Source: Dawidia soli (GTDB taxonomy: Bacteria; Bacteroidota; Bacteroidia; Cytophagales; Cyclobacteriaceae). From it: a DNA stretch of 64,000 nucleotides. The position numbers and the translations under genes are program-made. The notes below the pieces were generated by a model. That model was not told the DNA's origin, searched no databases, and worked only from the letters and a program-made list of their open reading frames with translations. Each line of letters starts with the position of its first letter. The first letter of the stretch is position 1. The stretch is from contig NZ_JAHESC010000019.1 of the NCBI RefSeq assembly GCF_018598185.1, positions 1 to 64,000 of the forward strand, written 5' to 3'. Below are positions 1 through 64,000 of the stretch, in pieces.

Positions 1-643
1 ACCGGTCGGGTTTGGCTTTGAGGTGGTCGCGGTTGGGACCGGGGGGGATCAGCGCGGGCGCGTTGGGCAACACCGCCAGCAGGGCTGCCTCCCCCCAGGA
101 AAGCGACCGCGCGTCGCGGCCGAAGTAACGCCAGCAGGCGGCGTCTATACCCACCACATTGCCGCCGAATGGCGCGTGCGAGGCGTACAGGGCCAGGATC
201 TCGTCCTTGCTATGCCGCCATTCCAGGCGGGTGGCGAGTATGATCTCGATCAGTTTTTCGCCCACGGTACGCCCCGCTCCCTTCCGGGCCAGCCGTATCA
301 CCTGCATGGTAAGCGTACTGCCGCCGCTCACCACACGCCGGGCGGCCAGGTTCTGGCGGAGTGCGCGGCCCAGGGAAAGCACGTCCACCCCCGGGTGGCT
401 GCGAAACCGTTTATCCTCATAGGCCATGAGGGCGACCGTAAATTTTTCTGGGACAGAGTCCGTTTCCGGGAATCGCCATTGGCCGTCGGGGGCAATGACG
501 GCGCTCAGCAGGTCGCCACGGGCCGATTCCAGCACCGTAGAGTAGGGATCGGTAAAAAGCGTGGCCGGTAACGAGAAATAGTAGGCTATCAGGGCGACAC
601 CCAGTAAGACCGCACTAATTTTCCATTTTAACCCGCGTGACAT
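1..643 (-). CDS. pbpC: Penicillin-binding protein 1C, N-terminal part (runs off window)
   Basis: The reverse strand from an ATG at 643 encodes about 214 residues before the window edge, so the gene is partial. A short cytoplasmic N-terminus and one membrane segment (about residues 8-25) are followed by a family 51 peptidoglycan glycosyltransferase domain. The catalytic-Glu motif EDKRFRSHPGVD and the conserved GGSTLTMQ motif are both visible. PBP1C polymerises glycan strands in the periplasm, and the transpeptidase half would lie beyond the window. The family call rests on these motifs. Assignment to the 1C subclass is inferred from the compact N-terminus and the nearby alpha-2-macroglobulin gene. 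A TATTTTTG hexamer-like -7 element lies directly upstream (651-658) but has no good -33 partner. Confidence 0.88.
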   Translation of the reverse strand, partial: MSRGLKWKISAVLLGVALIAYYFSLPATLFTDPYSTVLESARGDLLSAVIAPDGQWRFPETDSVPEKFTVALMAYEDKRFRSHPGVDVLSLGRALRQNLAARRVVSGGSTLTMQVIRLARKGAGRTVGEKLIEIILATRLEWRHSKDEILALYASHAPFGGNVVGIDAACWRYFGRDARSLSWGEAALLAVLPNAPALIPPGPNRDHLKAKPDR

Positions 644-739
644 GTTTGGGCAAAAATACCATTTTCCTGGCCGCGGGGAGTTACTAAATTCACCGCCTGA
701 GAATTATTATCTACATCTATCTAACCGCTACCGTTTCGC

Positions 740-1063
740 ATGAGTGCATTGATCAACCTGGTGAACCAGATCTTTGAGATCGAGCAAAAAAATGCCAGTA
801 AAGGAGATCCCGCGGACCTGGGCCGCAACATGGAACGCCTCCGTCACCACCTTGACGAGCTGGGCCTGCAATACCACAGCCCCCTGCACGAAAAATATAC
901 CGACACCCGCACCGACTGTGTGGCCAGCATTGTTGGCGACCTGGTAGACGCCTCGATGTATATCACGAAGGTGATCAAACCCGTGGTCTTTCAAAAAGAT
1001 GCCGGGGGCAACCGTACCATTATACAAAAAGCGGTCGTTATCGTTGAACATCGTACCGTATGA
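740..1063 (+). CDS. Small GrpE-like protein (possible nucleotide exchange factor)
   Basis: This 107-residue protein overlaps the next gene by four bases (ATGA at 1060-1063), which suggests translational coupling with the Hsp70-like protein. The first 45 residues are helical and charged. The second half has the layout of the GrpE beta domain: an HE pair near residue 56, a cysteine-containing strand, and an ITKVIKPVV stretch that resembles the GrpE segment ending in an Arg-Pro-Ala motif. It is much shorter than GrpE (about 180-200 residues). The sequence likeness is weak, and the position beside an Hsp70 gene is the stronger argument. It could instead be an unrelated co-chaperone. Confidence 0.6.
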   Translation: MSALINLVNQIFEIEQKNASKGDPADLGRNMERLRHHLDELGLQYHSPLHEKYTDTRTDCVASIVGDLVDASMYITKVIKPVVFQKDAGGNRTIIQKAVVIVEHRTV

Positions 1064-3570
1064 GCAGCACCATCGACTTTGCCATTGACCTGGGCACCAC
1101 CAACTCGCTTATCGCGAAAGGACAGTTCGGAGCCATCGAAGTATATAAAAACCCCATCGGCCACAAAGAGACGCTGCCGTCTGTCGTAGGCTTCCGCAAC
1201 GACCGGATCCTGATCGGCGACAAAGCCCGCGAGTATGTTGAAAAAGACCCTGAGAATGTATTCGGAGGGTTTAAACGCAAAATGGGCACCTCGGAGACCT
1301 TCTTCGTCAAAAACCTGCAGGCGCAAAGGACACCGATCGAGCTCTCGGCCCTCGTGCTGAAAGAGCTCAAGACGTTTGTACATAACGCTCCGGCTATACC
1401 GTCGGTGGTCATTACCATACCCGCGTCGTTCGACACGGTACAATCCAACGCTACCAAAAAGGCCGGCTACGAAGCTGGTTTCAAAGAAGTGGTGCTGCTG
1501 CAAGAGCCCATCGCTGCCTGCCTGGCCTTTGCCAACAAAACCGACGGCGTACAAAAGCAAGGGAAGTGGCTGGTATACGACCTGGGCGGCGGCACGTTTG
1601 ACGTGGCCATCGTCTCCATCTCCGATGCCGAGCTGACCGTGATCGACCACAAAGGCGATAACTACCTGGGCGGTCTGGACTTCGACAACCTGCTGGTAGA
1701 GCGGATCATTCTTAAGCAGCTTTTCCAGCGCCCCAACCTGACCACCCTGCAAGCGAAAGCTGCCAGCCAGGCCATCGAGTTCAAGCGCTTGTATCAGATC
1801 CTGCTGCACAAAGCCGAGAACGCCAAGAAGGAACTGTCGGTAAGTCCGCAAACCGAAGTGGAGATTTCGGTGGAGGACGATGCGGGCGACACACAAGATA
1901 TATTCTTAACGATTACCCGCGCGGACTTCAACAGCTGTATCGAAGAAAAAGCGCTGTATACCATCGACCTCATCCATGAGCTGCTGCAACGCAACGCCAT
2001 CGCCAATGCCGACATTCAGCAAGTGGTGCTCGTGGGTGGCAGCACTTATATACCGTTGGTGCGCGAACTGATCGAACGCAAGCTGAACATCAGCGTCAAT
2101 GCCTCCGTCGATCCTACAACGGCCGTGGTGGTGGGCGCAGCCCAATACGCCGCTACAAAACGGGTCGAGGTACAGGCCGATGTTGTCGCGCCGCCGAAGA
2201 GCACCGGCACCGCGGCCCGCATACGCGTAAAGGCATCGTACCTCAAGACCAGTATGGATACCGAGGAGCTGTTCCTCGCCACGCTGGAAGGCGACATCAA
2301 CAATGTACACTATCGCATTCAGCGGGAAGACGGCGGCTACGACTCCGGTCTGAAGAAGGCCACCGAAAAGATACGGGAGTATCTCACGCTGCTGCCCGGC
2401 CAGCTGAGCCGGTTCCAGGTGAAGTTCTTCGACGAGCGCAACGACCCGGTGGAGGCCGATATCGACCCCATCGAGATCGTGCAGGGTAAGTACAACATTC
2501 ACGGTCAGCCACTGCCGAACGACATCTGCCTGGAAGTAGACGATCTGCAGGAGCGCACCACCAAGCTGGAATTGATCTTTGGCAAGAACAGCGTCCTGCC
2601 GCTCAAGAAGACCATCTACCGCGAGGTGTCCAAAACGATCTATAAGAACAGCAAGGATAAACTTATCGTCAGCATCCTGGAAGGAGATCGCTTTGCTTTC
2701 CCCTCCACCAACCAGGTTATCGGCCTGATCGAGATCAACCCCGAAGAGCTGAATGCCGACCTGGTCAAAGGATCGGACCTCGAGATCAAGCTGGAGATCT
2801 CCGAGTCACGCGATATCAATGTGAATGTATATCTCAGCATGACCGAACAAGAGTTCAAGAACGTCTTCAGCCCGTCAGAGCGCTATGTAAGCATCGGCAA
2901 GCTGGAAGAGGAGGTCGACATTCTCATTGCTAAACTAAAATCGGAGCTTCGTCAGAATGAAGCCAGCGAAGACTATGAGACCGCCGGCAAGCTCGACAAC
3001 TACTTGCAGGAGGCGATGATTATCCGCCAGGGCCTGGATAACCTAAGCACATCGCTGAACAGCGACGAGAAGTATCACCTGGAAGAACGCAAGCGCAAGC
3101 TGGCCCAGAAGTATGATCAGCTCGGCAGGTTCCGTAAGCTGACCGCCGCACGGATAGAATACTTTGAAGTGAAAAACCGGCTCGCCTTTGAACTGGACCA
3201 CAGTGCCGAAGCGCGTGCGAAGTATGAATCGCAGTATAAACAGGCTATCGAAAGCGAACCGAGCTTTATTGCGTCCGAAAGCGTGTTCCTGGTGGAAGCG
3301 AAGACCAAACAGCTCCGCATCATTCTGAACGACGTACTGCTCGCCTCGACCGATTTCCTCATCAGCCTGTACTACGACCTGGCCAGCCGGTCTAAAGACG
3401 AGTTTACGGACAAGCAAAAGGCGATCGGCTATCTGGAGCAAGGCGAGAAGGCGCTGGAGCGGCAGAATTATAGCGAGCTGAAAGTTATCAACCTCAACCT
3501 GCTGCATTTGCTGCCCGACAAGAGTGAATACGCACGCCTCAAAAATTTCAAAGGAACGGGCATCGGTTGA
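1060..3570 (+). CDS. Divergent Hsp70-family ATPase with extended C-terminal region
   Basis: The 836-residue protein has a recognisable Hsp70/actin-fold ATPase domain in residues 1-370: phosphate-1 motif DFAIDLGTTNS (6-16), LQEPIAACLAF (147-157), phosphate-2 motif YDLGGGTFDVAIVS (173-186) and adenosine motif LVGGSTYIPLV (324-334). After that it departs from DnaK. No standard substrate-binding domain with a helical lid and acidic tail is evident. Instead there are beta-rich segments (about 370-620) and a long charged helical region (about 620-836) that may form coiled coil. DnaK itself is about 640 residues. The gene is coupled to a GrpE-like protein and ends 9 bases from an oppositely oriented membrane-protein gene. 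The client and role are unknown. Confidence 0.9.
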   Translation: MSSTIDFAIDLGTTNSLIAKGQFGAIEVYKNPIGHKETLPSVVGFRNDRILIGDKAREYVEKDPENVFGGFKRKMGTSETFFVKNLQAQRTPIELSALVLKELKTFVHNAPAIPSVVITIPASFDTVQSNATKKAGYEAGFKEVVLLQEPIAACLAFANKTDGVQKQGKWLVYDLGGGTFDVAIVSISDAELTVIDHKGDNYLGGLDFDNLLVERIILKQLFQRPNLTTLQAKAASQAIEFKRLYQILLHKAENAKKELSVSPQTEVEISVEDDAGDTQDIFLTITRADFNSCIEEKALYTIDLIHELLQRNAIANADIQQVVLVGGSTYIPLVRELIERKLNISVNASVDPTTAVVVGAAQYAATKRVEVQADVVAPPKSTGTAARIRVKASYLKTSMDTEELFLATLEGDINNVHYRIQREDGGYDSGLKKATEKIREYLTLLPGQLSRFQVKFFDERNDPVEADIDPIEIVQGKYNIHGQPLPNDICLEVDDLQERTTKLELIFGKNSVLPLKKTIYREVSKTIYKNSKDKLIVSILEGDRFAFPSTNQVIGLIEINPEELNADLVKGSDLEIKLEISESRDINVNVYLSMTEQEFKNVFSPSERYVSIGKLEEEVDILIAKLKSELRQNEASEDYETAGKLDNYLQEAMIIRQGLDNLSTSLNSDEKYHLEERKRKLAQKYDQLGRFRKLTAARIEYFEVKNRLAFELDHSAEARAKYESQYKQAIESEPSFIASESVFLVEAKTKQLRIILNDVLLASTDFLISLYYDLASRSKDEFTDKQKAIGYLEQGEKALERQNYSELKVINLNLLHLLPDKSEYARLKNFKGTGIG

Positions 3571-3579
3571 TGCCTGTTC

Positions 3580-5142
3580 TTATTTATACTTGGCAAAGCC
3601 CTCGAATTCTGTAAAATTTTCGTTGTTACACCCCAGCACCTGCAACCCGTCTTCGTTGGGTGAAGTAAAGGCAATGCCTATCACACCGTGTGACGGATAC
3701 GAACCGAGGTACTGATAGGACCGGTTGAGATAATTCAACGTGGTCGAATCCGACGACAAGAACGCGCCGTGCACTGTGCGCTCGACACCGGCACGCATAA
3801 ACAGGTGCGCCTTGAATGTAACGTCATAGGACCAGTCATTGCCGGCATAGAACGACAGGGCGTCCTGTGCGACCATCTTCGTTTCTACCTTTTGTCCTTT
3901 CGCCAAGAATGCCACGTAGGTGGCTTGCTGGTTGCGCAGGAAGACTACGATGTCATACTCCGAGTTATTGGTCAGTTCCGTACGAACGGCGTTCTGAGGT
4001 TGATAATTCAACATTGGCTCGCAGAAATCAGGATATAGCGGTGCTTCTGCAGGTGGAATATACAGCGGCTGCCGACGAATGACCTCGGCAATGGAATCTT
4101 TCCCGTGGGCCGTTAGCTGTCGTTTTACAATATGCTGAATCTGTGCGGTAAAGGTTTGATACCCCATTTCTGAAAGCGTGATGACAGCCGCGCTGGGAAT
4201 GTCGACCTGGTTAACGCCGGGCGGTGTATACCCCTGGTCGTCGTCGTCGGCAATATTGATCAGGACCCGAAGTAACGTAATGATAAAAAACGCAATGCCG
4301 ACAAAAGCCCCGCACCCCGTCCGTGAGCCCCCCCTGTTCGAGGACGCTTCTTGCTTCTCCTGGTGGCGGTTAAAGACGGCGCGGTTTTGCATAATGATCC
4401 GCTTCGTCTCCTGGCTGCAATGAAGGCCTTGCAGGTAAGAGTATATATGCTGGCAAAAGTCGGGATGTGTAGTTTGTATCTCTACCGACAAGTTGATGAA
4501 CGCGATCGCCAGCATCTCGCGATACTGCGAAAGCGCCTCGGGCAGGTCGTTCAGAAAATCGACAAACGTGCCGTCTACAAAACCATAGTGGCCCGGAACA
4601 AAGTTAATCTCCTTCCGTTCCGTGCGCTTGATCTCCTCCGCCAACGACTTGAGCGAGTGTCCCAGCTTGCCAAAAGTGTCGTCAAAAAATGTCGGCTCCA
4701 GCGGGTGGCGCGCGGAAAGGAACGCACGGGCCGTGGCAAAGTCCCGTTTCAGAACGGCCTGGTTCACTCCCTTGCCTACGGGTTGCACCAGGTAGGGCGA
4801 CACAAATATTTTGAACTGCCTGAACTCCGCCCGATAGCTCAAATTACGGTCGTACAACGGCCCGCCTCCGGGCGCAGTACCCTTCTCCAGTAAAGCCAGC
4901 AGGCGGGGGTTATCGTATACCCACTGGTGGAACAGAAACGATTGTTGTTGTTTCAGGTCCTCGATCAGCGTCAGGATGTCGTCCTTGGTAAGTGACTGGG
5001 TGCCTATGGGCAGGCTGCCCGTGCCGCCGTGGTCCAGCTCGACCAGCAGCCGTTTTTGAATGCGCAGCAGGCTGTTTACGTCGGGTTGCTCCTGGGGCGC
5101 TCCGGCATATTGCAAGACGGGGATCGGCGATCGGTACTGCAT
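3580..5142 (-). CDS. Unknown single-pass membrane protein, paralogue A of Hsp70 cluster
   Basis: I do not recognise the family of this 520-residue protein. It has a soluble N-terminal domain (1-270) with motifs LTKDDILTLI (51-60), FHQW (71-74), LLEKG (84-88), GPLYDRN (94-100) and FVSPYL (113-118). One hydrophobic segment follows (about 277-297), then an acidic linker and a C-terminal domain (300-520) containing YDIVVFLRN (396-404) and LSFYAGNDW (429-437). The same blocks occur in the same order in the next gene (5260-6717), so the two are diverged duplicates. With no signal peptide, the N-terminal part is probably cytosolic and the C-terminal part periplasmic. The 3' end lies 9 bases from that of the Hsp70-like gene. 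Confidence 0.75.
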   Translation of the reverse strand: MQYRSPIPVLQYAGAPQEQPDVNSLLRIQKRLLVELDHGGTGSLPIGTQSLTKDDILTLIEDLKQQQSFLFHQWVYDNPRLLALLEKGTAPGGGPLYDRNLSYRAEFRQFKIFVSPYLVQPVGKGVNQAVLKRDFATARAFLSARHPLEPTFFDDTFGKLGHSLKSLAEEIKRTERKEINFVPGHYGFVDGTFVDFLNDLPEALSQYREMLAIAFINLSVEIQTTHPDFCQHIYSYLQGLHCSQETKRIIMQNRAVFNRHQEKQEASSNRGGSRTGCGAFVGIAFFIITLLRVLINIADDDDQGYTPPGVNQVDIPSAAVITLSEMGYQTFTAQIQHIVKRQLTAHGKDSIAEVIRRQPLYIPPAEAPLYPDFCEPMLNYQPQNAVRTELTNNSEYDIVVFLRNQQATYVAFLAKGQKVETKMVAQDALSFYAGNDWSYDVTFKAHLFMRAGVERTVHGAFLSSDSTTLNYLNRSYQYLGSYPSHGVIGIAFTSPNEDGLQVLGCNNENFTEFEGFAKYK

Positions 5143-5259
5143 GATACGCCGGAAAGATAACGCAAACCCACGCCGTTACGCTGCTATTTGCGGGTGAAAC
5201 CTTACGTGCAGGATAATTCATCCGGAAGTAAAGTTTATCCGGCCTATCGGTTGGGGTCG

Positions 5260-6717
5260 TTAGGGGCTCTTTTCCGATATTTCTTCCAGCACCTGGCCTG
5301 GATCGAGCAGCAGCCCGCTGTCACCCGTCGTCAACCGAATACATGCCGGCATTGTATGCGCGCCGGCCGCAGAAAGGCAGTAGATTTTATCAAGCAAAAG
5401 CAACGTCGTACTATCTACGCTGGTAAAAATTCCATACAGGGCCTTAACGTCCGTCCACGGATAGACACCGCGCTTCATACTGCCGGGGGGCACCCAGCTG
5501 TTCCCCACATAAAACGCCAGCCTGTCGCCTGCCTGGATCGGTACTTGCAACGAGTCGCCCCGGGCAAGAAAACCATTATACAACGCCGAATCACTCATAA
5601 CGAACAGCACCGCGTCGTAGGGCGACCGGTTGACCATCGTCAACGGTTGTGCGCCAGCGGCCCTATAATCCGACAGATGCGTGCCCGGCACAGCATGATG
5701 CCACAAGGTATGATCGTTGTTCACCTGTGGATTGGTGAGCAATATATACCGCATGGAGTCGGCGCCCGAGGGTGTCATCTGCTTTTGAACAAGCGTGCGC
5801 AGGTGATTGCGATAGGAACGATATGTATCGGTGCCCACGGCCGACGAAGGATACGAATCAATATCGCCGAGCATGATCAGACTATAGACTATTAAACACA
5901 AGCTCATCCACATCGCCAGTAGCTTGACCGGTAGCCACCTGAAACTGCGGTAGTTGGATAACAATACCTGGCGCACATGCGGGGGGCACTGCATTTCCAG
6001 CAGGCACTTGTAGGCCTTGCGGGAAAAGGCGAAGCCCGCTACTTTTTTTGCCAGCACGTTTACAAGCCCCACGCTCAGCCATTCGCGAAGGGCGGCCTGG
6101 CTTTCAGGAAGGCCGTTCAGCAACGTGATAAAGTCTGGGGTAACGAACCGGCCAAACCGTTCGCGATCAAACGCCTCTTCCCCCATCTCCACCCGCCTGA
6201 GCGCGTGCGCCAGGTCCTCCAGCAAACCGGCCAGCCGCGCCTGGACCTCTTCCACATGCGCGGTTGTCAACAACGCGGTCGCCTCCAGAAGGCGCCGTAC
6301 CCCACTGAAATTATACTGTGCAAATGCCTGACTTAACGCCCGGCCGATCGACTCCGCCAGGTAAGGAGAGACAAAGGACTGAAACGATTCGAAGGCGGGG
6401 TGGTCTGCCAGGGCAGGATTATAGAGCGGGCCTTTGTCGGACACCTGTCCTCGTTCCAGTAATCGCAAAAGCGCGGGATCCGCGCTGATCCACTGGTGAT
6501 ACATACGCTCTTCTGACGGGCGCAGGGCATCGGTCAGCTTGAGAATGTCGTCTTTGGTCCATCCCTCCTTCTCTATTTGCAGCATACCGCCACCGTGGTG
6601 CTCGAGCTCCAGCAACAAATCCTTCTGTATCCTCAAGATCCAGGCTTCGTCCCAGGAGCCGGGGTCGGGCCGGTAACCGTTCAGGTATAGAAGCGAAAAA
6701 GGGGACCTGTATCGCAT
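5260..6717 (-). CDS. Unknown single-pass membrane protein, paralogue B of Hsp70 cluster
   Basis: This 485-residue protein is homologous along its length to the protein at 3580-5142. Shared blocks are RIQKDLLLELEH (29-40), WTKDDILKL (53-61), YHQWISADP (73-81), LLERG (86-90), GPLYN (96-100) and FVSPYL (115-120). A membrane segment follows (about 264-285), then an outer domain with YDAVLFVMSD (367-376) and LAFYVGNSW (400-408). No enzyme signature is visible. The 117 bases separating it from paralogue A show no obvious terminator, so the two may be co-transcribed. A terminator at 6757-6785 isolates it from the alpha-2-macroglobulin gene upstream. Function is unknown. Duplication with retention of every block suggests a heteromeric pair. 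Confidence 0.75.
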   Translation of the reverse strand: MRYRSPFSLLYLNGYRPDPGSWDEAWILRIQKDLLLELEHHGGGMLQIEKEGWTKDDILKLTDALRPSEERMYHQWISADPALLRLLERGQVSDKGPLYNPALADHPAFESFQSFVSPYLAESIGRALSQAFAQYNFSGVRRLLEATALLTTAHVEEVQARLAGLLEDLAHALRRVEMGEEAFDRERFGRFVTPDFITLLNGLPESQAALREWLSVGLVNVLAKKVAGFAFSRKAYKCLLEMQCPPHVRQVLLSNYRSFRWLPVKLLAMWMSLCLIVYSLIMLGDIDSYPSSAVGTDTYRSYRNHLRTLVQKQMTPSGADSMRYILLTNPQVNNDHTLWHHAVPGTHLSDYRAAGAQPLTMVNRSPYDAVLFVMSDSALYNGFLARGDSLQVPIQAGDRLAFYVGNSWVPPGSMKRGVYPWTDVKALYGIFTSVDSTTLLLLDKIYCLSAAGAHTMPACIRLTTGDSGLLLDPGQVLEEISEKSP

Positions 6718-6756
6718 TTACCGGAAAGGTATAGAGAAGTAGGGTATCTCGGAAAT

Positions 6757-6785
6757 AAAAAGATCTCCGGAATCGTCCGGAGATC
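6757..6785 (-). terminator. Intrinsic terminator of the alpha-2-macroglobulin gene
   Basis: A perfect 9-bp stem (gatctccgg at 762-770 of this kilobase with ccggagatc at 777-785) is followed, reading on the minus strand, by a T-rich tract. It lies 28 bases after the alpha-2-macroglobulin stop codon. Confidence 0.8.
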
Positions 6786-6812
6786 CTTTATAGTATACAA
6801 ACAGCGCAGCAG

Positions 6813-9800
6813 CTACTGTGCGGGGGTGCCTTTTACGACCTCCACCACCTGGCCTTTTTTGCGGGCGTAGATGCTCTTGTCGTACATCGCCTCGCAGCTG
6901 ACCGCCGGCAGATAATACGAACCGGCGTAACCCGCCGTCAGCATGACGTGGAACGTCTTGCGCTGGTTGGCATAAAGATCGAAGTAGGTATATACCCGGT
7001 CGTCGCGAATGTCCTGGTATTGGAAAGCGCTGTTGGCCAGCTGGCCTTCGTCGTCGGTAATGCGCAGGTTGTTGATCTCCCAGCCCGAGGGGAACACCTG
7101 CGACAGGGCCAGGTTTTCATACGACGAGCGCGTGCCATTGTGAATGACCGTTACCTCAGCCAGGAACTCCGTGCCCTGCTCCAGGCGCGTTATGTCCAGG
7201 TCTTTGCCATCGGTGTCGGTATACCGCACGGCGAGGGTCAGGTTGCTCTGCGCATCTTCTTCCTCTCCGCGGGCCGGCGTGCCTTCCAGGATCAGGCGCG
7301 TAAACAGCATGCCGCCGCTCTCGTTGGTGATCCGGACGCTCTCCTTTTTCAACCCCGTCAACGGGATGGCAACCTGCGCTACGGGCAGCTCGGTGCTGGC
7401 CTGTACCGTCTTGCCGTTGAGCACATACGAGAATTTCAGCGCACCCCGTTTATCCATACCGGCAAAGGAACCGATCGCTTTCAGACAGAAGGCTGTCTCT
7501 TGCGTGCTCATCCAGTAACCATAGTCACCCAGGTAGCGCGATACATCTTTCAGTACCGCAAAGGCCTTGGTCTTGTCGTCCAGCAGCACCAGTGTTTCCA
7601 GGATCAGCGCCTTGTCGCGAACATCCGAACCATAACTGTACCCCAGCTCGCGATACGGCTTCACCGTGGTCGACAGGTTGGCGATCAGTTTCTTCGCGGC
7701 TTCGGGCTGACCAGCCTTTGCATAGGCGGCCGCCAGCATCCAGGCGGAGGTGGTGTTGAGGTTGCCCAGCTCACGCAGGCGGTTCATAGCGCCCATTTCC
7801 GGAGCACCGGCCAGCGCCAGTGTATACAGACGGTACGCCTGCATCAGGTCGTTGTTATAGTATGCGTCGTTGCGCCGCCACTCCTGCGCTTTGCTCTTCT
7901 GGTACTTCTTCCAGCGCTTCATCATATCGGCCGGCACATAGTAGCCCTTCGCCTCCGCGTCTACCAGGAAGTGCCCGGCGTACGTAGTGCCCCAGGGATC
8001 GGAATGCTCGGCCGGGCCGGGCCAGTAGCCAAAGCCGCCGTCGCCCTGTACAAACGACTTCAACCGTTCGATACCTGCCGTGACGTTACGCTGGATATTT
8101 TTCTTTTCGAATTCCGTCAGCTCCTTTACCTGTGCCAGGTAGAGTTGCGGCAATACCGACGATGTTGTCTGCTCGATACAACCGTGCGGGTATTGGATCA
8201 GGTATTTCAAACGGCTGCCCAGGTTGATCGGCGGCAGGTTGGAAACTTCCACCACGGCCGTGTTTGTACCCGTTATGCCGAACGGCACCGCTTCGCCGGC
8301 CCAGCTCTTGCCAGCTTCCAATACCGACTCCGTTACCCGGGTTACCGGCGTGTTCGGGTTCCGCACCTCGATCTCGATCACATCCGTCGATTGGAATTTA
8401 CCCGCGCTGGCTGTTACCTCTACCTTGGCAATACCGGCTTCGGCCTTCACCGCCAGGTCAAAGTCCACCGTCAGGTCGCCGCCGGCCGGCATAGCCACCG
8501 ACTGGCTGGCGTCACCCGCCAGGTGCAGCGGGCCCGATACCTTCACGTCTATTTTTACGTTCTTGATCCCTTTCTCTTGCGTAAACAAGGTGACCGGCAG
8601 CTTTACCGTTTCCTCCGGTCCCAGCACACGCGGCAGCGTGGCCAGCACCATCAGCGGCTTACGCACCGGCGTAGCCTTCTCGGCTTTGCCATACGCGCCT
8701 TCATAGCCCGCTACCACCATCGTTTTCACCGAACCGATATACTGCGGCATGACAAACGTGTGGCTATTGCTGCCACTGGAAAGCGTATAGGGGCCGAAGA
8801 ACTTCACCACCGGCTTAAAGCGGTTGGCACGGGCATCGTCTTCCTTCGCGGCCAGTTCTGCGTCACCCCCGATCGCCAGCAGGCGTTCGAGGCGTGCGCC
8901 GAACGCGCCCATCACATCGTCAAATACATCCCACGTGCGAACGCCCAGGGCCTCACGCGCATAGAAGCGGCTCCAGGCATCGGGGGTCTTAAAGCGCGTA
9001 ATATCCAGCAATCCTTCGTCTACCACGGCAATGGTATACGTCATTTTGCGGTTGGTCTTTTCAGAAATGCGGATCGTTACCTCTTTACCCGGTTCGAGCT
9101 CCTCGGGCATCGCAATGACCGGTTCCAGGTGTGTATTCGGATCTTCTACGCGAATGGACGACACGCCATACAACCGGATCGGCAGGTCGTTTTCCGTTTG
9201 CGCGTGCGGTTGCAACAGCGACACGTGCACATAAATATTCGGTGCCATGTCCGGCGAAGTGTCAAAGCTGAACTTCGTCTCTCCTTTTTGCGTCTCTACC
9301 CAGAAGGTTTTCAATACACGGCTGCCGTTCTCGAGGCTGACCAGCGCACGGCCACCCGAGGCACTGCTGGGGATCGTGATGTTCACTTTCTCACCGATGT
9401 TATAGTTGGTCTTATCCGTCGTGAACGAAAGCATCGTGGCACCGCCACGCGAGTCTTCATCACGCGAGCGGCTGTACCAGCCGGGCTCGTCGACATACAC
9501 GATCTGGCCTGTGCAGTGACCCGACACGGGGTCGCACGCGCGTACAAAGTAACGACCGTACTCGTACTCGCCCATCTTCATTTCAATCGTCCAGTTACCC
9601 TTACCGTTAACCGTCCTGGCTTTGTCGCTCTTCACCAGTTTAGAATACGAACCTTCTATATAATTGGCGATGCTCTCCTCGGAGTTGTCCCACCACCAGC
9701 GCCAGCCCAGCTTATATACCGACACCTCGATGTCGTCTCGCGACACCCCCTGGCCGTTTGCGTCCAGCGTTGCCAGGTTGAACGTATGGGGCTTGTCGAA

Positions 9801-12413
9801 ATACAGGATGCCACTATACTTCTCACCCTCCGGTGCCTTCATACCGATGTACGATTCATACGGGTAGTACGGTATGCTGAAACGATCCGTGCTGAAGTTA
9901 CCGCTCTCCTCAAATACTTTTCCGCGGAAGACCGCCGTCAGGAAACCCGGCGCAGCCGACGTAGTTTCCAGGTTCACATTCACCAGCGCCTTACCGTCGT
10001 CGTCGGTCAGGCCTTCGAATACCGGTTGTGCTTCGCTATAGAACTCGCGGGCAGGATCTTCAAAGACATAGTCAGGATACCTGGTAAAGGTAGTCGGTGC
10101 TTTCAGCAGCAACATGTCGAACTCGGCCTTCAGGTTGCGGCCGGGCGCACCGTGCAGCCATTTTACATCCAGCTTGCCGGAGGCCGTGGAAGAAGTGAAC
10201 TTGTCCGTACCAAAGTCGAGGTTGATCTTGAGCCGGTTGGGTTTAACGGTCTCGATCTTTAAGGTTTGTGTAAATTCCGTACCGCCCACTTTGACGCGGC
10301 CGGTCCAGTTGCCCGTAGGCGCATCCGCGGCCGTAGCCGTGGCAAAGGAGTAAAAACCGTTCTCCGAGCCTGACCGCACCAGGCGGTTCACCACCTGTCC
10401 TTGCGGGTTCTGCATTTCAAACACCACGGGGTGCGTGGCCGGCAACAGCTTGTTTTTGTCTTCGAGGATGAACGTGAGGTACAGCGAGTCGCCCGGGCGC
10501 CATACACCACGGTCGCCATACAGGAAACCCTTCAGGCCACGCTGGATCACTTCACCCGTTACATCAAAGTTGCTGACGGAAAGTGCGTCGCCGTTGCTCA
10601 GCTTTTGATATCCCCGTTGCTGGCCGTTCTTCGCGATCAATGCAAACGGCGGCTCTTTTGTATTGATCGTGGCCTTACCGTCAGCGTCCGTCGTGGCAGA
10701 GCCGATCACCTGTTGCTGGAAATCATAGATCTCCAGCTGTACCCCCGACAGCGGCTGCGTTGTTTTCAGGTCGGTTACAAACACCAGTGTGTTGCCGTCG
10801 TCACCGCGTTTGGCGGTAATGCCCAGGTCTGACGCCAGCACGTTGCGTGTAATGGCGCGGTTGTTCGTGTAGTATGATGAGTGGCACGGATTGTCGCGTT
10901 GCTCCCAGTCGTAGTCTTCGTAGTAGTAATAATCTTCGTAGTAGTAGCCTTCTTCATCGTAGTAGCCATACGACTCTTCGTCTTCAAACTGGCCGACGTT
11001 TTCCTCCACGGCCTCTTCCGCTTCTTCGCCCCCTTCACAGGTATAGGTAGAATATGCCTTCTTGAACGAGACCTTTACCTGGTAGATCGCGCCCGGCTCG
11101 GTGCTGATCAGCTTCGACAGGTCCAGTGTATAGCGATTCCACTTGCCCAGGTCGGTAACACCGGTATTGTCGAGCTGCACGGTGGTCTTCAGCATTCTCT
11201 TGCCTACCCGGTTCATTTCCTGGCTGCCCTGGATGTTGTTCACCTGCAGGAATTGTAAAATATTACGCTCGTAGATCTTGAGAATGGTCACATCTACCGA
11301 CCGCAGGTTCACCGCCTCGAACGGCAGCACCATGCCATCGCTGCTCGGCAGAATGGAACCTTTACCCGTAAACCGCACCGCCGGCGATACTTGTTCAAAA
11401 ACCACTTCGGCCGTGGCGGGCTCTTTCATTTTATAGTCCAGGATGTTGCGCACACCGGCTTCGATGCGGATGACCTTCGAACCTGTCTGCCGCACCGGCG
11501 GGTATACATTGATCTCGTTATCGCGGATCTCGAAGTCCAGCGTGCCGGCTTCGGCCATCGAGATGAGGCCGGTCAGATCTTGTTTTTCTTTCAGGGGGTC
11601 GGAAAACTGCAACACAACGTACTGGTTAGGGTGCTGCACCACGCGGGCCTGCATCAGCTTGAAGTCGCTCAGCGAAGGAATCTCCACCACTCTCTTTTCG
11701 TCGTGGTCTACACCCAGCGGTTTACCTTCTACAGCCAGGGTCACCTCGCTGGCCTGTTCCTTTCTCGCCACGTCCTCCACCACAAAGGAGTGCTGCTTGC
11801 CATCCGGGTTGTGTGTCCATGTTACTTTCAGGGCGCCACCGTCCTGGTAGGGCGTCATCATTTTTTCGACGGCATCTTTTTCGGCAAAGTCGGCGGTGTA
11901 TAGGTTGCCTTCGATCTTCTGACGCTTCAGCTCCGTCTTGACATAGGGCTTCACATTGTCTACGATAACCTCGAAGTTCTGAGGCATAACCTGAAACGTA
12001 TAGACAAACGAGCTCAGTTCACCCGTAGCCTCGGGCATGAGCTTCGACAAAGCAAAGTTCACTTCGTAGATCTGCCCGGCGATCAGGCGGTTGTCGGGCC
12101 GGAACTCTACCGTGCGGCGGTCGAGCCAGAAGGTCTTGCCCCCGACAGACGGGCTGAGGGAAAACAGCTTGGCCGGGTTCTCCTGTCCGATCAGGGTCGA
12201 ATCGACTACATCCTTGGTCAGCACAATGCGTACCGTCGTGCCCGACGAGACGACACCCGCCGTGTACGACGAGATGTACTCACCGAAAGCAGGATTGATG
12301 TAACTGGGGCCGGGCTTAGAGCCGGTTGACGTGGTGAAATAGAAAATACCAAAGGCAATAATGCCTATGACGGCCACACCGAGGCCGATCTTCTTCCAGG
12401 AAAGACTTTTCAT
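6813..12413 (-). CDS. Bacterial alpha-2-macroglobulin family protein with thioester
   Basis: At 1866 residues this has the size of a bacterial alpha-2-macroglobulin (YfhM/ECAM type), a periplasmic broad-range protease trap thought to protect the envelope. The N-terminus has a signal-anchor (about residues 8-27) without a lipobox cysteine. Repeated MG-type beta domains fill the N-terminal two thirds. The thioester motif GCIEQ is intact (Cys at residue 1412), followed by the helical complement-like region. An acidic, tyrosine-rich low-complexity stretch lies at roughly residues 459-508, just before a conserved domain. The gene has its own terminator. Its usual genomic partner, pbpC, lies about 6 kb away on the same strand. 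Confidence 0.93.
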   Translation of the reverse strand: MKSLSWKKIGLGVAVIGIIAFGIFYFTTSTGSKPGPSYINPAFGEYISSYTAGVVSSGTTVRIVLTKDVVDSTLIGQENPAKLFSLSPSVGGKTFWLDRRTVEFRPDNRLIAGQIYEVNFALSKLMPEATGELSSFVYTFQVMPQNFEVIVDNVKPYVKTELKRQKIEGNLYTADFAEKDAVEKMMTPYQDGGALKVTWTHNPDGKQHSFVVEDVARKEQASEVTLAVEGKPLGVDHDEKRVVEIPSLSDFKLMQARVVQHPNQYVVLQFSDPLKEKQDLTGLISMAEAGTLDFEIRDNEINVYPPVRQTGSKVIRIEAGVRNILDYKMKEPATAEVVFEQVSPAVRFTGKGSILPSSDGMVLPFEAVNLRSVDVTILKIYERNILQFLQVNNIQGSQEMNRVGKRMLKTTVQLDNTGVTDLGKWNRYTLDLSKLISTEPGAIYQVKVSFKKAYSTYTCEGGEEAEEAVEENVGQFEDEESYGYYDEEGYYYEDYYYYEDYDWEQRDNPCHSSYYTNNRAITRNVLASDLGITAKRGDDGNTLVFVTDLKTTQPLSGVQLEIYDFQQQVIGSATTDADGKATINTKEPPFALIAKNGQQRGYQKLSNGDALSVSNFDVTGEVIQRGLKGFLYGDRGVWRPGDSLYLTFILEDKNKLLPATHPVVFEMQNPQGQVVNRLVRSGSENGFYSFATATAADAPTGNWTGRVKVGGTEFTQTLKIETVKPNRLKINLDFGTDKFTSSTASGKLDVKWLHGAPGRNLKAEFDMLLLKAPTTFTRYPDYVFEDPAREFYSEAQPVFEGLTDDDGKALVNVNLETTSAAPGFLTAVFRGKVFEESGNFSTDRFSIPYYPYESYIGMKAPEGEKYSGILYFDKPHTFNLATLDANGQGVSRDDIEVSVYKLGWRWWWDNSEESIANYIEGSYSKLVKSDKARTVNGKGNWTIEMKMGEYEYGRYFVRACDPVSGHCTGQIVYVDEPGWYSRSRDEDSRGGATMLSFTTDKTNYNIGEKVNITIPSSASGGRALVSLENGSRVLKTFWVETQKGETKFSFDTSPDMAPNIYVHVSLLQPHAQTENDLPIRLYGVSSIRVEDPNTHLEPVIAMPEELEPGKEVTIRISEKTNRKMTYTIAVVDEGLLDITRFKTPDAWSRFYAREALGVRTWDVFDDVMGAFGARLERLLAIGGDAELAAKEDDARANRFKPVVKFFGPYTLSSGSNSHTFVMPQYIGSVKTMVVAGYEGAYGKAEKATPVRKPLMVLATLPRVLGPEETVKLPVTLFTQEKGIKNVKIDVKVSGPLHLAGDASQSVAMPAGGDLTVDFDLAVKAEAGIAKVEVTASAGKFQSTDVIEIEVRNPNTPVTRVTESVLEAGKSWAGEAVPFGITGTNTAVVEVSNLPPINLGSRLKYLIQYPHGCIEQTTSSVLPQLYLAQVKELTEFEKKNIQRNVTAGIERLKSFVQGDGGFGYWPGPAEHSDPWGTTYAGHFLVDAEAKGYYVPADMMKRWKKYQKSKAQEWRRNDAYYNNDLMQAYRLYTLALAGAPEMGAMNRLRELGNLNTTSAWMLAAAYAKAGQPEAAKKLIANLSTTVKPYRELGYSYGSDVRDKALILETLVLLDDKTKAFAVLKDVSRYLGDYGYWMSTQETAFCLKAIGSFAGMDKRGALKFSYVLNGKTVQASTELPVAQVAIPLTGLKKESVRITNESGGMLFTRLILEGTPARGEEEDAQSNLTLAVRYTDTDGKDLDITRLEQGTEFLAEVTVIHNGTRSSYENLALSQVFPSGWEINNLRITDDEGQLANSAFQYQDIRDDRVYTYFDLYANQRKTFHVMLTAGYAGSYYLPAVSCEAMYDKSIYARKKGQVVEVVKGTPAQ

Positions 12414-12460
12414 GAAGCGTTCGAAGCGTTAAAAATGACGTTTAGGCGGACTGTAGACCA

Positions 12461-12474
12461 CCTGATAAATCAGG
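12461..12474. promoter_or_regulatory. Palindrome between alpha-2-macroglobulin and response regulator genes
   Basis: The perfect palindrome CCTGATAAATCAGG lies in the 115-base divergent intergenic region and is further flanked by imperfect CACC/GGTG arms. Its position suits an operator for one of the two divergent genes. This is inference from symmetry only. Confidence 0.35.
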
Positions 12475-12528
12475 GGTGTCTTTTTACTCAAATTTAAAGT
12501 ACTTTGTGAAACCTTACCGACTGTTACC

Positions 12529-13161
12529 ATGAAATCTCTGTCAATCCTTGCTGTTGATGATCAATCCCTTTTTCGCGAGGGGTTGGCGCTCGTGCTGAAC
12601 CGGCTTTTCCCCGATGTAACCCTCCGCCAGGCCGGTAGTGGTCCGGAAGCCCTGGAAATGCTCCAGGAGCATCGTTTTAACCTGCTCCTGCTGGACATTG
12701 GCATGCCCGGTATGAACGGCATAGAAGTAGCCCGCCAGGTATTGCGGCAATACCCCGACCTGCGCATAATCGTCCTGACGCAATACAACGGCGAAGGCAT
12801 GATTACCCACCTGGTACGCCTCGGCGTGCACGGTTTCCTGTTAAAGAACAGCGAGTCGCAGGAGATCAAAAAGGCCATCGAAACCGTGTTGGATAACCGC
12901 CAGTATATCACCCCCATGATCCACCCGTCGCTGCTGAAAGACGAACCCGGTGTCAGCGCACCGTCCATTCAGTTCAGCAAACGCGAAGCGGATATATTGA
13001 TATACCTGAAAATGGGTAAGTCCAGCAAAGAGATCGCCGAACGCCTGGCGTTAAAAGAAAATACCATCAACAGCTACCGCGAGGACATGTTGCAAAAGAC
13101 CAAGACCCGCAATGTGGCGGAGCTGATCTCGTATGCGTATGAGAACGGTGTGCTAGGATAA
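12529..13161 (+). CDS. NarL/LuxR-family response regulator
   Basis: The 210-residue protein has an N-terminal receiver domain with the acidic pair D10-D11, phosphoacceptor D56 (LLLLDIGMPG), T84 and K106. A LuxR-type helix-turn-helix occupies about residues 146-205 (FSKREADILIYLKMGKSSKEI). It should bind DNA when phosphorylated. The partner is almost certainly the histidine kinase encoded convergently at 13153-13983, because the two genes overlap at their 3' ends. The target genes are unknown. The divergently transcribed alpha-2-macroglobulin gene and the palindrome between them are candidates. Confidence 0.92.
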   Translation: MKSLSILAVDDQSLFREGLALVLNRLFPDVTLRQAGSGPEALEMLQEHRFNLLLLDIGMPGMNGIEVARQVLRQYPDLRIIVLTQYNGEGMITHLVRLGVHGFLLKNSESQEIKKAIETVLDNRQYITPMIHPSLLKDEPGVSAPSIQFSKREADILIYLKMGKSSKEIAERLALKENTINSYREDMLQKTKTRNVAELISYAYENGVLG

Positions 13162-13983
13162 CACGTCGGCGGCCGCGGGCATCGCGGGGAACTTGTTGGA
13201 CGTGGTATCTTTCTGCTGTTGCAGGTTGAATTCGATGATCACGCGCAACCCCCGGGGTGAAACATCCTCGCGGCGCAACGTGGCGCCAATGCTGTTGGCC
13301 CGCTTCAGCAGGTTGATCATACCCATGCCCGAAGTCTTTTGCTCGTGCTCCTGCCGGCGATAATCAGAACCATCGTCCTCTACGGTGATGGTCAGGTTTT
13401 CTTTGTCCCAGTGTATATGTACCGAGATGTTCCAGGCATTGGAATGCTTGATGGCGTTGGAGAAAAGCTCCTGCACCATGCGGAACAGGCTGAGCTTCTG
13501 CCGTTGCTGGATCGGCACCGGTGTACCGCTTTGTACAAAATGCACGTGCGTGCCCTTCATCGCGTCGAGCTTGTGACACAGCTCGCGGATGGCAAAGTTC
13601 AGGCTCATGCCTTCGATGAAGTCCGGCGACAAATTCCAGATGATGTTGCGGATGGTTTCGATCGTCAGGTTAAGGTTCTTTTTGACAGTTATGAGCTTCG
13701 CCTCGATGTGCGGCGGCAGGGCATCCGCCTCGCGCATGACCAGTTCCAGATCTAAGTGTATCAGGCTCAACACAGTACCCAGTTCGTCGTGCAGGTCGCT
13801 GGAAATGCGCTGGCGATCGTGCTCGATAAACTCGTTCACCCGCGACCAGGGAATTAATTCGGCCGTAGATTCCGTACCTCCGCGCGATGTTTTCTTCGGC
13901 GTCTTTTTACCACCAAAAAGATACACCAGCAGGCCGGTAAAAATGGCGCTGCTTAAAGCCACCAGAATATAGGTAGTTACCAT
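13153..13983 (-). CDS. Sensor histidine kinase, NarX/DesK (HisKA_3) type
   Basis: I use the ATG at 13983. A longer frame would need a GTG at 14046 and would add 21 residues of no evident function. The 276-residue kinase begins with one membrane segment (about 2-24) and has a HisKA_3 dimerisation/phosphoacceptor helix containing SSDLHDELGTV (His 65). A HATPase_c domain follows with the N box ELFSNAIKHS and a GMGMINL G-box. There is no extracytoplasmic sensor domain, so the signal is probably read in the membrane or cytosol. The stop codon lies inside the end of the response regulator gene on the other strand. Convergent two-component pairs are less usual than co-directional ones. Confidence 0.9.
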   Translation of the reverse strand: MVTTYILVALSSAIFTGLLVYLFGGKKTPKKTSRGGTESTAELIPWSRVNEFIEHDRQRISSDLHDELGTVLSLIHLDLELVMREADALPPHIEAKLITVKKNLNLTIETIRNIIWNLSPDFIEGMSLNFAIRELCHKLDAMKGTHVHFVQSGTPVPIQQRQKLSLFRMVQELFSNAIKHSNAWNISVHIHWDKENLTITVEDDGSDYRRQEHEQKTSGMGMINLLKRANSIGATLRREDVSPRGLRVIIEFNLQQQKDTTSNKFPAMPAAADVLS

Positions 13984-14307
13984 ATAGCTAACAGAAAGAG
14001 TTGAAGTTATACCAGTCACTAAATTACATACGCTAAAATATCGCACCTACCGACAGCTCCTCATTCCCAGACTAAATACCGCCACCCGCACAGATGTAAC
14101 TGCAAGAAGATCCGCAAGGCGTAGTGCAACGGAGATACGACAACATGTGCGTGGAGATCAGCCCGTGATACTCAGGGGAATAGATCAGGGCGCGGCAGGT
14201 GTTAGGTTTCTTGTATAAGTTCGATTTTTCCAACGTAAAAAACAACGGTGCTGTGAGTTAGTTTCACAGCACCGCAAGTTTTTTGGGCGATAAAAAAAAC
14301 ACTATGC
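13984..14307. other. Intergenic region without a gene, 324 bases
   Basis: This stretch lies between the histidine kinase start and the end of the aromatic operon. It contains the terminator at 14246-14274 and the presumed kinase promoter, which I could not match to the Bacteroidota consensus. I see no open frame of credible composition and no RNA gene. Confidence 0.6.
14246..14274 (-). terminator. Terminator of the Phe/Tyr biosynthesis operon
   Basis: A perfect 11-bp stem (cggtgctgtga with tcacagcaccg, 7-base loop) is followed on the minus strand by a T run. A T run also follows on the plus strand, so it may act in both directions. It lies just after the DAHP synthase stop. Confidence 0.88.
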
Positions 14308-15411
14308 TTAAACGCGTTCTGCCACTTTGTTCATCACGCCAGTCTGGATCTGGATCGACTCGTTGTGGATCAGTTTCAGCAACTCTTGCGTGAAGGCCTC
14401 GTTCAGCCCCATCGCCTTACCCAGCGTGATACGGGTCTGCATGATCTCTTCCCAGCGGTTTACCTGGAGAATGGTTACGTTGTTTTCCTTCTTGTATTGG
14501 CCGATCTTCTCCGAGATTTTCATACGCGAAGCAAGCTTCGACATGATCTCATCGTCCAACTGGTCGATCTGCTCGCGCAGGATGCTGAGCGTATCTTTGA
14601 AGCTCTTATTGTCAGACGATACCTCGCGCACTACCAGGCCTTCTACGATCTTGCCGAGAACAGCCGGTGTAACCTGTTGCTTGGCGTCGCTCCAGGCAGC
14701 ATCGGGATTGATGTGGCTTTCGATCATCAGGCCGGCCATGTCCAGGTCGAGGGCCTTCTGAGAGATCAGGGAGATCAGATCACGGTTACCGGCAATGTGG
14801 CTGGGGTCGCAAATGATGTCGAGCTCGGGAATGCGGGTCTTCAGCTCGATGCTCATGTCCCACATGGGCGCATTGCGGAAGGGGCCTTTTTCGAATGATG
14901 AGAAGCCGCGGTGGATAGCCGCCAGCTTGGTAATGCCGGCTTTGTTGAGGCGCTCCAGCGCGCCGATCCACAGCTCGAGGTCCGGGTTGATGGGGTTCTT
15001 TACCATCACCGGAATGTCAACGCCTTTCAGCGAGTCGGCCACCTCTTGTACCGAGAAGGGGTTTACCGTCGTACGGGCACCCACCCACAGAATATCGACA
15101 CCAGCCTTCAGGGCAGCCTCCACGTGCGCGGCATTGGCTACTTCGGTTGTGATGGGCAGCCCGGTCTCTTTCTTTGCCGCCGCCAGCCATTGCAGGCCGG
15201 GTTCGCCGGCACCCTCGTATTGACCCGGCCGGGTGCGGGGTTTCCAGATACCCGCGCGCAACGCGTGGATCTTGCCGGTAGCCGCCAGCTGTTTCGCTGT
15301 GGCAATGGTCTGTTCTTCTGTTTCTGCACTGCAGGGGCCGCTGATGATAACGGGTTTGCTGGCCGTCGGCAACCAGGAAGAGATCGGTTCAAGTTTCAGT
15401 GAATGTTTCAT
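14308..15411 (-). CDS. Bifunctional DAHP synthase / chorismate mutase
   Basis: The 367-residue enzyme has an N-terminal KDO8P-type (Ibeta) DAHP synthase barrel (about 1-265), seen in SGPCSAETEEQ, RAGIWKPRTRPG, WVGARTTVNPF, CDPSHIAGNRDL and DMAGLMIESHINPD. The C-terminal AroQ-type chorismate mutase (about 275-367) carries the DQLDDEIMSKLASRMKISE helix. It therefore catalyses both the first step of the shikimate pathway (PEP + erythrose 4-phosphate) and the step from chorismate to prephenate. The C-terminal mutase arrangement is characteristic of Bacteroidota and allows prephenate-based feedback. It is the last gene of the Phe/Tyr operon, 12 bases after tyrA. No single gene symbol is settled for this fusion. 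Confidence 0.95.
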   Translation of the reverse strand: MKHSLKLEPISSWLPTASKPVIISGPCSAETEEQTIATAKQLAATGKIHALRAGIWKPRTRPGQYEGAGEPGLQWLAAAKKETGLPITTEVANAAHVEAALKAGVDILWVGARTTVNPFSVQEVADSLKGVDIPVMVKNPINPDLELWIGALERLNKAGITKLAAIHRGFSSFEKGPFRNAPMWDMSIELKTRIPELDIICDPSHIAGNRDLISLISQKALDLDMAGLMIESHINPDAAWSDAKQQVTPAVLGKIVEGLVVREVSSDNKSFKDTLSILREQIDQLDDEIMSKLASRMKISEKIGQYKKENNVTILQVNRWEEIMQTRITLGKAMGLNEAFTQELLKLIHNESIQIQTGVMNKVAERV

Positions 15412-15423
15412 ATAGGTGAGTAG

Positions 15424-16335
15424 TTAAATTTTTGCAGTTGTTGATATAGGTTGTTGTTGTTGTTGAGTCTGTTGTTGTGTCTTGAGCTCGATACCGTCCA
15501 GCACGCGGCGGATCTCGTTGGCGCCCGACATGATGCGGCTCAGCTCCTGCGTGTCTCGCTTCAGTAAAAGGTAGTGGAACCGTTGCAGGTGCATGATATA
15601 CTCCTGCAACGCCTGGCTGAGGTATTCGAGGTTCTGCTCGAAGATCGGCGCCCACATGGCCGGCGAGCTTTTCGCCAGACGCACCGTAGACGCAAAACCG
15701 CTGCCCGCCAGGGCGAAGATATTTTTCTCGTCCTTCTCGATGTCGAGTACGGTTTGCCCCAGCAGGAACGAGCTGACGTGCGAGAGATGCGATACATAGG
15801 CTACGTGCTTGTCGTGTTCCTCCGGCTCCATAAAGATCGTGTTCAGCCCCAGGGCATCGAACACGCGGCGCGCCACGGTCAGGGCATGCTCTGAAGAGCG
15901 CTCCTGCTCGCAGATGATGTTCGTCTTGTGTTGGAACAGCCCGCGGAAGGCTGCCGTCGGGCCGGAGTTCTCCGTACCGGCAATGGGGTGCGCCGCCACA
16001 AACTGTGCCCGCCGGGGGTGGGTCGCTACTGCCCGGCAGATCGAGCTTTTGGTCGATCCGGCGTCTACCACGACAGCGTCGGGCTTTACCAGGTCGAGCA
16101 CGTTCGGCAACGTCTTTGCCAGGGCATTTACCGGTATCGCCACGATCACCAGGTCGGCCTCACGCAACGCTGCGTCTGCAGGCTGCACGCGGTCCACCAG
16201 GCCCAGCGCCACGGCCTGCTCGCCGTTGTCGGCATTCTGGTCGACGCCCGTCAGCGATGTGGCCAGCCCCGCGTGACGCAGGTCGAGCGCCATCGAGCCG
16301 CCGATCAATCCTAACCCTATTACAGCTACGTTCAT
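15424..16335 (-). CDS. tyrA: Prephenate dehydrogenase
   Basis: TyrA oxidatively decarboxylates prephenate to 4-hydroxyphenylpyruvate for tyrosine synthesis. I start it at the ATG at 16335, which overlaps the aminotransferase stop (ATGA) and places the Rossmann motif GLGLIGG at residues 7-13. A longer in-frame extension upstream lies inside the aminotransferase gene and is rejected. Further motifs are DAGSTKSSI, AHPIAGTENSGP and a helical C-terminal domain. The protein is 303 residues and ends in a glutamine-rich tail encoded by CAA/CAG repeats. No ACT domain is present, so any tyrosine control must come from the attenuator upstream of the operon or from the other enzymes. Confidence 0.94.
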   Translation of the reverse strand: MNVAVIGLGLIGGSMALDLRHAGLATSLTGVDQNADNGEQAVALGLVDRVQPADAALREADLVIVAIPVNALAKTLPNVLDLVKPDAVVVDAGSTKSSICRAVATHPRRAQFVAAHPIAGTENSGPTAAFRGLFQHKTNIICEQERSSEHALTVARRVFDALGLNTIFMEPEEHDKHVAYVSHLSHVSSFLLGQTVLDIEKDEKNIFALAGSGFASTVRLAKSSPAMWAPIFEQNLEYLSQALQEYIMHLQRFHYLLLKRDTQELSRIMSGANEIRRVLDGIELKTQQQTQQQQQPISTTAKI

Positions 16336-17501
16336 ACTTTCGCGGTCTTTAGAAAATTCTTCACACGTTCCAGTGCTTCTTTCAACATCGTCTCCGTGCA
16401 GCAAAGCGACACGCGGATGTAGCGGCGGCCGGCCTCACCGAAAATAAAACCCGGGGTGATAAACACCTTCGTACCGTATAAGATCTCGTCGATCCATTTC
16501 TCTACATCGGCAATGCGGTCGGGCGCCTTCGCCCACACAAACAAACCCGATTGATCGGCATAGGTACAGCCCAGCGCATCCAGCAGCTGGAGCGCCACCT
16601 GCTTGCGCTGGCGGTATACCTGGTTCAGTTCCTTGAACCACACATCGCCGTTCTTCAGCGCTTCCGTGGCAGCATGCTGCAGGCCCAGGAACATGCCCGA
16701 GTCCATGTTGCTTTTTACCTTCAGCACGGCATCGATAAACTCTTTCTTACCGGCCACCCAGCCCAGACGCCAGCCGGCCATATTGTGCGACTTGCTCAGC
16801 GAGTTTAATTCCAACGCCACCTCGTCAGCACCTTCGATGGAGAGGATGCTCATCGGGTTATCGTTCAGGATGAGGCTATAGGGATTGTCGTTTACGATCA
16901 GGAACTGATGTTTGCGCGCCAGGTCCACCAACGCCTTCAGCTCTTCGCGCGAAGCCACCCGACCCGTGGGCATGTGCGGAAAGTTCACCCACATGATCTT
17001 TACCTTCGACAGGTCGCTCTTCTCCAGCTCGGCAATGTCAATGCCCCAGTTCAACGACTCTTTTAAGGCATAGGGACGCAACCTGGCGCCTACCAGGTTG
17101 GCTACCGACGAATACGTGGGATAGCCCGGGTTGGGGATCAGCACTTCCTCCCCTTCGTTTACAAAGGCCATCGCGATGTGCATGATACCTTCCTTCGAGC
17201 CCATCAGCGGCAGGATCTCCGTCTCGGGGTTCAGCGTCGTGTTATATACCGTGCGATAGAAGTCGGCGATGGCCTGGCGGAACGCCGGGATCCCTTTGTA
17301 GTTTTGATAGCCGTGGTGCGCCGGGTTCTTCGCCGACGCGATCAGGGCATCGATCGTGGCGGAAGACGGTGCCTGGTCGGGGCTGCCGATGCCCAGGTTG
17401 ATCACGCGCAGCTCGGGCGTGTCCAGGCCACGTACCTCGGCCAGCTTCCGGCTGAAGTAGTACTCTTCCACATTGGCAATTCGTTTCGCTGTCTGTATCA
17501 T
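16332..17501 (-). CDS. Fold-type I aminotransferase of the Phe/Tyr operon
   Basis: The 389-residue PLP enzyme belongs to aminotransferase class I/II. Visible are the PLP-phosphate region GSKEGIMH (101-108), the substrate loop NFPHMPTG (173-180, a variant of the usual NxPxNPTG), D205/Y208, and the Schiff-base lysine K237 in SLSKSHNMAGWRLGW. Its position between prephenate dehydratase and dehydrogenase suggests transamination of phenylpyruvate and 4-hydroxyphenylpyruvate, or of prephenate itself. Sequence likeness to LL-diaminopimelate and aspartate aminotransferases means the substrate cannot be fixed from sequence. Its stop overlaps the tyrA start by four bases. Confidence 0.88.
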   Translation of the reverse strand: MIQTAKRIANVEEYYFSRKLAEVRGLDTPELRVINLGIGSPDQAPSSATIDALIASAKNPAHHGYQNYKGIPAFRQAIADFYRTVYNTTLNPETEILPLMGSKEGIMHIAMAFVNEGEEVLIPNPGYPTYSSVANLVGARLRPYALKESLNWGIDIAELEKSDLSKVKIMWVNFPHMPTGRVASREELKALVDLARKHQFLIVNDNPYSLILNDNPMSILSIEGADEVALELNSLSKSHNMAGWRLGWVAGKKEFIDAVLKVKSNMDSGMFLGLQHAATEALKNGDVWFKELNQVYRQRKQVALQLLDALGCTYADQSGLFVWAKAPDRIADVEKWIDEILYGTKVFITPGFIFGEAGRRYIRVSLCCTETMLKEALERVKNFLKTAKV

Positions 17502-17530
17502 ACGTTCTGTATCGCTATCGCGCTCTTTTA

Positions 17531-18373
17531 TTACTTGTATTCGATCTTCGCCTTTTTATACTCACCCAGAACATTCAGGTTCTTTACCTGCCGCATGACG
17601 GCGCTCATCGCATCGTCATAGCTCTTGCGGCGCTTCCACTCTACGTCGATGTGAATAGAGTATTCGCTGGGCCGGCCGATGATCGGAATCGACTGGATCT
17701 TGGTCAGGTTAATGCGGTGGGTCTTGAACGTGGTAAGCGCGTCCGCCAGGCTCCCCACCTCGTTGGCTACCTCAAAACACATAGAGGCCTTGTTGCTTTC
17801 GATCTTGCGGTCGGCACGCTTGGCCAGGATCAGGAAACGCGTGAAATTCTTCTTATGCGTCTCGATGCGTTTCTCCAGAATCTGCAACCCGAATTTCTTG
17901 GCCGCAAACTCGTTGGCAATGGCCGCCGTATTCTTCAGTTTCAGCTCCTTCACACGGCGGGCCGACAACGCCGTATCGTCGCTCTCGCGGATCTCCACGC
18001 CGTTCAGCGCGTGCAGGAAGTCCGAGCACTGACGGATGGCCATGGGATGCGACTCAATGGTCTTAATATCGCTCAGCTTGGTGCCAGGCAGCGCCAGCAG
18101 GTTCATGTGGATCGGCAGGTACAGCTCGCCGATGATGCTGAAGTGATAGTCTTGCAATAAAAAGTAGTTCGGCAGAATGCTGCCGGCAATGGAATTCTCG
18201 ATGGCCATCACCGCATAGTCGCTGTAACCATGTTTCAGGCTCTCGCACAGCTGGTGAAAGGAAAGACACTCTACCGTTTCGATCGCCTCGGTAAAATACG
18301 TGAGGGCCGCTACCTCGTGAAAGCTTGCTGCGATACCCTGAATTGCAATTTTTAATTTCTTCTTTTTGGCCAT
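17531..18373 (-). CDS. pheA: Prephenate dehydratase
   Basis: The 280-residue enzyme converts prephenate to phenylpyruvate. It has the periplasmic-binding-like catalytic domain (about 8-180) with ESHPMAIRQCSDFL and DDTALSARRV. A C-terminal ACT domain (about 195-275) includes the GRPSEYSIHIDVEW stretch, which matches the ESRP-type region that binds Phe for feedback inhibition. There is no fused chorismate mutase, since that activity sits on the operon's DAHP synthase. It is the first structural gene, 42 bases downstream of an intrinsic terminator and a Phe/Tyr-rich leader peptide. It should therefore be controlled both by allostery and by transcription attenuation. Confidence 0.95.
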   Translation of the reverse strand: MAKKKKLKIAIQGIAASFHEVAALTYFTEAIETVECLSFHQLCESLKHGYSDYAVMAIENSIAGSILPNYFLLQDYHFSIIGELYLPIHMNLLALPGTKLSDIKTIESHPMAIRQCSDFLHALNGVEIRESDDTALSARRVKELKLKNTAAIANEFAAKKFGLQILEKRIETHKKNFTRFLILAKRADRKIESNKASMCFEVANEVGSLADALTTFKTHRINLTKIQSIPIIGRPSEYSIHIDVEWKRRKSYDDAMSAVMRQVKNLNVLGEYKKAKIEYK

Positions 18374-18415
18374 ATACGTAATCTGTTCCCGTCCACCGCG
18401 ATTAAAAACATGCGC

Positions 18416-18444
18416 AAAAAAAAAGTCCCGGCTTTACCGGGACC
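18416..18444 (-). terminator. Attenuator terminator upstream of pheA
   Basis: A 7-bp GC-rich stem (gtcccgg/ccgggac, 5-base loop) is followed on the minus strand by nine T residues. It lies after the leader peptide and before the pheA start. Its 5' arm can instead pair with cgggac inside the leader coding region (18491-18496). Confidence 0.92.
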
Positions 18445-18485
18445 TTTCTGAGTTATCTTGCTATTCTTTACAATAACACCACTCG

Positions 18486-18548
18486 TTAGAGTCCCGTCTG
18501 GGGTCTAAAAAAGTAGTAGTAAAAGTAAAAGAATGTGTTGGTGTTCAT
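18486..18548 (-). CDS. Phe/Tyr leader peptide of the pheA operon
   Basis: This 20-codon reading frame, ATG to TAA, contains the uninterrupted run FFYFYYYFF at codons 6-14, followed by RPQTGL. It begins 19 bases after a consensus Bacteroidota promoter and ends 41 bases before the attenuator terminator. A ribosome stalled in the Phe/Tyr run for lack of charged tRNA would leave 18491-18496 free to pair with the 5' arm of the terminator. A ribosome reaching the stop codon would cover that segment and let the terminator form. This is the classical leader-peptide attenuation layout for an aromatic amino acid operon. The peptide itself is unlikely to have another function. Confidence 0.93.
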   Translation of the reverse strand: MNTNTFFYFYYYFFRPQTGL

Positions 18549-18566
18549 TTCAATCTTGATGTGCTT

Positions 18567-18597
18567 CAAAGATACGTGCATTTTTTTCGCAGATCAA
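18567..18597 (-). promoter_or_regulatory. Promoter of the Phe/Tyr operon
   Basis: The minus strand reads TTG (18597-18595), 20 bases, then TATCTTTG (18574-18567), a perfect match to the Bacteroidota TTG-N19/20-TAnnTTTG promoter. The start point should be near 18560, giving a leader of about 12 bases before the leader-peptide ATG. Confidence 0.85.
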
Positions 18598-18707
18598 AGT
18601 GGCGGTAGCATCTTTTATAAACTTTTCAAGAAACTAATGATTGTTAGTCAGTCAGTTACAGGCAAATTCACGCCGGAATTGTACTTTTGGCAAAAATCGA
18701 TATCCAA

Positions 18708-19169
18708 ATGAATACAACGCTGAAAACCGCCCTGTTCGTTTCCGCCCTGCTGGTGGGGGCCTGCGGCCCCAAAAATCAAGAGCACAACCATGACCACGAG
18801 CATGGCCACGACCACGAACATACCGCGGCCGACGGTAGTCCCAACCAGGCCCTGGGCGAAGAAGTCATGAAGGTACACGACGAGGTCATGCCCAGGATGA
18901 ACGATATCTATAAACTGAAAGAAGGTCTCAAAAAGAAATTGACAGAAACCGGCCTGGCCGACGATAAGAAAAAGGAGATCGAGCAGACCATTCACCAGCT
19001 GGACTCCGCCCACAACGGCATGATGGTATGGATGCGCTCCTTCAACCCGCAACCGGACTCGCTGGACGAAGAGAAGACCCGCAAGTACCTGGAGAGTGAA
19101 ATGGAGAAGGTAACGAAGGTGAAAGAGGACATCAACCAAGCCATCGCAAAAGCCGAAGCTATACATTGA
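18708..19169 (+). CDS. Histidine-rich lipoprotein, helical, unknown function
   Basis: The start is set at the ATG at 18708, which gives a short n-region, a hydrophobic segment and the lipobox LVGAC (Cys about residue 17). An earlier ATG would add seven residues that spoil the signal peptide. The mature protein opens with an Asp/His-rich stretch (DHEHGHDHEH) that could bind divalent metal. It continues as charged amphipathic helices with an HDEVMPRMNDIYKLK segment. Similar small lipoproteins occur in Bacteroidota under the uninformative name viral A-type inclusion protein. A TACTTTTG -7 element lies at 18682-18689. A terminator follows. Its role is unknown. Confidence 0.75.
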   Translation: MNTTLKTALFVSALLVGACGPKNQEHNHDHEHGHDHEHTAADGSPNQALGEEVMKVHDEVMPRMNDIYKLKEGLKKKLTETGLADDKKKEIEQTIHQLDSAHNGMMVWMRSFNPQPDSLDEEKTRKYLESEMEKVTKVKEDINQAIAKAEAIH

Positions 19170-19204
19170 TCCGCAACGGGTATAATTACAAAAACAACAC
19201 CTAT

Positions 19205-19235
19205 AAAAGAGGCTCCTTTAGGGGACGCCTCTTTT
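19205..19235 (+). terminator. Terminator after the His-rich lipoprotein gene
   Basis: The stem aaaagaggc/gcctctttt, with a partly paired 13-base interior, is followed by further T residues. It lies 36 bases after the lipoprotein stop codon and upstream of gcvT. Confidence 0.8.
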
Positions 19236-19295
19236 TGTTTGACACCGTGTATGGAAATAAGATTTAATTACATTTGCGCCACCTAAACGAGCACT

Positions 19296-20381
19296 ATGGA
19301 TATAAAACATGTTCCCCTCAACGATCTCCACGCAACACTGGGAGGTAAGATGGTACCCTTCGCAGGCTTTAACATGCCCGTGCGCTATTCTTCCGACATC
19401 GAAGAGCACATGACCGTACGAAACGGCGTGGGCGTATTTGATGTATCGCACATGGGTGAGTTCACCCTCAAAGGCCCCAACGCCCTCGACCTCATTCAGC
19501 GCGTGACGAGCAACGACGCCGCCAAGCTCATAGACGGCCAGGCACAATACTCCTGCCTGCCCAACGAAACCGGTGGCATCGTAGACGACCTGATCGTATA
19601 CAAGATCAAGGACAACGATTACCTGCTGGTGGTCAACGCCGGCAACATCGATAAAGACTGGGCCTGGATCAGCCAGTACAACACCAAAGGCGTAGAGATG
19701 AAAAACATCTCCGACGATACCTGCCTGTTTGCCATCCAGGGTCCCAAAGCCGCCGCCACGCTCCAGAAGCTTACCGGGACAGACCTGTCGGCCATCAAAT
19801 ACTATCACTTCGCCATCGGCGAGTTTGCCGGGCTGCCCGATGCCGTTATCTCCAACACCGGCTATACCGGCGCGGGCGGCTTCGAGATCTATATACACAA
19901 GCAATACGCCGAGAAAGTATGGAAAGCCATCTTTGAAGCAGGCGCCGAGTTCGGGATCAAACCCATCGGCCTGGGTGCACGCGACACCCTGCGCCTGGAG
20001 ATGGGCTTCTGCCTGTACGGCAACGACATCGACGATACAACGTCGCCGCTGGAAGCCGGGCTGGGCTGGATCACCAAATTCACAAAAGAGTTTACCAACA
20101 GCACCGCGCTGAAAAAGCAGAAGGAAGAAGGCGTCACCAAAAAACTGGTAGGCTTTAAGATGTCCGAGAAAGGCATTCCCCGCCACGACTACGCAGTGAA
20201 AGATGCAGCAGGCAACGTGATCGGTAAAGTTACTTCGGGTACCATGTCGCCCCTGCTGGGCATCGGCATAGGCCTGGCGTATGTCACCACGCCCCACGCC
20301 GCCGTAGGTACCGAGATCGCCATCGACGTGCGGGGCAAAGCCCTGAAAGCCCAGGTCAGCAAACTCCCGCTGATCGGATAA
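19296..20381 (+). CDS. gcvT: Aminomethyltransferase (glycine cleavage T protein)
   Basis: The 361-residue protein is full length for GcvT, which transfers the methylene group of aminomethyl-lipoyl-H protein to tetrahydrofolate and releases ammonia. The N-terminal folate-binding region shows [10 protein letters not shown] and [11 protein letters not shown]. The conserved [10 protein letters not shown] and [20 protein letters not shown] motifs follow, and a C-terminal beta domain carries [21 protein letters not shown]. The other glycine cleavage genes are not in the window. The TACATTTG element at 19269-19276 is a likely -7 box. No glycine riboswitch is apparent in the short upstream region. 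Confidence 0.96.
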
Positions 20382-20397
20382 TTGAACGTATATTGCT

Positions 20398-20435
20398 GCC
20401 CCGGAGCCCGGCCAGACCGCCGGCCGCTCCGGGGC
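20398..20435 (+). terminator. GC-rich hairpin between gcvT and comB
   Basis: A perfect 10-bp stem (gccccggagc/gctccggggc) encloses a second ccggc/gccgg stem. Only a weak T tract follows. It may terminate gcvT transcription or form a structured comB leader. Confidence 0.55.
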
Positions 20436-20454
20436 ATTGTATTTCTATAAGCGT

Positions 20455-21162
20455 ATGACGAAAACCATTGACGTATGCCTCAGCCCCGAGCTGATGCATC
20501 TTTATAACGTACACGACCGCACCGTAGTCGTTGTAGACATCTTTCGCGCCACGTCCTGCATGACAACGGCCCTGGCACACGGGATTCACAGCATCAAGCC
20601 CTTTGCGAAGGTAGAAGACTGCATGGCCATGAAGTCCGCTGAATATTATACCGCCGGCGAACGCGATGGCAAAAAAGTAGAAGGTTGCGACCTCGGCAAC
20701 TCGCCTTTCGAATACATGGAAGATCATCTGAAGGGTAAAAAGATCGCCTTCACCACCACTAACGGCACCCAGGCCATTGCCAGATCCGAAGGCGCCCGCG
20801 AGATCATCATCGGCTCCTTCCTCAATCTTTCCGCTGTGGCAAATTACCTGCTGGCAGGCGCCAACAACGTACTGGTCGTATGCGCGGGCTGGAAAGGCAA
20901 AGTAAACCAGGAAGACACCCTCTACGCCGGTGCCCTGGTAGAGCTATTGAAAGAGCACATCGAACCCGACTGCGACGCCCCCGTCATGGCCCGGCACCTC
21001 TACAACCAGGCCAAGACCGACATGATGGACTTCCTCAAAGACGCCAGCCACGTCCGCCGCCTCGCCAAGCTGAACATCTACAAAGACATCAGCTTCTGCC
21101 TCACCCCCGACCAATACGACGTCGTCCCGGTCCTGAAAGAAGGCTTCCTCATAAAAGCATAA
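20455..21162 (+). CDS. comB: 2-phosphosulfolactate phosphatase family protein
   Basis: The chosen ATG (20455) gives a 235-residue protein starting MTKTIDVCLSP. A start 18 bases earlier has no support. ComB is a magnesium-dependent phosphatase that makes sulfolactate from phosphosulfolactate. It is part of coenzyme M synthesis in methanogens but is also widespread in bacteria without that cofactor. Family motifs seen are VVVDIFRATS (metal and substrate site), FTTTNGTQA, and the Cys-containing VVCAGWKGKVNQEDTLYAGAL. The ComA and ComC partners are not in the window, so the physiological substrate here is uncertain. Confidence 0.9.
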   Translation: MTKTIDVCLSPELMHLYNVHDRTVVVVDIFRATSCMTTALAHGIHSIKPFAKVEDCMAMKSAEYYTAGERDGKKVEGCDLGNSPFEYMEDHLKGKKIAFTTTNGTQAIARSEGAREIIIGSFLNLSAVANYLLAGANNVLVVCAGWKGKVNQEDTLYAGALVELLKEHIEPDCDAPVMARHLYNQAKTDMMDFLKDASHVRRLAKLNIYKDISFCLTPDQYDVVPVLKEGFLIKA

Positions 21163-21189
21163 TCGATAGCCGGCACATACGTAGCACCT

Positions 21190-21262
21190 GGCGCAAGTTT
21201 AGCACCAAGCGATAGCGTAGGTACGTAACTTGTGCCGGGTCGGTAGGCAGTTTGTAACTGCC
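21190..21262. repeat. Intergenic double-hairpin repeat, copy A
   Basis: Near-inverted arms ggcgcaagtt (21190-21199) and aacttgtgcc (21227-21236) are followed by a second hairpin, ggcagtt/aactgcc (21246-21262). The same arrangement with about 85% identity recurs at 29982-30056. Both copies sit between convergent genes. Confidence 0.8.
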
Positions 21263-21274
21263 GTCCGCACATTG

Positions 21275-22393
21275 TCAAACGCGTATATAAATCTTCTTCC
21301 TGTCAAGCAAATACCCCACCACCCAACAGATCATCATAAAGGACAGCGCAAACAGCAAAGAAGCATTCACCGGACTGGCGAAGCTCCCAAACACATCATG
21401 GAATAACCATCCCACAACATTACTCTCTCCCACCGGGATCAGATAAAAAGTAATCAACAACAATTCCGAAAGCAGGTAGATAAAAAGCGGATTCTTTCCG
21501 AACACCACAAAGAACCCCGTCCACTGTGTCTTTCTCATCATCTCGATCACATACAGAAGCAACGGGATCAGCAGCAGATCCAACCCCACGGTGAGCAATA
21601 CGAACGAGCTCGTCCAGATCTTCTTATTGATCGGGAACACCATATTCCAGGTCAGCGCAACAAAGATCAGCACCGCGCCCACCATCAACAGTTTCGCCAG
21701 TGTCTCATACGTCACGCCCTTCCTCCGGATGAAGTCTCCCGCCAGGTACCCGGCAATCACATTCACCAACGAAGGCAACGTACTGAGTATTCCTTCCGGC
21801 TCAAACGCCACGCCCTCGCCATGATACATATGCGCCTCTCCCAGCAAAAGCTTATCCAACGCATTTCCCGCATACCCCGTCATGCTGTACGGATCAACCG
21901 CGTCGCCCATCGCATAGAGGATAATCCAATATGCCAGCAGCACGACGATGCTAAAGATCACCGCAAAGGTCTTCGAACCATAATACACCACCACGGAAGC
22001 CACCAGGTAACAAATCGCAATCCGCTGCAACACCCCCAGTATGCGCGTTTCCGCAAAAGGTTTTAACGTCCAGGTCTGAAAATCTACATAGGGGAACCAA
22101 TACATCAGGAAGCCCAGCAAAAAGATAATAGCAAACCGTTTCAGCGTCTTACGCCAGAACAAATTACTGCTATTTTGCGTGGTGTATTTATACATCACAA
22201 ATGCCATGGCGTTGCCCACGGCAAACAGAAATGACGGAAAGACAAGATCGGTCGGCGTAAAGCCGTGCCATGCGGCGTGTAGCAAGGGCGGGTAGGCAAT
22301 GCTCCAGTCGCCCGGAGAGTTTACAATGATCATGAAGCAAACGGTCATTCCCCGGAAAACGTCGAGGGCCAGGAAGCGCTGGTTTTCAGCCAT
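21275..22393 (-). CDS. Multipass acyltransferase-like membrane protein (DUF5009/HGSNAT-like)
   Basis: The start is taken at the ATG at 22393, which puts FLALDVFRGMTVCFMIIVN near the N-terminus as is usual for the family. The longer upstream extension is basic and cysteine-rich and is rejected. The 372-residue protein has about ten membrane segments and the family hallmarks LDVFRG, FPSFLFAVGNAMAF and RIAICYLVAS. Related proteins (COG4299) resemble heparan-alpha-glucosaminide N-acetyltransferase and are thought to move acyl groups across the membrane onto sugars. The bacterial substrate is unknown. It is a monocistronic gene convergent with comB. Confidence 0.85.
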   Translation of the reverse strand: MAENQRFLALDVFRGMTVCFMIIVNSPGDWSIAYPPLLHAAWHGFTPTDLVFPSFLFAVGNAMAFVMYKYTTQNSSNLFWRKTLKRFAIIFLLGFLMYWFPYVDFQTWTLKPFAETRILGVLQRIAICYLVASVVVYYGSKTFAVIFSIVVLLAYWIILYAMGDAVDPYSMTGYAGNALDKLLLGEAHMYHGEGVAFEPEGILSTLPSLVNVIAGYLAGDFIRRKGVTYETLAKLLMVGAVLIFVALTWNMVFPINKKIWTSSFVLLTVGLDLLLIPLLLYVIEMMRKTQWTGFFVVFGKNPLFIYLLSELLLITFYLIPVGESNVVGWLFHDVFGSFASPVNASLLFALSFMMICWVVGYLLDRKKIYIRV

Positions 22394-22486
22394 AAATACG
22401 GTGTGGTTAGGTATACGAATCTGCCGTAAATTTTTGACAGCCGCAAGTACACACCGACACACTTTTGTACCCAACAGGGTTACATG

Positions 22487-22813
22487 CTATTGCAGCTTGG
22501 GATTGTTCTTGTGCCGGTCCTTGTCGCGTGCGGTCTTCTTGGCCAGATTCTTTTCAAAAGCCTCCGTGAGATTCACTCCAGTTTGATTGGCCAGGCAGAT
22601 CAGCACCCACAGCACGTCGGCCATCTCGTCGCCCAGGTCCTTGCCCTTGTCAGACTCCTTCTCTGACTGCTCGCCATACCGCCGCGCCATGATGCGCGCC
22701 ACCTCGCCTACTTCTTCCGTTAGGATCGCCATGTTCGTAAGTTCATTGAAATAACGTACACCGGTGGTTGTAATCCATTGGTCTACTTGTTCTTGCGCTT
22801 CTTGTAAAGACAT
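22487..22813 (-). CDS. MazG-like nucleotide pyrophosphohydrolase
   Basis: The 108-residue protein is a single all-helical MazG-fold domain with the metal-binding pattern EExxE (E33, E34, E37) and ExxD (E63, D66). Such enzymes hydrolyse nucleoside triphosphates to monophosphates and pyrophosphate, often as house-cleaning of non-canonical nucleotides. It is much shorter than the two-domain MazG of E. coli and closer to dimeric MazG-like and RS21-C6 types. It stands alone between the acyltransferase gene and the divergent DUF2459 gene. Substrate preference cannot be judged from sequence. Confidence 0.88.
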   Translation of the reverse strand: MSLQEAQEQVDQWITTTGVRYFNELTNMAILTEEVGEVARIMARRYGEQSEKESDKGKDLGDEMADVLWVLICLANQTGVNLTEAFEKNLAKKTARDKDRHKNNPKLQ

Positions 22814-22955
22814 GAGAGAAAAGTTGAATGTTTAAAATACGATTGGTGAACAGGGATTAAAAATAAAAAGAATCCAAAATCCCCGGGTCAGACGACGGGT
22901 TACTTTTTGGGAGATTTGTAATAAAGCATGCTGGTTTCCACCGGAAAAACTCTAT

Positions 22956-23624
22956 ATGAAAAAGAGAAACCTTTTAAAGAGAACGATTATCTCGGTTCTG
23001 CTTCTACTTGCAATTCCCGTAAGCTACTTTGCAATCTCCATCCTGCTGACATTTACAACCGTGAACGGTAATACGGCTGAGTTTAACAACCAGAATAAAA
23101 CAGTTTATCTAAGTACAAACGGTGTTCATCTGGATATCATCATCCCAAAACAGGATATTGATCCAGGGTTGCTTGAAAACCTCATTCACCTGGAACGTGA
23201 AGAATATATTTCATTCGGGTGGGGGAACGAGAACTTTTATATCAATACCCCCACCTGGGGCGATCTAACGTTCAGGAACGCGTTCCAGGCAATGTTCTTA
23301 AACGGACCGACGTTAATGCATGTAACGCGCTACAAACAAAAAAGCAGTACCTGGATCGAAGTCCGCCTGGATGAAACTGCGTTGAAAAAATTAAACCACT
23401 ATATCCAACGATCATTTCAGCGGGATAATACCGGAAGCACGATCATACTAGTAAATGCCGGATATTCCGAGCACGACAATTTTTATAAAGCCAACGGCGG
23501 CTATTCCTGTCTGAAGACCTGCAACACGTGGGTAAACACTGCGTTCAAGGAAAGCGGCTTGAAAGCATCGTATTGGACGCCCTTCGACTTTGGATTAATC
23601 AGGAAATATGAACGTTCTATTTAA
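22956..23624 (+). CDS. DUF2459 family membrane-anchored protein
   Basis: The 222-residue protein starts with a membrane anchor (about residues 9-32). It carries the DUF2459 (TIGR02117) signatures NGVHLDIIIP, EYISFGWGNENFY and a Cys-containing YSCLKTCNTWVN. The Cys, His and Asn set resembles papain-like amidases, but activity has not been established here and this is inference. The gene and its upstream region are visibly richer in A and T than the neighbours, consistent with acquisition by transfer. Its last 17 bases overlap the start of a short lipoprotein-like fragment. Confidence 0.82.
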   Translation: MKKRNLLKRTIISVLLLLAIPVSYFAISILLTFTTVNGNTAEFNNQNKTVYLSTNGVHLDIIIPKQDIDPGLLENLIHLEREEYISFGWGNENFYINTPTWGDLTFRNAFQAMFLNGPTLMHVTRYKQKSSTWIEVRLDETALKKLNHYIQRSFQRDNTGSTIILVNAGYSEHDNFYKANGGYSCLKTCNTWVNTAFKESGLKASYWTPFDFGLIRKYERSI

Positions 23625-23703
23625 ATCGCTCGCAGCAGGTATCCTTGTAACCGCAATGACATCCTGCGACTACGTGGCACATTACTCCAACTCCTCAAAA
23701 TCA
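23608..23703 (+). pseudogene. Truncated lipoprotein N-terminus
   Basis: A frame opening inside the end of the DUF2459 gene encodes MNVLFKSLAAGILVTAMTSC, a convincing signal peptide with a lipobox ending in Cys 20. After about ten more residues the frame becomes the antisense of the D-Ala-D-Ala dipeptidase gene, whose 3' end is at 23682. I read this as the remnant of a downstream lipoprotein gene that lost its body in a rearrangement. The end coordinate is approximate. A chance hydrophobic frame cannot be excluded. Confidence 0.45.
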
Positions 23704-24356
23704 ATATCCAATACATCGTACTTCGTCCACCCGATAAAATCGAAGTGCCACCACTCCGAGCTATTGACCTTAAAACCTTGCTGCTTCATCACATCGATGA
23801 TCAGTTGCCGGTTCTTTCGCACCTCCGGATCTTTTACCGGTGTGGACGGCCAGGCGGCCTTTTGAAAAGAATCATACCCCGTAGGCATCTTGAGCTCCTG
23901 TCCGGTCTTCAGATCGATCAACGTCATATCGATAGCACACCCCCGGTTGTGTCGTGACCCCTTATAGGGCGAGGCAACGTACGTCGTATCTTTATATACC
24001 TCATAGAACCTGACCGTAGCCTTATACGGCCGGTAGGCATCAAACACCTTTATTCCCAGCCCTTTTTCTTTCAACGCCGCCTGCGCCCGCTTCAACCCCT
24101 CTGCCACGGGCTTACGCGCATAAGCCTTCGCCAGGGTATAAATCCGCTCACCCGTAAAATTGTTGGTCGTAGCATACCGTATATCCAGCACCAGGCCCGG
24201 AATAAATTTTTCCAGGTCGATCAGCTCCTTGTTCGGGTTCGTCTTTACAGAAGCCTTGTACGCCTCGAGCTTCGTAGGATTGAGCCCATACTTATTCTTC
24301 TGCGCAACCGCCATTAACGGCAAGAGAAAAACGAAAAGCAATATGCGACGCATCAT
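23682..24356 (-). CDS. ddpX: D-alanyl-D-alanine dipeptidase (M15D, VanX/DdpX type)
   Basis: The 224-residue protein has a signal peptide (about 1-18) and a full M15D zinc peptidase domain. Zinc ligands are H136 and D143 in SRHNRGCAIDMTL and H204 in EWWHF, with E201 as catalytic base. It should cleave D-Ala-D-Ala in the periplasm, most likely to recycle cell-wall dipeptide. No VanA or VanH ligase/dehydrogenase genes are nearby, so a role in vancomycin resistance is not supported. It is the last gene of a minus-strand run that includes a macrodomain protein and Dtd. Confidence 0.92.
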   Translation of the reverse strand: MMRRILLFVFLLPLMAVAQKNKYGLNPTKLEAYKASVKTNPNKELIDLEKFIPGLVLDIRYATTNNFTGERIYTLAKAYARKPVAEGLKRAQAALKEKGLGIKVFDAYRPYKATVRFYEVYKDTTYVASPYKGSRHNRGCAIDMTLIDLKTGQELKMPTGYDSFQKAAWPSTPVKDPEVRKNRQLIIDVMKQQGFKVNSSEWWHFDFIGWTKYDVLDIDFEELE

Positions 24357-24374
24357 GATGAGAGGTTAAACCCG

Positions 24375-24893
24375 TTAAGACTTTGACAATCTCGCCTGGT
24401 ACAAAGCCAGGTTCTCGGCATCGAAACAACAAAAGATCACCTTCTCCAAAGAAGGCTCATGCTCCAGGAAGCGCTGCACGGTGCCGATAGCGATATCGGC
24501 AGCGCGCTCTTTCGGAAACCGGTACACACCGGTGCTGATGTTCGGAAACGCCACCGTCTTTACACCATTCTCCACGGCTACACGCAGGCTGTTCTCGTAC
24601 GCCCGCGTCAGCAGCTCATCTTCTTTCGCCTTGCCGTTCCACACCGGCCCGACGGTATGGATCACATACCGCGCCTTCAACTTCCCACCCGTCGTGATCA
24701 CAGCCTCGCCCGTTGGGCACCCACCCTGCCGGGCGACGATCTTGCGGCACTCCTCCAATATCTGCGGTCCGCCGGCGCGGTGTATCGCACCGTCCACACC
24801 ACCACCACCCATCAGGCTGGTGTTCGCGGCGTTTACGATGGCATCCATCGCCAGTGTGGTAATATCGCCCTGCATAACCTCTATCCTGCTCAT
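24375..24893 (-). CDS. Macrodomain protein, O-acetyl-ADP-ribose deacetylase type
   Basis: The 172-residue protein is a single macrodomain of the MacroD/YmdB class. Visible are the ADP-ribose pocket motifs GDIT (9-12), [23 protein letters not shown] (given here in two parts: [11 protein letters not shown] and [12 protein letters not shown]), YVIHTVGP and the phosphate loop ISTGVYRFP. It probably removes ADP-ribose from acetyl groups or from proteins. Its ATG overlaps the dtd stop by four bases, so the two are translationally coupled. The pairing with a tRNA-editing enzyme is notable, but no functional link follows directly. Confidence 0.93.
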
Positions 24894-25342
24894 ACTTTAT
24901 TCTTTGTATCGATAATGATCGTCACCGGACCATCGTTCAGCAAACTCACCTTCATATCCGCGCCAAACTCACCCGTCTGCACGCCCTTGCCCAACTCCGC
25001 TTCCACCGCCTTGACAAACGCCTCGTACAACGGCACCGCCACGGGTGGCTTCGCCGCTTTGAGATACGACGGCCGGTTGCCTTTCCTGGTACTGGCCTGC
25101 AATGTAAACTGGCTCACGACAATAATGTCGCCGCCTTGCTCCTTCACACTTTGATTCATCACGCCCCCGGCATCGTTAAAGATCCGCAGGTTCACGACCT
25201 TGCCCGACAGCCAGGCAATATCCTCGGCCGTATCGGCATCTTCAATACCCACCAGCACCAGCAGCCCGGTGCCAATGGAAGCCTTTACACGTTGGTCGAT
25301 CGTAACAGAAGCAGACGTGACACGTTGAATAACGGCGATCAT
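24890..25342 (-). CDS. dtd: D-aminoacyl-tRNA deacylase
   Basis: The 150-residue enzyme hydrolyses D-aminoacyl-tRNAs (and Gly-tRNA-Ala) to protect translation. The start at 25342 gives the usual [14 protein letters not shown]-terminus. An ATG nine bases upstream is possible but atypical. The two catalytic motifs are present: SQFTL near residue 77 and the cross-subunit Gly-cisPro motif NDGPVT near the C-terminus. It is coupled to the downstream macrodomain gene and lies 15 bases after an oxidoreductase gene on the same strand. Confidence 0.96.
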
Positions 25343-25357
25343 ACAATACACGCAGCA

Positions 25358-25993
25358 CTAGAACTGCTGCAGATCTTTAGATTCATGAATAAAGGTTCCC
25401 TTCTGTTCCTGCGAGGCATACTGTAACATGGCCCGCGCAACCTTTGCCGAGTCGATAGCCTTGTACTTCCGGGGGATCAGGAATCCGAATATTTTATATA
25501 TGAACTTCGCCGCGTCTTCTCCCGTGCGTTGCTCCTGGCGGGGACCTAACAACAACGAAGGACGAAAAATGTGCAGCGTTTCAATTCCCACCGCGCCGAT
25601 CGCCTCTTCCACTTCACCCTTCACACGGTTATAATACACCGTCGAGTCTTTGCTGGCCCCTAGCGCCGAGATCAGCATATACTGCCGCGCACCATGGGCA
25701 TAGCCGCTCCGTGCCAGCAGCAGCGGGTAATAAAAGTCCACCTGGTAAAAATTCTCTTTGGTTTTGGCCTTGGCGATGGTTGTACCCAGGCAACAAAAGA
25801 CATCGTCGACCTTCATGTGTTGACCGCCGCTCAAAGTCTCCTGCGTAACCGGCACTTGTTCCAGCTTCGGATGCACGGGCAGTGCTGAGCGCGTCAACGC
25901 CACGACCTTACCATAGCGGTCGCTCGCCAGTAAAAGCTGCAACAGCTGACTTCCGACAAGACCGGTGCCGCCGGCGATCAGCGCGGTTCTCAT
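25358..25993 (-). CDS. NAD(P)-binding Rossmann protein, TIP30/HTATIP2-like
   Basis: The ATG at 25993 overlaps the preceding stop codon (ATGA) and puts the dinucleotide-binding motif GGTGLVGSQLL at residues 8-18. The in-frame sequence upstream belongs to the neighbouring gene in another frame. The 211-residue protein is an atypical short-chain dehydrogenase with CCLGTTIAKAKTKENF, a YNRVKGEVE stretch in the position of the YxxxK active site, and the IFRPSLLLGPR motif shared with the TIP30 family. Its substrate is unknown. It sits in an operon with a DUF1232 protein, dtd and a macrodomain protein. Confidence 0.85.
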   Translation of the reverse strand: MRTALIAGGTGLVGSQLLQLLLASDRYGKVVALTRSALPVHPKLEQVPVTQETLSGGQHMKVDDVFCCLGTTIAKAKTKENFYQVDFYYPLLLARSGYAHGARQYMLISALGASKDSTVYYNRVKGEVEEAIGAVGIETLHIFRPSLLLGPRQEQRTGEDAAKFIYKIFGFLIPRKYKAIDSAKVARAMLQYASQEQKGTFIHESKDLQQF

Positions 25994-26391
25994 GCTGTCA
26001 ATGAGCGTTTTTTCTCCCACAGCAAGAACTTGTCCACATCTCCGCTCGCGGCATTGAATACCGCCATGAGCACGGCCACGTCGTCTGTCAACCCGGTGAT
26101 CGGCACGAGATCGGGCAGCAGATCGATCGGCATGACAAAGTATGCCAGGGCGGCCACGATCATGACCATGGTCTTCCACGGTATCTCCCGATAGTGTCCC
26201 GACGCATACGCACGCGAGATCCGGCCCAGCACCAGGAACTTCTCCTTGACCGCGGCAGCATTCATATCTTTCCACGAAACACGTTGCAACTTCATACCGA
26301 GCTTTGTCAGCAGCAGCACCAGCCGCGCGCGCGTTCCCAGAATACCAGACGCTTTGCTCAGCGCCAGATCAAAAAAACGATTCTTCAGCAT
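25990..26391 (-). CDS. DUF1232 (YkvA-like) membrane protein
   Basis: The 133-residue protein carries the DUF1232 core AYFVMPIDLLPDLVPITGLTDD (given as AYFVMPIDLLPD and LVPITGLTDD), made of a membrane-associated hairpin with conserved Pro-Asp residues. The N-terminal 60 residues are basic helices. The family is common, and its molecular role is not established. The stop overlaps the start of the oxidoreductase gene by four bases, which supports co-translation. Confidence 0.85.
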   Translation of the reverse strand: MLKNRFFDLALSKASGILGTRARLVLLLTKLGMKLQRVSWKDMNAAAVKEKFLVLGRISRAYASGHYREIPWKTMVMIVAALAYFVMPIDLLPDLVPITGLTDDVAVLMAVFNAASGDVDKFLLWEKKRSLTA

Positions 26392-26440
26392 TTCTTTCGT
26401 TGTTAGGTGTTTCTAATCAAATAGCCACCCGGCCGGCTGC

Positions 26441-26962
26441 TTAGAACGTGCGCTGAATCTCTTTCTTCAGCTCCGTCAGGGCGTGGGCCATCGGGTCTAC
26501 CGGTTTGTTGACCGACTTTTCAAAGATCTTTTTCGAAAGATCGAGGCTCGAGCTCTCGGGTCCCATTTCACTGGCCGAGTCGTTGATCGTCACGATCAGG
26601 TCCTCCTTGGCGCCTTTCAGCAAGTTCCACACGTCTTCACTCATGTACACTTGCTGCGAGGCATTGTGGTTGTACTCATTGCGAATCTCCGCCAGCAGCA
26701 GCTGGTGGAACTCACGGGCCTGCATGCCGGGGGCATTCAGCCGCACCAGCAGGTTTTGCGGCGAGATGCGCTCCAGGAAGAGCGTCATCCGCTCGTAGGC
26801 CTGCAGCCGGCTGGGAAGCAGCGTTTCGATGCTGCGGCTCCGCACTTCCAGTTTCCTCAGCTCGATCTCTTTTTCGATAAACATGCGCACCAGCAGATAC
26901 GCCAGATACAAAACGATAGAAGCGGGAATTAGTATTTTACCAAACTCAATAAGTACATCCAT
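26441..26962 (-). CDS. Membrane-anchored helical protein (DUF7935-like)
   Basis: The 173-residue protein has one N-terminal membrane segment (about 7-29) with a short outside tail. A charged helical cytosolic domain follows, with RLQAYERMTLFLERISPQNL and an MSEDVWNLLKGAKEDL stretch. Proteins of this shape are frequent in Bacteroidota and are grouped as a domain of unknown function. I cannot assign a role. It heads the minus-strand run at 23.7-27 kb and is divergent from the IscA-like gene. The 50-base gap to the next gene shows no terminator. Confidence 0.7.
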   Translation of the reverse strand: MDVLIEFGKILIPASIVLYLAYLLVRMFIEKEIELRKLEVRSRSIETLLPSRLQAYERMTLFLERISPQNLLVRLNAPGMQAREFHQLLLAEIRNEYNHNASQQVYMSEDVWNLLKGAKEDLIVTINDSASEMGPESSSLDLSKKIFEKSVNKPVDPMAHALTELKKEIQRTF

Positions 26963-27031
26963 ATGCGGAAAAACTAAACTTTATTTACGGTTTGAAAGTT
27001 AATAATTTTGTGTCACTAAGCCTTTATTTTC

Positions 27032-27409
27032 ATGTTCGACAACCTGCGCCCCGTCTCCCTGTCTGATCGTGCTGCCGAAGAGGTCCGCAAAATCATGGAA
27101 ACCAAGAACATCCCGGCCGACTACGGCCTGCGGGTGGGCATCAAGGGCGGCGGTTGCGGCGGCGTAGCCCTCCTGATCGGCTTTGATAAGCAAAAAGACA
27201 CCGACCTGGCCTACACCGTCGCCGGCATCCCCGTGTACGTCGACAAAAAACACACCATGTACATCATCGGCAAGGAAGTCGACTTCTACGACGGCGAAGA
27301 CGCCCGCGGCTTCACTTTCGTGGACCTGCCTGCCGAAGCATCAGCGCAGGAAGGTTTACCCGCCGAAGCCGAACCGAAAGATGTCCCGTCCACAACGTCT
27401 CAAGCCTAA
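27032..27409 (+). CDS. IscA/HesB-like protein lacking the C-terminal cysteine pair
   Basis: The 125-residue protein aligns with A-type iron-sulfur carriers through LSDRAAEEVRKIM, YGLRVGIKGGGCGGV, GIPVYVDKKH, GKEVDFYDG and ARGFTF. Canonical members have three cysteines, one in the GC(S/G)G motif and two in a C-terminal CGC. Here only Cys 41 remains, and the tail after GFTF is an acidic, Pro/Ala-rich extension instead of the NP...CGCG sequence. It may bind a cluster in another way, act as a scaffold partner, or have a different function. Related cysteine-poor members occur in Bacteroidota from what I know of the family. Confidence 0.82.
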   Translation: MFDNLRPVSLSDRAAEEVRKIMETKNIPADYGLRVGIKGGGCGGVALLIGFDKQKDTDLAYTVAGIPVYVDKKHTMYIIGKEVDFYDGEDARGFTFVDLPAEASAQEGLPAEAEPKDVPSTTSQA

Positions 27410-27491
27410 AAAAAGAAAAAAGCGGGCTTATCCGCCAAAGCTTCCGCGAAGGAGGATACCTTTACACCGCAAAACACGTTGAAAGCGGTAC

Positions 27492-28301
27492 ATGACCGAC
27501 CTCCGACTCACCGAAATCTGGATTTACCCCATTAAATCCCTCGGCGGCATCCCACTGACCTCTGCCCGGGTAATGGGCAAAGGACTGCAGTACGACCGCC
27601 GCTTTATGCTGGTAAGCCCCGACGGCGTCTGCCTCACCCAGCGCGAGCACCCCATCATGGCCCTGTTCAAGCTTTCGCTGGAAGGCGACCAGATCCTGAT
27701 CCGTCACAAAGACGAAGTCCTGACCCTGCCCGCCGTTCCCGCTTCCTTACAAGCCCCCGAGCAGGTGCGCATCTGGGACGACACCGTCACCGCTCACGGC
27801 GTAGGCACGGAGAATGACCAGTGGTTTTCCTCCCGCATGGGCCTGGATGCCCACCTGGTATACTTTCCGGAAGACAACGCCCGCCCGGTGGATCCCAAAT
27901 ACAAAGTAAATGACGAGCACGTCGGACTGGCCGATGCCTACCCCTTCCTCGTGATCGGCCAAAGCTCCCTCAACGACCTCAATAGCCGTCTCGACATCCC
28001 CTTGCCGATGAACCGCTTTCGCCCCAACCTGGTGATTACCGGCGCCGAAGCCTATGCCGAAGACACCTGGCGCGACTTCCGCATTGGCGACACTCGCTTT
28101 GTCGGAGTAAAGCCCTGCGCACGCTGCGTGCTCACCACCGTCAACCAGGACACCGCCGAGAAAGGCAAAGAACCCCTGAAGACGCTGGCCACCTATCGCT
28201 CGCGCAATAACAAGATCATGTTCGGACAAAATGCCGTGGCACGCGATCAGCAATACATCTCCGTAGGCGACCCCGTCACCATAGAAACTACCAACCCGTA
28301 G
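27492..28301 (+). CDS. MOSC-domain protein with N-terminal MOSC beta-barrel (mARC/YcbX-like)
   Basis: The 269-residue protein has an N-terminal MOSC_N barrel (IYPIKSLGGIPL, DRRFMLVSPDG, LTQREHP) and a C-terminal MOSC domain (about 125-265). The C-terminal domain contains MNRFRPNLVITG and the molybdenum-ligand cysteine in VGVKPCARC. Such proteins bind sulfurated molybdenum cofactor and reduce N-hydroxylated compounds, as mARC and YcbX do. The enzyme would need an electron-donor partner, which is not adjacent. The 14-base gap to hemJ suggests an operon. Confidence 0.9.
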   Translation: MTDLRLTEIWIYPIKSLGGIPLTSARVMGKGLQYDRRFMLVSPDGVCLTQREHPIMALFKLSLEGDQILIRHKDEVLTLPAVPASLQAPEQVRIWDDTVTAHGVGTENDQWFSSRMGLDAHLVYFPEDNARPVDPKYKVNDEHVGLADAYPFLVIGQSSLNDLNSRLDIPLPMNRFRPNLVITGAEAYAEDTWRDFRIGDTRFVGVKPCARCVLTTVNQDTAEKGKEPLKTLATYRSRNNKIMFGQNAVARDQQYISVGDPVTIETTNP

Positions 28302-28315
28302 CACACCGTAGGCCG

Positions 28316-28852
28316 ATGACGCACCTGTATTTAAAAGCCGCACACATCATATTTATCGTCACCTGGTTCGCCGGTATGTTTTATATGCCGCGGCTCTTTG
28401 TCTACATCGTCGAAGCTCACGCCAAGCCCGAACCCGAAGGATCGATCGTGCTGAAGCAGTTGAAGATGATGGCGTCGCGTCTGTGGTTTGGCATCACCTG
28501 GCCCTCGGCCATCATCACGCTGTGCCTGGGCACCTCGATGGTGATCAACCAACCGGAGTGGCTCACGTTCGGCTTCATGCACATCAAGCTCACCCTGGTA
28601 TTCCTTTTATACCTCTACCACATCTCTCTGCACGTCATCTTCCGGCAACTGCAAAATGACGTCGTAAAATATACTTCCACCCACATGCGTATCTGGAACG
28701 AAGTGGCAACACTCTTCCTGATCAGCATCGTATTTTTGATCGTATTAAAAAATGCCTTGAGCATGCTCTGGGGCCTCGCCGGCTTGCTGGCAGTCACCAT
28801 CCTGATCATGATCGGGATCCGTACCTATAAGAAATTCCGCAAAAATGACTAA
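28316..28852 (+). CDS. hemJ: Protoporphyrinogen IX oxidase HemJ / CopD-family membrane protein
   Basis: The 178-residue protein has four to five membrane helices and the HemJ pattern LKAAHIIFIVTWFAGMFYMPRL (H10, shown in part: AAHIIFIVTW and FAGMFYMPRL), with a second conserved HIKL (H89, K91). HemJ oxidises protoporphyrinogen IX to protoporphyrin IX in haem synthesis. Divergent CopD-like members share the fold, so the assignment is likely but not certain. The genes downstream encode a SCO copper chaperone and a cytochrome c, which fits a respiratory context. The end overlaps the SCO gene by eight bases. Confidence 0.82.
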   Translation: MTHLYLKAAHIIFIVTWFAGMFYMPRLFVYIVEAHAKPEPEGSIVLKQLKMMASRLWFGITWPSAIITLCLGTSMVINQPEWLTFGFMHIKLTLVFLLYLYHISLHVIFRQLQNDVVKYTSTHMRIWNEVATLFLISIVFLIVLKNALSMLWGLAGLLAVTILIMIGIRTYKKFRKND

Positions 28853-29498
28853 GACGAACACTATGTCCCGCGCACTGTTTTCATACCTGTCACCCGTACT
28901 GCTGGCAGCCGTATTGTTACCTGCTGCCTGTATCGAAAAGAAAGAAACGCCACTGCCGATCCTCGGCGCCCGCGAAGTGAACGGCGCCGACACGGTATAC
29001 CATACCATCGCCGATTTTAAATTCACCGACCAGGACAGCGCCACCATCACCAACAGCACGTTCGACAATAAAATCTACGTGGCCGACTTCTTCTTCACCT
29101 CGTGCCGCACGATCTGCCCCATCATGAAAACCCAAATGCTGCGGGTATACGATTCACTGCAAAACGATCCGAACGTAGTATTGCTCTCGCACACCATCGA
29201 CCCCGAATACGACACGGTTGCCCTGCTGCACGACTACGCCGCGCGCCTCGGTGTAAAAAGCGATAAGTGGCACTTCGTGACCGGCGCCAAAGACGACATT
29301 TATAAGATCGCCCAGACAAGCTACTTCGCCACGGCGATGGAAGCCAAAGAAGAACCCGATGGCTTTATCCACAGCGGCGCCTTCTTGCTCATCGATAAAC
29401 AACGCAGGATCCGCGGCAAGTACGACGGCACCAAAGAAGAGGACGTAAACCGACTGATCGTCGACATCCGCCGCCTGGAAAAAGAAAATGCAAAGTAA
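28845..29498 (+). CDS. SCO1/SenC family copper chaperone (lipoprotein)
   Basis: The 217-residue protein has an N-terminal signal with lipobox LPAAC (Cys 29) and a thioredoxin-like SCO domain. Copper ligands C87 and C91 sit in FTSCRTICPIM, with H176 in FIHSGAFLLID. SCO proteins deliver copper to the CuA site of cytochrome c oxidase or act as thiol reductases in the periplasm. Translation may start at Met 1 or Met 7 (28863). The first overlaps hemJ by eight bases. The stop overlaps the following cytochrome gene by 11 bases. Confidence 0.92.
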   Translation: MTKTNTMSRALFSYLSPVLLAAVLLPAACIEKKETPLPILGAREVNGADTVYHTIADFKFTDQDSATITNSTFDNKIYVADFFFTSCRTICPIMKTQMLRVYDSLQNDPNVVLLSHTIDPEYDTVALLHDYAARLGVKSDKWHFVTGAKDDIYKIAQTSYFATAMEAKEEPDGFIHSGAFLLIDKQRRIRGKYDGTKEEDVNRLIVDIRRLEKENAK

Positions 29499-29946
29499 CT
29501 ACTACGTATTGATCATTGTTGCCCTGACGGGAAGCCTGCTGTCGTCCTGCTCGAACCCGAAACAGGACGGCACCACGGGATCGGTACCCGAAGGTAATAC
29601 CAAATTCAAACAATATTATATTCAGGGCGAGCAGCTGTACACCAGGCACTGCAGCAACTGCCATCAAAAGAACGGCACCGGCCTGGGTCTGCTGTTTCCC
29701 CCACTGAACGTCTCCGACTACATGGAGCAGAATCAGTCCGAGGTGCTATGCCTCATGCGCCACGGCAAACAAGGCGAGCTGGTGGTAAACGGCAAAAGCT
29801 TTAACAAAGCCATGCCCCCCATCCCTTCACTGACCGACCTGGAGATCGCCGAGATCGCCACCTACATCTACAACACCTGGAATCACAAGCAAGGCATCAT
29901 CGACGTCCGCGAAGCCACGAAGGTCCTAAGCGATTGTAAAGAATAG
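29488..29946 (+). CDS. Membrane-anchored cytochrome c (lipoprotein)
   Basis: The 152-residue protein has a short signal with lipobox LLSSC (Cys 21) and one class I cytochrome c domain. The haem site is C55-C58-H59 (CSNCHQ). The likely axial methionine is M109 in NKAMPPIPSL. It would carry electrons on the outer face of the inner membrane or under the outer membrane. It overlaps the SCO gene and ends an operon with MOSC, HemJ and SCO. A hairpin repeat follows about 35 bases later and may terminate transcription. Confidence 0.9.
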   Translation: MQSNYYVLIIVALTGSLLSSCSNPKQDGTTGSVPEGNTKFKQYYIQGEQLYTRHCSNCHQKNGTGLGLLFPPLNVSDYMEQNQSEVLCLMRHGKQGELVVNGKSFNKAMPPIPSLTDLEIAEIATYIYNTWNHKQGIIDVREATKVLSDCKE

Positions 29947-29958
29947 CGTGTATTGTTG

Positions 29959-30056
29959 GGGCAAGTTTTAGCGTGATTGCTGGCGCAAGTTTAAGCGCCA
30001 AGCGTTAGCGGAGGTACGTAACTTGTGCCGGGAACTGACGGCAGTTTGTAACTGCC
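29959..30056. repeat. Intergenic double-hairpin repeat, copy B
   Basis: Arms ggcgcaagtt (29982-29991) and aacttgtgcc (30020-30029), then ggcagtt/aactgcc (30040-30056), match copy A at 21190-21262. An extra partial arm, gcaagttttagcg, precedes it (29961-29973). It lies between convergent genes. Confidence 0.8.
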
Positions 30057-30074
30057 GTCGTGAATTTTCCTACA

Positions 30075-30491
30075 CTACATATACTTCAACTTCAGCTCCT
30101 GCCGCACGCTCCCCTTCTTCACAACAACCTTCGCCTTCTCAAACGAGGGCGGCCCGAACGCCCCCATCGCATTGTTCCCAAACGCAAATCCCTCTTTCGG
30201 GATACCCACTACGTTGCTATCCAGCTCCCCGTTTCCATTCTCATCATGGATCACACTCACCGCATAATCCCCCGCCGGCAGATTTTCAAACACCACCGTC
30301 ACTCCTTCCTTCTCCGCCTTCACCACCTTTCCGTCGATCGCCTCCTTCAAAAAACTGTTTTCGTTGTTGAACAACCCCACACGGATCTCCCCCTTCGCTT
30401 CGCGAATATCCGTCACCACCACCTCAATGGCACCCTGGCTCCACGCTGCCACCGGCAGCCACAGCAAAAAGATCATCAGTAGATTTTTCAT
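30075..30491 (-). CDS. Secreted DUF2141 protein
   Basis: The 138-residue protein has a Sec signal peptide (about 1-19, cut after a WSQ sequence) and a DUF2141 domain, an Ig-like beta sandwich. Visible are VGLFNNENSFLK, FENLPAGDYAVSVIHDENGNGELD (quoted in part: FENLPAGDYAVS and VIHDENGNGELD) and PKEGFAFGNNA. The acidic DENGNGELD loop looks like a calcium site. Its function is unknown. It stands alone, divergent from the molybdenum hydroxylase operon. Confidence 0.9.
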   Translation of the reverse strand: MKNLLMIFLLWLPVAAWSQGAIEVVVTDIREAKGEIRVGLFNNENSFLKEAIDGKVVKAEKEGVTVVFENLPAGDYAVSVIHDENGNGELDSNVVGIPKEGFAFGNNAMGAFGPPSFEKAKVVVKKGSVRQELKLKYM

Positions 30492-30706
30492 AGCGGATTA
30501 CCTTATTTAAAACCATTCTACCCAAGATATCAAAATACGTCCGTTTTTCCATCCGCTACAATCTGTCGTTCGTCTACCGCCTGGGCCCGCTTGTAACGCA
30601 AATGTATACTTCCCCGGAAATGAGTGTCTCTACACACCGACAGGAATGCTACCGATCCTTCCTAATTTCGTAACTTAGTTCTGTTAGCAACTCAAACACC
30701 TGAACC

Positions 30707-31183
30707 ATGGCAGCATTAACCCTGAAAATCAATAACAAAAACTACACCGTAGAAGCCGATCCGAAGATGCCCCTGCTCTGGGTCATCCGCGACATCGTCG
30801 GATTGACGGGCACGAAATACGGCTGCGGCATTGCCCAATGTGGGGCATGCACCGTACACCTCGACGGTGTCCCGATGCGCTCATGTTCACTGCCCGTATC
30901 GGCCGTGGGCAACAAAAGCGTCACGACCATCGAAGGCCTCTCCGAAGACAACAGCCACCCCGTACAGCAAGCGTGGATCACCGAGCAGGTACCACAGTGT
31001 GGCTACTGCCAGTCCGGCCAGATCATGGCGGCCACCGCATTGCTCAAGAAAACACCATTGCCCACCGACAAAGACATCGACACCGCCATGCAGGGGCACA
31101 TCTGCCGCTGTGGCACCTACCCGCGCATCCGCAAGGCCATCAAAACGGCCTCTACCCTCATGACGCAAAAAGCGTCGAACTAA
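30707..31183 (+). CDS. Molybdenum hydroxylase small subunit, [2Fe-2S] (isoquinoline 1-oxidoreductase alpha type)
   Basis: The 158-residue protein carries two [2Fe-2S] clusters. The plant ferredoxin-type site uses C40, C45, C48 and C60, and the helical site uses C98, C101, C133 and C135 ([11 protein letters not shown] and [11 protein letters not shown]). It passes electrons from the molybdenum subunit to an acceptor. It is the first gene of an operon with the large subunit, a cytochrome c, an XdhC-like factor and a MocA-like nucleotidyltransferase. The absence of a FAD subunit gene indicates that electrons leave through the cytochrome. Confidence 0.94.
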
Positions 31184-31220
31184 AATATACTATCCAGCAT
31201 ACCGTACCATAACAGACACT

Positions 31221-33368
31221 ATGAGCACGCTATCCAGAAGAAACTTTATAAAGCTTTCAAGTCTTACCGGCGCAGCCCTCACCCTGGGCTTCTATTCACA
31301 CGGCAAAGAAACCACCATCGTGAAGGCAGACACCGCCGAAAGCCTGGGCATCGACCTAAACGCCTGGATCTCCATCGATACCTCCGGCAAAGTCACCATC
31401 ACCAACCACCGCGCCGAGATGGGCCAGGGTTCTTTCCAGTCCGTACCGCAGATCATTGCCGAAGAACTGGAAGTAGACCTCAACGCTGTCAACATCGTCT
31501 TCGCGCAAGGCAACAACGCCAAGTACGGCAGCCAGATCACCGGGGGTAGCTCCACCATCCGCGGCTCCTATAAAAAGCTGCTGAACCTCAGCGCCACGGC
31601 ACGCGAGATGCTGATCGAAGCCGCCGCCAACAAATGGAAAGTACCGCACAGCGAGTGCTATGCCGAGAACGGCCACGTTATACACAAACCCAGTGGTAAA
31701 AAATTCCACTATGGCGAGCTGGTGCAGGAAGCCTCCAAGCTTACACCGCCGAAACACGTCAAACTGAAACTGCCCGAAGAATACAAGATCATTCGCAAGC
31801 CAGTGCCGCGCCAGGACACGCCGCTGAAAACAAATGGCAAAGCCATCTTCGGCATGGACAAACGCCTGCCCGGCATGCTCTATGCAGTAGTAGAACGCAA
31901 CCCGCGCTTTCAGGGTAAAGTAAAAAGCTTCGACGACACCGAGACCAAAAAAGTACCCGGGGTCAAACATGTCATCCCCGTCAAGACGAGCGTATTCGCC
32001 ACCTTTCGCGAAGGTGTGGCCGTGGTGGCCGACAGCCTGTGGGCCGCCATGCAAGGCCGCAAAGTACTGAAAGTAGAGTGGGACGATACCGGCTTCGAGC
32101 ACCTCGATACAGAGCAACTGTATACGCGCATGAATGAGTCGCTCACCAAACCGGGTCTTTCCATCCGCACGCAGGGAAACGCCAAAGGTGTATTCGAAAA
32201 ATCGGATAACAAACTGGAAGCTGTATATGAGACTCCCTACGAATCACACAGCTGCATGGAGCCCGTGAACTGCACCGCGCACTATCACGACGACATGGTT
32301 GAGATCTGGGGACCGATCCAGGGCCCCGACTGGGTACAGGACTTCCTCAGCCCGCTGCTGAATTTGCCAAAAGAAAAGATCGTCGTGAACATGACCTTCC
32401 TCGGTGGTGGCTTTGGCCGCAAAGCGTTCATGGACTACCCGCACGAAGCCGCCATCATCTCCAAAGAGGTAAAGGCGCCCGTACAAGTGGTCTGGACACG
32501 CGAAGACGACACCACCCAGGGCCCCTTCCGCCCGGGCATGGTATACGGCTGTAAAGGTTCCCTCAGTAAAGACGGGAACATCACATCCTATGCCTTGCAT
32601 ACGGCCGGCCAGAACATGGACCACCAATGGCTCAACGCCAACAAAGAGGCCTATAACAACTCAGGGTCGGAAGGATTCCTCGAAACATACTTCCGTTCCA
32701 TTCCCAACTACGACTTCTCCGACTCACCGCTGGATGTTCCCATCCCCGTCATGTGGTGGCGATCCGTATATGCATCGACCAACGCCTTCGCCATGGAAAG
32801 CTTCATGGATGAGCTCGCCCTCAAGGCGGGTAAAGATCCCCTGGCCTTCCGTCGTCAACATTTGCATGACGAACGTTACCATGCATTGGCGGATAAACTG
32901 GAAGAGGTGTCCGGCTGGAAGAATCGTAAGAAAAACGAGGGTTACGGTATCGCCATTACAGAGTGCTTCTCCACTATCGTTGGCGAAGTGGTAAAGGTCT
33001 CGAAGAAGAGCGACGGCAAGATCAAGATCGATAAAGTATGGGCCGTAATGGACTGCGGCTGGTATGTAAACCCTGATATCATCCGGCAACAGGTAGAAGG
33101 CAGCATCGTCATGGGCCTCGGCGCCGCGATAACACACGCTACGCACTTTAAAGATGGCAAGGCTGTCGAGCAAAACTTCAACACCTATAAACAGCCCCGC
33201 ATCATCGACACACCGGAGATCGAAGTTCACATTATGGACAACGAAGAGAAAGCCGGTGGCGTCGGCGAGCCGTCCCTACCGCCCTTCGCCCCGGCACTGA
33301 CAAACGCTATCTTTGACCTGACCGGCAAACGCGTGCGCAAACTGCCCTTTAGCCTGGACACCGTCTGA
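31221..33368 (+). CDS. Molybdopterin-binding subunit of aldehyde/isoquinoline oxidoreductase
   Basis: The 715-residue protein begins with a twin-arginine signal (LSRRNFIKLSS), so the folded cofactor-loaded enzyme is exported. Two aldehyde/xanthine dehydrogenase cofactor domains follow. Recognisable elements are AEMGQGSFQSVPQIIAEEL, GGSSTIRGSYKK, ESHSCMEPVNCTAHY, FLGGGFGRKAFMDY and the C-terminal GGVGEPSLPPFAPA that carries the catalytic glutamate. The family hydroxylates aldehydes or N-heterocycles with water. The exact substrate is not predictable. Exported IorB-type subunits usually use a cytochrome c acceptor, which fits the next gene. Confidence 0.93.
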   Translation: MSTLSRRNFIKLSSLTGAALTLGFYSHGKETTIVKADTAESLGIDLNAWISIDTSGKVTITNHRAEMGQGSFQSVPQIIAEELEVDLNAVNIVFAQGNNAKYGSQITGGSSTIRGSYKKLLNLSATAREMLIEAAANKWKVPHSECYAENGHVIHKPSGKKFHYGELVQEASKLTPPKHVKLKLPEEYKIIRKPVPRQDTPLKTNGKAIFGMDKRLPGMLYAVVERNPRFQGKVKSFDDTETKKVPGVKHVIPVKTSVFATFREGVAVVADSLWAAMQGRKVLKVEWDDTGFEHLDTEQLYTRMNESLTKPGLSIRTQGNAKGVFEKSDNKLEAVYETPYESHSCMEPVNCTAHYHDDMVEIWGPIQGPDWVQDFLSPLLNLPKEKIVVNMTFLGGGFGRKAFMDYPHEAAIISKEVKAPVQVVWTREDDTTQGPFRPGMVYGCKGSLSKDGNITSYALHTAGQNMDHQWLNANKEAYNNSGSEGFLETYFRSIPNYDFSDSPLDVPIPVMWWRSVYASTNAFAMESFMDELALKAGKDPLAFRRQHLHDERYHALADKLEEVSGWKNRKKNEGYGIAITECFSTIVGEVVKVSKKSDGKIKIDKVWAVMDCGWYVNPDIIRQQVEGSIVMGLGAAITHATHFKDGKAVEQNFNTYKQPRIIDTPEIEVHIMDNEEKAGGVGEPSLPPFAPALTNAIFDLTGKRVRKLPFSLDTV

Positions 33369-33420
33369 AGGCGCACGGGAATAACATTTGAATAGTACTC
33401 TATAGATCGACAGACACAGA

Positions 33421-33846
33421 ATGAACAAAGTAATCACGACAACCCTGATCCTTGCCGCTGGCATCACCTTCTTCTCTTTTCAACAACCGGCCACCTCGCC
33501 TAACAGTGTGGCTACCGGCAAAGAGATCTACGAAGCCCAATGTATGAGCTGCCACATGGACCAGGGACAAGGCCTGGAGGGAGTATATCCTCCCCTGGCA
33601 AAATCAGACTATCTCGCCGACAAAGACCGCCTGGTGAAAGTGATCCGTAAAGGCCTGCGTGGCCCCATCACCGTCAACGGTGTACAGTACGACGGCGAGA
33701 TGACAGGCTTCGAGCTGACCGACCAGGAAACGGCCGACGTCATCAATTATATCCGCACCACCTGGGGCAACAAATACGCCGCCGTCAAAGCCGCAGACGT
33801 GCCCGCAGCCCTCAACAAAGCATCTAAAGGTTACCAGCCGTACTAA
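33421..33846 (+). CDS. Periplasmic cytochrome c of the molybdenum hydroxylase operon
   Basis: The 141-residue protein has a Sec signal peptide (about 1-22) and one class I cytochrome c domain with haem ligands C41, C44 and H45 (CMSCHM) and probable axial M94 (DGEMTGFEL). It is likely the direct electron acceptor of the exported molybdenum enzyme encoded just upstream. It resembles the cytochrome at 29488-29946, but that one is a lipoprotein. Confidence 0.9.
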   Translation: MNKVITTTLILAAGITFFSFQQPATSPNSVATGKEIYEAQCMSCHMDQGQGLEGVYPPLAKSDYLADKDRLVKVIRKGLRGPITVNGVQYDGEMTGFELTDQETADVINYIRTTWGNKYAAVKAADVPAALNKASKGYQPY

Positions 33847-33896
33847 GCGGCTGGTAATTCCTAATTGTTAGAAGAAGTATGAACGTGTGACGACCG

Positions 33897-35093
33897 ATGA
33901 AAGAGTTTAAGAATATACTGGAAGCGTATAACAAAGTAGACTTCACCCAACGGCGGGCCGTCCTGGCCACGGTGGTAAAAGTACGCGGCTCTTCCTATCG
34001 CAGCCCCGGTGCGCGCATGCTGATCACCGACGACGGCAAGTGGGTAGGCTCGATCAGCGGCGGCTGCCTGGAAGGTGACGCCCTGCGCAAAGCCCGCCAG
34101 GTAATGAGTAACCGCGTGCCCCTCACCGTCACCTACGACACGAGCGAAGAAAGCAATCAGAACCTGGGCATCGGCCTGGGCTGCAACGGCATCATCGACG
34201 TGCTGCTGGAACCGCTGGACCCTACCGACCATACCAACGCCGCTACCTTCTTCGACAGCATTGTCAAGCGTAATCTCCCGGTGGCACTCGCCACGGTTTT
34301 CACCGGCGATACCCCAACCGAGACAGGCCGCAAGCTCCTCCTCACCGAAGAGCGTACCATCCTGCATCAAACAATCGGGCAGCCGGCACTGGCCGACGCC
34401 ATCGCCACTGACCTGGCCACGCTGTTCGCCACACGCAAGTCCGAGACACGCCAATATGCCGTCTCCGGCACAACCACAGAAGTATTCATCGAGCTGATAC
34501 AACCCACCGTAGATGTCATCATCTTCGGTGGCGGGTTTGACGCCCGCCCCGTGAGCCAGCTCATGAAAAGCCTCGGCTGGGGCGTGACCGTCACCGACGA
34601 ATGCGTCGCACACATCGCCCCACTCTTTTTCCCGGCGGCCGACAAGCTCTCGCTCTGCCAGCGTCAATACATCGACCGCGACTTCGCCATCACGCCCTAC
34701 ACGGCGTGCGTGCTGATGTCACACAATTACGAATACGACCGCGACGTACTCCGCAAGCTACTGCGCACGGAGACACCCTATATCGGCATCCTGGGCCCGC
34801 GCAAACGCTTCGACAAAATGGTGAAAGAATTCAGCAATGAAGGAATCACCCTGACCGCAGACGACTACCATCGCATCCACGCCCCCATCGGTCTGGACAT
34901 TGGCGCCGAAACACCCGACGAGATCGCGATCGCCATAGCCGGCGAGATCCAGGGCAAGTTCTCCAACCGCTCCGGGGGCTTCCTGAAGTACCGTCAGGCG
35001 CCCATTCACCAGCGCGACGGCCATAGCGACCAGGTCTTCAAACAAGTATATTTACATACGCCAGACGCCGCCCGGTCCGCACAGGGAGCTTGA
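33897..35093 (+). CDS. XdhC/CoxI family molybdenum cofactor maturation factor
   Basis: The 398-residue protein has an N-terminal XdhC/CoxI domain (VRGSSYRSPGARMLI, GSISGGCLEGD) and a C-terminal Rossmann domain (IIFGGGFDARPVSQLM, CVLMSHNYEYDRDVL, YIGILGPRKRF). XdhC-type proteins bind the cofactor, help its sulfuration and insert it into the apo-hydroxylase in the cytosol before export. The position directly after the enzyme and cytochrome genes supports that role. The mature length is typical for two-domain members. Confidence 0.93.
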   Translation: MKEFKNILEAYNKVDFTQRRAVLATVVKVRGSSYRSPGARMLITDDGKWVGSISGGCLEGDALRKARQVMSNRVPLTVTYDTSEESNQNLGIGLGCNGIIDVLLEPLDPTDHTNAATFFDSIVKRNLPVALATVFTGDTPTETGRKLLLTEERTILHQTIGQPALADAIATDLATLFATRKSETRQYAVSGTTTEVFIELIQPTVDVIIFGGGFDARPVSQLMKSLGWGVTVTDECVAHIAPLFFPAADKLSLCQRQYIDRDFAITPYTACVLMSHNYEYDRDVLRKLLRTETPYIGILGPRKRFDKMVKEFSNEGITLTADDYHRIHAPIGLDIGAETPDEIAIAIAGEIQGKFSNRSGGFLKYRQAPIHQRDGHSDQVFKQVYLHTPDAARSAQGA

Positions 35094-35153
35094 TCACCCC
35101 CGCGGCAACCCATCGCCACACTTCTTCGGAATAAAATTTTAACAAGCAGGAAA

Positions 35154-35750
35154 ATGAATATCGGAATCGTCTTGCTGGCCGCCGGCGCATCGGTACGCAT
35201 GGGCACGGCCAAACAACAACTGTTGCTGGACGGTGAGCCCCTTCTGTGGCACGCCGCACAAGCAGCCCTGCACGCAGCCGCCACCCACACAGTGGTGGTA
35301 CTGGGCGCCCAAGAAGCCACCCACCGCGCCATGCTGGAATCCCTGCCCCTGGACATCATGTACAACCCCGACTGGGAAAAGGGCATGGGCAACTCCCTCA
35401 AAACCGGCATGCACCGCCTGCTACGCATCGCCCCCGAAACCGACGCCGCCCTGATCATGGTCTGCGACCAACCCGGCGTGACCGCCCATTACCTCAATAG
35501 CATCATCCTGAAATACGGCAAGACCGAAGCCCCCGTCATCGCCTCCCACTACGCCGGCACCATCGGCGTCCCCGCCCTGTTCGCCAAAAAACTCTTCCCC
35601 GAGCTCATGTCCCTGGACGATAAACAAGGCGCCAAAAAAGTCATCCAGCAACACCAATCCATCACCACCACCCTCGACTTCCCCGAAGGCGCCGTCGACA
35701 TCGACACCCCCGAAGACTACCGCCGCCTGGCCGGCGCAACACTACAATAA
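35154..35750 (+). CDS. mocA: MobA/MocA-like molybdenum cofactor nucleotidyltransferase
   Basis: The 198-residue protein has an NTP-transferase fold with the signature LLAAGASVRMGTAKQQLLLDG (shown as LLAAGASVRMG and TAKQQLLLDG), IMVCDQPGV for metal binding, and GVPALFAKKLFPEL. MocA adds CMP to molybdopterin-molybdenum to form the dinucleotide cofactor used by xanthine-oxidase-family enzymes. MobA (GMP) is a relative, but the hydroxylase context favours the cytidylyltransferase. It is the last gene of the operon. Its codon use is strongly C-ending, as in the other genes of the cluster. Confidence 0.87.
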   Translation: MNIGIVLLAAGASVRMGTAKQQLLLDGEPLLWHAAQAALHAAATHTVVVLGAQEATHRAMLESLPLDIMYNPDWEKGMGNSLKTGMHRLLRIAPETDAALIMVCDQPGVTAHYLNSIILKYGKTEAPVIASHYAGTIGVPALFAKKLFPELMSLDDKQGAKKVIQQHQSITTTLDFPEGAVDIDTPEDYRRLAGATLQ

Positions 35751-35816
35751 GTTTTAGAAGAAGCATAGCCGACGAATTTCTATAACTATACAAAGATGAT
35801 TAGGCCCGTTTATACC

Positions 35817-35975
35817 ATTCAGCTCTGAAAGAGCGAGACACAATAGCCCAGGCTGAAGCGCCAGCGGCGGCCTGGGAACAAGGACAGACAGGTAATAAAT
35901 AAGCCCTGAAAGGGCGTAACAAACAGCTCAAGGCGCGCATATAGCCATGTCGCGTCCTTTCAGGGGGCTGCATCT
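35817..35975. repeat. Cluster of small palindromic repeats
   Basis: The stretch contains gctctgaaagagc, an imperfect cccaggc/gcctggg stem, gccctgaaagggc, and an inverted relative, cctttcaggggg. I know similar 'cctgaaagggc' units as dispersed repeats in Bacteroidota genomes. No reading frame of credible composition is present. Confidence 0.65.
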
Positions 35976-35996
35976 TCGATCGACGAGCCCGCACAT

Positions 35997-36026
35997 AAAA
36001 AAAGCCACCCTAAAAGGATGGCTTTT
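35997..36026 (-). terminator. Terminator after rpsJ
   Basis: The stem aaagcca/tggcttt with partly paired interior and loop is followed on the minus strand by eight T residues. It lies 23 bases after the rpsJ stop, ending the str operon. Confidence 0.88.
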
Positions 36027-36049
36027 CCAATATTCGCAAGTGCAGATAA

Positions 36050-36355
36050 CTACACCTTAATCTCAACATCAACACCGCTGGGAAGCTCAAGCTTCATCAG
36101 CGCGTCAACCGTCTTGGCACTGTTGGAATAGATATCCACCAGACGCTTGTAAGTACACAGTTGGAACTGCTCGCGTGACTTTTTGTTAACGTGGGGTGAG
36201 CGCAGTACCGTAAACTTTTCCTTTTCGGTAGGCAGCGGAATAGGACCGCTAACCACAGCACCGGTTGCCTTAACAGCTCTTACGATTTTCTCGGAAGACT
36301 TGTCCACGAGATTGTGATCGTAAGACTTGAGTTTAATTCTGATTTTCTGATTCAT
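36050..36355 (-). CDS. rpsJ: Ribosomal protein S10
   Basis: S10 is a 30S head protein that also forms the transcription antitermination partner of NusB. The start at 36355 gives the standard [17 protein letters not shown]-terminus and 101 residues. An upstream in-frame ATG would add 13 residues outside the family. Motifs such as [19 protein letters not shown] and KSREQFQL are conserved. It follows fusA by 28 bases and is followed directly by a terminator. It is therefore the last gene here and is separated from the rplC-rplD part of the classical S10 operon. Confidence 0.97.
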
Positions 36356-36383
36356 AGGTTTATCTAAACGCCTTTTAGATGAA

Positions 36384-38498
36384 TTATTTTGCAAGGGCAG
36401 CGCCCTTCAATTCTTCAATTACTTTATCCGCGAGGTTTTTCGGTACCGCAGCGTAGTGCGAGAACGTCAGCGTTGCCGAAGCACGGCCAGACGTCAGCGT
36501 ACGCAGGTCGGTGATGTAACCGAAGAGTTCTTTCAGCGGTACGTCAGCCTTGATAACCTGGGCACCACCACGGCTATCCATACCTTTCATCACACCGCGT
36601 CTTCTGTTCAAGTCACCCGTCACAGAACCGGTGTATTCATCCGGGCTCAGTACTTCTACCGACATGATCGGCTCGAGCAGCTGAGGAGCGCATTTCGCAG
36701 CAGCTTCTTTGAAGCCCAAGCGAGCGGCAAGTTCGAACGACAGTGAGTCGGAGTCAACGTCGTGGTACGAACCGTGGAACAGACGTACACGCATCGAGTC
36801 GATCGGGTAGCCGGCCAGCGGACCGTTTGACATCGCGCTTTCGAAACCTTTTTGAACCGGCTGAATGAATTCGCGGGGGATCACACCACCTACGATATCG
36901 TTCACGAACTCCAGTCCTTCTTTATCGCCTTCCTTCAGTTCGCGGGGCCCGATCTCGAATACGATATCGGCAAACTTACCGCGACCACCGGTCTGCTTCT
37001 TGTAAACTTCTTTGTGTTCAACCGACTTGGTAAGCGCTTCCTTGTAAGCCACCTGGGGAGCACCCTGGTTGATCTCCACTTTGAACTCGCGTTTCAGGCG
37101 GTCGATGATAATCTCGAGGTGAAGCTCGCCCATCCCGCGAAGGATGGTCTGGCCAGTCTCCTGGTCCGTGTTAACACGCAGCGTAGGATCTTCTTCCACC
37201 AGTTTGGCAATCGCCATACCCAGTTTATCTACATCGGCTTGTTTCTTCGGCTCGATCGCGTAACCGATTACAGGCTCAGGGAACACCATCGATTCGAGGA
37301 CTACTTTGCGTTTTTCGTCGCAAAGCGTATCACCGGTCTTAATATCTTTAAAGCCTACTACCGCACCGATGTCACCCGCCACCAGACGCTCGATCTGGTT
37401 TTGCTTGTTGGCGTGCATCTGGAATACGCGGGAGATCCGCTCTTTGCTTTCAGAACGTGTGTTGTATACGTAAGAGCCTGACTCCAGTACGCCGGAATAT
37501 GCGCGTACGAAGCAAAGACGGCCTACGAAGGGGTCAGTAGCAATTTTGAAGGCAAGCGCTGCGAAAGGCTCTTTTTCATCGGGACGGATCACAACTTCCT
37601 GGTCGTTATCCGGGTTTGTACCGATGATGTTGTCTTTGTCGAGCGGTGAAGGAAGAAGCTCCATCACGTAGTCCAGCATGGTTTGAACACCCTTGTTCTT
37701 GAACGAAGAGCCGCATACCATCGGAACTACCTTCATCGCGATCGTAGCCTTGCGAAGTGCCGTCAGGATTTCAGCTTCCGAGATCGAATCAGGATTCTCG
37801 AAGAACTTCTCCATCAGGGTTTCGTCAAAGTCGGCAACGGCTTCCAGCAATTTCTCGCGGTACTCGTTCACCTCGTCCTTCATTTCCTCCGGAATGGGTA
37901 CCACTTCATAGGTCATACCTTTGTCGTGCTCATTCCAAACGATACCACGATTGTTAACCAGGTCAACTACACCGCGGAAGTTATCTTCAGAACCGATCGG
38001 CAGCTGCAGGGCTACTGCATTGCTTCCCAGTTTCTCTTTTACTTGCTTACATACGCCGAGGAAGTCAGAACCGGCACGGTCCATCTTATTGACGAAACCG
38101 ATACGGGCAACTTTATAATTGTCGGCCAGGCGCCAGTTAGTCTCAGATTGCGGCTCAACACCGTCAACAGCGCTGAACAGGAACACCAGACCATCCAACA
38201 CGCGCAGCGAGCGGTTTACCTCTACGGTAAAGTCCACGTGACCAGGCGTATCGATGATGTTGACGTTGTATTTATTTTCTCTGTAGTTCCAGAATACCGT
38301 TGTGGCAGCCGAGGTAATGGTGATACCACGCTCCTGCTCCTGCGCCATCCAGTCCATGGTAGCGGCACCTTCGTGTACTTCGCCAATCTTGTGGTTCACA
38401 CCGGCATAGTACAGAATACGCTCCGTCGTGGTAGTCTTACCCGCATCGATGTGCGCGGCGATACCAATGTTTCTGGTGTATTTGAGATCTCTAGACAT
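36384..38498 (-). CDS. fusA: Elongation factor G
   Basis: The 704-residue GTPase catalyses ribosomal translocation. G-domain motifs are [15 protein letters not shown] (P loop, shown as AHIDAGKTT), DTPGHVDF and [10 protein letters not shown]. Domains II-V follow in the usual order with [14 protein letters not shown] and the C-terminal [16 protein letters not shown]. It lies in a standard str operon between rpsG (17 bases upstream) and rpsJ. Confidence 0.98.
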
Positions 38499-38515
38499 TA
38501 CCTGGTCCCTCTGAA

Positions 38516-38983
38516 TTAGAATCTGAAATGTGAAAACGCCTTGTTCGCTTCAGCCATGCGGTGCGTATCGTCTTTCTTCTTGATAGCTGCACCTTCACCT
38601 TTGGAGGCCGCGATGATCTCGGCCGCCAGTTTATCCATCATGGTCTTTTCACCACGCAGACGAGAGTAGTCGATCAACCACTTAATGCTCAGGTTGATTT
38701 TGCGCTCGGGGCGGATTTCCACCGGCACCTGAAAGGTAGCACCACCGACACGGCGGCTCTTCACCTCAACACCCGGCATCAGGTTGTTCATAGCACGTTT
38801 CCATACTTCGATACCCGCTTCGTTGGTCTTCTTCTCAACTTGCGCTACGGCATCATAGAAGATGGTGTATGCTGTGCTTTTCTTGCCTTGCTCCATCAGG
38901 TAGTTCACGAACTTGGTTACCAGCGGATCGTTGAACTTAGGATCGGGCAGAAGATATCTCTTTTTAGGTTTTGACTTTCTCAT
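38516..38983 (-). CDS. rpsG: Ribosomal protein S7
   Basis: The 155-residue protein is full length for S7, a primary 16S rRNA-binding protein that nucleates the 30S head. Conserved segments are [52 protein letters not shown] (in part) and the C-terminal [15 protein letters not shown]. It is the second gene of the str operon. Confidence 0.98.
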
Positions 38984-38996
38984 GGCTTAAATCCGA

Positions 38997-39419
38997 TTAT
39001 TTTTTACCTTTTGCTGGTGCACCTTTTCCGGCAGGCGCTGCTGCACCCGGCTTAGGACGTTTTGCTCCGTATTTAGAACGGCTCTGCTTCCGGCCGTTTA
39101 CACCTGCAGTATCCAATGCACCACGAACGATGTGGTAACGAACACCGGGAAGATCTTTCACACGACCACCGCGGATCAGCACGATCGAGTGCTCCTGGAG
39201 GTTGTGGCCTTCACCCATAATGTAAGCGTTAACCTCTTTGCCGCTCACCAGGCGAACCCGGGCAACCTTACGCATCGCGGAATTAGGTTTTTTAGGAGTT
39301 GTTGTGTACACACGTGTACATACGCCTCTTTTCTGAGGGCAAGAGTCAAGGGCAGGAGACTTTGACTTAAAATTCAGTGTCTTGCGGCCTTTTCTTACAA
39401 GTTGTTGAATGGTAGGCAT
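38997..39419 (-). CDS. rpsL: Ribosomal protein S12
   Basis: S12 is a 30S decoding-centre protein. The conserved [16 protein letters not shown] loop and [16 protein letters not shown] region are intact and show no recognised streptomycin-resistance change. At 140 residues it is longer than the 124-residue E. coli protein because of a C-terminal Pro/Ala/Gly/Lys-rich tail, common in Bacteroidota. It is the first gene of the str operon and has a near-perfect promoter 40 bases upstream. Confidence 0.98.
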
Positions 39420-39458
39420 TTATATTTCTTTTTAGAAACCTTTCAAAATTTTGGACTG

Positions 39459-39488
39459 CAAAGGTATTTAAAGTAAAATTCCTTGCAA
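39459..39488 (-). promoter_or_regulatory. Promoter of the str operon (rpsL)
   Basis: The minus strand reads TTG (39488-39486), 19 bases, TACCTTTG (39466-39459). This matches the Bacteroidota consensus exactly. Transcription should start near 39452, about 33 bases before the rpsL ATG. Confidence 0.85.
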
Positions 39489-39592
39489 AGCCTCCTCGCA
39501 ATATTTTTGTGCAAGATGGCCTAATAATGAGACAAATACGTGTTCCGGCAGCCGATTTAAAGAATTCTTAACGCACCGCCATACCCGGTTTT

Positions 39593-39925
39593 TCAGGCTT
39601 CACCCACCGCACCCCCAAAATTCATGGGAAACTTGGGCATGTCGTCGGTACGCTTGATCGCCCCGAAGCTCGCTTCGTATTTGTCTATGTTGTCTTTCAA
39701 CGCCTGTAGCAGACGCTTGGCATGCTCCGGCGTGATCACGATCCGCGACTTCACCTTCGCCTTTGGCACCCCCGGCATCAACCGGATAAAATCGATCACG
39801 AACTCGCTGTTCGAGTGCGCAATCATCGCCAGGTTCGAATAAATCCCCTCCGCGATCTCCTCCGTCAGCTCGATGTTGATCTGACCTTGCTGCGCCTGCT
39901 GCTGCTTGTTCTTGTCTTCTGCCAT
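39593..39925 (-). CDS. DUF3467 protein
   Basis: The 110-residue protein matches DUF3467 through INIELTEEIAEGIYSNLAMIAHSNSEFVIDF (quoted parts: INIELTEEIAEGIYSNLAMI and HSNSEFVIDF) and PGVPKAKVKSRIVITPEHAKRLL (parts). It starts with a glutamine-rich tail and is predicted soluble. In many Bacteroidota it follows rpoC, as here. The rpoC terminator lies between them, so it is expressed by readthrough or its own promoter. Its function is unknown; the constant link to RNA polymerase genes is the only clue. Confidence 0.9.
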   Translation of the reverse strand: MAEDKNKQQQAQQGQINIELTEEIAEGIYSNLAMIAHSNSEFVIDFIRLMPGVPKAKVKSRIVITPEHAKRLLQALKDNIDKYEASFGAIKRTDDMPKFPMNFGGAVGEA

Positions 39926-39940
39926 AAATGCTCACAAGTA

Positions 39941-39982
39941 AAAAAACGTGCGGATGGCACCCGAAGGCCGCACATCCGCACG
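39941..39982 (-). terminator. Terminator after rpoC
   Basis: A perfect 10-bp stem (cgtgcggatg/catccgcacg) is followed on the minus strand by six T residues. It lies 25 bases after the rpoC stop. Confidence 0.88.
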
Positions 39983-40007
39983 ATTCATAGTCATTTAATA
40001 AATCGTA

Positions 40008-43000
40008 TCAGTCCTGAAGCTCCTTTTCACGGTCGCGCGTCGTACGCTCCGGTGCATTCACCAGCGAATCGTACTCGTCTTTGTGGGTAACGATCAGGTC
40101 GGCAAAGCGACGTTGACCTGTACCGGCAGGGATCAGGTGCCCTACGATAACGTTCTCTTTCAATCCGTTCAACCAGTCCGTCTTGCCGCGGATCGCCGCT
40201 TCGCTCAACACCTTCGTCGTTTCCTGGAAGGATGCCGCCGACAGCCAGCTTTCCGTCTTCAAAGACGCCTGCGTGATACCCTGCAGCGTCGGTCTCGATA
40301 CGGCCGCCAGCGCGTCGCGTACCTCTACCAGCTTCTGGTCTTTGCGGCGCAGCAACGAATTCTCATCGCGGAACTCACGTCCTGTAATGATCTGGCCTGG
40401 TTTCAGGTTCGCTGAATCACCGGCGTCAACCACCACTTTCTTATCCAGGATCGCGTCGTTGTCTTCGCGGAACTGCAGCTTGTCAACATACTCGCCCGGC
40501 AGGAAGCTGGTATCACCCGGATCGAGGATTTCCACCTTCTGCATCATCTGGCTTACGATCGCCTCGATGTGCTTGTCGTTGATCTTCACACCCTGCAGAC
40601 GGTATACTTCCTGGATCTCGTTCACCAGGTACTCTTGTACCGCTGTGGGGCCTTTGATCGACAGGATGTCTGAAGGTGTAATAGAACCGTCAGACAGCGG
40701 CTGACCAGCTTTCACGAAGTCGTTGTCCTGAACCAGGATGTGCTTCGACAGCGGCACCAGGTAGCGTTTCTGAACACCGTCGCGTGACTCGATGAAGATC
40801 TCGCGGTTACCGCGTTTGATACCTCCATAGGTCACCACACCGTCGATCTCCGATACAACCGCCGGGTTCGAAGGGTTACGCGCTTCGAACAATTCCGTTA
40901 CACGCGGCAGACCACCCGTGATGTCGCGTGACTTACCCATCGTACGCGGGATCTTCGCCAGTACCGTACCGGCCTTGATCTTCTCACCCGCGTCTACCGC
41001 CAAGTGAGCGCCTACCGGAATGTTATATCCTTTTGTATCTGTCTTACCTTTTACCACCACGGCAGGGTTCTTGGTCTTATCGCGTGTTTCGGTAATTACC
41101 TTCTCACGGTGACCGGTCTGCTCGTCCGATTCCTCTTTGAACGTCACGCCTTCGATGATGGATTCGTATTCGATAACACCGTCGAACTCCGACAGGATCA
41201 CCGCGTTATACGGATCCCAGAAGCAAAGCTCTTCGCCTTTCTCAACCTTCTGGCCATCCTTCACCTTCAGGAACGCACCGTACGGCACGTGGTTCGTGAT
41301 CAGCACACGGGTACGGTCGTTGTCCACGATCCGGATCTCACCCGTACGGCCCATCACCACTTGCACCGGGTTGTTCTCGTTGTCGGTGGTCTCGATCACC
41401 CGCACACCTTCGAACTCGAGGATACCGCTGAACTTCGCCTTGATGTTTGCTTCCACCGCGATGTTCGATGCCGTACCACCCACGTGGAAGGTACGCAGTG
41501 TCAGCTGAGTACCCGGCTCACCGATGGACTGTGCAGCGATTACACCCACAGCCTCACCCGCCTGTACCATCTTGCCCGTCGCCAGGTTGCGGCCGTAGCA
41601 TTTCGCACAGCCACCCACTTTCGACTCGCACGTCAGCAACGAGCGGATCTCGACTTCTTCAATATTGGTTTCTTCAATACGCTTCGCGATCTCGTCGGTG
41701 ATCTCTTCGTTCGCACCGCATACAAGCTCGTCCGTCAGCGGATCGTAGATGTCGTGTACAGTCACACGGCCCAGGATACGCTCCGACAGCGGCTCCACGA
41801 TATCTTCGTTGTCTTTCAGCGCCGTTACCTTCAGACCACGCAGTGTACCGCAGTCCTCTTCAGAGACGACGAGATCTTGCGCTACGTCTACGAGACGACG
41901 TGTCAGATAACCGGCATCGGCCGTCTTCAACGCCGTATCGGCCAGACCTTTCCGCGCACCGTGCGTCGAGATAAAGTACTCCAATACGTCCAGACCTTCT
42001 TTGAAGTTCGAGAGGATCGGGTTCTCGATGATCGAGCCTACCGAACCGGCAAGGTTCTTCTGCGGCTTCGCCATCAGACCGCGCATACCGCCCAGCTGGC
42101 GGATCTGCTCGCGCGAACCCCGTGCACCGGAGTGCATCATCATGTAGATCGAGTTGAACCCTTGCTGATCGTCTTCCAGCTGCTTCATCAGCGTGCTGGT
42201 CAACATCGTGTTGGTACGGGTCCAGATATCGATCACCTGGTTGTAACGCTCGTTGTCGGTGATCAGACCCATCATATAGTTGTTCCATACGGCATCAACT
42301 TCCTCCTGGGCATTGGCCACCATCACTTCTTTCTCAGCCGGTACGTTTACATCGTTCAGACCCATCGACAAACCGCCTTTGTACGCCATCTGGAACCCGA
42401 GCTCCTTGATATCATCCAGGAACTTCGCAGTCTTCGACTGGCCGGCAAATTTGTAGATGTCGGAAATGATCGTCTGCAGCTTTTTCTTCGTCAGCAGCTC
42501 ATCCACGAAACCGACTTCCTCCGGCACGAACTGGTTGAAGATCACCCGTCCTGCAACGGTGTCGATCATCTTGTACGACAGCTCGCCGGTCTTTTTATCT
42601 TTTACGTTCGCACGAACCTTGATCAGGGCGTGCTTCGACAGTTTACCTTCATTGAAAGCGATCACCACCTCGGCAGCCGAGTAGTAACGCTTGCCTTCGC
42701 CCTTGATCGGATACTCCGGCGTGCTCTTGCGACCTTTGGTCAGGTAGTACAGACCCAACACCATGTCCTGCGACGGTACCGTGATCGGCGCGCCGTTGGC
42801 AGGGTTCAGGATGTTGTGCGACGACAGCATGAGCAGCGACGCTTCCAGGATAGCCTCCTGGCCAAGCGGTACGTGCACCGCCATCTGGTCACCGTCAAAG
42901 TCGGCGTTGAAGGCCGTACACACCAGCGGGTGCAGCTGAATAGCCTTACCTTCGATCAGCTTCGGCTGGAAGGCCTGGATACCCAGTCTGTGCAACGTAG

Positions 43001-44321
43001 GGGCACGGTTCAGCAGTACAGGGTGGCCCTTCAGTACGTTCTCCAGGATATCCCAGATCACAGGGTCTTTGCGGTCGACGATCTTCTTGGCCGACTTCAC
43101 TGTCTTCACAATACCTCTTTCGATCAGCTTGCGAATGATGAATGGCTTGAACAATTCCGCCGCCATATCCTTGGGCAGACCGCACTCGTGCAGCTTCAGC
43201 TCAGGGCCTACGACGATAACCGAACGACCCGAGTAGTCAACACGCTTACCGAGCAGGTTCTGACGGAAACGGCCTTGCTTACCTTTCAGCATGTCGCTGA
43301 GGGACTTCAGGGCACGGTTACCATCGGAACGTACCGCGTTCACCTTACGTGAGTTGTCGAACAGCGAGTCGACAGCCTCCTGCAACATACGCTTCTCGTT
43401 CCGCAGGATCACTTCCGGCGCCTTGATGTCGATCAGACGCTTCAGACGGTTGTTCCGGATGATCACACGACGATACAGATCGTTCAGGTCGGAGGTTGCA
43501 AAACGGCCACCATCCAGGGGCACGAGCGGACGCAGTTCCGGCGGAATCACCGGCACCATTTTAATTACCATCCACTCAGGCTTGTTCTCAATACGAGTCT
43601 TCGCGTCACGGAATGCTTCCACTACTTTCAGGCGCTTCAACGCTTCAGCCTTACGCTGCTGCGATGTATCGGTAGCGGCCTGGTGGCGCAGTTCGTATGA
43701 CAGCGTGTCCAGCTGTGTGCGCGACAGCAGCATTTCCAGCGCGTCGGCACCCATCTTGGCGATGAACTTCTTCGGATCGTTGTCGTCCAGCAATTGGTTC
43801 TCGCGGGGCAGCTTGTCGATAATGTCCAGGTACTCCTCTTCGGTCAGGAAGTCGAGGCGGTTCACGCCGTCTTCTTCTTTCACACCGGGTTGGATCACCA
43901 CGTAACGCTCGTAGTAAATGATCTGGTCGAGCTTCTTCGTAGGAAGGCCGAGCAGGTAGCCGATCTTGTTCGGCAGCGAGCGGAAATACCAGATGTGTGC
44001 CACCGGTACCACCAGCTCGATATGGCCCATGCGCTCGCGACGAACCTTCTTCTCGGTTACTTCTACACCGCAGCGGTCGCAAATGATGCCCTTGTAGCGT
44101 ATACGCTTATATTTTCCACAATGACACTCCCAGTCTTTTACGGGACCGAAGATCCGCTCGCAGAACAACCCGCCCATTTCGGGCTTGTAGGTTCTGTAGT
44201 TGATCGTCTCCGGCTGCGTAACCTCGCCGTGTGAGCTCTCCAGAATAGATTCCGGAGAGGCCAGGCTGATGGTGATCTTGGAGAAGTCGTTGTTGATCTT
44301 TTTATTCTTTCTGAAAGACAT
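40008..44321 (-). CDS. rpoC: RNA polymerase beta' subunit
   Basis: The 1437-residue subunit holds the catalytic magnesium motif [15 protein letters not shown], an N-terminal zinc site ([20 protein letters not shown], as CHCGKYK and CDRCG), the bridge-helix region and a second zinc site ([17 protein letters not shown]). The length is usual for Bacteroidota. It follows rpoB by 36 bases and ends at a strong terminator. Confidence 0.99.
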
Positions 44322-44357
44322 AGTGTAAGTTTTCAGTTATGATATATACCCCAGTAA

Positions 44358-47300
44358 TTAGTCCATGGTGATCTCCAGCGCCAAACCTCTGAGCTCGTGC
44401 ACCAACACGTTGAACGACTCAGGAATATTCGGTTTGCGCATGTTCTCGCCCTTCACAATCGCCTCGTACGCCTTCGCGCGGCCGATCACGTCGTCGGACT
44501 TGATGGTCAGGATCTCCTGCAGGATGTTCGAAGCACCGAAGGCCTCGATCGCCCATACCTCCATCTCTCCGAAACGCTGGCCACCGAACTGCGCCTTACC
44601 ACCCAGCGGTTGCTGCGTGATGAGCGAGTAAGGCCCGATGGAACGTGCGTGCATCTTATCGTCCACCAGGTGACCGAGTTTCAGCATGTACGCCACTCCT
44701 ACCGTTACCGGCTGGTCGAACTTGTCGCCCGTCAGACCGTCGTACAGATAGGTACGACCGTAAGGAGGCAGACCCGCTTCTTTCAGCTCGGCTTGTACTT
44801 CGTCCAGCGATGCACCGTCGAAGATCGGCGTCGCATACTTGCGGCCCAGCTTCAGACCGGCCCACGCCAGTACCGTTTCATAGATCTGACCCAGGTTCAT
44901 ACGCGACGGTACGCCCAGCGGGTTCAAACAGATGTCTACCGGTGTGCCATCTTCCAGGAACGGCATGTCTTCCTCGCGTACGATACGCGCCACAACACCC
45001 TTGTTACCGTGGCGACCCGCCATCTTATCACCTACCTTCAGCTTGCGCTTCTTGGCAATGTATACTTTCGCCAGCTGTACGATACCCGTCGGCAGCTCGT
45101 CACCAACCTCCAGCGTAAAGCGCTCGCGCTTGAATTCGCCGGCAAAGGTGTTGCGTTTGATGATATAGTACTTCACCGTCTGGCCGATCAGCTCGTTGGT
45201 GTGCTCCTCGCTCGTCCAGTTTTCCAGGCTTACGTCGGAGATCAGGTTCACTTCTTCCGGAACGTTGTAGTTGCTTTCGTCGCGGTAGATGTTCTTGTCG
45301 GGGAACAGGTTGTTCTCGATCACTTTCGCAGAGAACTTAACACCTTTGCTCACTAACTCATCACCGAACTTGTGCTTCACACCGTTGCTGGTCTTGCCGT
45401 TCAGCAGCGTCGACAGCTTCTTGATCATTTCCTCGCGGAGATCGGACAGCTGCTTGCTGTACTTGTTCTTCAGGGCATCCAGCTCCTTCTTCGACTTCGT
45501 GCGCACATCTTTGTCGCGCTTCGGACGGGAGAAGAGTTTCGTGTCGATAACCACACCTTTCAGTGACGGAGGTGCCTTCATCGAAGCATCTTTCACATCA
45601 CCGGCCTTATCACCGAAGATCGCACGGAGCAGTTTTTCTTCCGGCGTCGGGTCGGTCTCACCTTTCGGGGTGATCTTACCGATCAGGATGTCGCCTTCGC
45701 GAACTTCTGCACCCACGCGGATGATACCGTTCTCATCGAGGTTCTTCACCGCCTCCTCGCTCACGTTCGGGATCTCCGAAGTAAGCTCTTCTTCACCACG
45801 CTTCGTGTCGCGTACTTCCAGCTCGAATTCTTCGATGTGGATCGACGTATACACGTCGTCTTGTACCACTTTCTCCGAGATTACGATCGCATCCTCGAAG
45901 TTGTACCCCTGCCACGGCATGTATGCCACCAGCAGGTTGCGGCCGAGGGCAAGCTCGCCGTTCTGGGTAGCATACCCCTGGCACAGCGGCTGGCCTTTTA
46001 CCACCTTCTGGCCTTTGAACACCAGCGGGGTCAGGTTGATACAGGTATCCTGGTTGGTTCTTCTGAACTTGATCAGGTTGTACGTGCGAAATTCGTTGTC
46101 GAAGCTTACCAGGCGTTGCTCCTCGGTAATTTCGTATTTGATCGTGATCTTCTTCGCATCCACGAAGTCTACCACGCCATCGCCTTCTGCCAATACCAGC
46201 GCGCGTGAATCCAGGGCGACACGGCCTTCGAGACCGGTACCCACGATCGGCGCCTGCGGCCGCATGAGCGGTACCGCCTGGCGTTGCATGTTCGAGCCCA
46301 TGAGCGCACGGTTCGCATCGTCGTGCTCCAGGAAGGGGATCATCGATGCGGCCACCGACACGATCTGGTTCGGCGCAATGTCCATATACTTCAGATCCTT
46401 CGGCTCGATCACGGGGAAGTCACCCTCGAAACGCGCCTTCATCTTCTCGTCGATAAACTCACCGGTAGGCTTCAGTTTCATCTTGGCCTGCGCGATGTAG
46501 TTTGTATCTTCTTCCTCGGCTGTGAGGAACACAACCGGGTCTTTTACTTTCACTTTACCATCTTCCACGCGGCGGTACGGTGTCTCGATAAAGCCCATCT
46601 TGTTCACCTTGGCGTGAACGCAGAGAGACGAGATCAGACCGATGTTCGGACCTTCCGGCGTTTCGATCGTACACAGACGGCCGTAGTGCGTATAGTGCAC
46701 GTCCCGAACCTCGAAGCCTGCACGCTCGCGCGACAGACCACCGGGACCGAGGGCCGACATCCGACGCTTGTGCGTGATCTCGGCCAGCGGGTTGGTTTGG
46801 TCCATGAACTGCGACAGCTGGTTCGTGCCGAAGAACGAGTTGATCACCGACGACAGCGTACGCGCGTTGATCAGGTCCACCGGCTTGAAGTCTTCGTTGT
46901 CGCGTACGTTCATTCTTTCTTTGATCGTACGGGCCATACGCGCCAGACCTACACCGAACTGTGAATACAACTGCTCGCCTACTGTACGTACGCGACGGTT
47001 GCTCAAGTGGTCGATGTCGTCGATCAGCGCCTTGGAGTTGATCAGGCCGATCAGGTACTTCACGATCAGGATGATATCCTCTTTCGTCAGTACGCGCTGG
47101 TCGGAGCTGATGTCCAGGCCGAGTTTTTTGTTGATCCGGTAACGGCCGACTTCGCCCAGGTCATAACGCTTCTCGCTAAAGAACAAGCTGTTGATGATAT
47201 CACGGGCCGTTTGCTCGTCCGGAGCTTCGGTATTCCGCAGCTGGCGATAAATATACTCCACAGCCTCTTTCTCCGAGTTGGAAGTATCTTTTGCCAGCGT

Positions 47301-48230
47301 GTTGAAGATGATGTTGTAGTCGGCGATGTTGATATCGTCGCGGTGTAAAATAATGGATTTCACACCTGACTCTACGATGATGTCTACATCTTCCGCTTCG
47401 ATGCTGTGATCGCGCTCCAGCAACACTTCGTTACGGTCGATCGACACCACTTCACCGGTATCCTCGTCCACGAAGTCTTCCGTCCAGGTCTTCAGCACCC
47501 GGGCTGCCAGCTTGCGGCCGACAATTTTCTTGAGCGTGTTTTTGTTCGCCTCCACTTCTTCAGACAGGCCGAAGAGGTCGAGGATATCTTTATCCGAACC
47601 ATACCCGATCGCGCGGAGCAGGGTGGTTACGGGGAATTTTTTCTTCCGGTCGATGTAAGCGTACATCACCGCGTTCACGTCCGTCGCGAACTCGATCCAC
47701 GAGCCTTTGAACGGGATGATCCGGGCAGAGTACAGTTTGGTACCGTTGGTGTGCTTGCTCATCGCAAAAAATACACCGGGTGAACGGTGCAGCTGCGACA
47801 CAATTACACGCTCGGCGCCATTGATCACGAAGGATCCCTTCTCGGTCATGTACGGGATGTTGCCGAGGAACACTTCTTGCTCAATGGTCTCAAAATCTTC
47901 GTTATCCTCGTCGTTGCAGGTCAGGCGAAGCTTGGCCTTCAGGGGTACGGAGAATGTCAACCCGCGGTCGATGCACTCGTCAACCGAGTACTTCGGCGGA
48001 TCGATCGTATAGTCTACAAACTCCAGCACGAAGTTTTCACGCGAATCGCTGATCGGGAAATTTTCTGCAAAAACCTTATAAAGACCTTCATTCTGTCTTT
48101 TTTCGGCTGGCGTTTCAATCTGTAAGAAATCTTTGAAAGACTGGAGTTGAAGGTCCAGAAAATCGGGGTATTCGAGGATCTTCTCAATGCCTGAGAAGTC
48201 GATTCTACCGTTAATAGTCTTCTTTGCCAA
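44358..48230 (-). CDS. rpoB: RNA polymerase beta subunit
   Basis: The 1290-residue subunit is complete, from the N-terminal [18 protein letters not shown] to the C-terminal [15 protein letters not shown]. The rifampicin-binding region ([23 protein letters not shown], shown in part as [12 protein letters not shown]) has no recognised resistance substitution. It is preceded by a 163-base gap with a large nested hairpin after rplL. Confidence 0.99.
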
Positions 48231-48299
48231 GGTGTTTAACGTTTAAGTTCTTTGATCCCGGACGGAGAACAATAAGAAATAGTGAGTACAAACAGGAAT

Positions 48300-48353
48300 A
48301 GACCCTGTCCATCCCGACCCTGCTTTTACAGGGTCGGGAAAGACACAGGGTCT
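48300..48353 (-). promoter_or_regulatory. Nested hairpin between rplL and rpoB
   Basis: An outer 9-bp stem (agaccctgt/acagggtct) encloses a perfect 10-bp stem (cccgaccctg/cagggtcggg, 6-base loop). No T run follows on the transcribed strand. It occupies the position of the E. coli rplL-rpoB attenuator/RNase III site and probably lowers rpoBC expression relative to rplJL. Confidence 0.65.
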
Positions 48354-48393
48354 AACCGAAGCTTTCAGACGGTACTCTTCGTCTGCAGAAGAA

Positions 48394-48768
48394 TTACTTC
48401 AGCTCAACTTCGGCACCAGCCTCAACGAGTTGCTTCTTCAGGTTCTCAGCTTCGTCCTTCGGTAAGCCTTCTTTGATAGTCTTCGGAGCGCCGTCTACCA
48501 CGTCTTTAGCTTCTTTCAGGCCAAGACCTGTCAGGTCTTTCACCAGTTTCACGATTTGAAGCTTGTTAGCGCCAGGGGCTTTCAGGACCACGTCAAAGTT
48601 AGTCTTTTCAGCGGCAGCAGCAGCGCCACCAGCAGCAGGACCAGCAGCTACAACTGCAGCAGCAGCAGGCTCGATACCATAGGTATCTTTCAGGTATGCT
48701 GCCAGTTCGGTAACTTCTTTAACAGTGAGTTCAACGAGTTGATCTCCGAGTGCTTTAATATCAGCCAT
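48394..48768 (-). CDS. rplL: Ribosomal protein L7/L12
   Basis: The 124-residue stalk protein has the N-terminal dimerisation helices ([18 protein letters not shown]), an Ala/Gly-rich hinge (about 35-55) and the conserved C-terminal domain with [30 protein letters not shown] and [10 protein letters not shown]. It recruits translational GTPases. It follows rplJ by 36 bases. Confidence 0.98.
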
Positions 48769-48804
48769 TTTTGTAAGTTTTAAGAATTCTAGGTAAGTAA
48801 TTAA

Positions 48805-49341
48805 TTATTTGTTTCCGCGTTCTTCCAGCGCTTTTACAAGGCCGGCCACGGTGTTCTTGCCGCCATTTTGAAGTGCAGAAACCAGGTTCTTGGCAGGTGC
48901 TTGCAGGGCTGCAATAACATCGCCAATAAGCTCGTTCTTCGACTTCAGCTCGGCCAGCGTAGTGAGGTTTTCATCTCCAACAAACAAGTCGGAGTTGATG
49001 GAAGCCGCTTTCAAAACAGGCTTGCCTTCCATTTTCTGACGAAACTCTTTAATGATCTTCGCAGGCAGGTTGCCGATCTCTTTGGAGAACATTACTCCTG
49101 AGAAACCCGCAAGCGCGCCGAACAAAGGTGAGTAGTCAGTGCCTTCTTGCTTCTCCAGCGCTTTGCGAATCAAGGTGTTCTTATACACTTTGTATTCGAT
49201 ACCGCTTTTGAAACACAGTCTTCTAAAATTATTGATCTGTGCTACGGTGAAACCACCTGCATCAGTAATATAGAAGTGGGCATTGTTGGCAAACTTCTCT
49301 GAAAGCTCTTCGATAATCTGTGCTTTTTCTTCTCTGGTCAT
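48805..49341 (-). CDS. rplJ: Ribosomal protein L10
   Basis: The 178-residue protein anchors L7/L12 dimers to the 50S subunit. Conserved elements are the N-terminal MTREEKAQIIEELSEKF, YKVYKNTLIRKALE and a C-terminal helical tail for L12 binding. Only 11 bases separate it from rplA, so there is no room for a long L10 autoregulatory leader in its usual place. Confidence 0.97.
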   Translation of the reverse strand: MTREEKAQIIEELSEKFANNAHFYITDAGGFTVAQINNFRRLCFKSGIEYKVYKNTLIRKALEKQEGTDYSPLFGALAGFSGVMFSKEIGNLPAKIIKEFRQKMEGKPVLKAASINSDLFVGDENLTTLAELKSKNELIGDVIAALQAPAKNLVSALQNGGKNTVAGLVKALEERGNK

Positions 49342-49352
49342 GTCGTTGATGC

Positions 49353-50051
49353 TTAAATGCCAGCAATAGAGTTTTTGTCAACCGTCAGACCCGGACTCAT
49401 GGTTGTCGAAATGGTGATGCTTTTGAAGTACTCACCTTTCGCAGAGGACGGTTTCAGTTTGGCAACAACATTGATCATTTCCACAGCATTGTCCCGGATT
49501 TTATCAGCCGAGAAGGAAGCTCTGCCAATGCCGACGTGAATGATACCTTGCTTATCAATTTTGAAGTCGATCTTACCCGCTTTTACTTCTTTCACGGCTT
49601 TACCGACTTCGAGCGTAACAGTTCCTGATTTAGGATTCGGCATGAGGCCTCTCGGACCGAGTACTTTACCCAGCTTACCAACCTTTGCCATAACAGTAGG
49701 TGTACAGATGATCACATCGATATCCGTCCAGCCACCTTCGATCTTCTGGATATAGTCATCCAGACCTACGTGATCCGCGCCGGCGTCTTTCGCATCCTGA
49801 ACTTTGTCAGGCGTGCAAAGCACCAATACACGAACATCTTTACCGATACCGTGGGGCAACGCCACCACGCCACGTACCATTTGATCAGACTTCTTCGGGT
49901 CTACACCCAAGCGAATATCCAGATCAACCGACGCGTCAAATTTTGTAAAGGTGATGTCCTTTAAAACCTTTGCTGCATCTTCGAGAGAGTATTCTTTCTC
50001 CCGGTCTACTTTAGCAAGGACTGCTTTTCTGTTTTTTGAAATTTTCGCCAT
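49353..50051 (-). CDS. rplA: Ribosomal protein L1
   Basis: The 232-residue protein forms the L1 stalk. Visible are [24 protein letters not shown] (in part), [33 protein letters not shown] (in part) and the C-terminal [13 protein letters not shown]. It follows rplK by eight bases, and L1 may repress the rplKA mRNA as in other bacteria. Confidence 0.98.
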
Positions 50052-50059
50052 TGCCTTAA

Positions 50060-50503
50060 TTATTTATCCCAAGGGGCAGTTCCTGATACCGTAATACCTA
50101 AGCTTCTTGCAGTACCTGCCACCATTTTCATGGCCGACTCAACCTTGAAGGCATTGAGGTCAGGCATTTTGGTTTCTGCGATGGCCTTCACCTGATCCCA
50201 GGTAATAGAGCCCACCTTGCTGCGATTCGGCTCAGCAGAGCCTTTTTGCTTCTTTGCGGCGTCCAAAATCAGGTTCGCTGCGGGGGGCGTCTTGATCACA
50301 AAATCAAACGACTTGTCGTTGTAGATGCTGATCAAAACGGGAAGCACTTGTCCGGGCTTGTCTTGCGTACGAGCATTGAATTGCTTACAAAAGTCCATGA
50401 TGTTCAGACCTTTGGAACCCAACGCAGGACCAATCGGAGGTGCCGGGTTTGCTGCCCCGCCCTTTACCTGTAATTTCAGATAACCAATAATCTCTTTTGC
50501 CAT
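50060..50503 (-). CDS. rplK: Ribosomal protein L11
   Basis: The 147-residue protein has the N-terminal proline-rich region [20 protein letters not shown] and the C-terminal rRNA-binding domain ([22 protein letters not shown], in part). It forms part of the GTPase-associated centre and is needed for RelA activation. It lies six bases after nusG. Confidence 0.98.
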
Positions 50504-50509
50504 GTTATC

Positions 50510-51067
50510 TTATTCTAGCTTTTCTACCTGCATGTAACTTAATTCCACCGGAGTGTTCCGGCCAAAAATCTTCACCATTACGTTGAGTTTCTTCTTGTCT
50601 TCAAAAATCTCCTCAACCGTTCCGGTAAACCCGCTGAATGGACCATCCATTACTTTCACGGACTCACCTTTGATAAATGGTGTCTCGAGTTTTTCATCGA
50701 GCTCGTCAATCTCTTCAACTTTACCGAGAATCCGGTTAACCTCTGATTGACGAAGAGATACTGGATCCTTGGAAGCCCCGGTGCCGTTGTTGCCGAGAAA
50801 ACCGATCACACCGGGAATTGTGTTCACCGCGTGATAAGCCTCCCCATTCGAGAGATCTGCTGAAACGAGTACGTAACCCGGAAAAAAGTTGCGCTCACGA
50901 ACACGCTTCTTTCCGTTTCTCATTTCATATACTTTTTCGGATGGGATCAGCACCTGGGGGATAAAATCCACCAGCTTGGAACGCTCGATCTCAGTCTCCA
51001 GGTAAGATTTAACCTTCTTTTCCTGGCCACTGACGACCCTGAGAACATACCATTTCAGCTCGCCCAT
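50510..51067 (-). CDS. nusG: Transcription antitermination factor NusG
   Basis: The 185-residue protein has an NGN domain (WYVLRVVSGQEKKVKSYLE, RERNFFPGYVLV, GVIGFLG) and a C-terminal KOW domain (FIKGESVKVMDGPFSGFTGTVEEI, in part). It binds RNA polymerase and couples it to Rho or the ribosome. It is encoded ten bases after secE in the standard order. Confidence 0.98.
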   Translation of the reverse strand: MGELKWYVLRVVSGQEKKVKSYLETEIERSKLVDFIPQVLIPSEKVYEMRNGKKRVRERNFFPGYVLVSADLSNGEAYHAVNTIPGVIGFLGNNGTGASKDPVSLRQSEVNRILGKVEEIDELDEKLETPFIKGESVKVMDGPFSGFTGTVEEIFEDKKKLNVMVKIFGRNTPVELSYMQVEKLE

Positions 51068-51077
51068 TGCCTTTTAA

Positions 51078-51272
51078 TTAAAATTCGCCTTTGTAATAGA
51101 TCTGAAGACCGGTCTTGAAAACCCAGTCGATCGCACCAATCACCAGTGCAAAAACTGTCGACGCCACCAGCACCAGGATGGCACTTCCCTGCAATTCGCT
51201 GTACTTTGACCAAGTCACTTTGTTCTTGATCTCGTCCCACGATTCTGCAAAATAGGTTTTTAACTTCTCCAT
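51078..51272 (-). CDS. secE: Preprotein translocase subunit SecE
   Basis: The 64-residue single-pass form has an amphipathic helix (KLKTYFAESWDEIKNKVTW) and one membrane helix (about 31-53). It clamps SecY in the SecYEG channel. Its short length is typical outside the gammaproteobacteria. It lies just downstream of tRNA-Trp. Confidence 0.96.
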   Translation of the reverse strand: MEKLKTYFAESWDEIKNKVTWSKYSELQGSAILVLVASTVFALVIGAIDWVFKTGLQIYYKGEF

Positions 51273-51300
51273 AGGGTTCTGGTTTTAACCTCGATTCTAG

Positions 51301-51373
51301 CACGGGTGGAGAGACTCGAACTCCCAGCCAATGGTTTTGGAGACCACTACTCTACCAATTGAGCTACACCCGT
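51301..51373 (-). tRNA. tRNA-Trp (CCA)
   Basis: The 73-base cloverleaf has acceptor arms ACGGGTG/CACCCGT, D arm beginning GCTC, anticodon CCA in the loop of a GTGGT/ACCAT stem, and T loop TTCGAGT. CCA is not encoded at the 3' end. The order tuf, tRNA-Trp, secE is common in Bacteroidota. Confidence 0.96.
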
Positions 51374-51392
51374 TTTTTGAGTTTACTCTACC

Positions 51393-51410
51393 TCCCGATA
51401 ACTATCGGGA
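51393..51410. repeat. Palindrome tcccgataactatcggga
   Basis: The perfect 8-bp arms lie upstream of tRNA-Trp, between two direct copies of tacacccgttt (51365-51375 and 51415-51425). The same palindrome type occurs as dispersed repeats in Bacteroidota genomes, from general knowledge. Confidence 0.6.
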
Positions 51411-51518
51411 TGAGTACACCCGTTTATTTAATTTCCCCCCTCCAACACCTTGAGACCCATGCCGATGTCACTCGGCCCAAAAAGGGACTGCAAAAATAGA
51501 AGAATTGCCAGGAAAATA

Positions 51519-51552
51519 AAAGCGTTCTTGAAAATTATTCCAAGAACGCTTT
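51519..51552 (-). terminator. Terminator after tuf
   Basis: A perfect 12-bp stem (aaagcgttcttg/caagaacgcttt, 10-base loop) is followed on the minus strand by a T-rich tract. It lies 19 bases after the tuf stop. Confidence 0.9.
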
Positions 51553-51571
51553 AATATTGATTATCAGTCGA

Positions 51572-52759
51572 TTAGTCGACGATGTCAGTTACCTGACCCG
51601 ATCCTACGGTACGGCCACCTTCACGGATAGCGAAACGCAGACCTTTTTCCATCGCAATCGCGTTGATCAGCTCAACTTCGATCGAGATGTTGTCGCCAGG
51701 CATAACCATTTCCACACCGGCAGGGAGTTTCACCTCACCTGTAACGTCCGTCGTACGGAAATAGAATTGAGGACGGTATTTGTTGAAGAACGGCGTGTGA
51801 CGGCCACCTTCTTCTTTCGACAGTACGTACACTTCAGCCTTGAACTTAGCGTGCGGCTTAACCGAACCAGGCTTACAGATAACCATACCACGACGGATTT
51901 GCTCTTTTTCAATACCGCGGAGGAGCAGACCTACGTTGTCACCGGCTTCACCTCTGTCGAGGATCTTACGGAACATTTCCACACCCGTGATAGTAGACTT
52001 CAGGTTTTCTGCACCCATACCGAGGATCTCAACAGCATCGCCAGTGTTAACAACACCGCGTTCGATACGACCGGTAGCAACGGTACCACGACCTGTGATC
52101 GAGAACACGTCTTCTACAGGCATCAGGAAGTCTTTGTCGATCAGACGAACCGGCAGCGGGATGTATTCGTCAACCGCTTTCATCAGTTCTTCTACTTTCT
52201 CAACCCACTTCGGCTCGCCGTTCAGCGCGCCAAGAGCAGATCCGCGGATCACCGGCATGGTGTCGCCAGGGAAGTTATAAGCAGACATCAGTTCGCGAAC
52301 TTCCATTTCTACGAGATCCAGCAGCTCAGCGTCGTCAACAAGGTCAACCTTGTTCATGAACACTACCAGCGCAGGTACACCTACCTGGCGGGCCAGCAGG
52401 ATGTGCTCGCGTGTTTGGGGCATCGGACCGTCAGTAGCAGCTACTACGAGGATCGCACCGTCCATCTGGGCAGCACCCGTAACCATGTTCTTCACATAGT
52501 CAGCGTGACCCGGACAGTCTACGTGCGCGTAGTGTCTGTTTTCAGTTGCGTATTCCACGTGCGAGGTATTGATAGTAATACCGCGCTCTTTTTCTTCCGG
52601 AGCGTTGTCGATAGAAGAGAAGTCACGCATAGAAGCAAGGCCTTTGTTTGCAAGTACTTTTGTAATTGCAGCTGTCAGCGTGGTTTTGCCGTGGTCAACG
52701 TGACCGATAGTACCCACGTTCACGTGGGGTTTCGAACGATCAAATGTTTCTTTAGCCAT
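51572..52759 (-). CDS. tuf: Elongation factor Tu
   Basis: The 395-residue GTPase delivers aminoacyl-tRNA to the ribosome. G motifs are [10 protein letters not shown] (19-28), DCPGHADY and NKVDL. The effector segment [13 protein letters not shown] and the C-terminal [16 protein letters not shown] are intact. It is preceded by tRNA-Thr, tRNA-Gly and tRNA-Tyr in the same orientation, the same set as in the E. coli tufB operon. Confidence 0.99.
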
Positions 52760-52909
52760 ATTTGAAAATCCCAGTTAAAGTTTTAAAGTAAATAGTGTTA
52801 GTTATTAAAGTTCTGTTCTATGTCAATTCGTTGATCGGCTATCGGTTAATTCAGTGATTCCGTAACAAATCAACTCATTAACGAATGAACAAATCAACAC
52901 TTTCCAGAG

Positions 52910-52981
<72 letters not shown>

Positions 52982-53054
52982 ATTACAGCCGTCACACGTT
53001 ATCCGTCAACTGCAAAAACTTGCAGCAAACGTCTAACGGACAACAGCTCCGAAG

Positions 53055-53127
53055 AGCGGGAGACGAGGCTCGAACCCGCGACCTATAGCTTGGAAGGCTA
53101 TCGCTCTACCAACTGAGCTACTCCCGC
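53055..53127 (-). tRNA. tRNA-Gly (TCC)
   Basis: The 73-base cloverleaf has acceptor GCGGGAG/CTCCCGC and anticodon stem ATAGC/GCTAT with loop CTTCCAA (anticodon TCC). It lies between tRNA-Thr and tRNA-Tyr. Confidence 0.96.
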
Positions 53128-53243
53128 TTGTACGCCGTAGCTTCAGCGAAGGCGTCCGTGCGTTTGAACGCCGTACACCGTGCTTTCGCAAAGGCTCGTT
53201 GAAGCGGGTATGCTTCCCGTTGACCTCGCCTGTTCTCGGCTTG
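53128..53243. repeat. Imperfect repeat in the spacer between tRNA-Gly and tRNA-Tyr
   Basis: Two related units begin acgccgta (53133-53140 area and about 53176) and continue to a gcgaaggc or gcaaaggc end. Each can fold as a small GC-rich hairpin. The spacer has no gene. Confidence 0.4.
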
Positions 53244-53326
53244 TGGGGGAAATAGGATTCGAACCTATGAAGTCGTAAGACAACAGATTTACAGTCTGTC
53301 CCAGTTGGCCGCTTTGGTATTCCCCC
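53244..53326 (-). tRNA. tRNA-Tyr (GTA)
   Basis: The 83-base class II tRNA has acceptor GGGGGAA/TTCCCCC, anticodon stem ACAGA/TCTGT with loop CTGTAAA (anticodon GTA), and a long variable arm. It is the first RNA of the tRNA-tuf transcription unit. Confidence 0.96.
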
Positions 53327-53398
53327 AATCTTTCAATAAAACGTAAGAACGATTCCTGTTTTTTTGCCCTTTTTAGAGGCCCTTCAAAAACAGGAGTG

Positions 53399-53427
53399 CA
53401 AAATTATACGCTTTTACACTTTTTCAA
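53399..53427 (-). promoter_or_regulatory. Likely promoter of the tRNA-Tyr/Gly/Thr-tuf unit
   Basis: The minus strand reads TTG (53427-53425), 18 bases, TAATTTTG (53406-53399). The spacing is one base shorter than the usual 19. It lies 73 bases upstream of tRNA-Tyr. Confidence 0.6.
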
Positions 53428-53494
53428 AACTTCTGTGAAAAATTTCCTCAAATCTTTAAGAATTTTTCTGCTCCATCCTGTCCTTTCCACACGT

Positions 53495-53803
53495 TTACAT
53501 GGCAACGATCTCCGTAATCACCCCCGCACCAAACTCTTTTTTGAACATGTCCAGCACCTGCGCCCGGTAGAGCGAAAAATCATGACGCATCGTCGGCGAA
53601 TCGAATTCTACAAACAACACCTTATTCCGAATGTACAGCTTCTTCGTGCGCCGCGCGATCGGCCGCCCCGCCACCCGCTCCCACGAGTCGATCAGGTTGG
53701 CCTCGTCAAACCGGGTCGTCAGCTGATACGAATTCAACATATTCCGGATGGCATCGCCTACCGATTGAATATCCTCCTTCCCGCTTTTGTACCGTTTCGA
53801 CAT
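53495..53803 (-). CDS. DUF721 (DciA-like) protein
   Basis: The start at 53803 gives MSKRYKSGKEDIQSVGDAIRNML and 102 residues, the usual form of the family. The longer frame adds an unrelated cysteine-containing extension. The domain has LIDSWERVAGRPIARRTKKLYIRNKVLFVEF (parts: LIDSWERVAGRPIARRT, LYIRNKVLFVEF). DUF721 proteins include DciA, the replicative helicase loader/operator in many bacteria. It lies 19 bases downstream of recF, which fits a replication/repair link. Short Bacteroidota members may differ in function from DciA. Confidence 0.85.
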   Translation of the reverse strand: MSKRYKSGKEDIQSVGDAIRNMLNSYQLTTRFDEANLIDSWERVAGRPIARRTKKLYIRNKVLFVEFDSPTMRHDFSLYRAQVLDMFKKEFGAGVITEIVAM

Positions 53804-53822
53804 GCCGCAAAGGTAAAAGAAG

Positions 53823-54917
53823 TTAGCGGATCTCGCCACGGTCTACCGTAAACACCCGCGCCGCCACGTCGATCGACTTCAGCAACGCCGCCGTGCGGTC
53901 CGGCCGTGCATCGGTAATAAACAACTGCCCCAGATCGCCCTTCACCAATTCCAGCAACCGCGCGATGCGATAGTCGTCCAGCTTGTCGAAAATATCATCC
54001 AATAATAATACTGGCTTAAATCCCTTGTGCAGCAGCATCACCTCGTATTGCGCCAGCTTCAGCGCGATCACAAATGACTTTTGTTGTCCCTGCGAGCCCA
54101 ATCGTTTCAAATCGCCGCCCCCCAGCGTAAACTGGTAATCGTCGCGATGTATACCCACGCTGGTGCGCTGCAGCGCCAGGTCTTTCTGCCGGTTCTTCAG
54201 CAGCCCGCTGGCCAGGTCCGTTTCGTGCAGCGTCGATACATACTGCAGGTCCGTCTCTTCCACCGCGTCGACAATGAACCGGTAAAACTTCTGGAACACC
54301 GGCAGGAACTCGGCGGCAAACGCCTCGCGGCGCGTGAAGATCACCTGCCCGGCCTGTATCAGCACGTGGTCGTATGACTCGAGCATGACCCAGTCGGCCG
54401 TGCCGCGCTCCTGGAACATGCGCAGCAGGCTGTTGCGCTGCTTCAGGGCCTGATTGTATTGTATGAGCGCCTCCAGGTAACGCTTATCTACTTGCGCGAT
54501 AATTCCATCAAAAAACTTACGCCGCTCCTCGCTGCTCTCCCGCACCAGGTCCACGTCGTCGGGCGCCAGTAAGATCACCGGGTACTTGCCGATGTGGTCG
54601 CTCAGCCTGGCATAGTCCTGCTGGTCTTCGCGAAAGACCTTTTTGGTGCCCACCTGCACGGCGCTGACCAGCTCGTGCTCGCGCCCCTCCTTGTCAAAAT
54701 AGCCCTTGACCATGAAGGCGCCCTGGCCGGCACGGATGCACTGCTGGTCGGACGAGGCAAAGGCGCTTTTGGTGAACGCGAGCGAATAAATGGCATCCAG
54801 CAGGTTTGTTTTGCCGCTGCCGTTCTTGCCCACAAAAACATTTACCGAGGGCGAAAAATCCAGGTTGCATTCCTCGTAATTCTTAAAATTCAGCACATGA
54901 AGTTTCGCAAGGTACAT
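53823..54917 (-). CDS. recF: DNA replication and repair protein RecF
   Basis: The frame is open far upstream on this strand, but the true start is the ATG at 54917, giving MYLAKLHVLNFKNYEE and a 364-residue protein. The Walker A motif is GKNGSGKT (30-37). The signature motif LGSQGQQKSFVIALKLAQ and the Walker B LLLDDIFDKLD are present. RecF binds gapped DNA and loads RecA with RecO and RecR. It is followed by a DUF721 gene and is divergent from pdhA. Confidence 0.96.
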   Translation of the reverse strand: MYLAKLHVLNFKNYEECNLDFSPSVNVFVGKNGSGKTNLLDAIYSLAFTKSAFASSDQQCIRAGQGAFMVKGYFDKEGREHELVSAVQVGTKKVFREDQQDYARLSDHIGKYPVILLAPDDVDLVRESSEERRKFFDGIIAQVDKRYLEALIQYNQALKQRNSLLRMFQERGTADWVMLESYDHVLIQAGQVIFTRREAFAAEFLPVFQKFYRFIVDAVEETDLQYVSTLHETDLASGLLKNRQKDLALQRTSVGIHRDDYQFTLGGGDLKRLGSQGQQKSFVIALKLAQYEVMLLHKGFKPVLLLDDIFDKLDDYRIARLLELVKGDLGQLFITDARPDRTAALLKSIDVAARVFTVDRGEIR

Positions 54918-54936
54918 CAGGAATTGCCGGGAAAGT

Positions 54937-54967
54937 TTGGCGAATGTTCGTTGGGGGGTTAATTTCG
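54937..54967 (+). promoter_or_regulatory. Candidate promoter of pdhA
   Basis: The plus strand reads TTG (54937-54939), 20 bases, TAATTTCG (54960-54967), one mismatch from TAnnTTTG. Transcription would begin near 54974, 28 bases before the ATG. Confidence 0.5.
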
Positions 54968-55001
54968 CAACTCGGATAAAAACCGGATCAAAAATAGGGA
55001 T

Positions 55002-56045
55002 ATGGCTACGACAACAAAAGCTAAAAGCGAGCCTGCCGCGGCAAAAAAGGGCGGAAAGACAGAATTCTCGAAAGAGACCTACCTGTATTGGTATGAGAGC
55101 ATGCAGCTCATGCGCAAGTTCGAGGAGAAAGCAGGACAGCTGTACGGCATGCAGAAGATCAAAGGATTTTGCCACTTGTATATAGGACAGGAAGCATGTG
55201 CTTCCGGCGCCGCTTCCGCCCTGAGAAAAGGCGATAAGTGGATCACCGCTTACCGCGACCACGGCCATCCCCTGGCACTGGGCACCGACCCGAAGGCTAT
55301 CATGGCCGAGCTGTACGGCAAAGAGACCGGCACAACCAAAGGTAAAGGCGGTTCCATGCACATTTTTGACAAATCTGTCGGCTTCGTAGGGGGTCACGGC
55401 ATCGTAGGCGCGCAAGTGCCCATGGGCGCCGGCATCGCCTTCGCCGAAAAATATAATAAGACCGGCAACCTCTGCATCACATACATGGGCGACGGCGCCG
55501 TGCGTCAGGGTGCCTTCCACGAGGCCCTCAACCTGGCTATGCTCTGGAAACTGCCCGTTATCTTCTGTATCGAAAACAATGGCTACGCCATGGGTACTTC
55601 CGTAGAGCGCACATCGAACGTACACGAGCTGTACACCCTGGCCGAAGCCTATGACATGCCCGCCGAACCGGTCAATGCCATGGACGTAGAAGCCGTACAC
55701 ATCGCCGTGGCCAACGCCGCCGAGCGTGCCCGCGCCGGTGAAGGCCCTACCCTGCTGGAGTTCAGAACCTACCGCTACAAAGGACACTCCATGTCCGACC
55801 CGCAGAAATACCGCAGCAAAGAAGAGGTAGAACAATACAAACAACGCGATCCGATCGAAGCGGTACGCAAAACCATCCTCGAAAAGAAATTTGCGACGGA
55901 AAAGGACCTGGAGGACATCGATACCAAAATCGTCCAAACGGTCGAAGAAAGCGTGAAATTCGCGGAAGAATCGAAGTTCCCCGATCCTTCTGAAGCACTG
56001 ACCGACGTTTACGTACAACAGGACTACCCGTTTGTACTGGACTAA
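55002..56045 (+). CDS. pdhA: Pyruvate dehydrogenase E1 component, alpha subunit
   Basis: The 347-residue thiamine-diphosphate enzyme subunit decarboxylates pyruvate with the beta subunit and passes the acetyl group to E2. The TPP motif runs from GDG (163-165) to NN (192-193), and the phosphorylation-loop-like YRYKGHSMSDPQKYR segment is conserved. An Ala/Lys-rich N-terminus precedes the domain. The beta subunit and E2 are not adjacent, so the complex is encoded at more than one locus. Its terminator doubles as the start of the next gene's transcript region. Confidence 0.95.
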   Translation: MATTTKAKSEPAAAKKGGKTEFSKETYLYWYESMQLMRKFEEKAGQLYGMQKIKGFCHLYIGQEACASGAASALRKGDKWITAYRDHGHPLALGTDPKAIMAELYGKETGTTKGKGGSMHIFDKSVGFVGGHGIVGAQVPMGAGIAFAEKYNKTGNLCITYMGDGAVRQGAFHEALNLAMLWKLPVIFCIENNGYAMGTSVERTSNVHELYTLAEAYDMPAEPVNAMDVEAVHIAVANAAERARAGEGPTLLEFRTYRYKGHSMSDPQKYRSKEEVEQYKQRDPIEAVRKTILEKKFATEKDLEDIDTKIVQTVEESVKFAEESKFPDPSEALTDVYVQQDYPFVLD

Positions 56046-56055
56046 GGCCAGGCTT

Positions 56056-56085
56056 TTGTTTAATATGATCTAATTTGTAGTTTTG
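56056..56085 (+). promoter_or_regulatory. Promoter of the TPR membrane protein gene
   Basis: The sequence TTG (56056-56058), 19 bases, TAGTTTTG (56078-56085) matches the Bacteroidota consensus exactly. The predicted start (about 56092) falls inside the first arm of the pdhA terminator. Confidence 0.8.
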
Positions 56086-56087
56086 CA

Positions 56088-56113
56088 GCCCTCCTGACCC
56101 CAGGAGGGCTTTT
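56088..56113 (+). terminator. Terminator after pdhA
   Basis: A perfect 9-bp stem (gccctcctg/caggagggc, 4-base loop) is followed by four T residues, 43 bases after the pdhA stop. Confidence 0.88.
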
Positions 56114-56125
56114 ATATAGAATACA

Positions 56126-56815
56126 ATGGCTAAGAAAACAGAACACAAGCACGAACTGCTGGAAAATCCGGAAGCGATCCGGGAAACACTGGAGGGGGCC
56201 GAAAGCTGGGTTGAGAACAATTCCAAACTCTTCATCGGAATCGCCGTCGTGCTGCTCCTGGCAGTAGGCGGGTACTTTGGCTTCCAATACTGGAAAAACG
56301 GACAAGACGAAGAAGCCCAGCGCGAAATGTTCCAGGCGGTGTATTATTTCGAGCAGGACAGCCTCAACCTGGCCCTGAACGGCGACGGCAACGCCCTTGG
56401 CTTCAAAGCCATCATCGACGACTACGCCATGACCGACGCGGCCAAGCTGGCCAACTTCTACGCCGGCGTAGCCTACCTCAAACAAGGTAAGTTCGCGCTG
56501 TCGCGTCTCCACCTGGAAGACTTCAGCTCAAACGACCTGCTGGTACAGGCCCGTGCGTACAGCCTCATCGGCGACACGTACATGGAAGAAGAAAAATATG
56601 ACGACGCCGCCAAATTCTACAACAAGGCCGCCAACTACAAAGAGAACAAATATTTCTCTCCCACCTACCTCATGAAGGAAGCCCTCGCCTACGAGAAGGC
56701 AAACCAGAACGACAAGGCCCGGGAGGTGTATGATAAGATCATTAATCAGTACTGGGAGTCGTCCGAGTTCCAGAACGCCCGCAAATTCCGCGCGAGACTG
56801 GAGCCCAATTCCTAA
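56126..56815 (+). CDS. Membrane-anchored tetratricopeptide-repeat protein
   Basis: The 229-residue protein has a cytosolic N-terminus, one membrane helix (about 36-56: FIGIAVVLLLAVGGYFGF) and a periplasmic domain with about three TPR units, for example ARAYSLIGDTYMEEEKYDDAAKFY (in part). The architecture resembles YfgM, the periplasmic chaperone-network protein associated with SecYEG, but sequence support for orthology is limited. Its own promoter overlaps the pdhA terminator, and its own terminator overlaps a -7 box for ribH. Confidence 0.85.
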   Translation: MAKKTEHKHELLENPEAIRETLEGAESWVENNSKLFIGIAVVLLLAVGGYFGFQYWKNGQDEEAQREMFQAVYYFEQDSLNLALNGDGNALGFKAIIDDYAMTDAAKLANFYAGVAYLKQGKFALSRLHLEDFSSNDLLVQARAYSLIGDTYMEEEKYDDAAKFYNKAANYKENKYFSPTYLMKEALAYEKANQNDKAREVYDKIINQYWESSEFQNARKFRARLEPNS

Positions 56816-56835
56816 GGTATTTTACCGTACTTTTG

Positions 56836-56863
56836 AAAGGATAGAATTTTCTATCCTTTTTTT
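56836..56863 (+). terminator. Terminator after the TPR gene
   Basis: A perfect 9-bp stem (aaaggatag/ctatccttt, 6-base loop) is followed by seven T residues, 20 bases after the stop codon. TACTTTTG (56828-56835) directly abuts it. Confidence 0.92.
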
Positions 56864-56890
56864 ATTTATACCCTAACCCCCACCCTGCAG

Positions 56891-57358
56891 ATGGCCGGTT
56901 CATTAACATCAGGAAGTGTAGAAAGCAGTGTAGACCTCTCGAAAAAGAAATTCGCCATCGTCGTGGCGGAATGGAACTCAGAAATCACCGAAGCGCTCTA
57001 TAGCGGCGCCGTGGAGTCGTTGCTCAGCCACGGCGTTAAGAAAAAGGATATCATCCGCAAGAACGTGCCCGGCACTTTCGAGCTTACCCTCGGCGCCCTC
57101 TGGCAAGCTGAAGAAAAGAACATCGACGCCGTGCTCTGCCTGGGCTGCGTCATCCAGGGCGAGACCCCGCACTTCGATTACATCTGCCAGGCCGTTGCTT
57201 ACGGCATCACCGAGGTAAACATCAAGACCCGCAAGCCCGTCATCTTCGGTGTGCTGACAACGCTCGACAAACAACAAGCCTTCGACCGCGCCGGCGGCAA
57301 ACACGGCAACAAAGGCGAAGAGGCCGCCCTCACCGCGATTAAGATGTTGAATTTCTAA
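56891..57358 (+). CDS. ribH: 6,7-dimethyl-8-ribityllumazine synthase
   Basis: The 155-residue enzyme makes the lumazine precursor of riboflavin from the ribityl-aminouracil and dihydroxybutanone phosphate, usually as a 60-mer or pentamer. Conserved motifs are VAEWNSEITEAL, VPGTFELTLGALW, CLGCVIQGETPHFDYICQA (His near residue 90) and GVLTTLDKQQAFDRAGG. No other rib genes are nearby. The stop codon overlaps the end of the convergent RhuM gene, and the probable terminator lies within that gene. Confidence 0.97.
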   Translation: MAGSLTSGSVESSVDLSKKKFAIVVAEWNSEITEALYSGAVESLLSHGVKKKDIIRKNVPGTFELTLGALWQAEEKNIDAVLCLGCVIQGETPHFDYICQAVAYGITEVNIKTRKPVIFGVLTTLDKQQAFDRAGGKHGNKGEEAALTAIKMLNF

Positions 57359-58359
57359 GGGGCTTGCTTTTTAAGCCCCTTCAATTCACGGTCGAAATCA
57401 CTTTCATAGTTACGATCCTGGATCACCCGGTACTCATCAAAGGCTTTGACAGCCAGTTCCTGCGCTATCGCATGGGATATACGTCCGCCATCCTTTAACA
57501 ATTCATATTCATTGAACTGCAGGAAGGCATCCAGTTTAGTGATCCAATCGGTCATCTTCATCGGTATCTGCCGGGCCGCCTGATTTTCCGCATAGTCCAG
57601 ATACATTGTTACGACACGGTTCAGCTCGCGGATTTCCCGTTCGTCCAGGTAGTTTTTCGCTACGGTAACATCCGTCTTCTGGATCTTACCATCCGGTGCA
57701 TTTTTCCAGGTGGTCAACCCCATATTCGGTTTGGAAGTATTGGCACGCTGCGCAATCAGCTCCGCTGCCGTTTGCCCGGTAATGGCCCAGTGTAATTTAT
57801 TCTGTACCGCCTTGTAAAAGCGGCGTGTTGTATCGGCTTTCGCATCGTAGTCAATGCTGCATTGCGCGTAGATGTCGGTTATCTTCTGATAAAAGCGCCG
57901 CTCACTGGCCCGGATCTCGCGGATGCGCTCCAGTAATTCGTCAAAGTAATCTTTGCCAAACCGCTGCCCTTGCTTCAGTCGCTCATCGTCCAGTACAAAG
58001 CCTTTGATGATATATTCCCGCAGCGTCTTGGTTGCCCAAATACGGAATTGCGTCGCTTGGAGGCTGTTTACCCGGTAACCCACGGCTATTACTGCATCCA
58101 GGTTGTAAAAGTCGACTTCCCGCGAAACCTGCCTGTTCCCCTCCGTTTGAACTATTCGAATTTTTCGAATAGTTGGCTCTTCTTCCAGCTCGCCGGTTTT
58201 GAAAATTTCCTTGAGATGGTAGTTAATTGTCTGGATTTCAACATCAAACAATTCCGCCAATCGCTTTTGCGACAGCCAAAAAGTCTCGTCTTCGTAATAA
58301 ACCTCTACCCGCACATGACCTTTCGGGTCGGTATAAAATATGATGTCTGATGCGTTCAT
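57355..58359 (-). CDS. RhuM-family protein
   Basis: The 334-residue protein matches the virulence RhuM family, named after a Salmonella pathogenicity island gene of unknown function. The N-terminal domain (about 1-120) looks like a DNA-binding regulator (WLSQKRLAELFDVEIQTINYHLKEIF, in part), then DFYNLDAVIAVGYRVNS and a helical C-terminal half. Such genes are patchily distributed in mobile or defence-type contexts. Here the gene has a lower GC content than ribH and pdhA and overlaps the ribH stop by four bases, which suggests insertion at the ribH 3' end. Confidence 0.88.
   Translation of the reverse strand: MNASDIIFYTDPKGHVRVEVYYEDETFWLSQKRLAELFDVEIQTINYHLKEIFKTGELEEEPTIRKIRIVQTEGNRQVSREVDFYNLDAVIAVGYRVNSLQATQFRIWATKTLREYIIKGFVLDDERLKQGQRFGKDYFDELLERIREIRASERRFYQKITDIYAQCSIDYDAKADTTRRFYKAVQNKLHWAITGQTAAELIAQRANTSKPNMGLTTWKNAPDGKIQKTDVTVAKNYLDEREIRELNRVVTMYLDYAENQAARQIPMKMTDWITKLDAFLQFNEYELLKDGGRISHAIAQELAVKAFDEYRVIQDRNYESDFDRELKGLKKQAP
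57357..57381. terminator. Hairpin terminator shared by ribH and the RhuM gene end
   Basis: A perfect 9-bp stem (aaggggctt/aagcccctt) with a T-rich loop begins at the ribH stop codon and lies inside the last codons of the convergent RhuM-family gene. The T run expected after the stem is weak, so efficiency is uncertain. Confidence 0.6.
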
Positions 58360-58548
58360 AACTAAATCCCAATTTGTTTAAATAGCCTCCATCCAGGAAA
58401 TAGCCTCCGTCGGGCTCAAATATCCACGACGTCTCCTTCTCAAAAATATTGAAAGTTGTTAATCTACAATATTCAAATCGTAAAAACACATCGCAACAAG
58501 GTTCCGTCATCCTTGCCCTCACCATCAGAACGCTGAGCTCTCTAAAAC

Positions 58549-58577
58549 AAAAAAGCCCCGGATCCGGGGCCTTTTTC
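58549..58577 (-). terminator. Bidirectional terminator after the propeller-like gene
   Basis: The gccccg-gatc-cggggc hairpin is flanked by A residues on one side and T residues on the other. It lies 23 bases after the stop of the gene at 58600-59613. Confidence 0.85.
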
Positions 58578-58599
58578 TATATCCTTATCACGTCATTTT

Positions 58600-59613
58600 T
58601 TACTCCACAAACAATGCCATGGCCATAGAACCGTTGCCGCCGTCTATCTCCATCGGTACGCCGTTCTTCCAGCACCGCGCCACGGGTTTCGAATTCACCA
58701 CTTCATAGCCGGCCACATATACATCGCCGTCTACCACGACCACCTTCTGCGCAGCCGACGACACGGTACGAGGGGCAAGCTCCGTCGCCACACCGTTTTT
58801 CCACAGCGTAGCGGTATACTTTGCCTCCGGCGTGGTATAGCCTACCACATACACGTCGTTGCCCGATACGCAGATACCTTTCGCGCTGGCATCTTTCTTG
58901 CCGTCGGTCAGCATCACCGCCGTGCCGTTCTTCCAGTACTTGGCCGCGTCGATCGCCGGGCTGCGCTCCGTACCGGCGACATAAACATCATTTCCGGATA
59001 CAAATACATCGTATCCCACGGCGTCCGTTTCACCACTCGACACCGAGGTAGGAACACCATTCTTCCAATACGTAATAACGGTAGTGTAATAGTTATACTT
59101 GTTTTTCTCCGATGCCTTCTCCGTTCCGATGATATACACATCGCTGCCGGCTACGGTCAGTCCGTAGATCTCACCGGTCTTCTTCTTGTTTAACGTAGAC
59201 GGCTGGCCGTTCTTCCAATACTGTGCAAAGCGATTGCCCTTTTTATCGTACTCCTTACCGACGATGTATACATCACTGCCCGCCACGGCTACATCTTCCA
59301 GAAAGGCACCGTTTGATGTGATCGATGCCGGGATCGCGTTCTTCCAATAACGCACCGTTGGTTCGCTGCCGTTACTTTGAAATCCTACAATGTGCACGTC
59401 ACCGCCGTTGACACAAATGCCATGCGCTTTGGACTTGGAGAAACCAGCGTCGACCGGAAGTGCCGTCAGGACACCATCCTTCCAATATACCGCGGCATCG
59501 TTTTTTTCATTGGTAAATCCCACCAGGTGTACCGTACGCTTCTGCTGTGCCAGAGCATGATTTAAAAACGATACGCATACCCATGCGATCGCGGTTAGTA
59601 ATCCTTTTTTCAT
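58600..59613 (-). CDS. Secreted seven-repeat protein, probable beta-propeller
   Basis: The 337-residue protein has a Sec signal peptide (about 1-22) and then seven units of about 45 residues. Each contains a W-K-(N/D)-(G/A) motif (YWKDG, YWKNA, YWKNG three times, LWKNG, CWKNG) and a preceding (G/S)(N/S)DVYVxG strand. Seven such units suggest a seven-bladed propeller. There is no cell-wall anchor or type IX sorting domain visible at the C-terminus. Its function is unknown; similar proteins in the phylum are annotated as hypothetical. Confidence 0.82.
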   Translation of the reverse strand: MKKGLLTAIAWVCVSFLNHALAQQKRTVHLVGFTNEKNDAAVYWKDGVLTALPVDAGFSKSKAHGICVNGGDVHIVGFQSNGSEPTVRYWKNAIPASITSNGAFLEDVAVAGSDVYIVGKEYDKKGNRFAQYWKNGQPSTLNKKKTGEIYGLTVAGSDVYIIGTEKASEKNKYNYYTTVITYWKNGVPTSVSSGETDAVGYDVFVSGNDVYVAGTERSPAIDAAKYWKNGTAVMLTDGKKDASAKGICVSGNDVYVVGYTTPEAKYTATLWKNGVATELAPRTVSSAAQKVVVVDGDVYVAGYEVVNSKPVARCWKNGVPMEIDGGNGSMAMALFVE

Positions 59614-60367
59614 ATTTGTAAGGGTTATAATTTGTACGCGGGATCTATATCTTTCGTCACGAGAATGACGTACGGCGCAAGCACAATATTAATATGTAGG
59701 TACATCAGCGAATAGCCGCCTACCTTTTAGATATCTTTAAATATAAATAATTGGAAGCTTTCCGGACTATACAAATCATTGAACATTCGGAGAAGATAAT
59801 TGTATGAATCGGCCCGCTTCGCCCTTTGTAAGACGCACCTCACACTTATTATCGATGATCGTTTACGCAAACAGCCTCGATTTGGCCGAGAAGCTTCCAC
59901 GCACATATTTCCAAGGGCGAGGAGTTGAAAAAAGTCCCGGTAACTTTTTTAAAGTGTGTCGGTGATTCGGCTTTAAGTTCCTCGGCGTCGGGCCGGCCGA
60001 TTTCGACCGATCATTCTCTTTCTACCGCCGCCTTACGCGCGAGCGCATGACATTCCCAACGCCCAGTCCGCCACACGATGCCCTAGCCAATGTGTTCCCC
60101 TTCCACCCGAACCAGAAAACTCTGGTATAAGCTCTAGTATAAGCCAGAATATTGAATAGATATTCAATAGTTCAGTAAGTTTATATCAATAGATATCCAA
60201 TACTATATAAGGTATTGAATATCTGCTGGTAATAAATTTTTCCTTAAAATTTAAACTATCCATATTATAGGCTGTTAGCTCCACCTTTGTATATTCGTTT
60301 TATACATCCGTTATGACCCGGCGGCTGTTGTAGGTTAAATCATTCGTTTCACACAATTTACATTGTT
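59614..60367. other. Long AT-rich intergenic region with palindromes
   Basis: No credible gene is visible in these 754 bases. The second half (60120-60260) is much richer in A and T than the flanks. It carries an 18-base perfect palindrome (60150-60167), a 13-bp near-perfect inverted repeat (60190-60223) and two direct TATAAGC copies 12 bases apart (60125-60131, 60137-60143). Confidence 0.7.
60150..60223. promoter_or_regulatory. Paired palindromes upstream of the 60368 gene
   Basis: The palindrome attgaatagatattcaat (60150-60167) and an inverted repeat agatatccaatac/gtattgaatatct (60190-60202, 60211-60223) share TTGAATAT-like half-sites. They look like operators for a dimeric regulator. Binding is inferred from symmetry only. 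Confidence 0.4.
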
Positions 60368-62257
60368 ATGCCCTTTCTCGAAGGAATCACTTTCACCGGT
60401 AAACTGGCCGACCTGAGTGCGTATCGCATGCGTGGTTTTGATAAGATCATTGTGCGCCGCAAGGGCGGTCCCCGACCGGAACACATCCACAAAAGCGAAA
60501 ATTTCGCCAACGTTCGCCGTACGATGTCTGAATTTGGCGGCTGCTCACGCATGGGCCGCCACGTACGCCTGGCGTTGCACCAGCTGCGCAACCTCTCGGA
60601 CTATAACTTCGGCAGCGACATCAACAGCCTGATGCGCCAGGTACAATTACAAGACGGTACCGGCGAGTGGGGAAAACGCAACATTATACTCTCCGAACAT
60701 GCGCGCATCCTCGAGGGGTTTCCACTGAATGAAATCAATCCCACATTCGATTCGGTCATACGCAACCCTTTATACTACACGATCGATCGCGCCACACGCA
60801 CCGCGCAGGTGGATATCCCCGCGCTGCAGCGAAGCATCAACTATTTTCCGCAAAACAGTCATGCCATGTTCCGCGTCGTGGTAACATTGGGCATTGTGCC
60901 GGACATGATATTCAATATACAGAAAAAAGAATATTTACCGCCAGCCTGGTACTCTCCGAAATTTTACTCGCGGGAAGTATCCACGGAGTGGTTCCCTTCG
61001 CTGGAGGGTATGCCGGCGAGTACGCTGACGATAGCAACAGATGCTTTGCCGCCGGACGAACGATGGACGCTGATGTTATCGGTCGGCATCGAGTACGGCG
61101 CCTTTCGGGAGAACGGAAAAATCCAGGAAGTGAAGCGTTACGGCGCCGCCAAGATCCTGGCATTACGCGGGAGGGACGGTTTGACAGAAGATATCTTGCC
61201 CGGTAAAGAGACGTCCAACGTGAATGATCTTCCCGGAGCCGAACCCGTAGAACGCAACGCACCGGAAGAACCCACCGCTGCTGCGAACACCCAAACATCT
61301 CATCAGACACCGAAGGTCACATATGTTTATACCCCCGCGAAAAGGGATGCGGACAAGGTCGACGTTCAGACCTATACGTATGCGATGGACGACGATAAAA
61401 AATCAGTTTGTTCGCATTTTTACAATACAAATGCAACGTTTACTTTTTCCTTTGCGTGTATACTGATTTACGAAACAAAAACAATCCATCCTATGAGCGC
61501 TTTTGAATCCTTCCGCCAGCTACACCAAAACGAAAAACCTCTTATACTGGGCAATACCTGGGACGTACACAGCGCCCGGCTATTCGAACAAAGCGGTTAT
61601 GCGGCGGTGGGTACGTCCAGCCACGCCGTAGCGCAGGTGTTGGGATACGATGATGGCGAGAACGTTTCATTCGATGACCTGCTGCGGCTGGCACGACGCA
61701 CCGCGGAAGTCGTCAAGATCCCGGTAACGGTCGACCTGGAGGCCGGCTATGCCCGGACGGCAGACGGCATCGTCGAGAATATCAAGAAGCTCCACGACGC
61801 CGGCGTGGCCGGCATCAACATCGAGGATACCCTGCCGAACACCGCGACACTCCGACCCGCCGAAGAGTTTCAGAAACAGCTGTCGGCCATCACCAATAAA
61901 ATGGCGCAGCAAAATATCAAGCTCTTCATCAATACTCGCACAGATGGTTTTATCCTCGGCCTGGAAACAGCATTGGAAGAAACCACGACCCGGGCCAGGC
62001 TCTACGAACAGACCGGTGTGCATGGCTTGTTTGTCCCTTGTATGACCGAGGAAAAAGATATTCGCACCGTGACGAGCACGACGAAGTTGCCGGTCAGCGT
62101 GATGTGTATGCCCGGGCTGCCGGCTTTTGATGTGCTGGCGTCCTGGGGGTTGAAGCGGGTCAGCATGGGGCCTTTTGCTTACCGCTATGTAAACAAGCAG
62201 GCGGAAGCGGCAATGAAGGAGGTATTGAACGTGAATAGCTTCACGCCTTTCTTTTAA
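60368..62257 (+). CDS. Unknown domain in frame with PEP mutase/isocitrate lyase family enzyme
   Basis: One open frame of 629 residues covers two unrelated parts. Residues 1-340 form a protein family I know only as hypothetical in Bacteroidota: GITFTGKLADLSAYRMRGFDKIIVRRKGG (parts), FGGCSRMGRHVRLAL, LNEINPTFDSVIRNPL. Residues 376-629 are a complete PEP mutase-superfamily barrel beginning at an internal ATG. The joining residues (about 341-375) include a Phe/Cys-rich stretch that reads like translated intergenic DNA. The likely reality is two genes, the first having lost its stop codon by mutation or frameshift. A true fusion cannot be excluded. Confidence 0.65.
   Translation: MPFLEGITFTGKLADLSAYRMRGFDKIIVRRKGGPRPEHIHKSENFANVRRTMSEFGGCSRMGRHVRLALHQLRNLSDYNFGSDINSLMRQVQLQDGTGEWGKRNIILSEHARILEGFPLNEINPTFDSVIRNPLYYTIDRATRTAQVDIPALQRSINYFPQNSHAMFRVVVTLGIVPDMIFNIQKKEYLPPAWYSPKFYSREVSTEWFPSLEGMPASTLTIATDALPPDERWTLMLSVGIEYGAFRENGKIQEVKRYGAAKILALRGRDGLTEDILPGKETSNVNDLPGAEPVERNAPEEPTAAANTQTSHQTPKVTYVYTPAKRDADKVDVQTYTYAMDDDKKSVCSHFYNTNATFTFSFACILIYETKTIHPMSAFESFRQLHQNEKPLILGNTWDVHSARLFEQSGYAAVGTSSHAVAQVLGYDDGENVSFDDLLRLARRTAEVVKIPVTVDLEAGYARTADGIVENIKKLHDAGVAGINIEDTLPNTATLRPAEEFQKQLSAITNKMAQQNIKLFINTRTDGFILGLETALEETTTRARLYEQTGVHGLFVPCMTEEKDIRTVTSTTKLPVSVMCMPGLPAFDVLASWGLKRVSMGPFAYRYVNKQAEAAMKEVLNVNSFTPFF
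61493..62257 (+). other. PEP mutase/isocitrate lyase family domain, probably an independent gene
   Basis: Starting at the ATG at 61493 gives 254 residues, the normal family length. Motifs are GNTWDVHSARLFEQSGYAAVGTSS (in part), VDLEAGYA, GINIEDT, NTRTDGF and SVMCMPGLPAFDVL. The isocitrate-lyase KKCGH motif is absent. Members cleave or rearrange C-C or C-P bonds of small 2-oxo acids, and many bacterial ones act as oxaloacetate or methylisocitrate-type lyases. The substrate here is unknown. Confidence 0.8.
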
Positions 62258-62263
62258 GCATGC

Positions 62264-62785
62264 TTAGGGCGTTGATACTTTCTTCGCCCAGAGCTTTTTT
62301 CCCTCCACTATCAGGAACACCAGGAATGTGATCCAGAAGATTATCGTATGGAGTAAATCCAACGTATACCGGGTTTCGCCTGACACCAGGTGCAACATTC
62401 TCAGCGGAGTCGATGCAAAAGAGATCACCGTCAGCATTTTCAGATAGTCCAGTACGTTCTTGGGGCGCTTGGCAACGAAGTGGATGGAATACAAAACGAT
62501 TAACAAGGCGAACGAGGTGATCAGGATCTGGTCTGCTCCTAACAGGTGCATGATTTTAAATACAATGCCCAGCATGTATGCCGCAATAGCTGCCCGGGCT
62601 ATTGTAGAATAGCGCCGGGTCACAAATGTCCCATTGATCAGCATTATCAGAAGACCTGTATACAGCGCCAGGCTGGGGAACAGGACGTTGTCGAATGTGA
62701 ATTCAATAGGGGATGATAACAGCCGGTCTATGAGCGCACAGACCAGGAAGATTATAACGATCGTCAGGAGAATTTTATTGGTCAT
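62264..62785 (-). CDS. Unknown six-helix membrane protein
   Basis: The 173-residue protein has five to six hydrophobic segments (starts near residues 5, 34, 63, 85, 115 and 143) and few charged residues outside short loops. No family motif is recognised. It ends only six bases from the convergent PEP mutase gene, and 21 bases separate it from the lipoprotein gene upstream on the same strand, so those two may form an operon. Confidence 0.65.
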   Translation of the reverse strand: MTNKILLTIVIIFLVCALIDRLLSSPIEFTFDNVLFPSLALYTGLLIMLINGTFVTRRYSTIARAAIAAYMLGIVFKIMHLLGADQILITSFALLIVLYSIHFVAKRPKNVLDYLKMLTVISFASTPLRMLHLVSGETRYTLDLLHTIIFWITFLVFLIVEGKKLWAKKVSTP

Positions 62786-62806
62786 ACTTTCCGTGTTAGG
62801 TGTTCT

Positions 62807-63622
62807 TTACTCAACGCGCCGGTACATGCCGTCGGCGAAACGGTAGCGTGTGTATTGGCCGGTGGATACTTCGTCTTCGATGTCGGGCACCTGGATGTCG
62901 CGGGGGTTGGCGGCAAAGATAACGTCGGCGATGTCATCGTTGTCATCAAACTTCGACAGATCGTAGCTGAAGCTGTTCTCGCGGTCGTCGAAGGTGGGCA
63001 GGGTATCGTCGAGATCCTCACCGACCCGGAACGCCTGCAGGGTGCGCCATGGTAGTAGCGTCGAAGCCTGCCCCACGCCATAGGCGTAATAGGTCGTAAC
63101 GCTATCGATGTCCGTCAGGGCATAGAGCTTCGTAAAATAAGTCTGTGAACTGGTATGCCCGGATGTTTCCGGATCGACCTCGCCCAGATACCGGATCTTG
63201 GTACCGGCGGCCGTCTTATAAATGGCTACGGTCTCAAAGTCGATCATGGTCCCGCCCAGGCGGGTGTCCCACGAAACCAGGCAGAGCCTTTGGTCGTCGG
63301 ATAGCAGGTACGATATGCCGTCCTTCTCTCCCAACGATGCATGCTGATAGGCGTCATCCTTTGTCAATCCTTCCAGTGCCCGGTAGATATTCTTGTTGAC
63401 ACTGTCGAGCATATCACCTTGTCGATCGAAATAGCCGGCCAGGCTGACGCTGTCCAGCAGGTCTATCTGGCGCTTGAAGTAAGACCGGCTATCGGGGGCG
63501 CTGGCGGGCGCAACGGAGTCGGCGGCAGGCGTGGACGGAACCTCCTGGGAAACCGGTGCACGGGTGCAGGCAGTCAGTAGCGCTACAGCGAACAGGACGG
63601 ACGCAGTTATTTTTAGTCTCAT
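62807..63622 (-). CDS. Unknown lipoprotein
   Basis: The start at 63622 gives MRLKITASVLFAVALLTAC, a clean lipoprotein signal with Cys 19. The longer frame would add five residues that disturb it. After a Pro/Ala/Ser-rich linker (about 20-50), the 271-residue protein has no motif I recognise. Segments such as YQHASLGEKDGISYLLSDDQRLCLVSWD (in part) and KIRYLGEVDPETSGHTS suggest a beta-rich globular domain. It probably sits in the periplasm, attached to a membrane. Confidence 0.7.
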   Translation of the reverse strand: MRLKITASVLFAVALLTACTRAPVSQEVPSTPAADSVAPASAPDSRSYFKRQIDLLDSVSLAGYFDRQGDMLDSVNKNIYRALEGLTKDDAYQHASLGEKDGISYLLSDDQRLCLVSWDTRLGGTMIDFETVAIYKTAAGTKIRYLGEVDPETSGHTSSQTYFTKLYALTDIDSVTTYYAYGVGQASTLLPWRTLQAFRVGEDLDDTLPTFDDRENSFSYDLSKFDDNDDIADVIFAANPRDIQVPDIEDEVSTGQYTRYRFADGMYRRVE

Positions 63623-63745
63623 ACAGCAAAAATACAAATCATTACAACAACGAAGCCGATGACGTGAATGCTGTAGCGGATTTTATACATATCTACTTTT
63701 TGCGTAAAATTGCAATTGCGTTCCAGTTATAATCAAATAAAAGAT

Positions 63746-63946
63746 ATGGTACAATGGTATCCCATTATTGTTAATCTCATTATAGGGTCGCTCATGACAC
63801 TCATCGGATTCAAAATCTACGTTCCACCATTTGCCTCTGATGCTGCCCGTGATCGCTTTTATACCAAGTGGACGACCCTCTTCCAGGTGGGTGGCTTGAT
63901 TATGACAGCATGGGCGATCTACAGACTAATTTCCATGCTCAGCTAG
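63746..63946 (+). CDS. Small two-helix membrane protein
   Basis: From the ATG at 63746 the product has 66 residues with two hydrophobic helices (about 4-24 and 47-65) joined by a charged loop (PPFASDAARDRFYTKWT). An ATG 36 bases upstream would add a polar tail with no family support. The function is unknown; it is divergent from the lipoprotein gene. Confidence 0.6.
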   Translation: MVQWYPIIVNLIIGSLMTLIGFKIYVPPFASDAARDRFYTKWTTLFQVGGLIMTAWAIYRLISMLS

Positions 63947-64000
63947 AATAAAATCCTCGCAATTCCTAGCTTTCCTCCATTCCTTAAAGGCAAGAGGATA

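Follow-up and report, generated by a model that had tools for sequence, protein, structure and literature searches.

The pheA operon and the anatomy of its leader

The short region upstream of pheA in this 64-kb window (the whole stretch of DNA that was analysed, 64,000 nucleotides) raises the question of whether one leader could adjust an operon to the supply of two amino acids, phenylalanine and tyrosine. Judging from its sequence, the region very probably governs the pheA–aminotransferase–tyrA–DAHP synthase operon by ribosome-mediated transcription attenuation, with charged tRNA-Phe and tRNA-Tyr as the signals. This reading is directly supported by the anatomy of the region, its conservation, paired changes, the spacing of its parts and the content of the operon.

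The host genome comprises 7.48 Mb in 122 contigs. By profile matches, the gene order on the minus strand of the window is pheA – aminotransferase – tyrA – DAHP synthase/chorismate mutase, enzymes for making both Phe and Tyr. The first gene, pheA (17531–18373), encodes a prephenate dehydratase with PF00800 above its cut-off and PF01842 below; the NCBIfam prephenate dehydratase models also score below their own cut-offs for it. The other genes encode a class I/II aminotransferase (16332–17501, PF00155), the prephenate dehydrogenase TyrA (15424–16404, listed start uncertain; NF006307 above cut-off, with PF02153 and PF20463), and a DAHP synthase fused to chorismate mutase (14308–15411, PF00793 and PF01817). 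The closest named PheA found, with 97% identity, was that of Parachryseolinea silvisoli. On the plus strand, a divergent gene (18687–19169) encodes, as judged by eye, a lipoprotein-like signal followed by a His-rich stretch (HNHDHEHGHDHEH); a Pfam and NCBIfam search of its product gave no match up to an E-value of 0.001.

An earlier note on this DNA had described a promoter, a 20-codon leader peptide with nine consecutive Phe/Tyr codons, an intrinsic terminator with nine T residues ahead of pheA, and a CGGGAC segment at the end of the leader that can pair with the terminator's 5' arm. Each of these is borne out at the coordinates given in the note, the promoter and the ORF by direct reading, the terminator by reading and folding, and the pairing by folding. 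All of the features are on the minus strand. The promoter is of the Bacteroidota type, TTTG-N20-TATCTTTG, and precedes the leader ORF. Its −7 box, TATCTTTG (18567–18574), matches TAnnTTTG, and the TTTG 20 nt before this box (18595–18598) is presumably the −33 element, TTTG being part of the Bacteroidota-type consensus. TAnnTTTG is given as the −7 box in a passage of PMC9723704. A generic promoter and terminator scan flagged neither the pheA-leader terminator nor a sigma-70 promoter, and its scanner, by its description, handles no other promoter types. The leader ORF, MNTNTFFYFYYYFFRPQTGL, has 20 codons, from an ATG at 18548 to a TAA at 18488–18486 (18486–18548 with the stop codon). An in-frame ATG at 18581, which would give a leader of 31 aa, was ruled out as the start because it is 5' of the −7 box. 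The Phe/Tyr run, FFYFYYYFF, was found by both codon-pattern scan and ORF reading and occupies 18507–18533.

Several RNA segments and a T tract follow from the run toward pheA. Segment 2, CGGGACT (18490–18496, with its CGGGAC core at 18496–18491), is at the end of the leader ORF and forms the 5' arm of an antiterminator, pairing with 18444–18438 at −13.4 kcal/mol, a value equalled by 4 of 200 shuffles. Within this helix is a smaller one, between GAGT (18481–18484) and ACTC (18450–18453). Segment 3, GGTCCCGG (18437–18444), is both the 3' arm of the antiterminator and the 5' arm of the terminator. It is separated by a TAAAG loop from segment 4, CCGGGAC (18425–18431), the 3' arm of the terminator, whose hairpin folds at −16.9 kcal/mol. 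The nine T residues (18416–18424) are directly after segment 4. The region thus has what is expected of an attenuator: a short leader ORF with a codon run for the products of the operon, an intrinsic terminator between this ORF and pheA, and, as predicted by sequence and folding, a mutually exclusive antiterminator with a 5' arm that a stall would leave free.

From these features we infer a transcription start a few bases past TATCTTTG, translation of the 20-codon ORF by a ribosome coupled to the RNA polymerase ahead of it, and stalling as the response to starvation for either amino acid. If Phe or Tyr were short, the ribosome would stall in FFYFYYYFF, and segment 2 (CGGGAC) ahead of it would stay free to pair with newly made segment 3 (GTCCCG) – the terminator would be blocked, and the operon transcribed. 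If both amino acids were plentiful, the ribosome would reach the stop codon and cover segment 2, segment 3 would pair with segment 4, and transcription would end at the T tract.

Conservation upstream of pheA

To count as the element, an upstream region needed a short ORF containing a nine-residue stretch with six or more F/Y, and a terminator behind it. A total of 268 loci were collected, and 16 (14 duplicates and two with a short upstream region) were omitted, which gave 252 distinct regions upstream of pheA. The element was found in 131 of the 252 and was absent from the other 121; 131/252 is not a population frequency, because many of the loci were chosen in order of PheA similarity. On the reverse strands it was found in none of 252, and it was found in one of 5040 dinucleotide shuffles. 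The first set of loci gave similar elements in 81 of 102 distinct regions, with a terminator in all 81. The earlier note had asked whether the aromatic run or the terminator is lost in relatives; both recur, with paired changes, in the 131 regions.

Every one of the 131 runs contains both Phe and Tyr, and in 129 each occurs two or more times. Averaged over the final 11 residues of the run, there are 4.2 F and 3.3 Y; W is also present in 32 of the runs. The dual sensing that the earlier note had suggested for an operon that makes both amino acids is consistent with these counts and with the gene content, and is predicted here. It is unlikely that the element is a real attenuator that in practice senses just one amino acid, the codons for the other being neutral filler. 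A single mutation turns a Phe codon into a Tyr codon, since TTY and TAY differ at one position, and the enteric pheA leader uses Phe codons. However, a sensor of Phe alone should have lost its Tyr codons in some lineages, and both residues were present in every run, nearly always at least twice. Sensing of both amino acids is the preferred reading.

The promoter motif is conserved in part. TAnnTTTG was found 8–75 nt 5' of the nominal start of the run in 35 of the 131 loci, compared to 10 of 131 in the adjoining stretch further upstream and 174 of 2620 shuffles. The matches were TATCTTTG in 10 of the 12 printed examples. The exact TAnnTTTG is absent from most of the distant leader loci.

The element is distributed unevenly across relatives. 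In other orders of the same class it was found in all 33 of the upstream regions read, from 35 matched genomes (G191 and G271 were the matches left out); some genomes of the class had no PheA match. In other classes of the same phylum it is carried by 4 of the 51 loci read, which came from 50 genomes out of a larger number of matches. These four, L150, L151, L153 and L177, encode a PheA 43–47% identical to the query, and it is possible that the operon was transferred together with its leader. In a sample of other genera of the host's own family, the element is present at 9 of 43 readable loci, and many of the remaining loci have a different, longer PheA. Because a long pheA may begin upstream of its nominal start, leaders were sought up to 1300 nt upstream, and no convincing leader besides those counted was found in that range. 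L227, from another class, has a candidate F/Y-rich ORF ca. 441 nt before a long-PheA match, with a strong terminator.

Some of the leaderless pheA genes have other neighbors. Among the neighbors that were classified, an EPSP synthase gene (aroA) is upstream of pheA in L026, L030, L133, L136 and L143, and in L019 the upstream order is EPSP synthase and then a DMT_6 gene. In L115, L121, L124, L126 and L128 the leaderless pheA is next to other, unrelated genes. The attenuator may be lost when pheA enters a larger operon.

RNA pairing and covariation

The pairing of segment 2 with the terminator arm was compared with that of shuffled spacers. In the first set it was within rank 10 of 200 in 80 of the 81 loci, and within rank 2 in 71; in the full set it was within rank 5 of 100 in 117 of the 131. 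Of the 81 candidate sequences, 70 were aligned, and 11 close relatives were left out. In the alignment 99.1% of the terminator cells are paired, and 8 of its 10 pairs are changed on both sides. For the whole antiterminator 69.6% of the cells are paired. None of 500 shuffles reached either of these values and 0 to 4 of 500 reached the other antiterminator measures, although kinship among the sequences inflates the significance of these shuffle tests.

The main antiterminator helix, between segments 2 and 3, is 83.2% paired, with changes on both sides at six of nine pairs, a covariation partly shared with the terminator because segment 3 is common to both. Its variants across relatives include GGGAC/GTCCC, GGGGC/GCCCC, GTGAGACTC/GAGTCTCAC and GGGGGATT/AATCCCCC. 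The inner helix, GAGT/ACTC, is 71.6% paired, and all four of its pairs are changed on both sides. Conservation is poor for the innermost hairpin of the antiterminator, in which 49.9% of the cells are paired. When the antiterminator was slid out of its actual register, the score was lower.

A covariance-model search of seven genomes of the same genus had the pheA leader as the top match in all seven, five of these leaders being within the model. The next match in the host's own genome, C61 (42.9 bits), was rejected because it seems to be a terminator that separates two other genes.

Ribosome position and the choice between structures

If a ribosome is assumed to extend 12 nt from the start of its A-site codon, segment 2 stays free for a ribosome stalled anywhere in codons 6–14, which are exactly the Phe/Tyr run, and covering begins one codon further on. 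A ribosome at the stop codon covers segment 2 in the window under the same assumption. The geometry claimed by the earlier note, in which segment 2 is freed by a stall and hidden once translation reaches the stop codon, therefore holds for this window with that footprint.

Folding with the ribosome-covered bases masked gave the same division. Before segment 4 is made, segments 2 and 3 pair when the ribosome is stalled at codons 6–14, and do not when it is anywhere from codon 16 up to the stop. Adding segment 4 makes the terminator the minimum-energy fold wherever the ribosome was placed, and the choice must therefore be kinetic, set by the order of synthesis.

Spacing across the 131 loci is tighter toward the run than toward the stop codon. 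Segment 2 starts a median of 10 nt after the last aromatic codon of the run, with a standard deviation of 2.9, and its position relative to the stop codon has a standard deviation of 12.0. Such a near-constant distance from run to segment 2 is what a stall sensor needs. In many relatives, with tails like GLERESVC, segment 2 ends 14–20 nt before the stop codon, which puts it behind a ribosome stopped there, and it would therefore not be covered directly.

These results bear on two explanations that need no sensing of amino acids. The terminator could be a constitutive early stop that produces a small RNA, the short ORF being incidental. The terminator by itself is the minimum-energy fold, and there are Rfam matches to several small-RNA families; these were set aside because all of them are below threshold. 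A small RNA would have no need of an F/Y run, of a segment 2 at a nearly constant distance from it, or of paired changes between segments 2 and 3, and this explanation is very unlikely. It is more improbable still that the ORF encodes a functional hydrophobic micropeptide. The product would be a short aromatic peptide of conserved composition, but the order and number of F and Y, the flanks and the length of the ORF vary widely among the loci, while the F/Y content and the RNA arms persist. An attenuator remains the preferred reading.

Specificity of the Phe/Tyr run

A search for seven consecutive TTY/TAY codons gave the pheA leader as the sole match in the 64-kb window, and no match in any of 100 shuffles. 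In the 7.48-Mb genome the same pattern had six overlapping matches in three places, compared to four matches for a reversed control pattern. Of the two places other than the pheA leader, one is AT-rich and the other is a TTC/TTT repeat; when they were scanned neither had an F/Y leader ORF, so only the pheA leader qualifies among the Phe/Tyr leaders sought by codon pattern in the host genome. The same search in 25 genomes whose pheA has no leader was set aside as uninformative because the pattern did not outnumber its reversed control (235 matches vs. 292). As these counts indicate, AT-rich relatives have many codon runs of this kind, but the chance that an AT-rich run simply lies beside an unrelated terminator is close to nil given the shuffle and reverse-strand counts above and a run that is unique in the window.

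Tandem leaders and leaders for other amino acids

One genus of the same order was examined in 61 genomes; 55 of them gave PheA matches, and the best 30 loci (L305–L334) were read. Two F/Y leader–terminator units precede pheA in 21 of these, and a single unit in nine. There were no units on any of the 30 reverse strands; among 3000 shuffles, 18 had one unit and none had two. Both runs have at least six F/Y in nine residues in all 21 of the tandem loci. Antiterminator pairing exceeded that of 95 of 100 shuffles in 10 of the 21 first units and 13 of the 21 second units, and the pairing segments of the tandem units are thus partly supported. The tandem arrangement was first noticed in L134, L139, L141, L231 and L171, the last of these from another family. 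It is proposed that at the tandem loci a double gate reads the same two amino acids twice before pheA.

Two leaders in series are known from Salmonella, where the mgtCBR leader has tandem attenuators that answer ATP and proline, as described in an excerpt of PMC3641672. Like the tandem pheA loci, it has two leader ORFs in a single leader RNA. The mgtCBR attenuators, as characterized there, respond to two different signals, whereas both of the tandem pheA leaders carry Phe/Tyr runs.

Attenuation is probably not limited to pheA in the host. In the host genome (L355, ca. 1523–1760), a Leu/Ile/Val-rich leader ORF ending in VLVIVVILVVVKPAGAMVI and a GC-rich terminator are found before ilvE, which was identified by NF005146 and TIGR01122 above cut-off and has an ilvD-like gene behind it. 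This leader has counterparts in L343–L346 and is likely to be a second attenuator in the genus. On the same contig, ca. 8 kb past the ilvE leader, a similar terminator (CCGTCCCGATACCCTCGGGACGG and a T run) is found before leuC (TIGR00170; L356, ca. 1470–1617), with no clear leader ORF seen in that upstream region.

Comparison with known attenuators

The enteric pheA attenuator (Rfam RF01859, Phe_leader) also consists of a terminator and a short leader ORF before pheA. Its ORF is rich in Phe codons, and it senses Phe alone. Unlike the enteric run, the one described here has codons for both Phe and Tyr, and tyrA is part of the operon. The pheA leader has a full-length but weak match to RF01859 (26.1 bits, below the gathering score of 55). 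Among 40 loci scanned with this model, including the window's own (L001), one reached the cut-off. This match, in L074 (2842–2974), scores 55.2 vs. the cut-off of 55, yet several of the model's pairs are unformed. An Rfam cmscan of the leader region, with 12 matches up to an E-value of 10, included neither the Bacteroid-trp family (RF01692) nor T-box families.

Leaders that respond to more than one amino acid are known from E. coli, in which ilvGMEDA and thrABC have multivalent attenuators, a single leader having codons for more than one amino acid. By description these are alike in their multi-amino-acid leaders and differ in the amino acids.

Related observations have been made in the phylum. 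A structured element without an Rfam hit has been reported upstream of pheA in Flavobacterium psychrophilum and other Flavobacteriaceae, with strong clues for leader-peptide attenuation at amino-acid operons (PMC9723704, in part). It has the phylum and the downstream gene in common with the element described here; section 19 of that paper gives no leader sequence, antiterminator or statement on Phe and Tyr for it. The same source, in another passage, describes Bacteroidota mRNAs as being without Shine–Dalgarno sequences. Bacteroid-trp RNA, RF01692, is listed as a cis-regulatory RNA of Bacteroidetes in a portion of PMC2864571; it is like the pheA leader in being from Bacteroidetes, and its name points to an aromatic amino-acid operon. 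ORFs reminiscent of leader peptides are mentioned in a passage of PMC7366714 for long 5' UTRs of Bacteroides. In searches of the open-access literature, none of the listed titles and abstract openings described a mixed Phe/Tyr attenuator, which is not proof of absence.

For leader-peptide attenuation in Bacteroidota the locus offers a clear example that is open to testing and seems to respond to two amino acids at once, and the short, easily missed ORF upstream of pheA could be annotated across the class. The tandem loci raise the question of what a second gate adds for one signal. On balance, we lean slightly toward the broader view that bivalent Phe-plus-Tyr attenuators extend across the Bacteroidia, are probably old in the class, and act as a serial double gate in one genus of the host's order. 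As a mechanism, leader-peptide attenuation is a classic – what is new here, relative to the systems above, is the predicted bivalent sensing and the class-wide spread.
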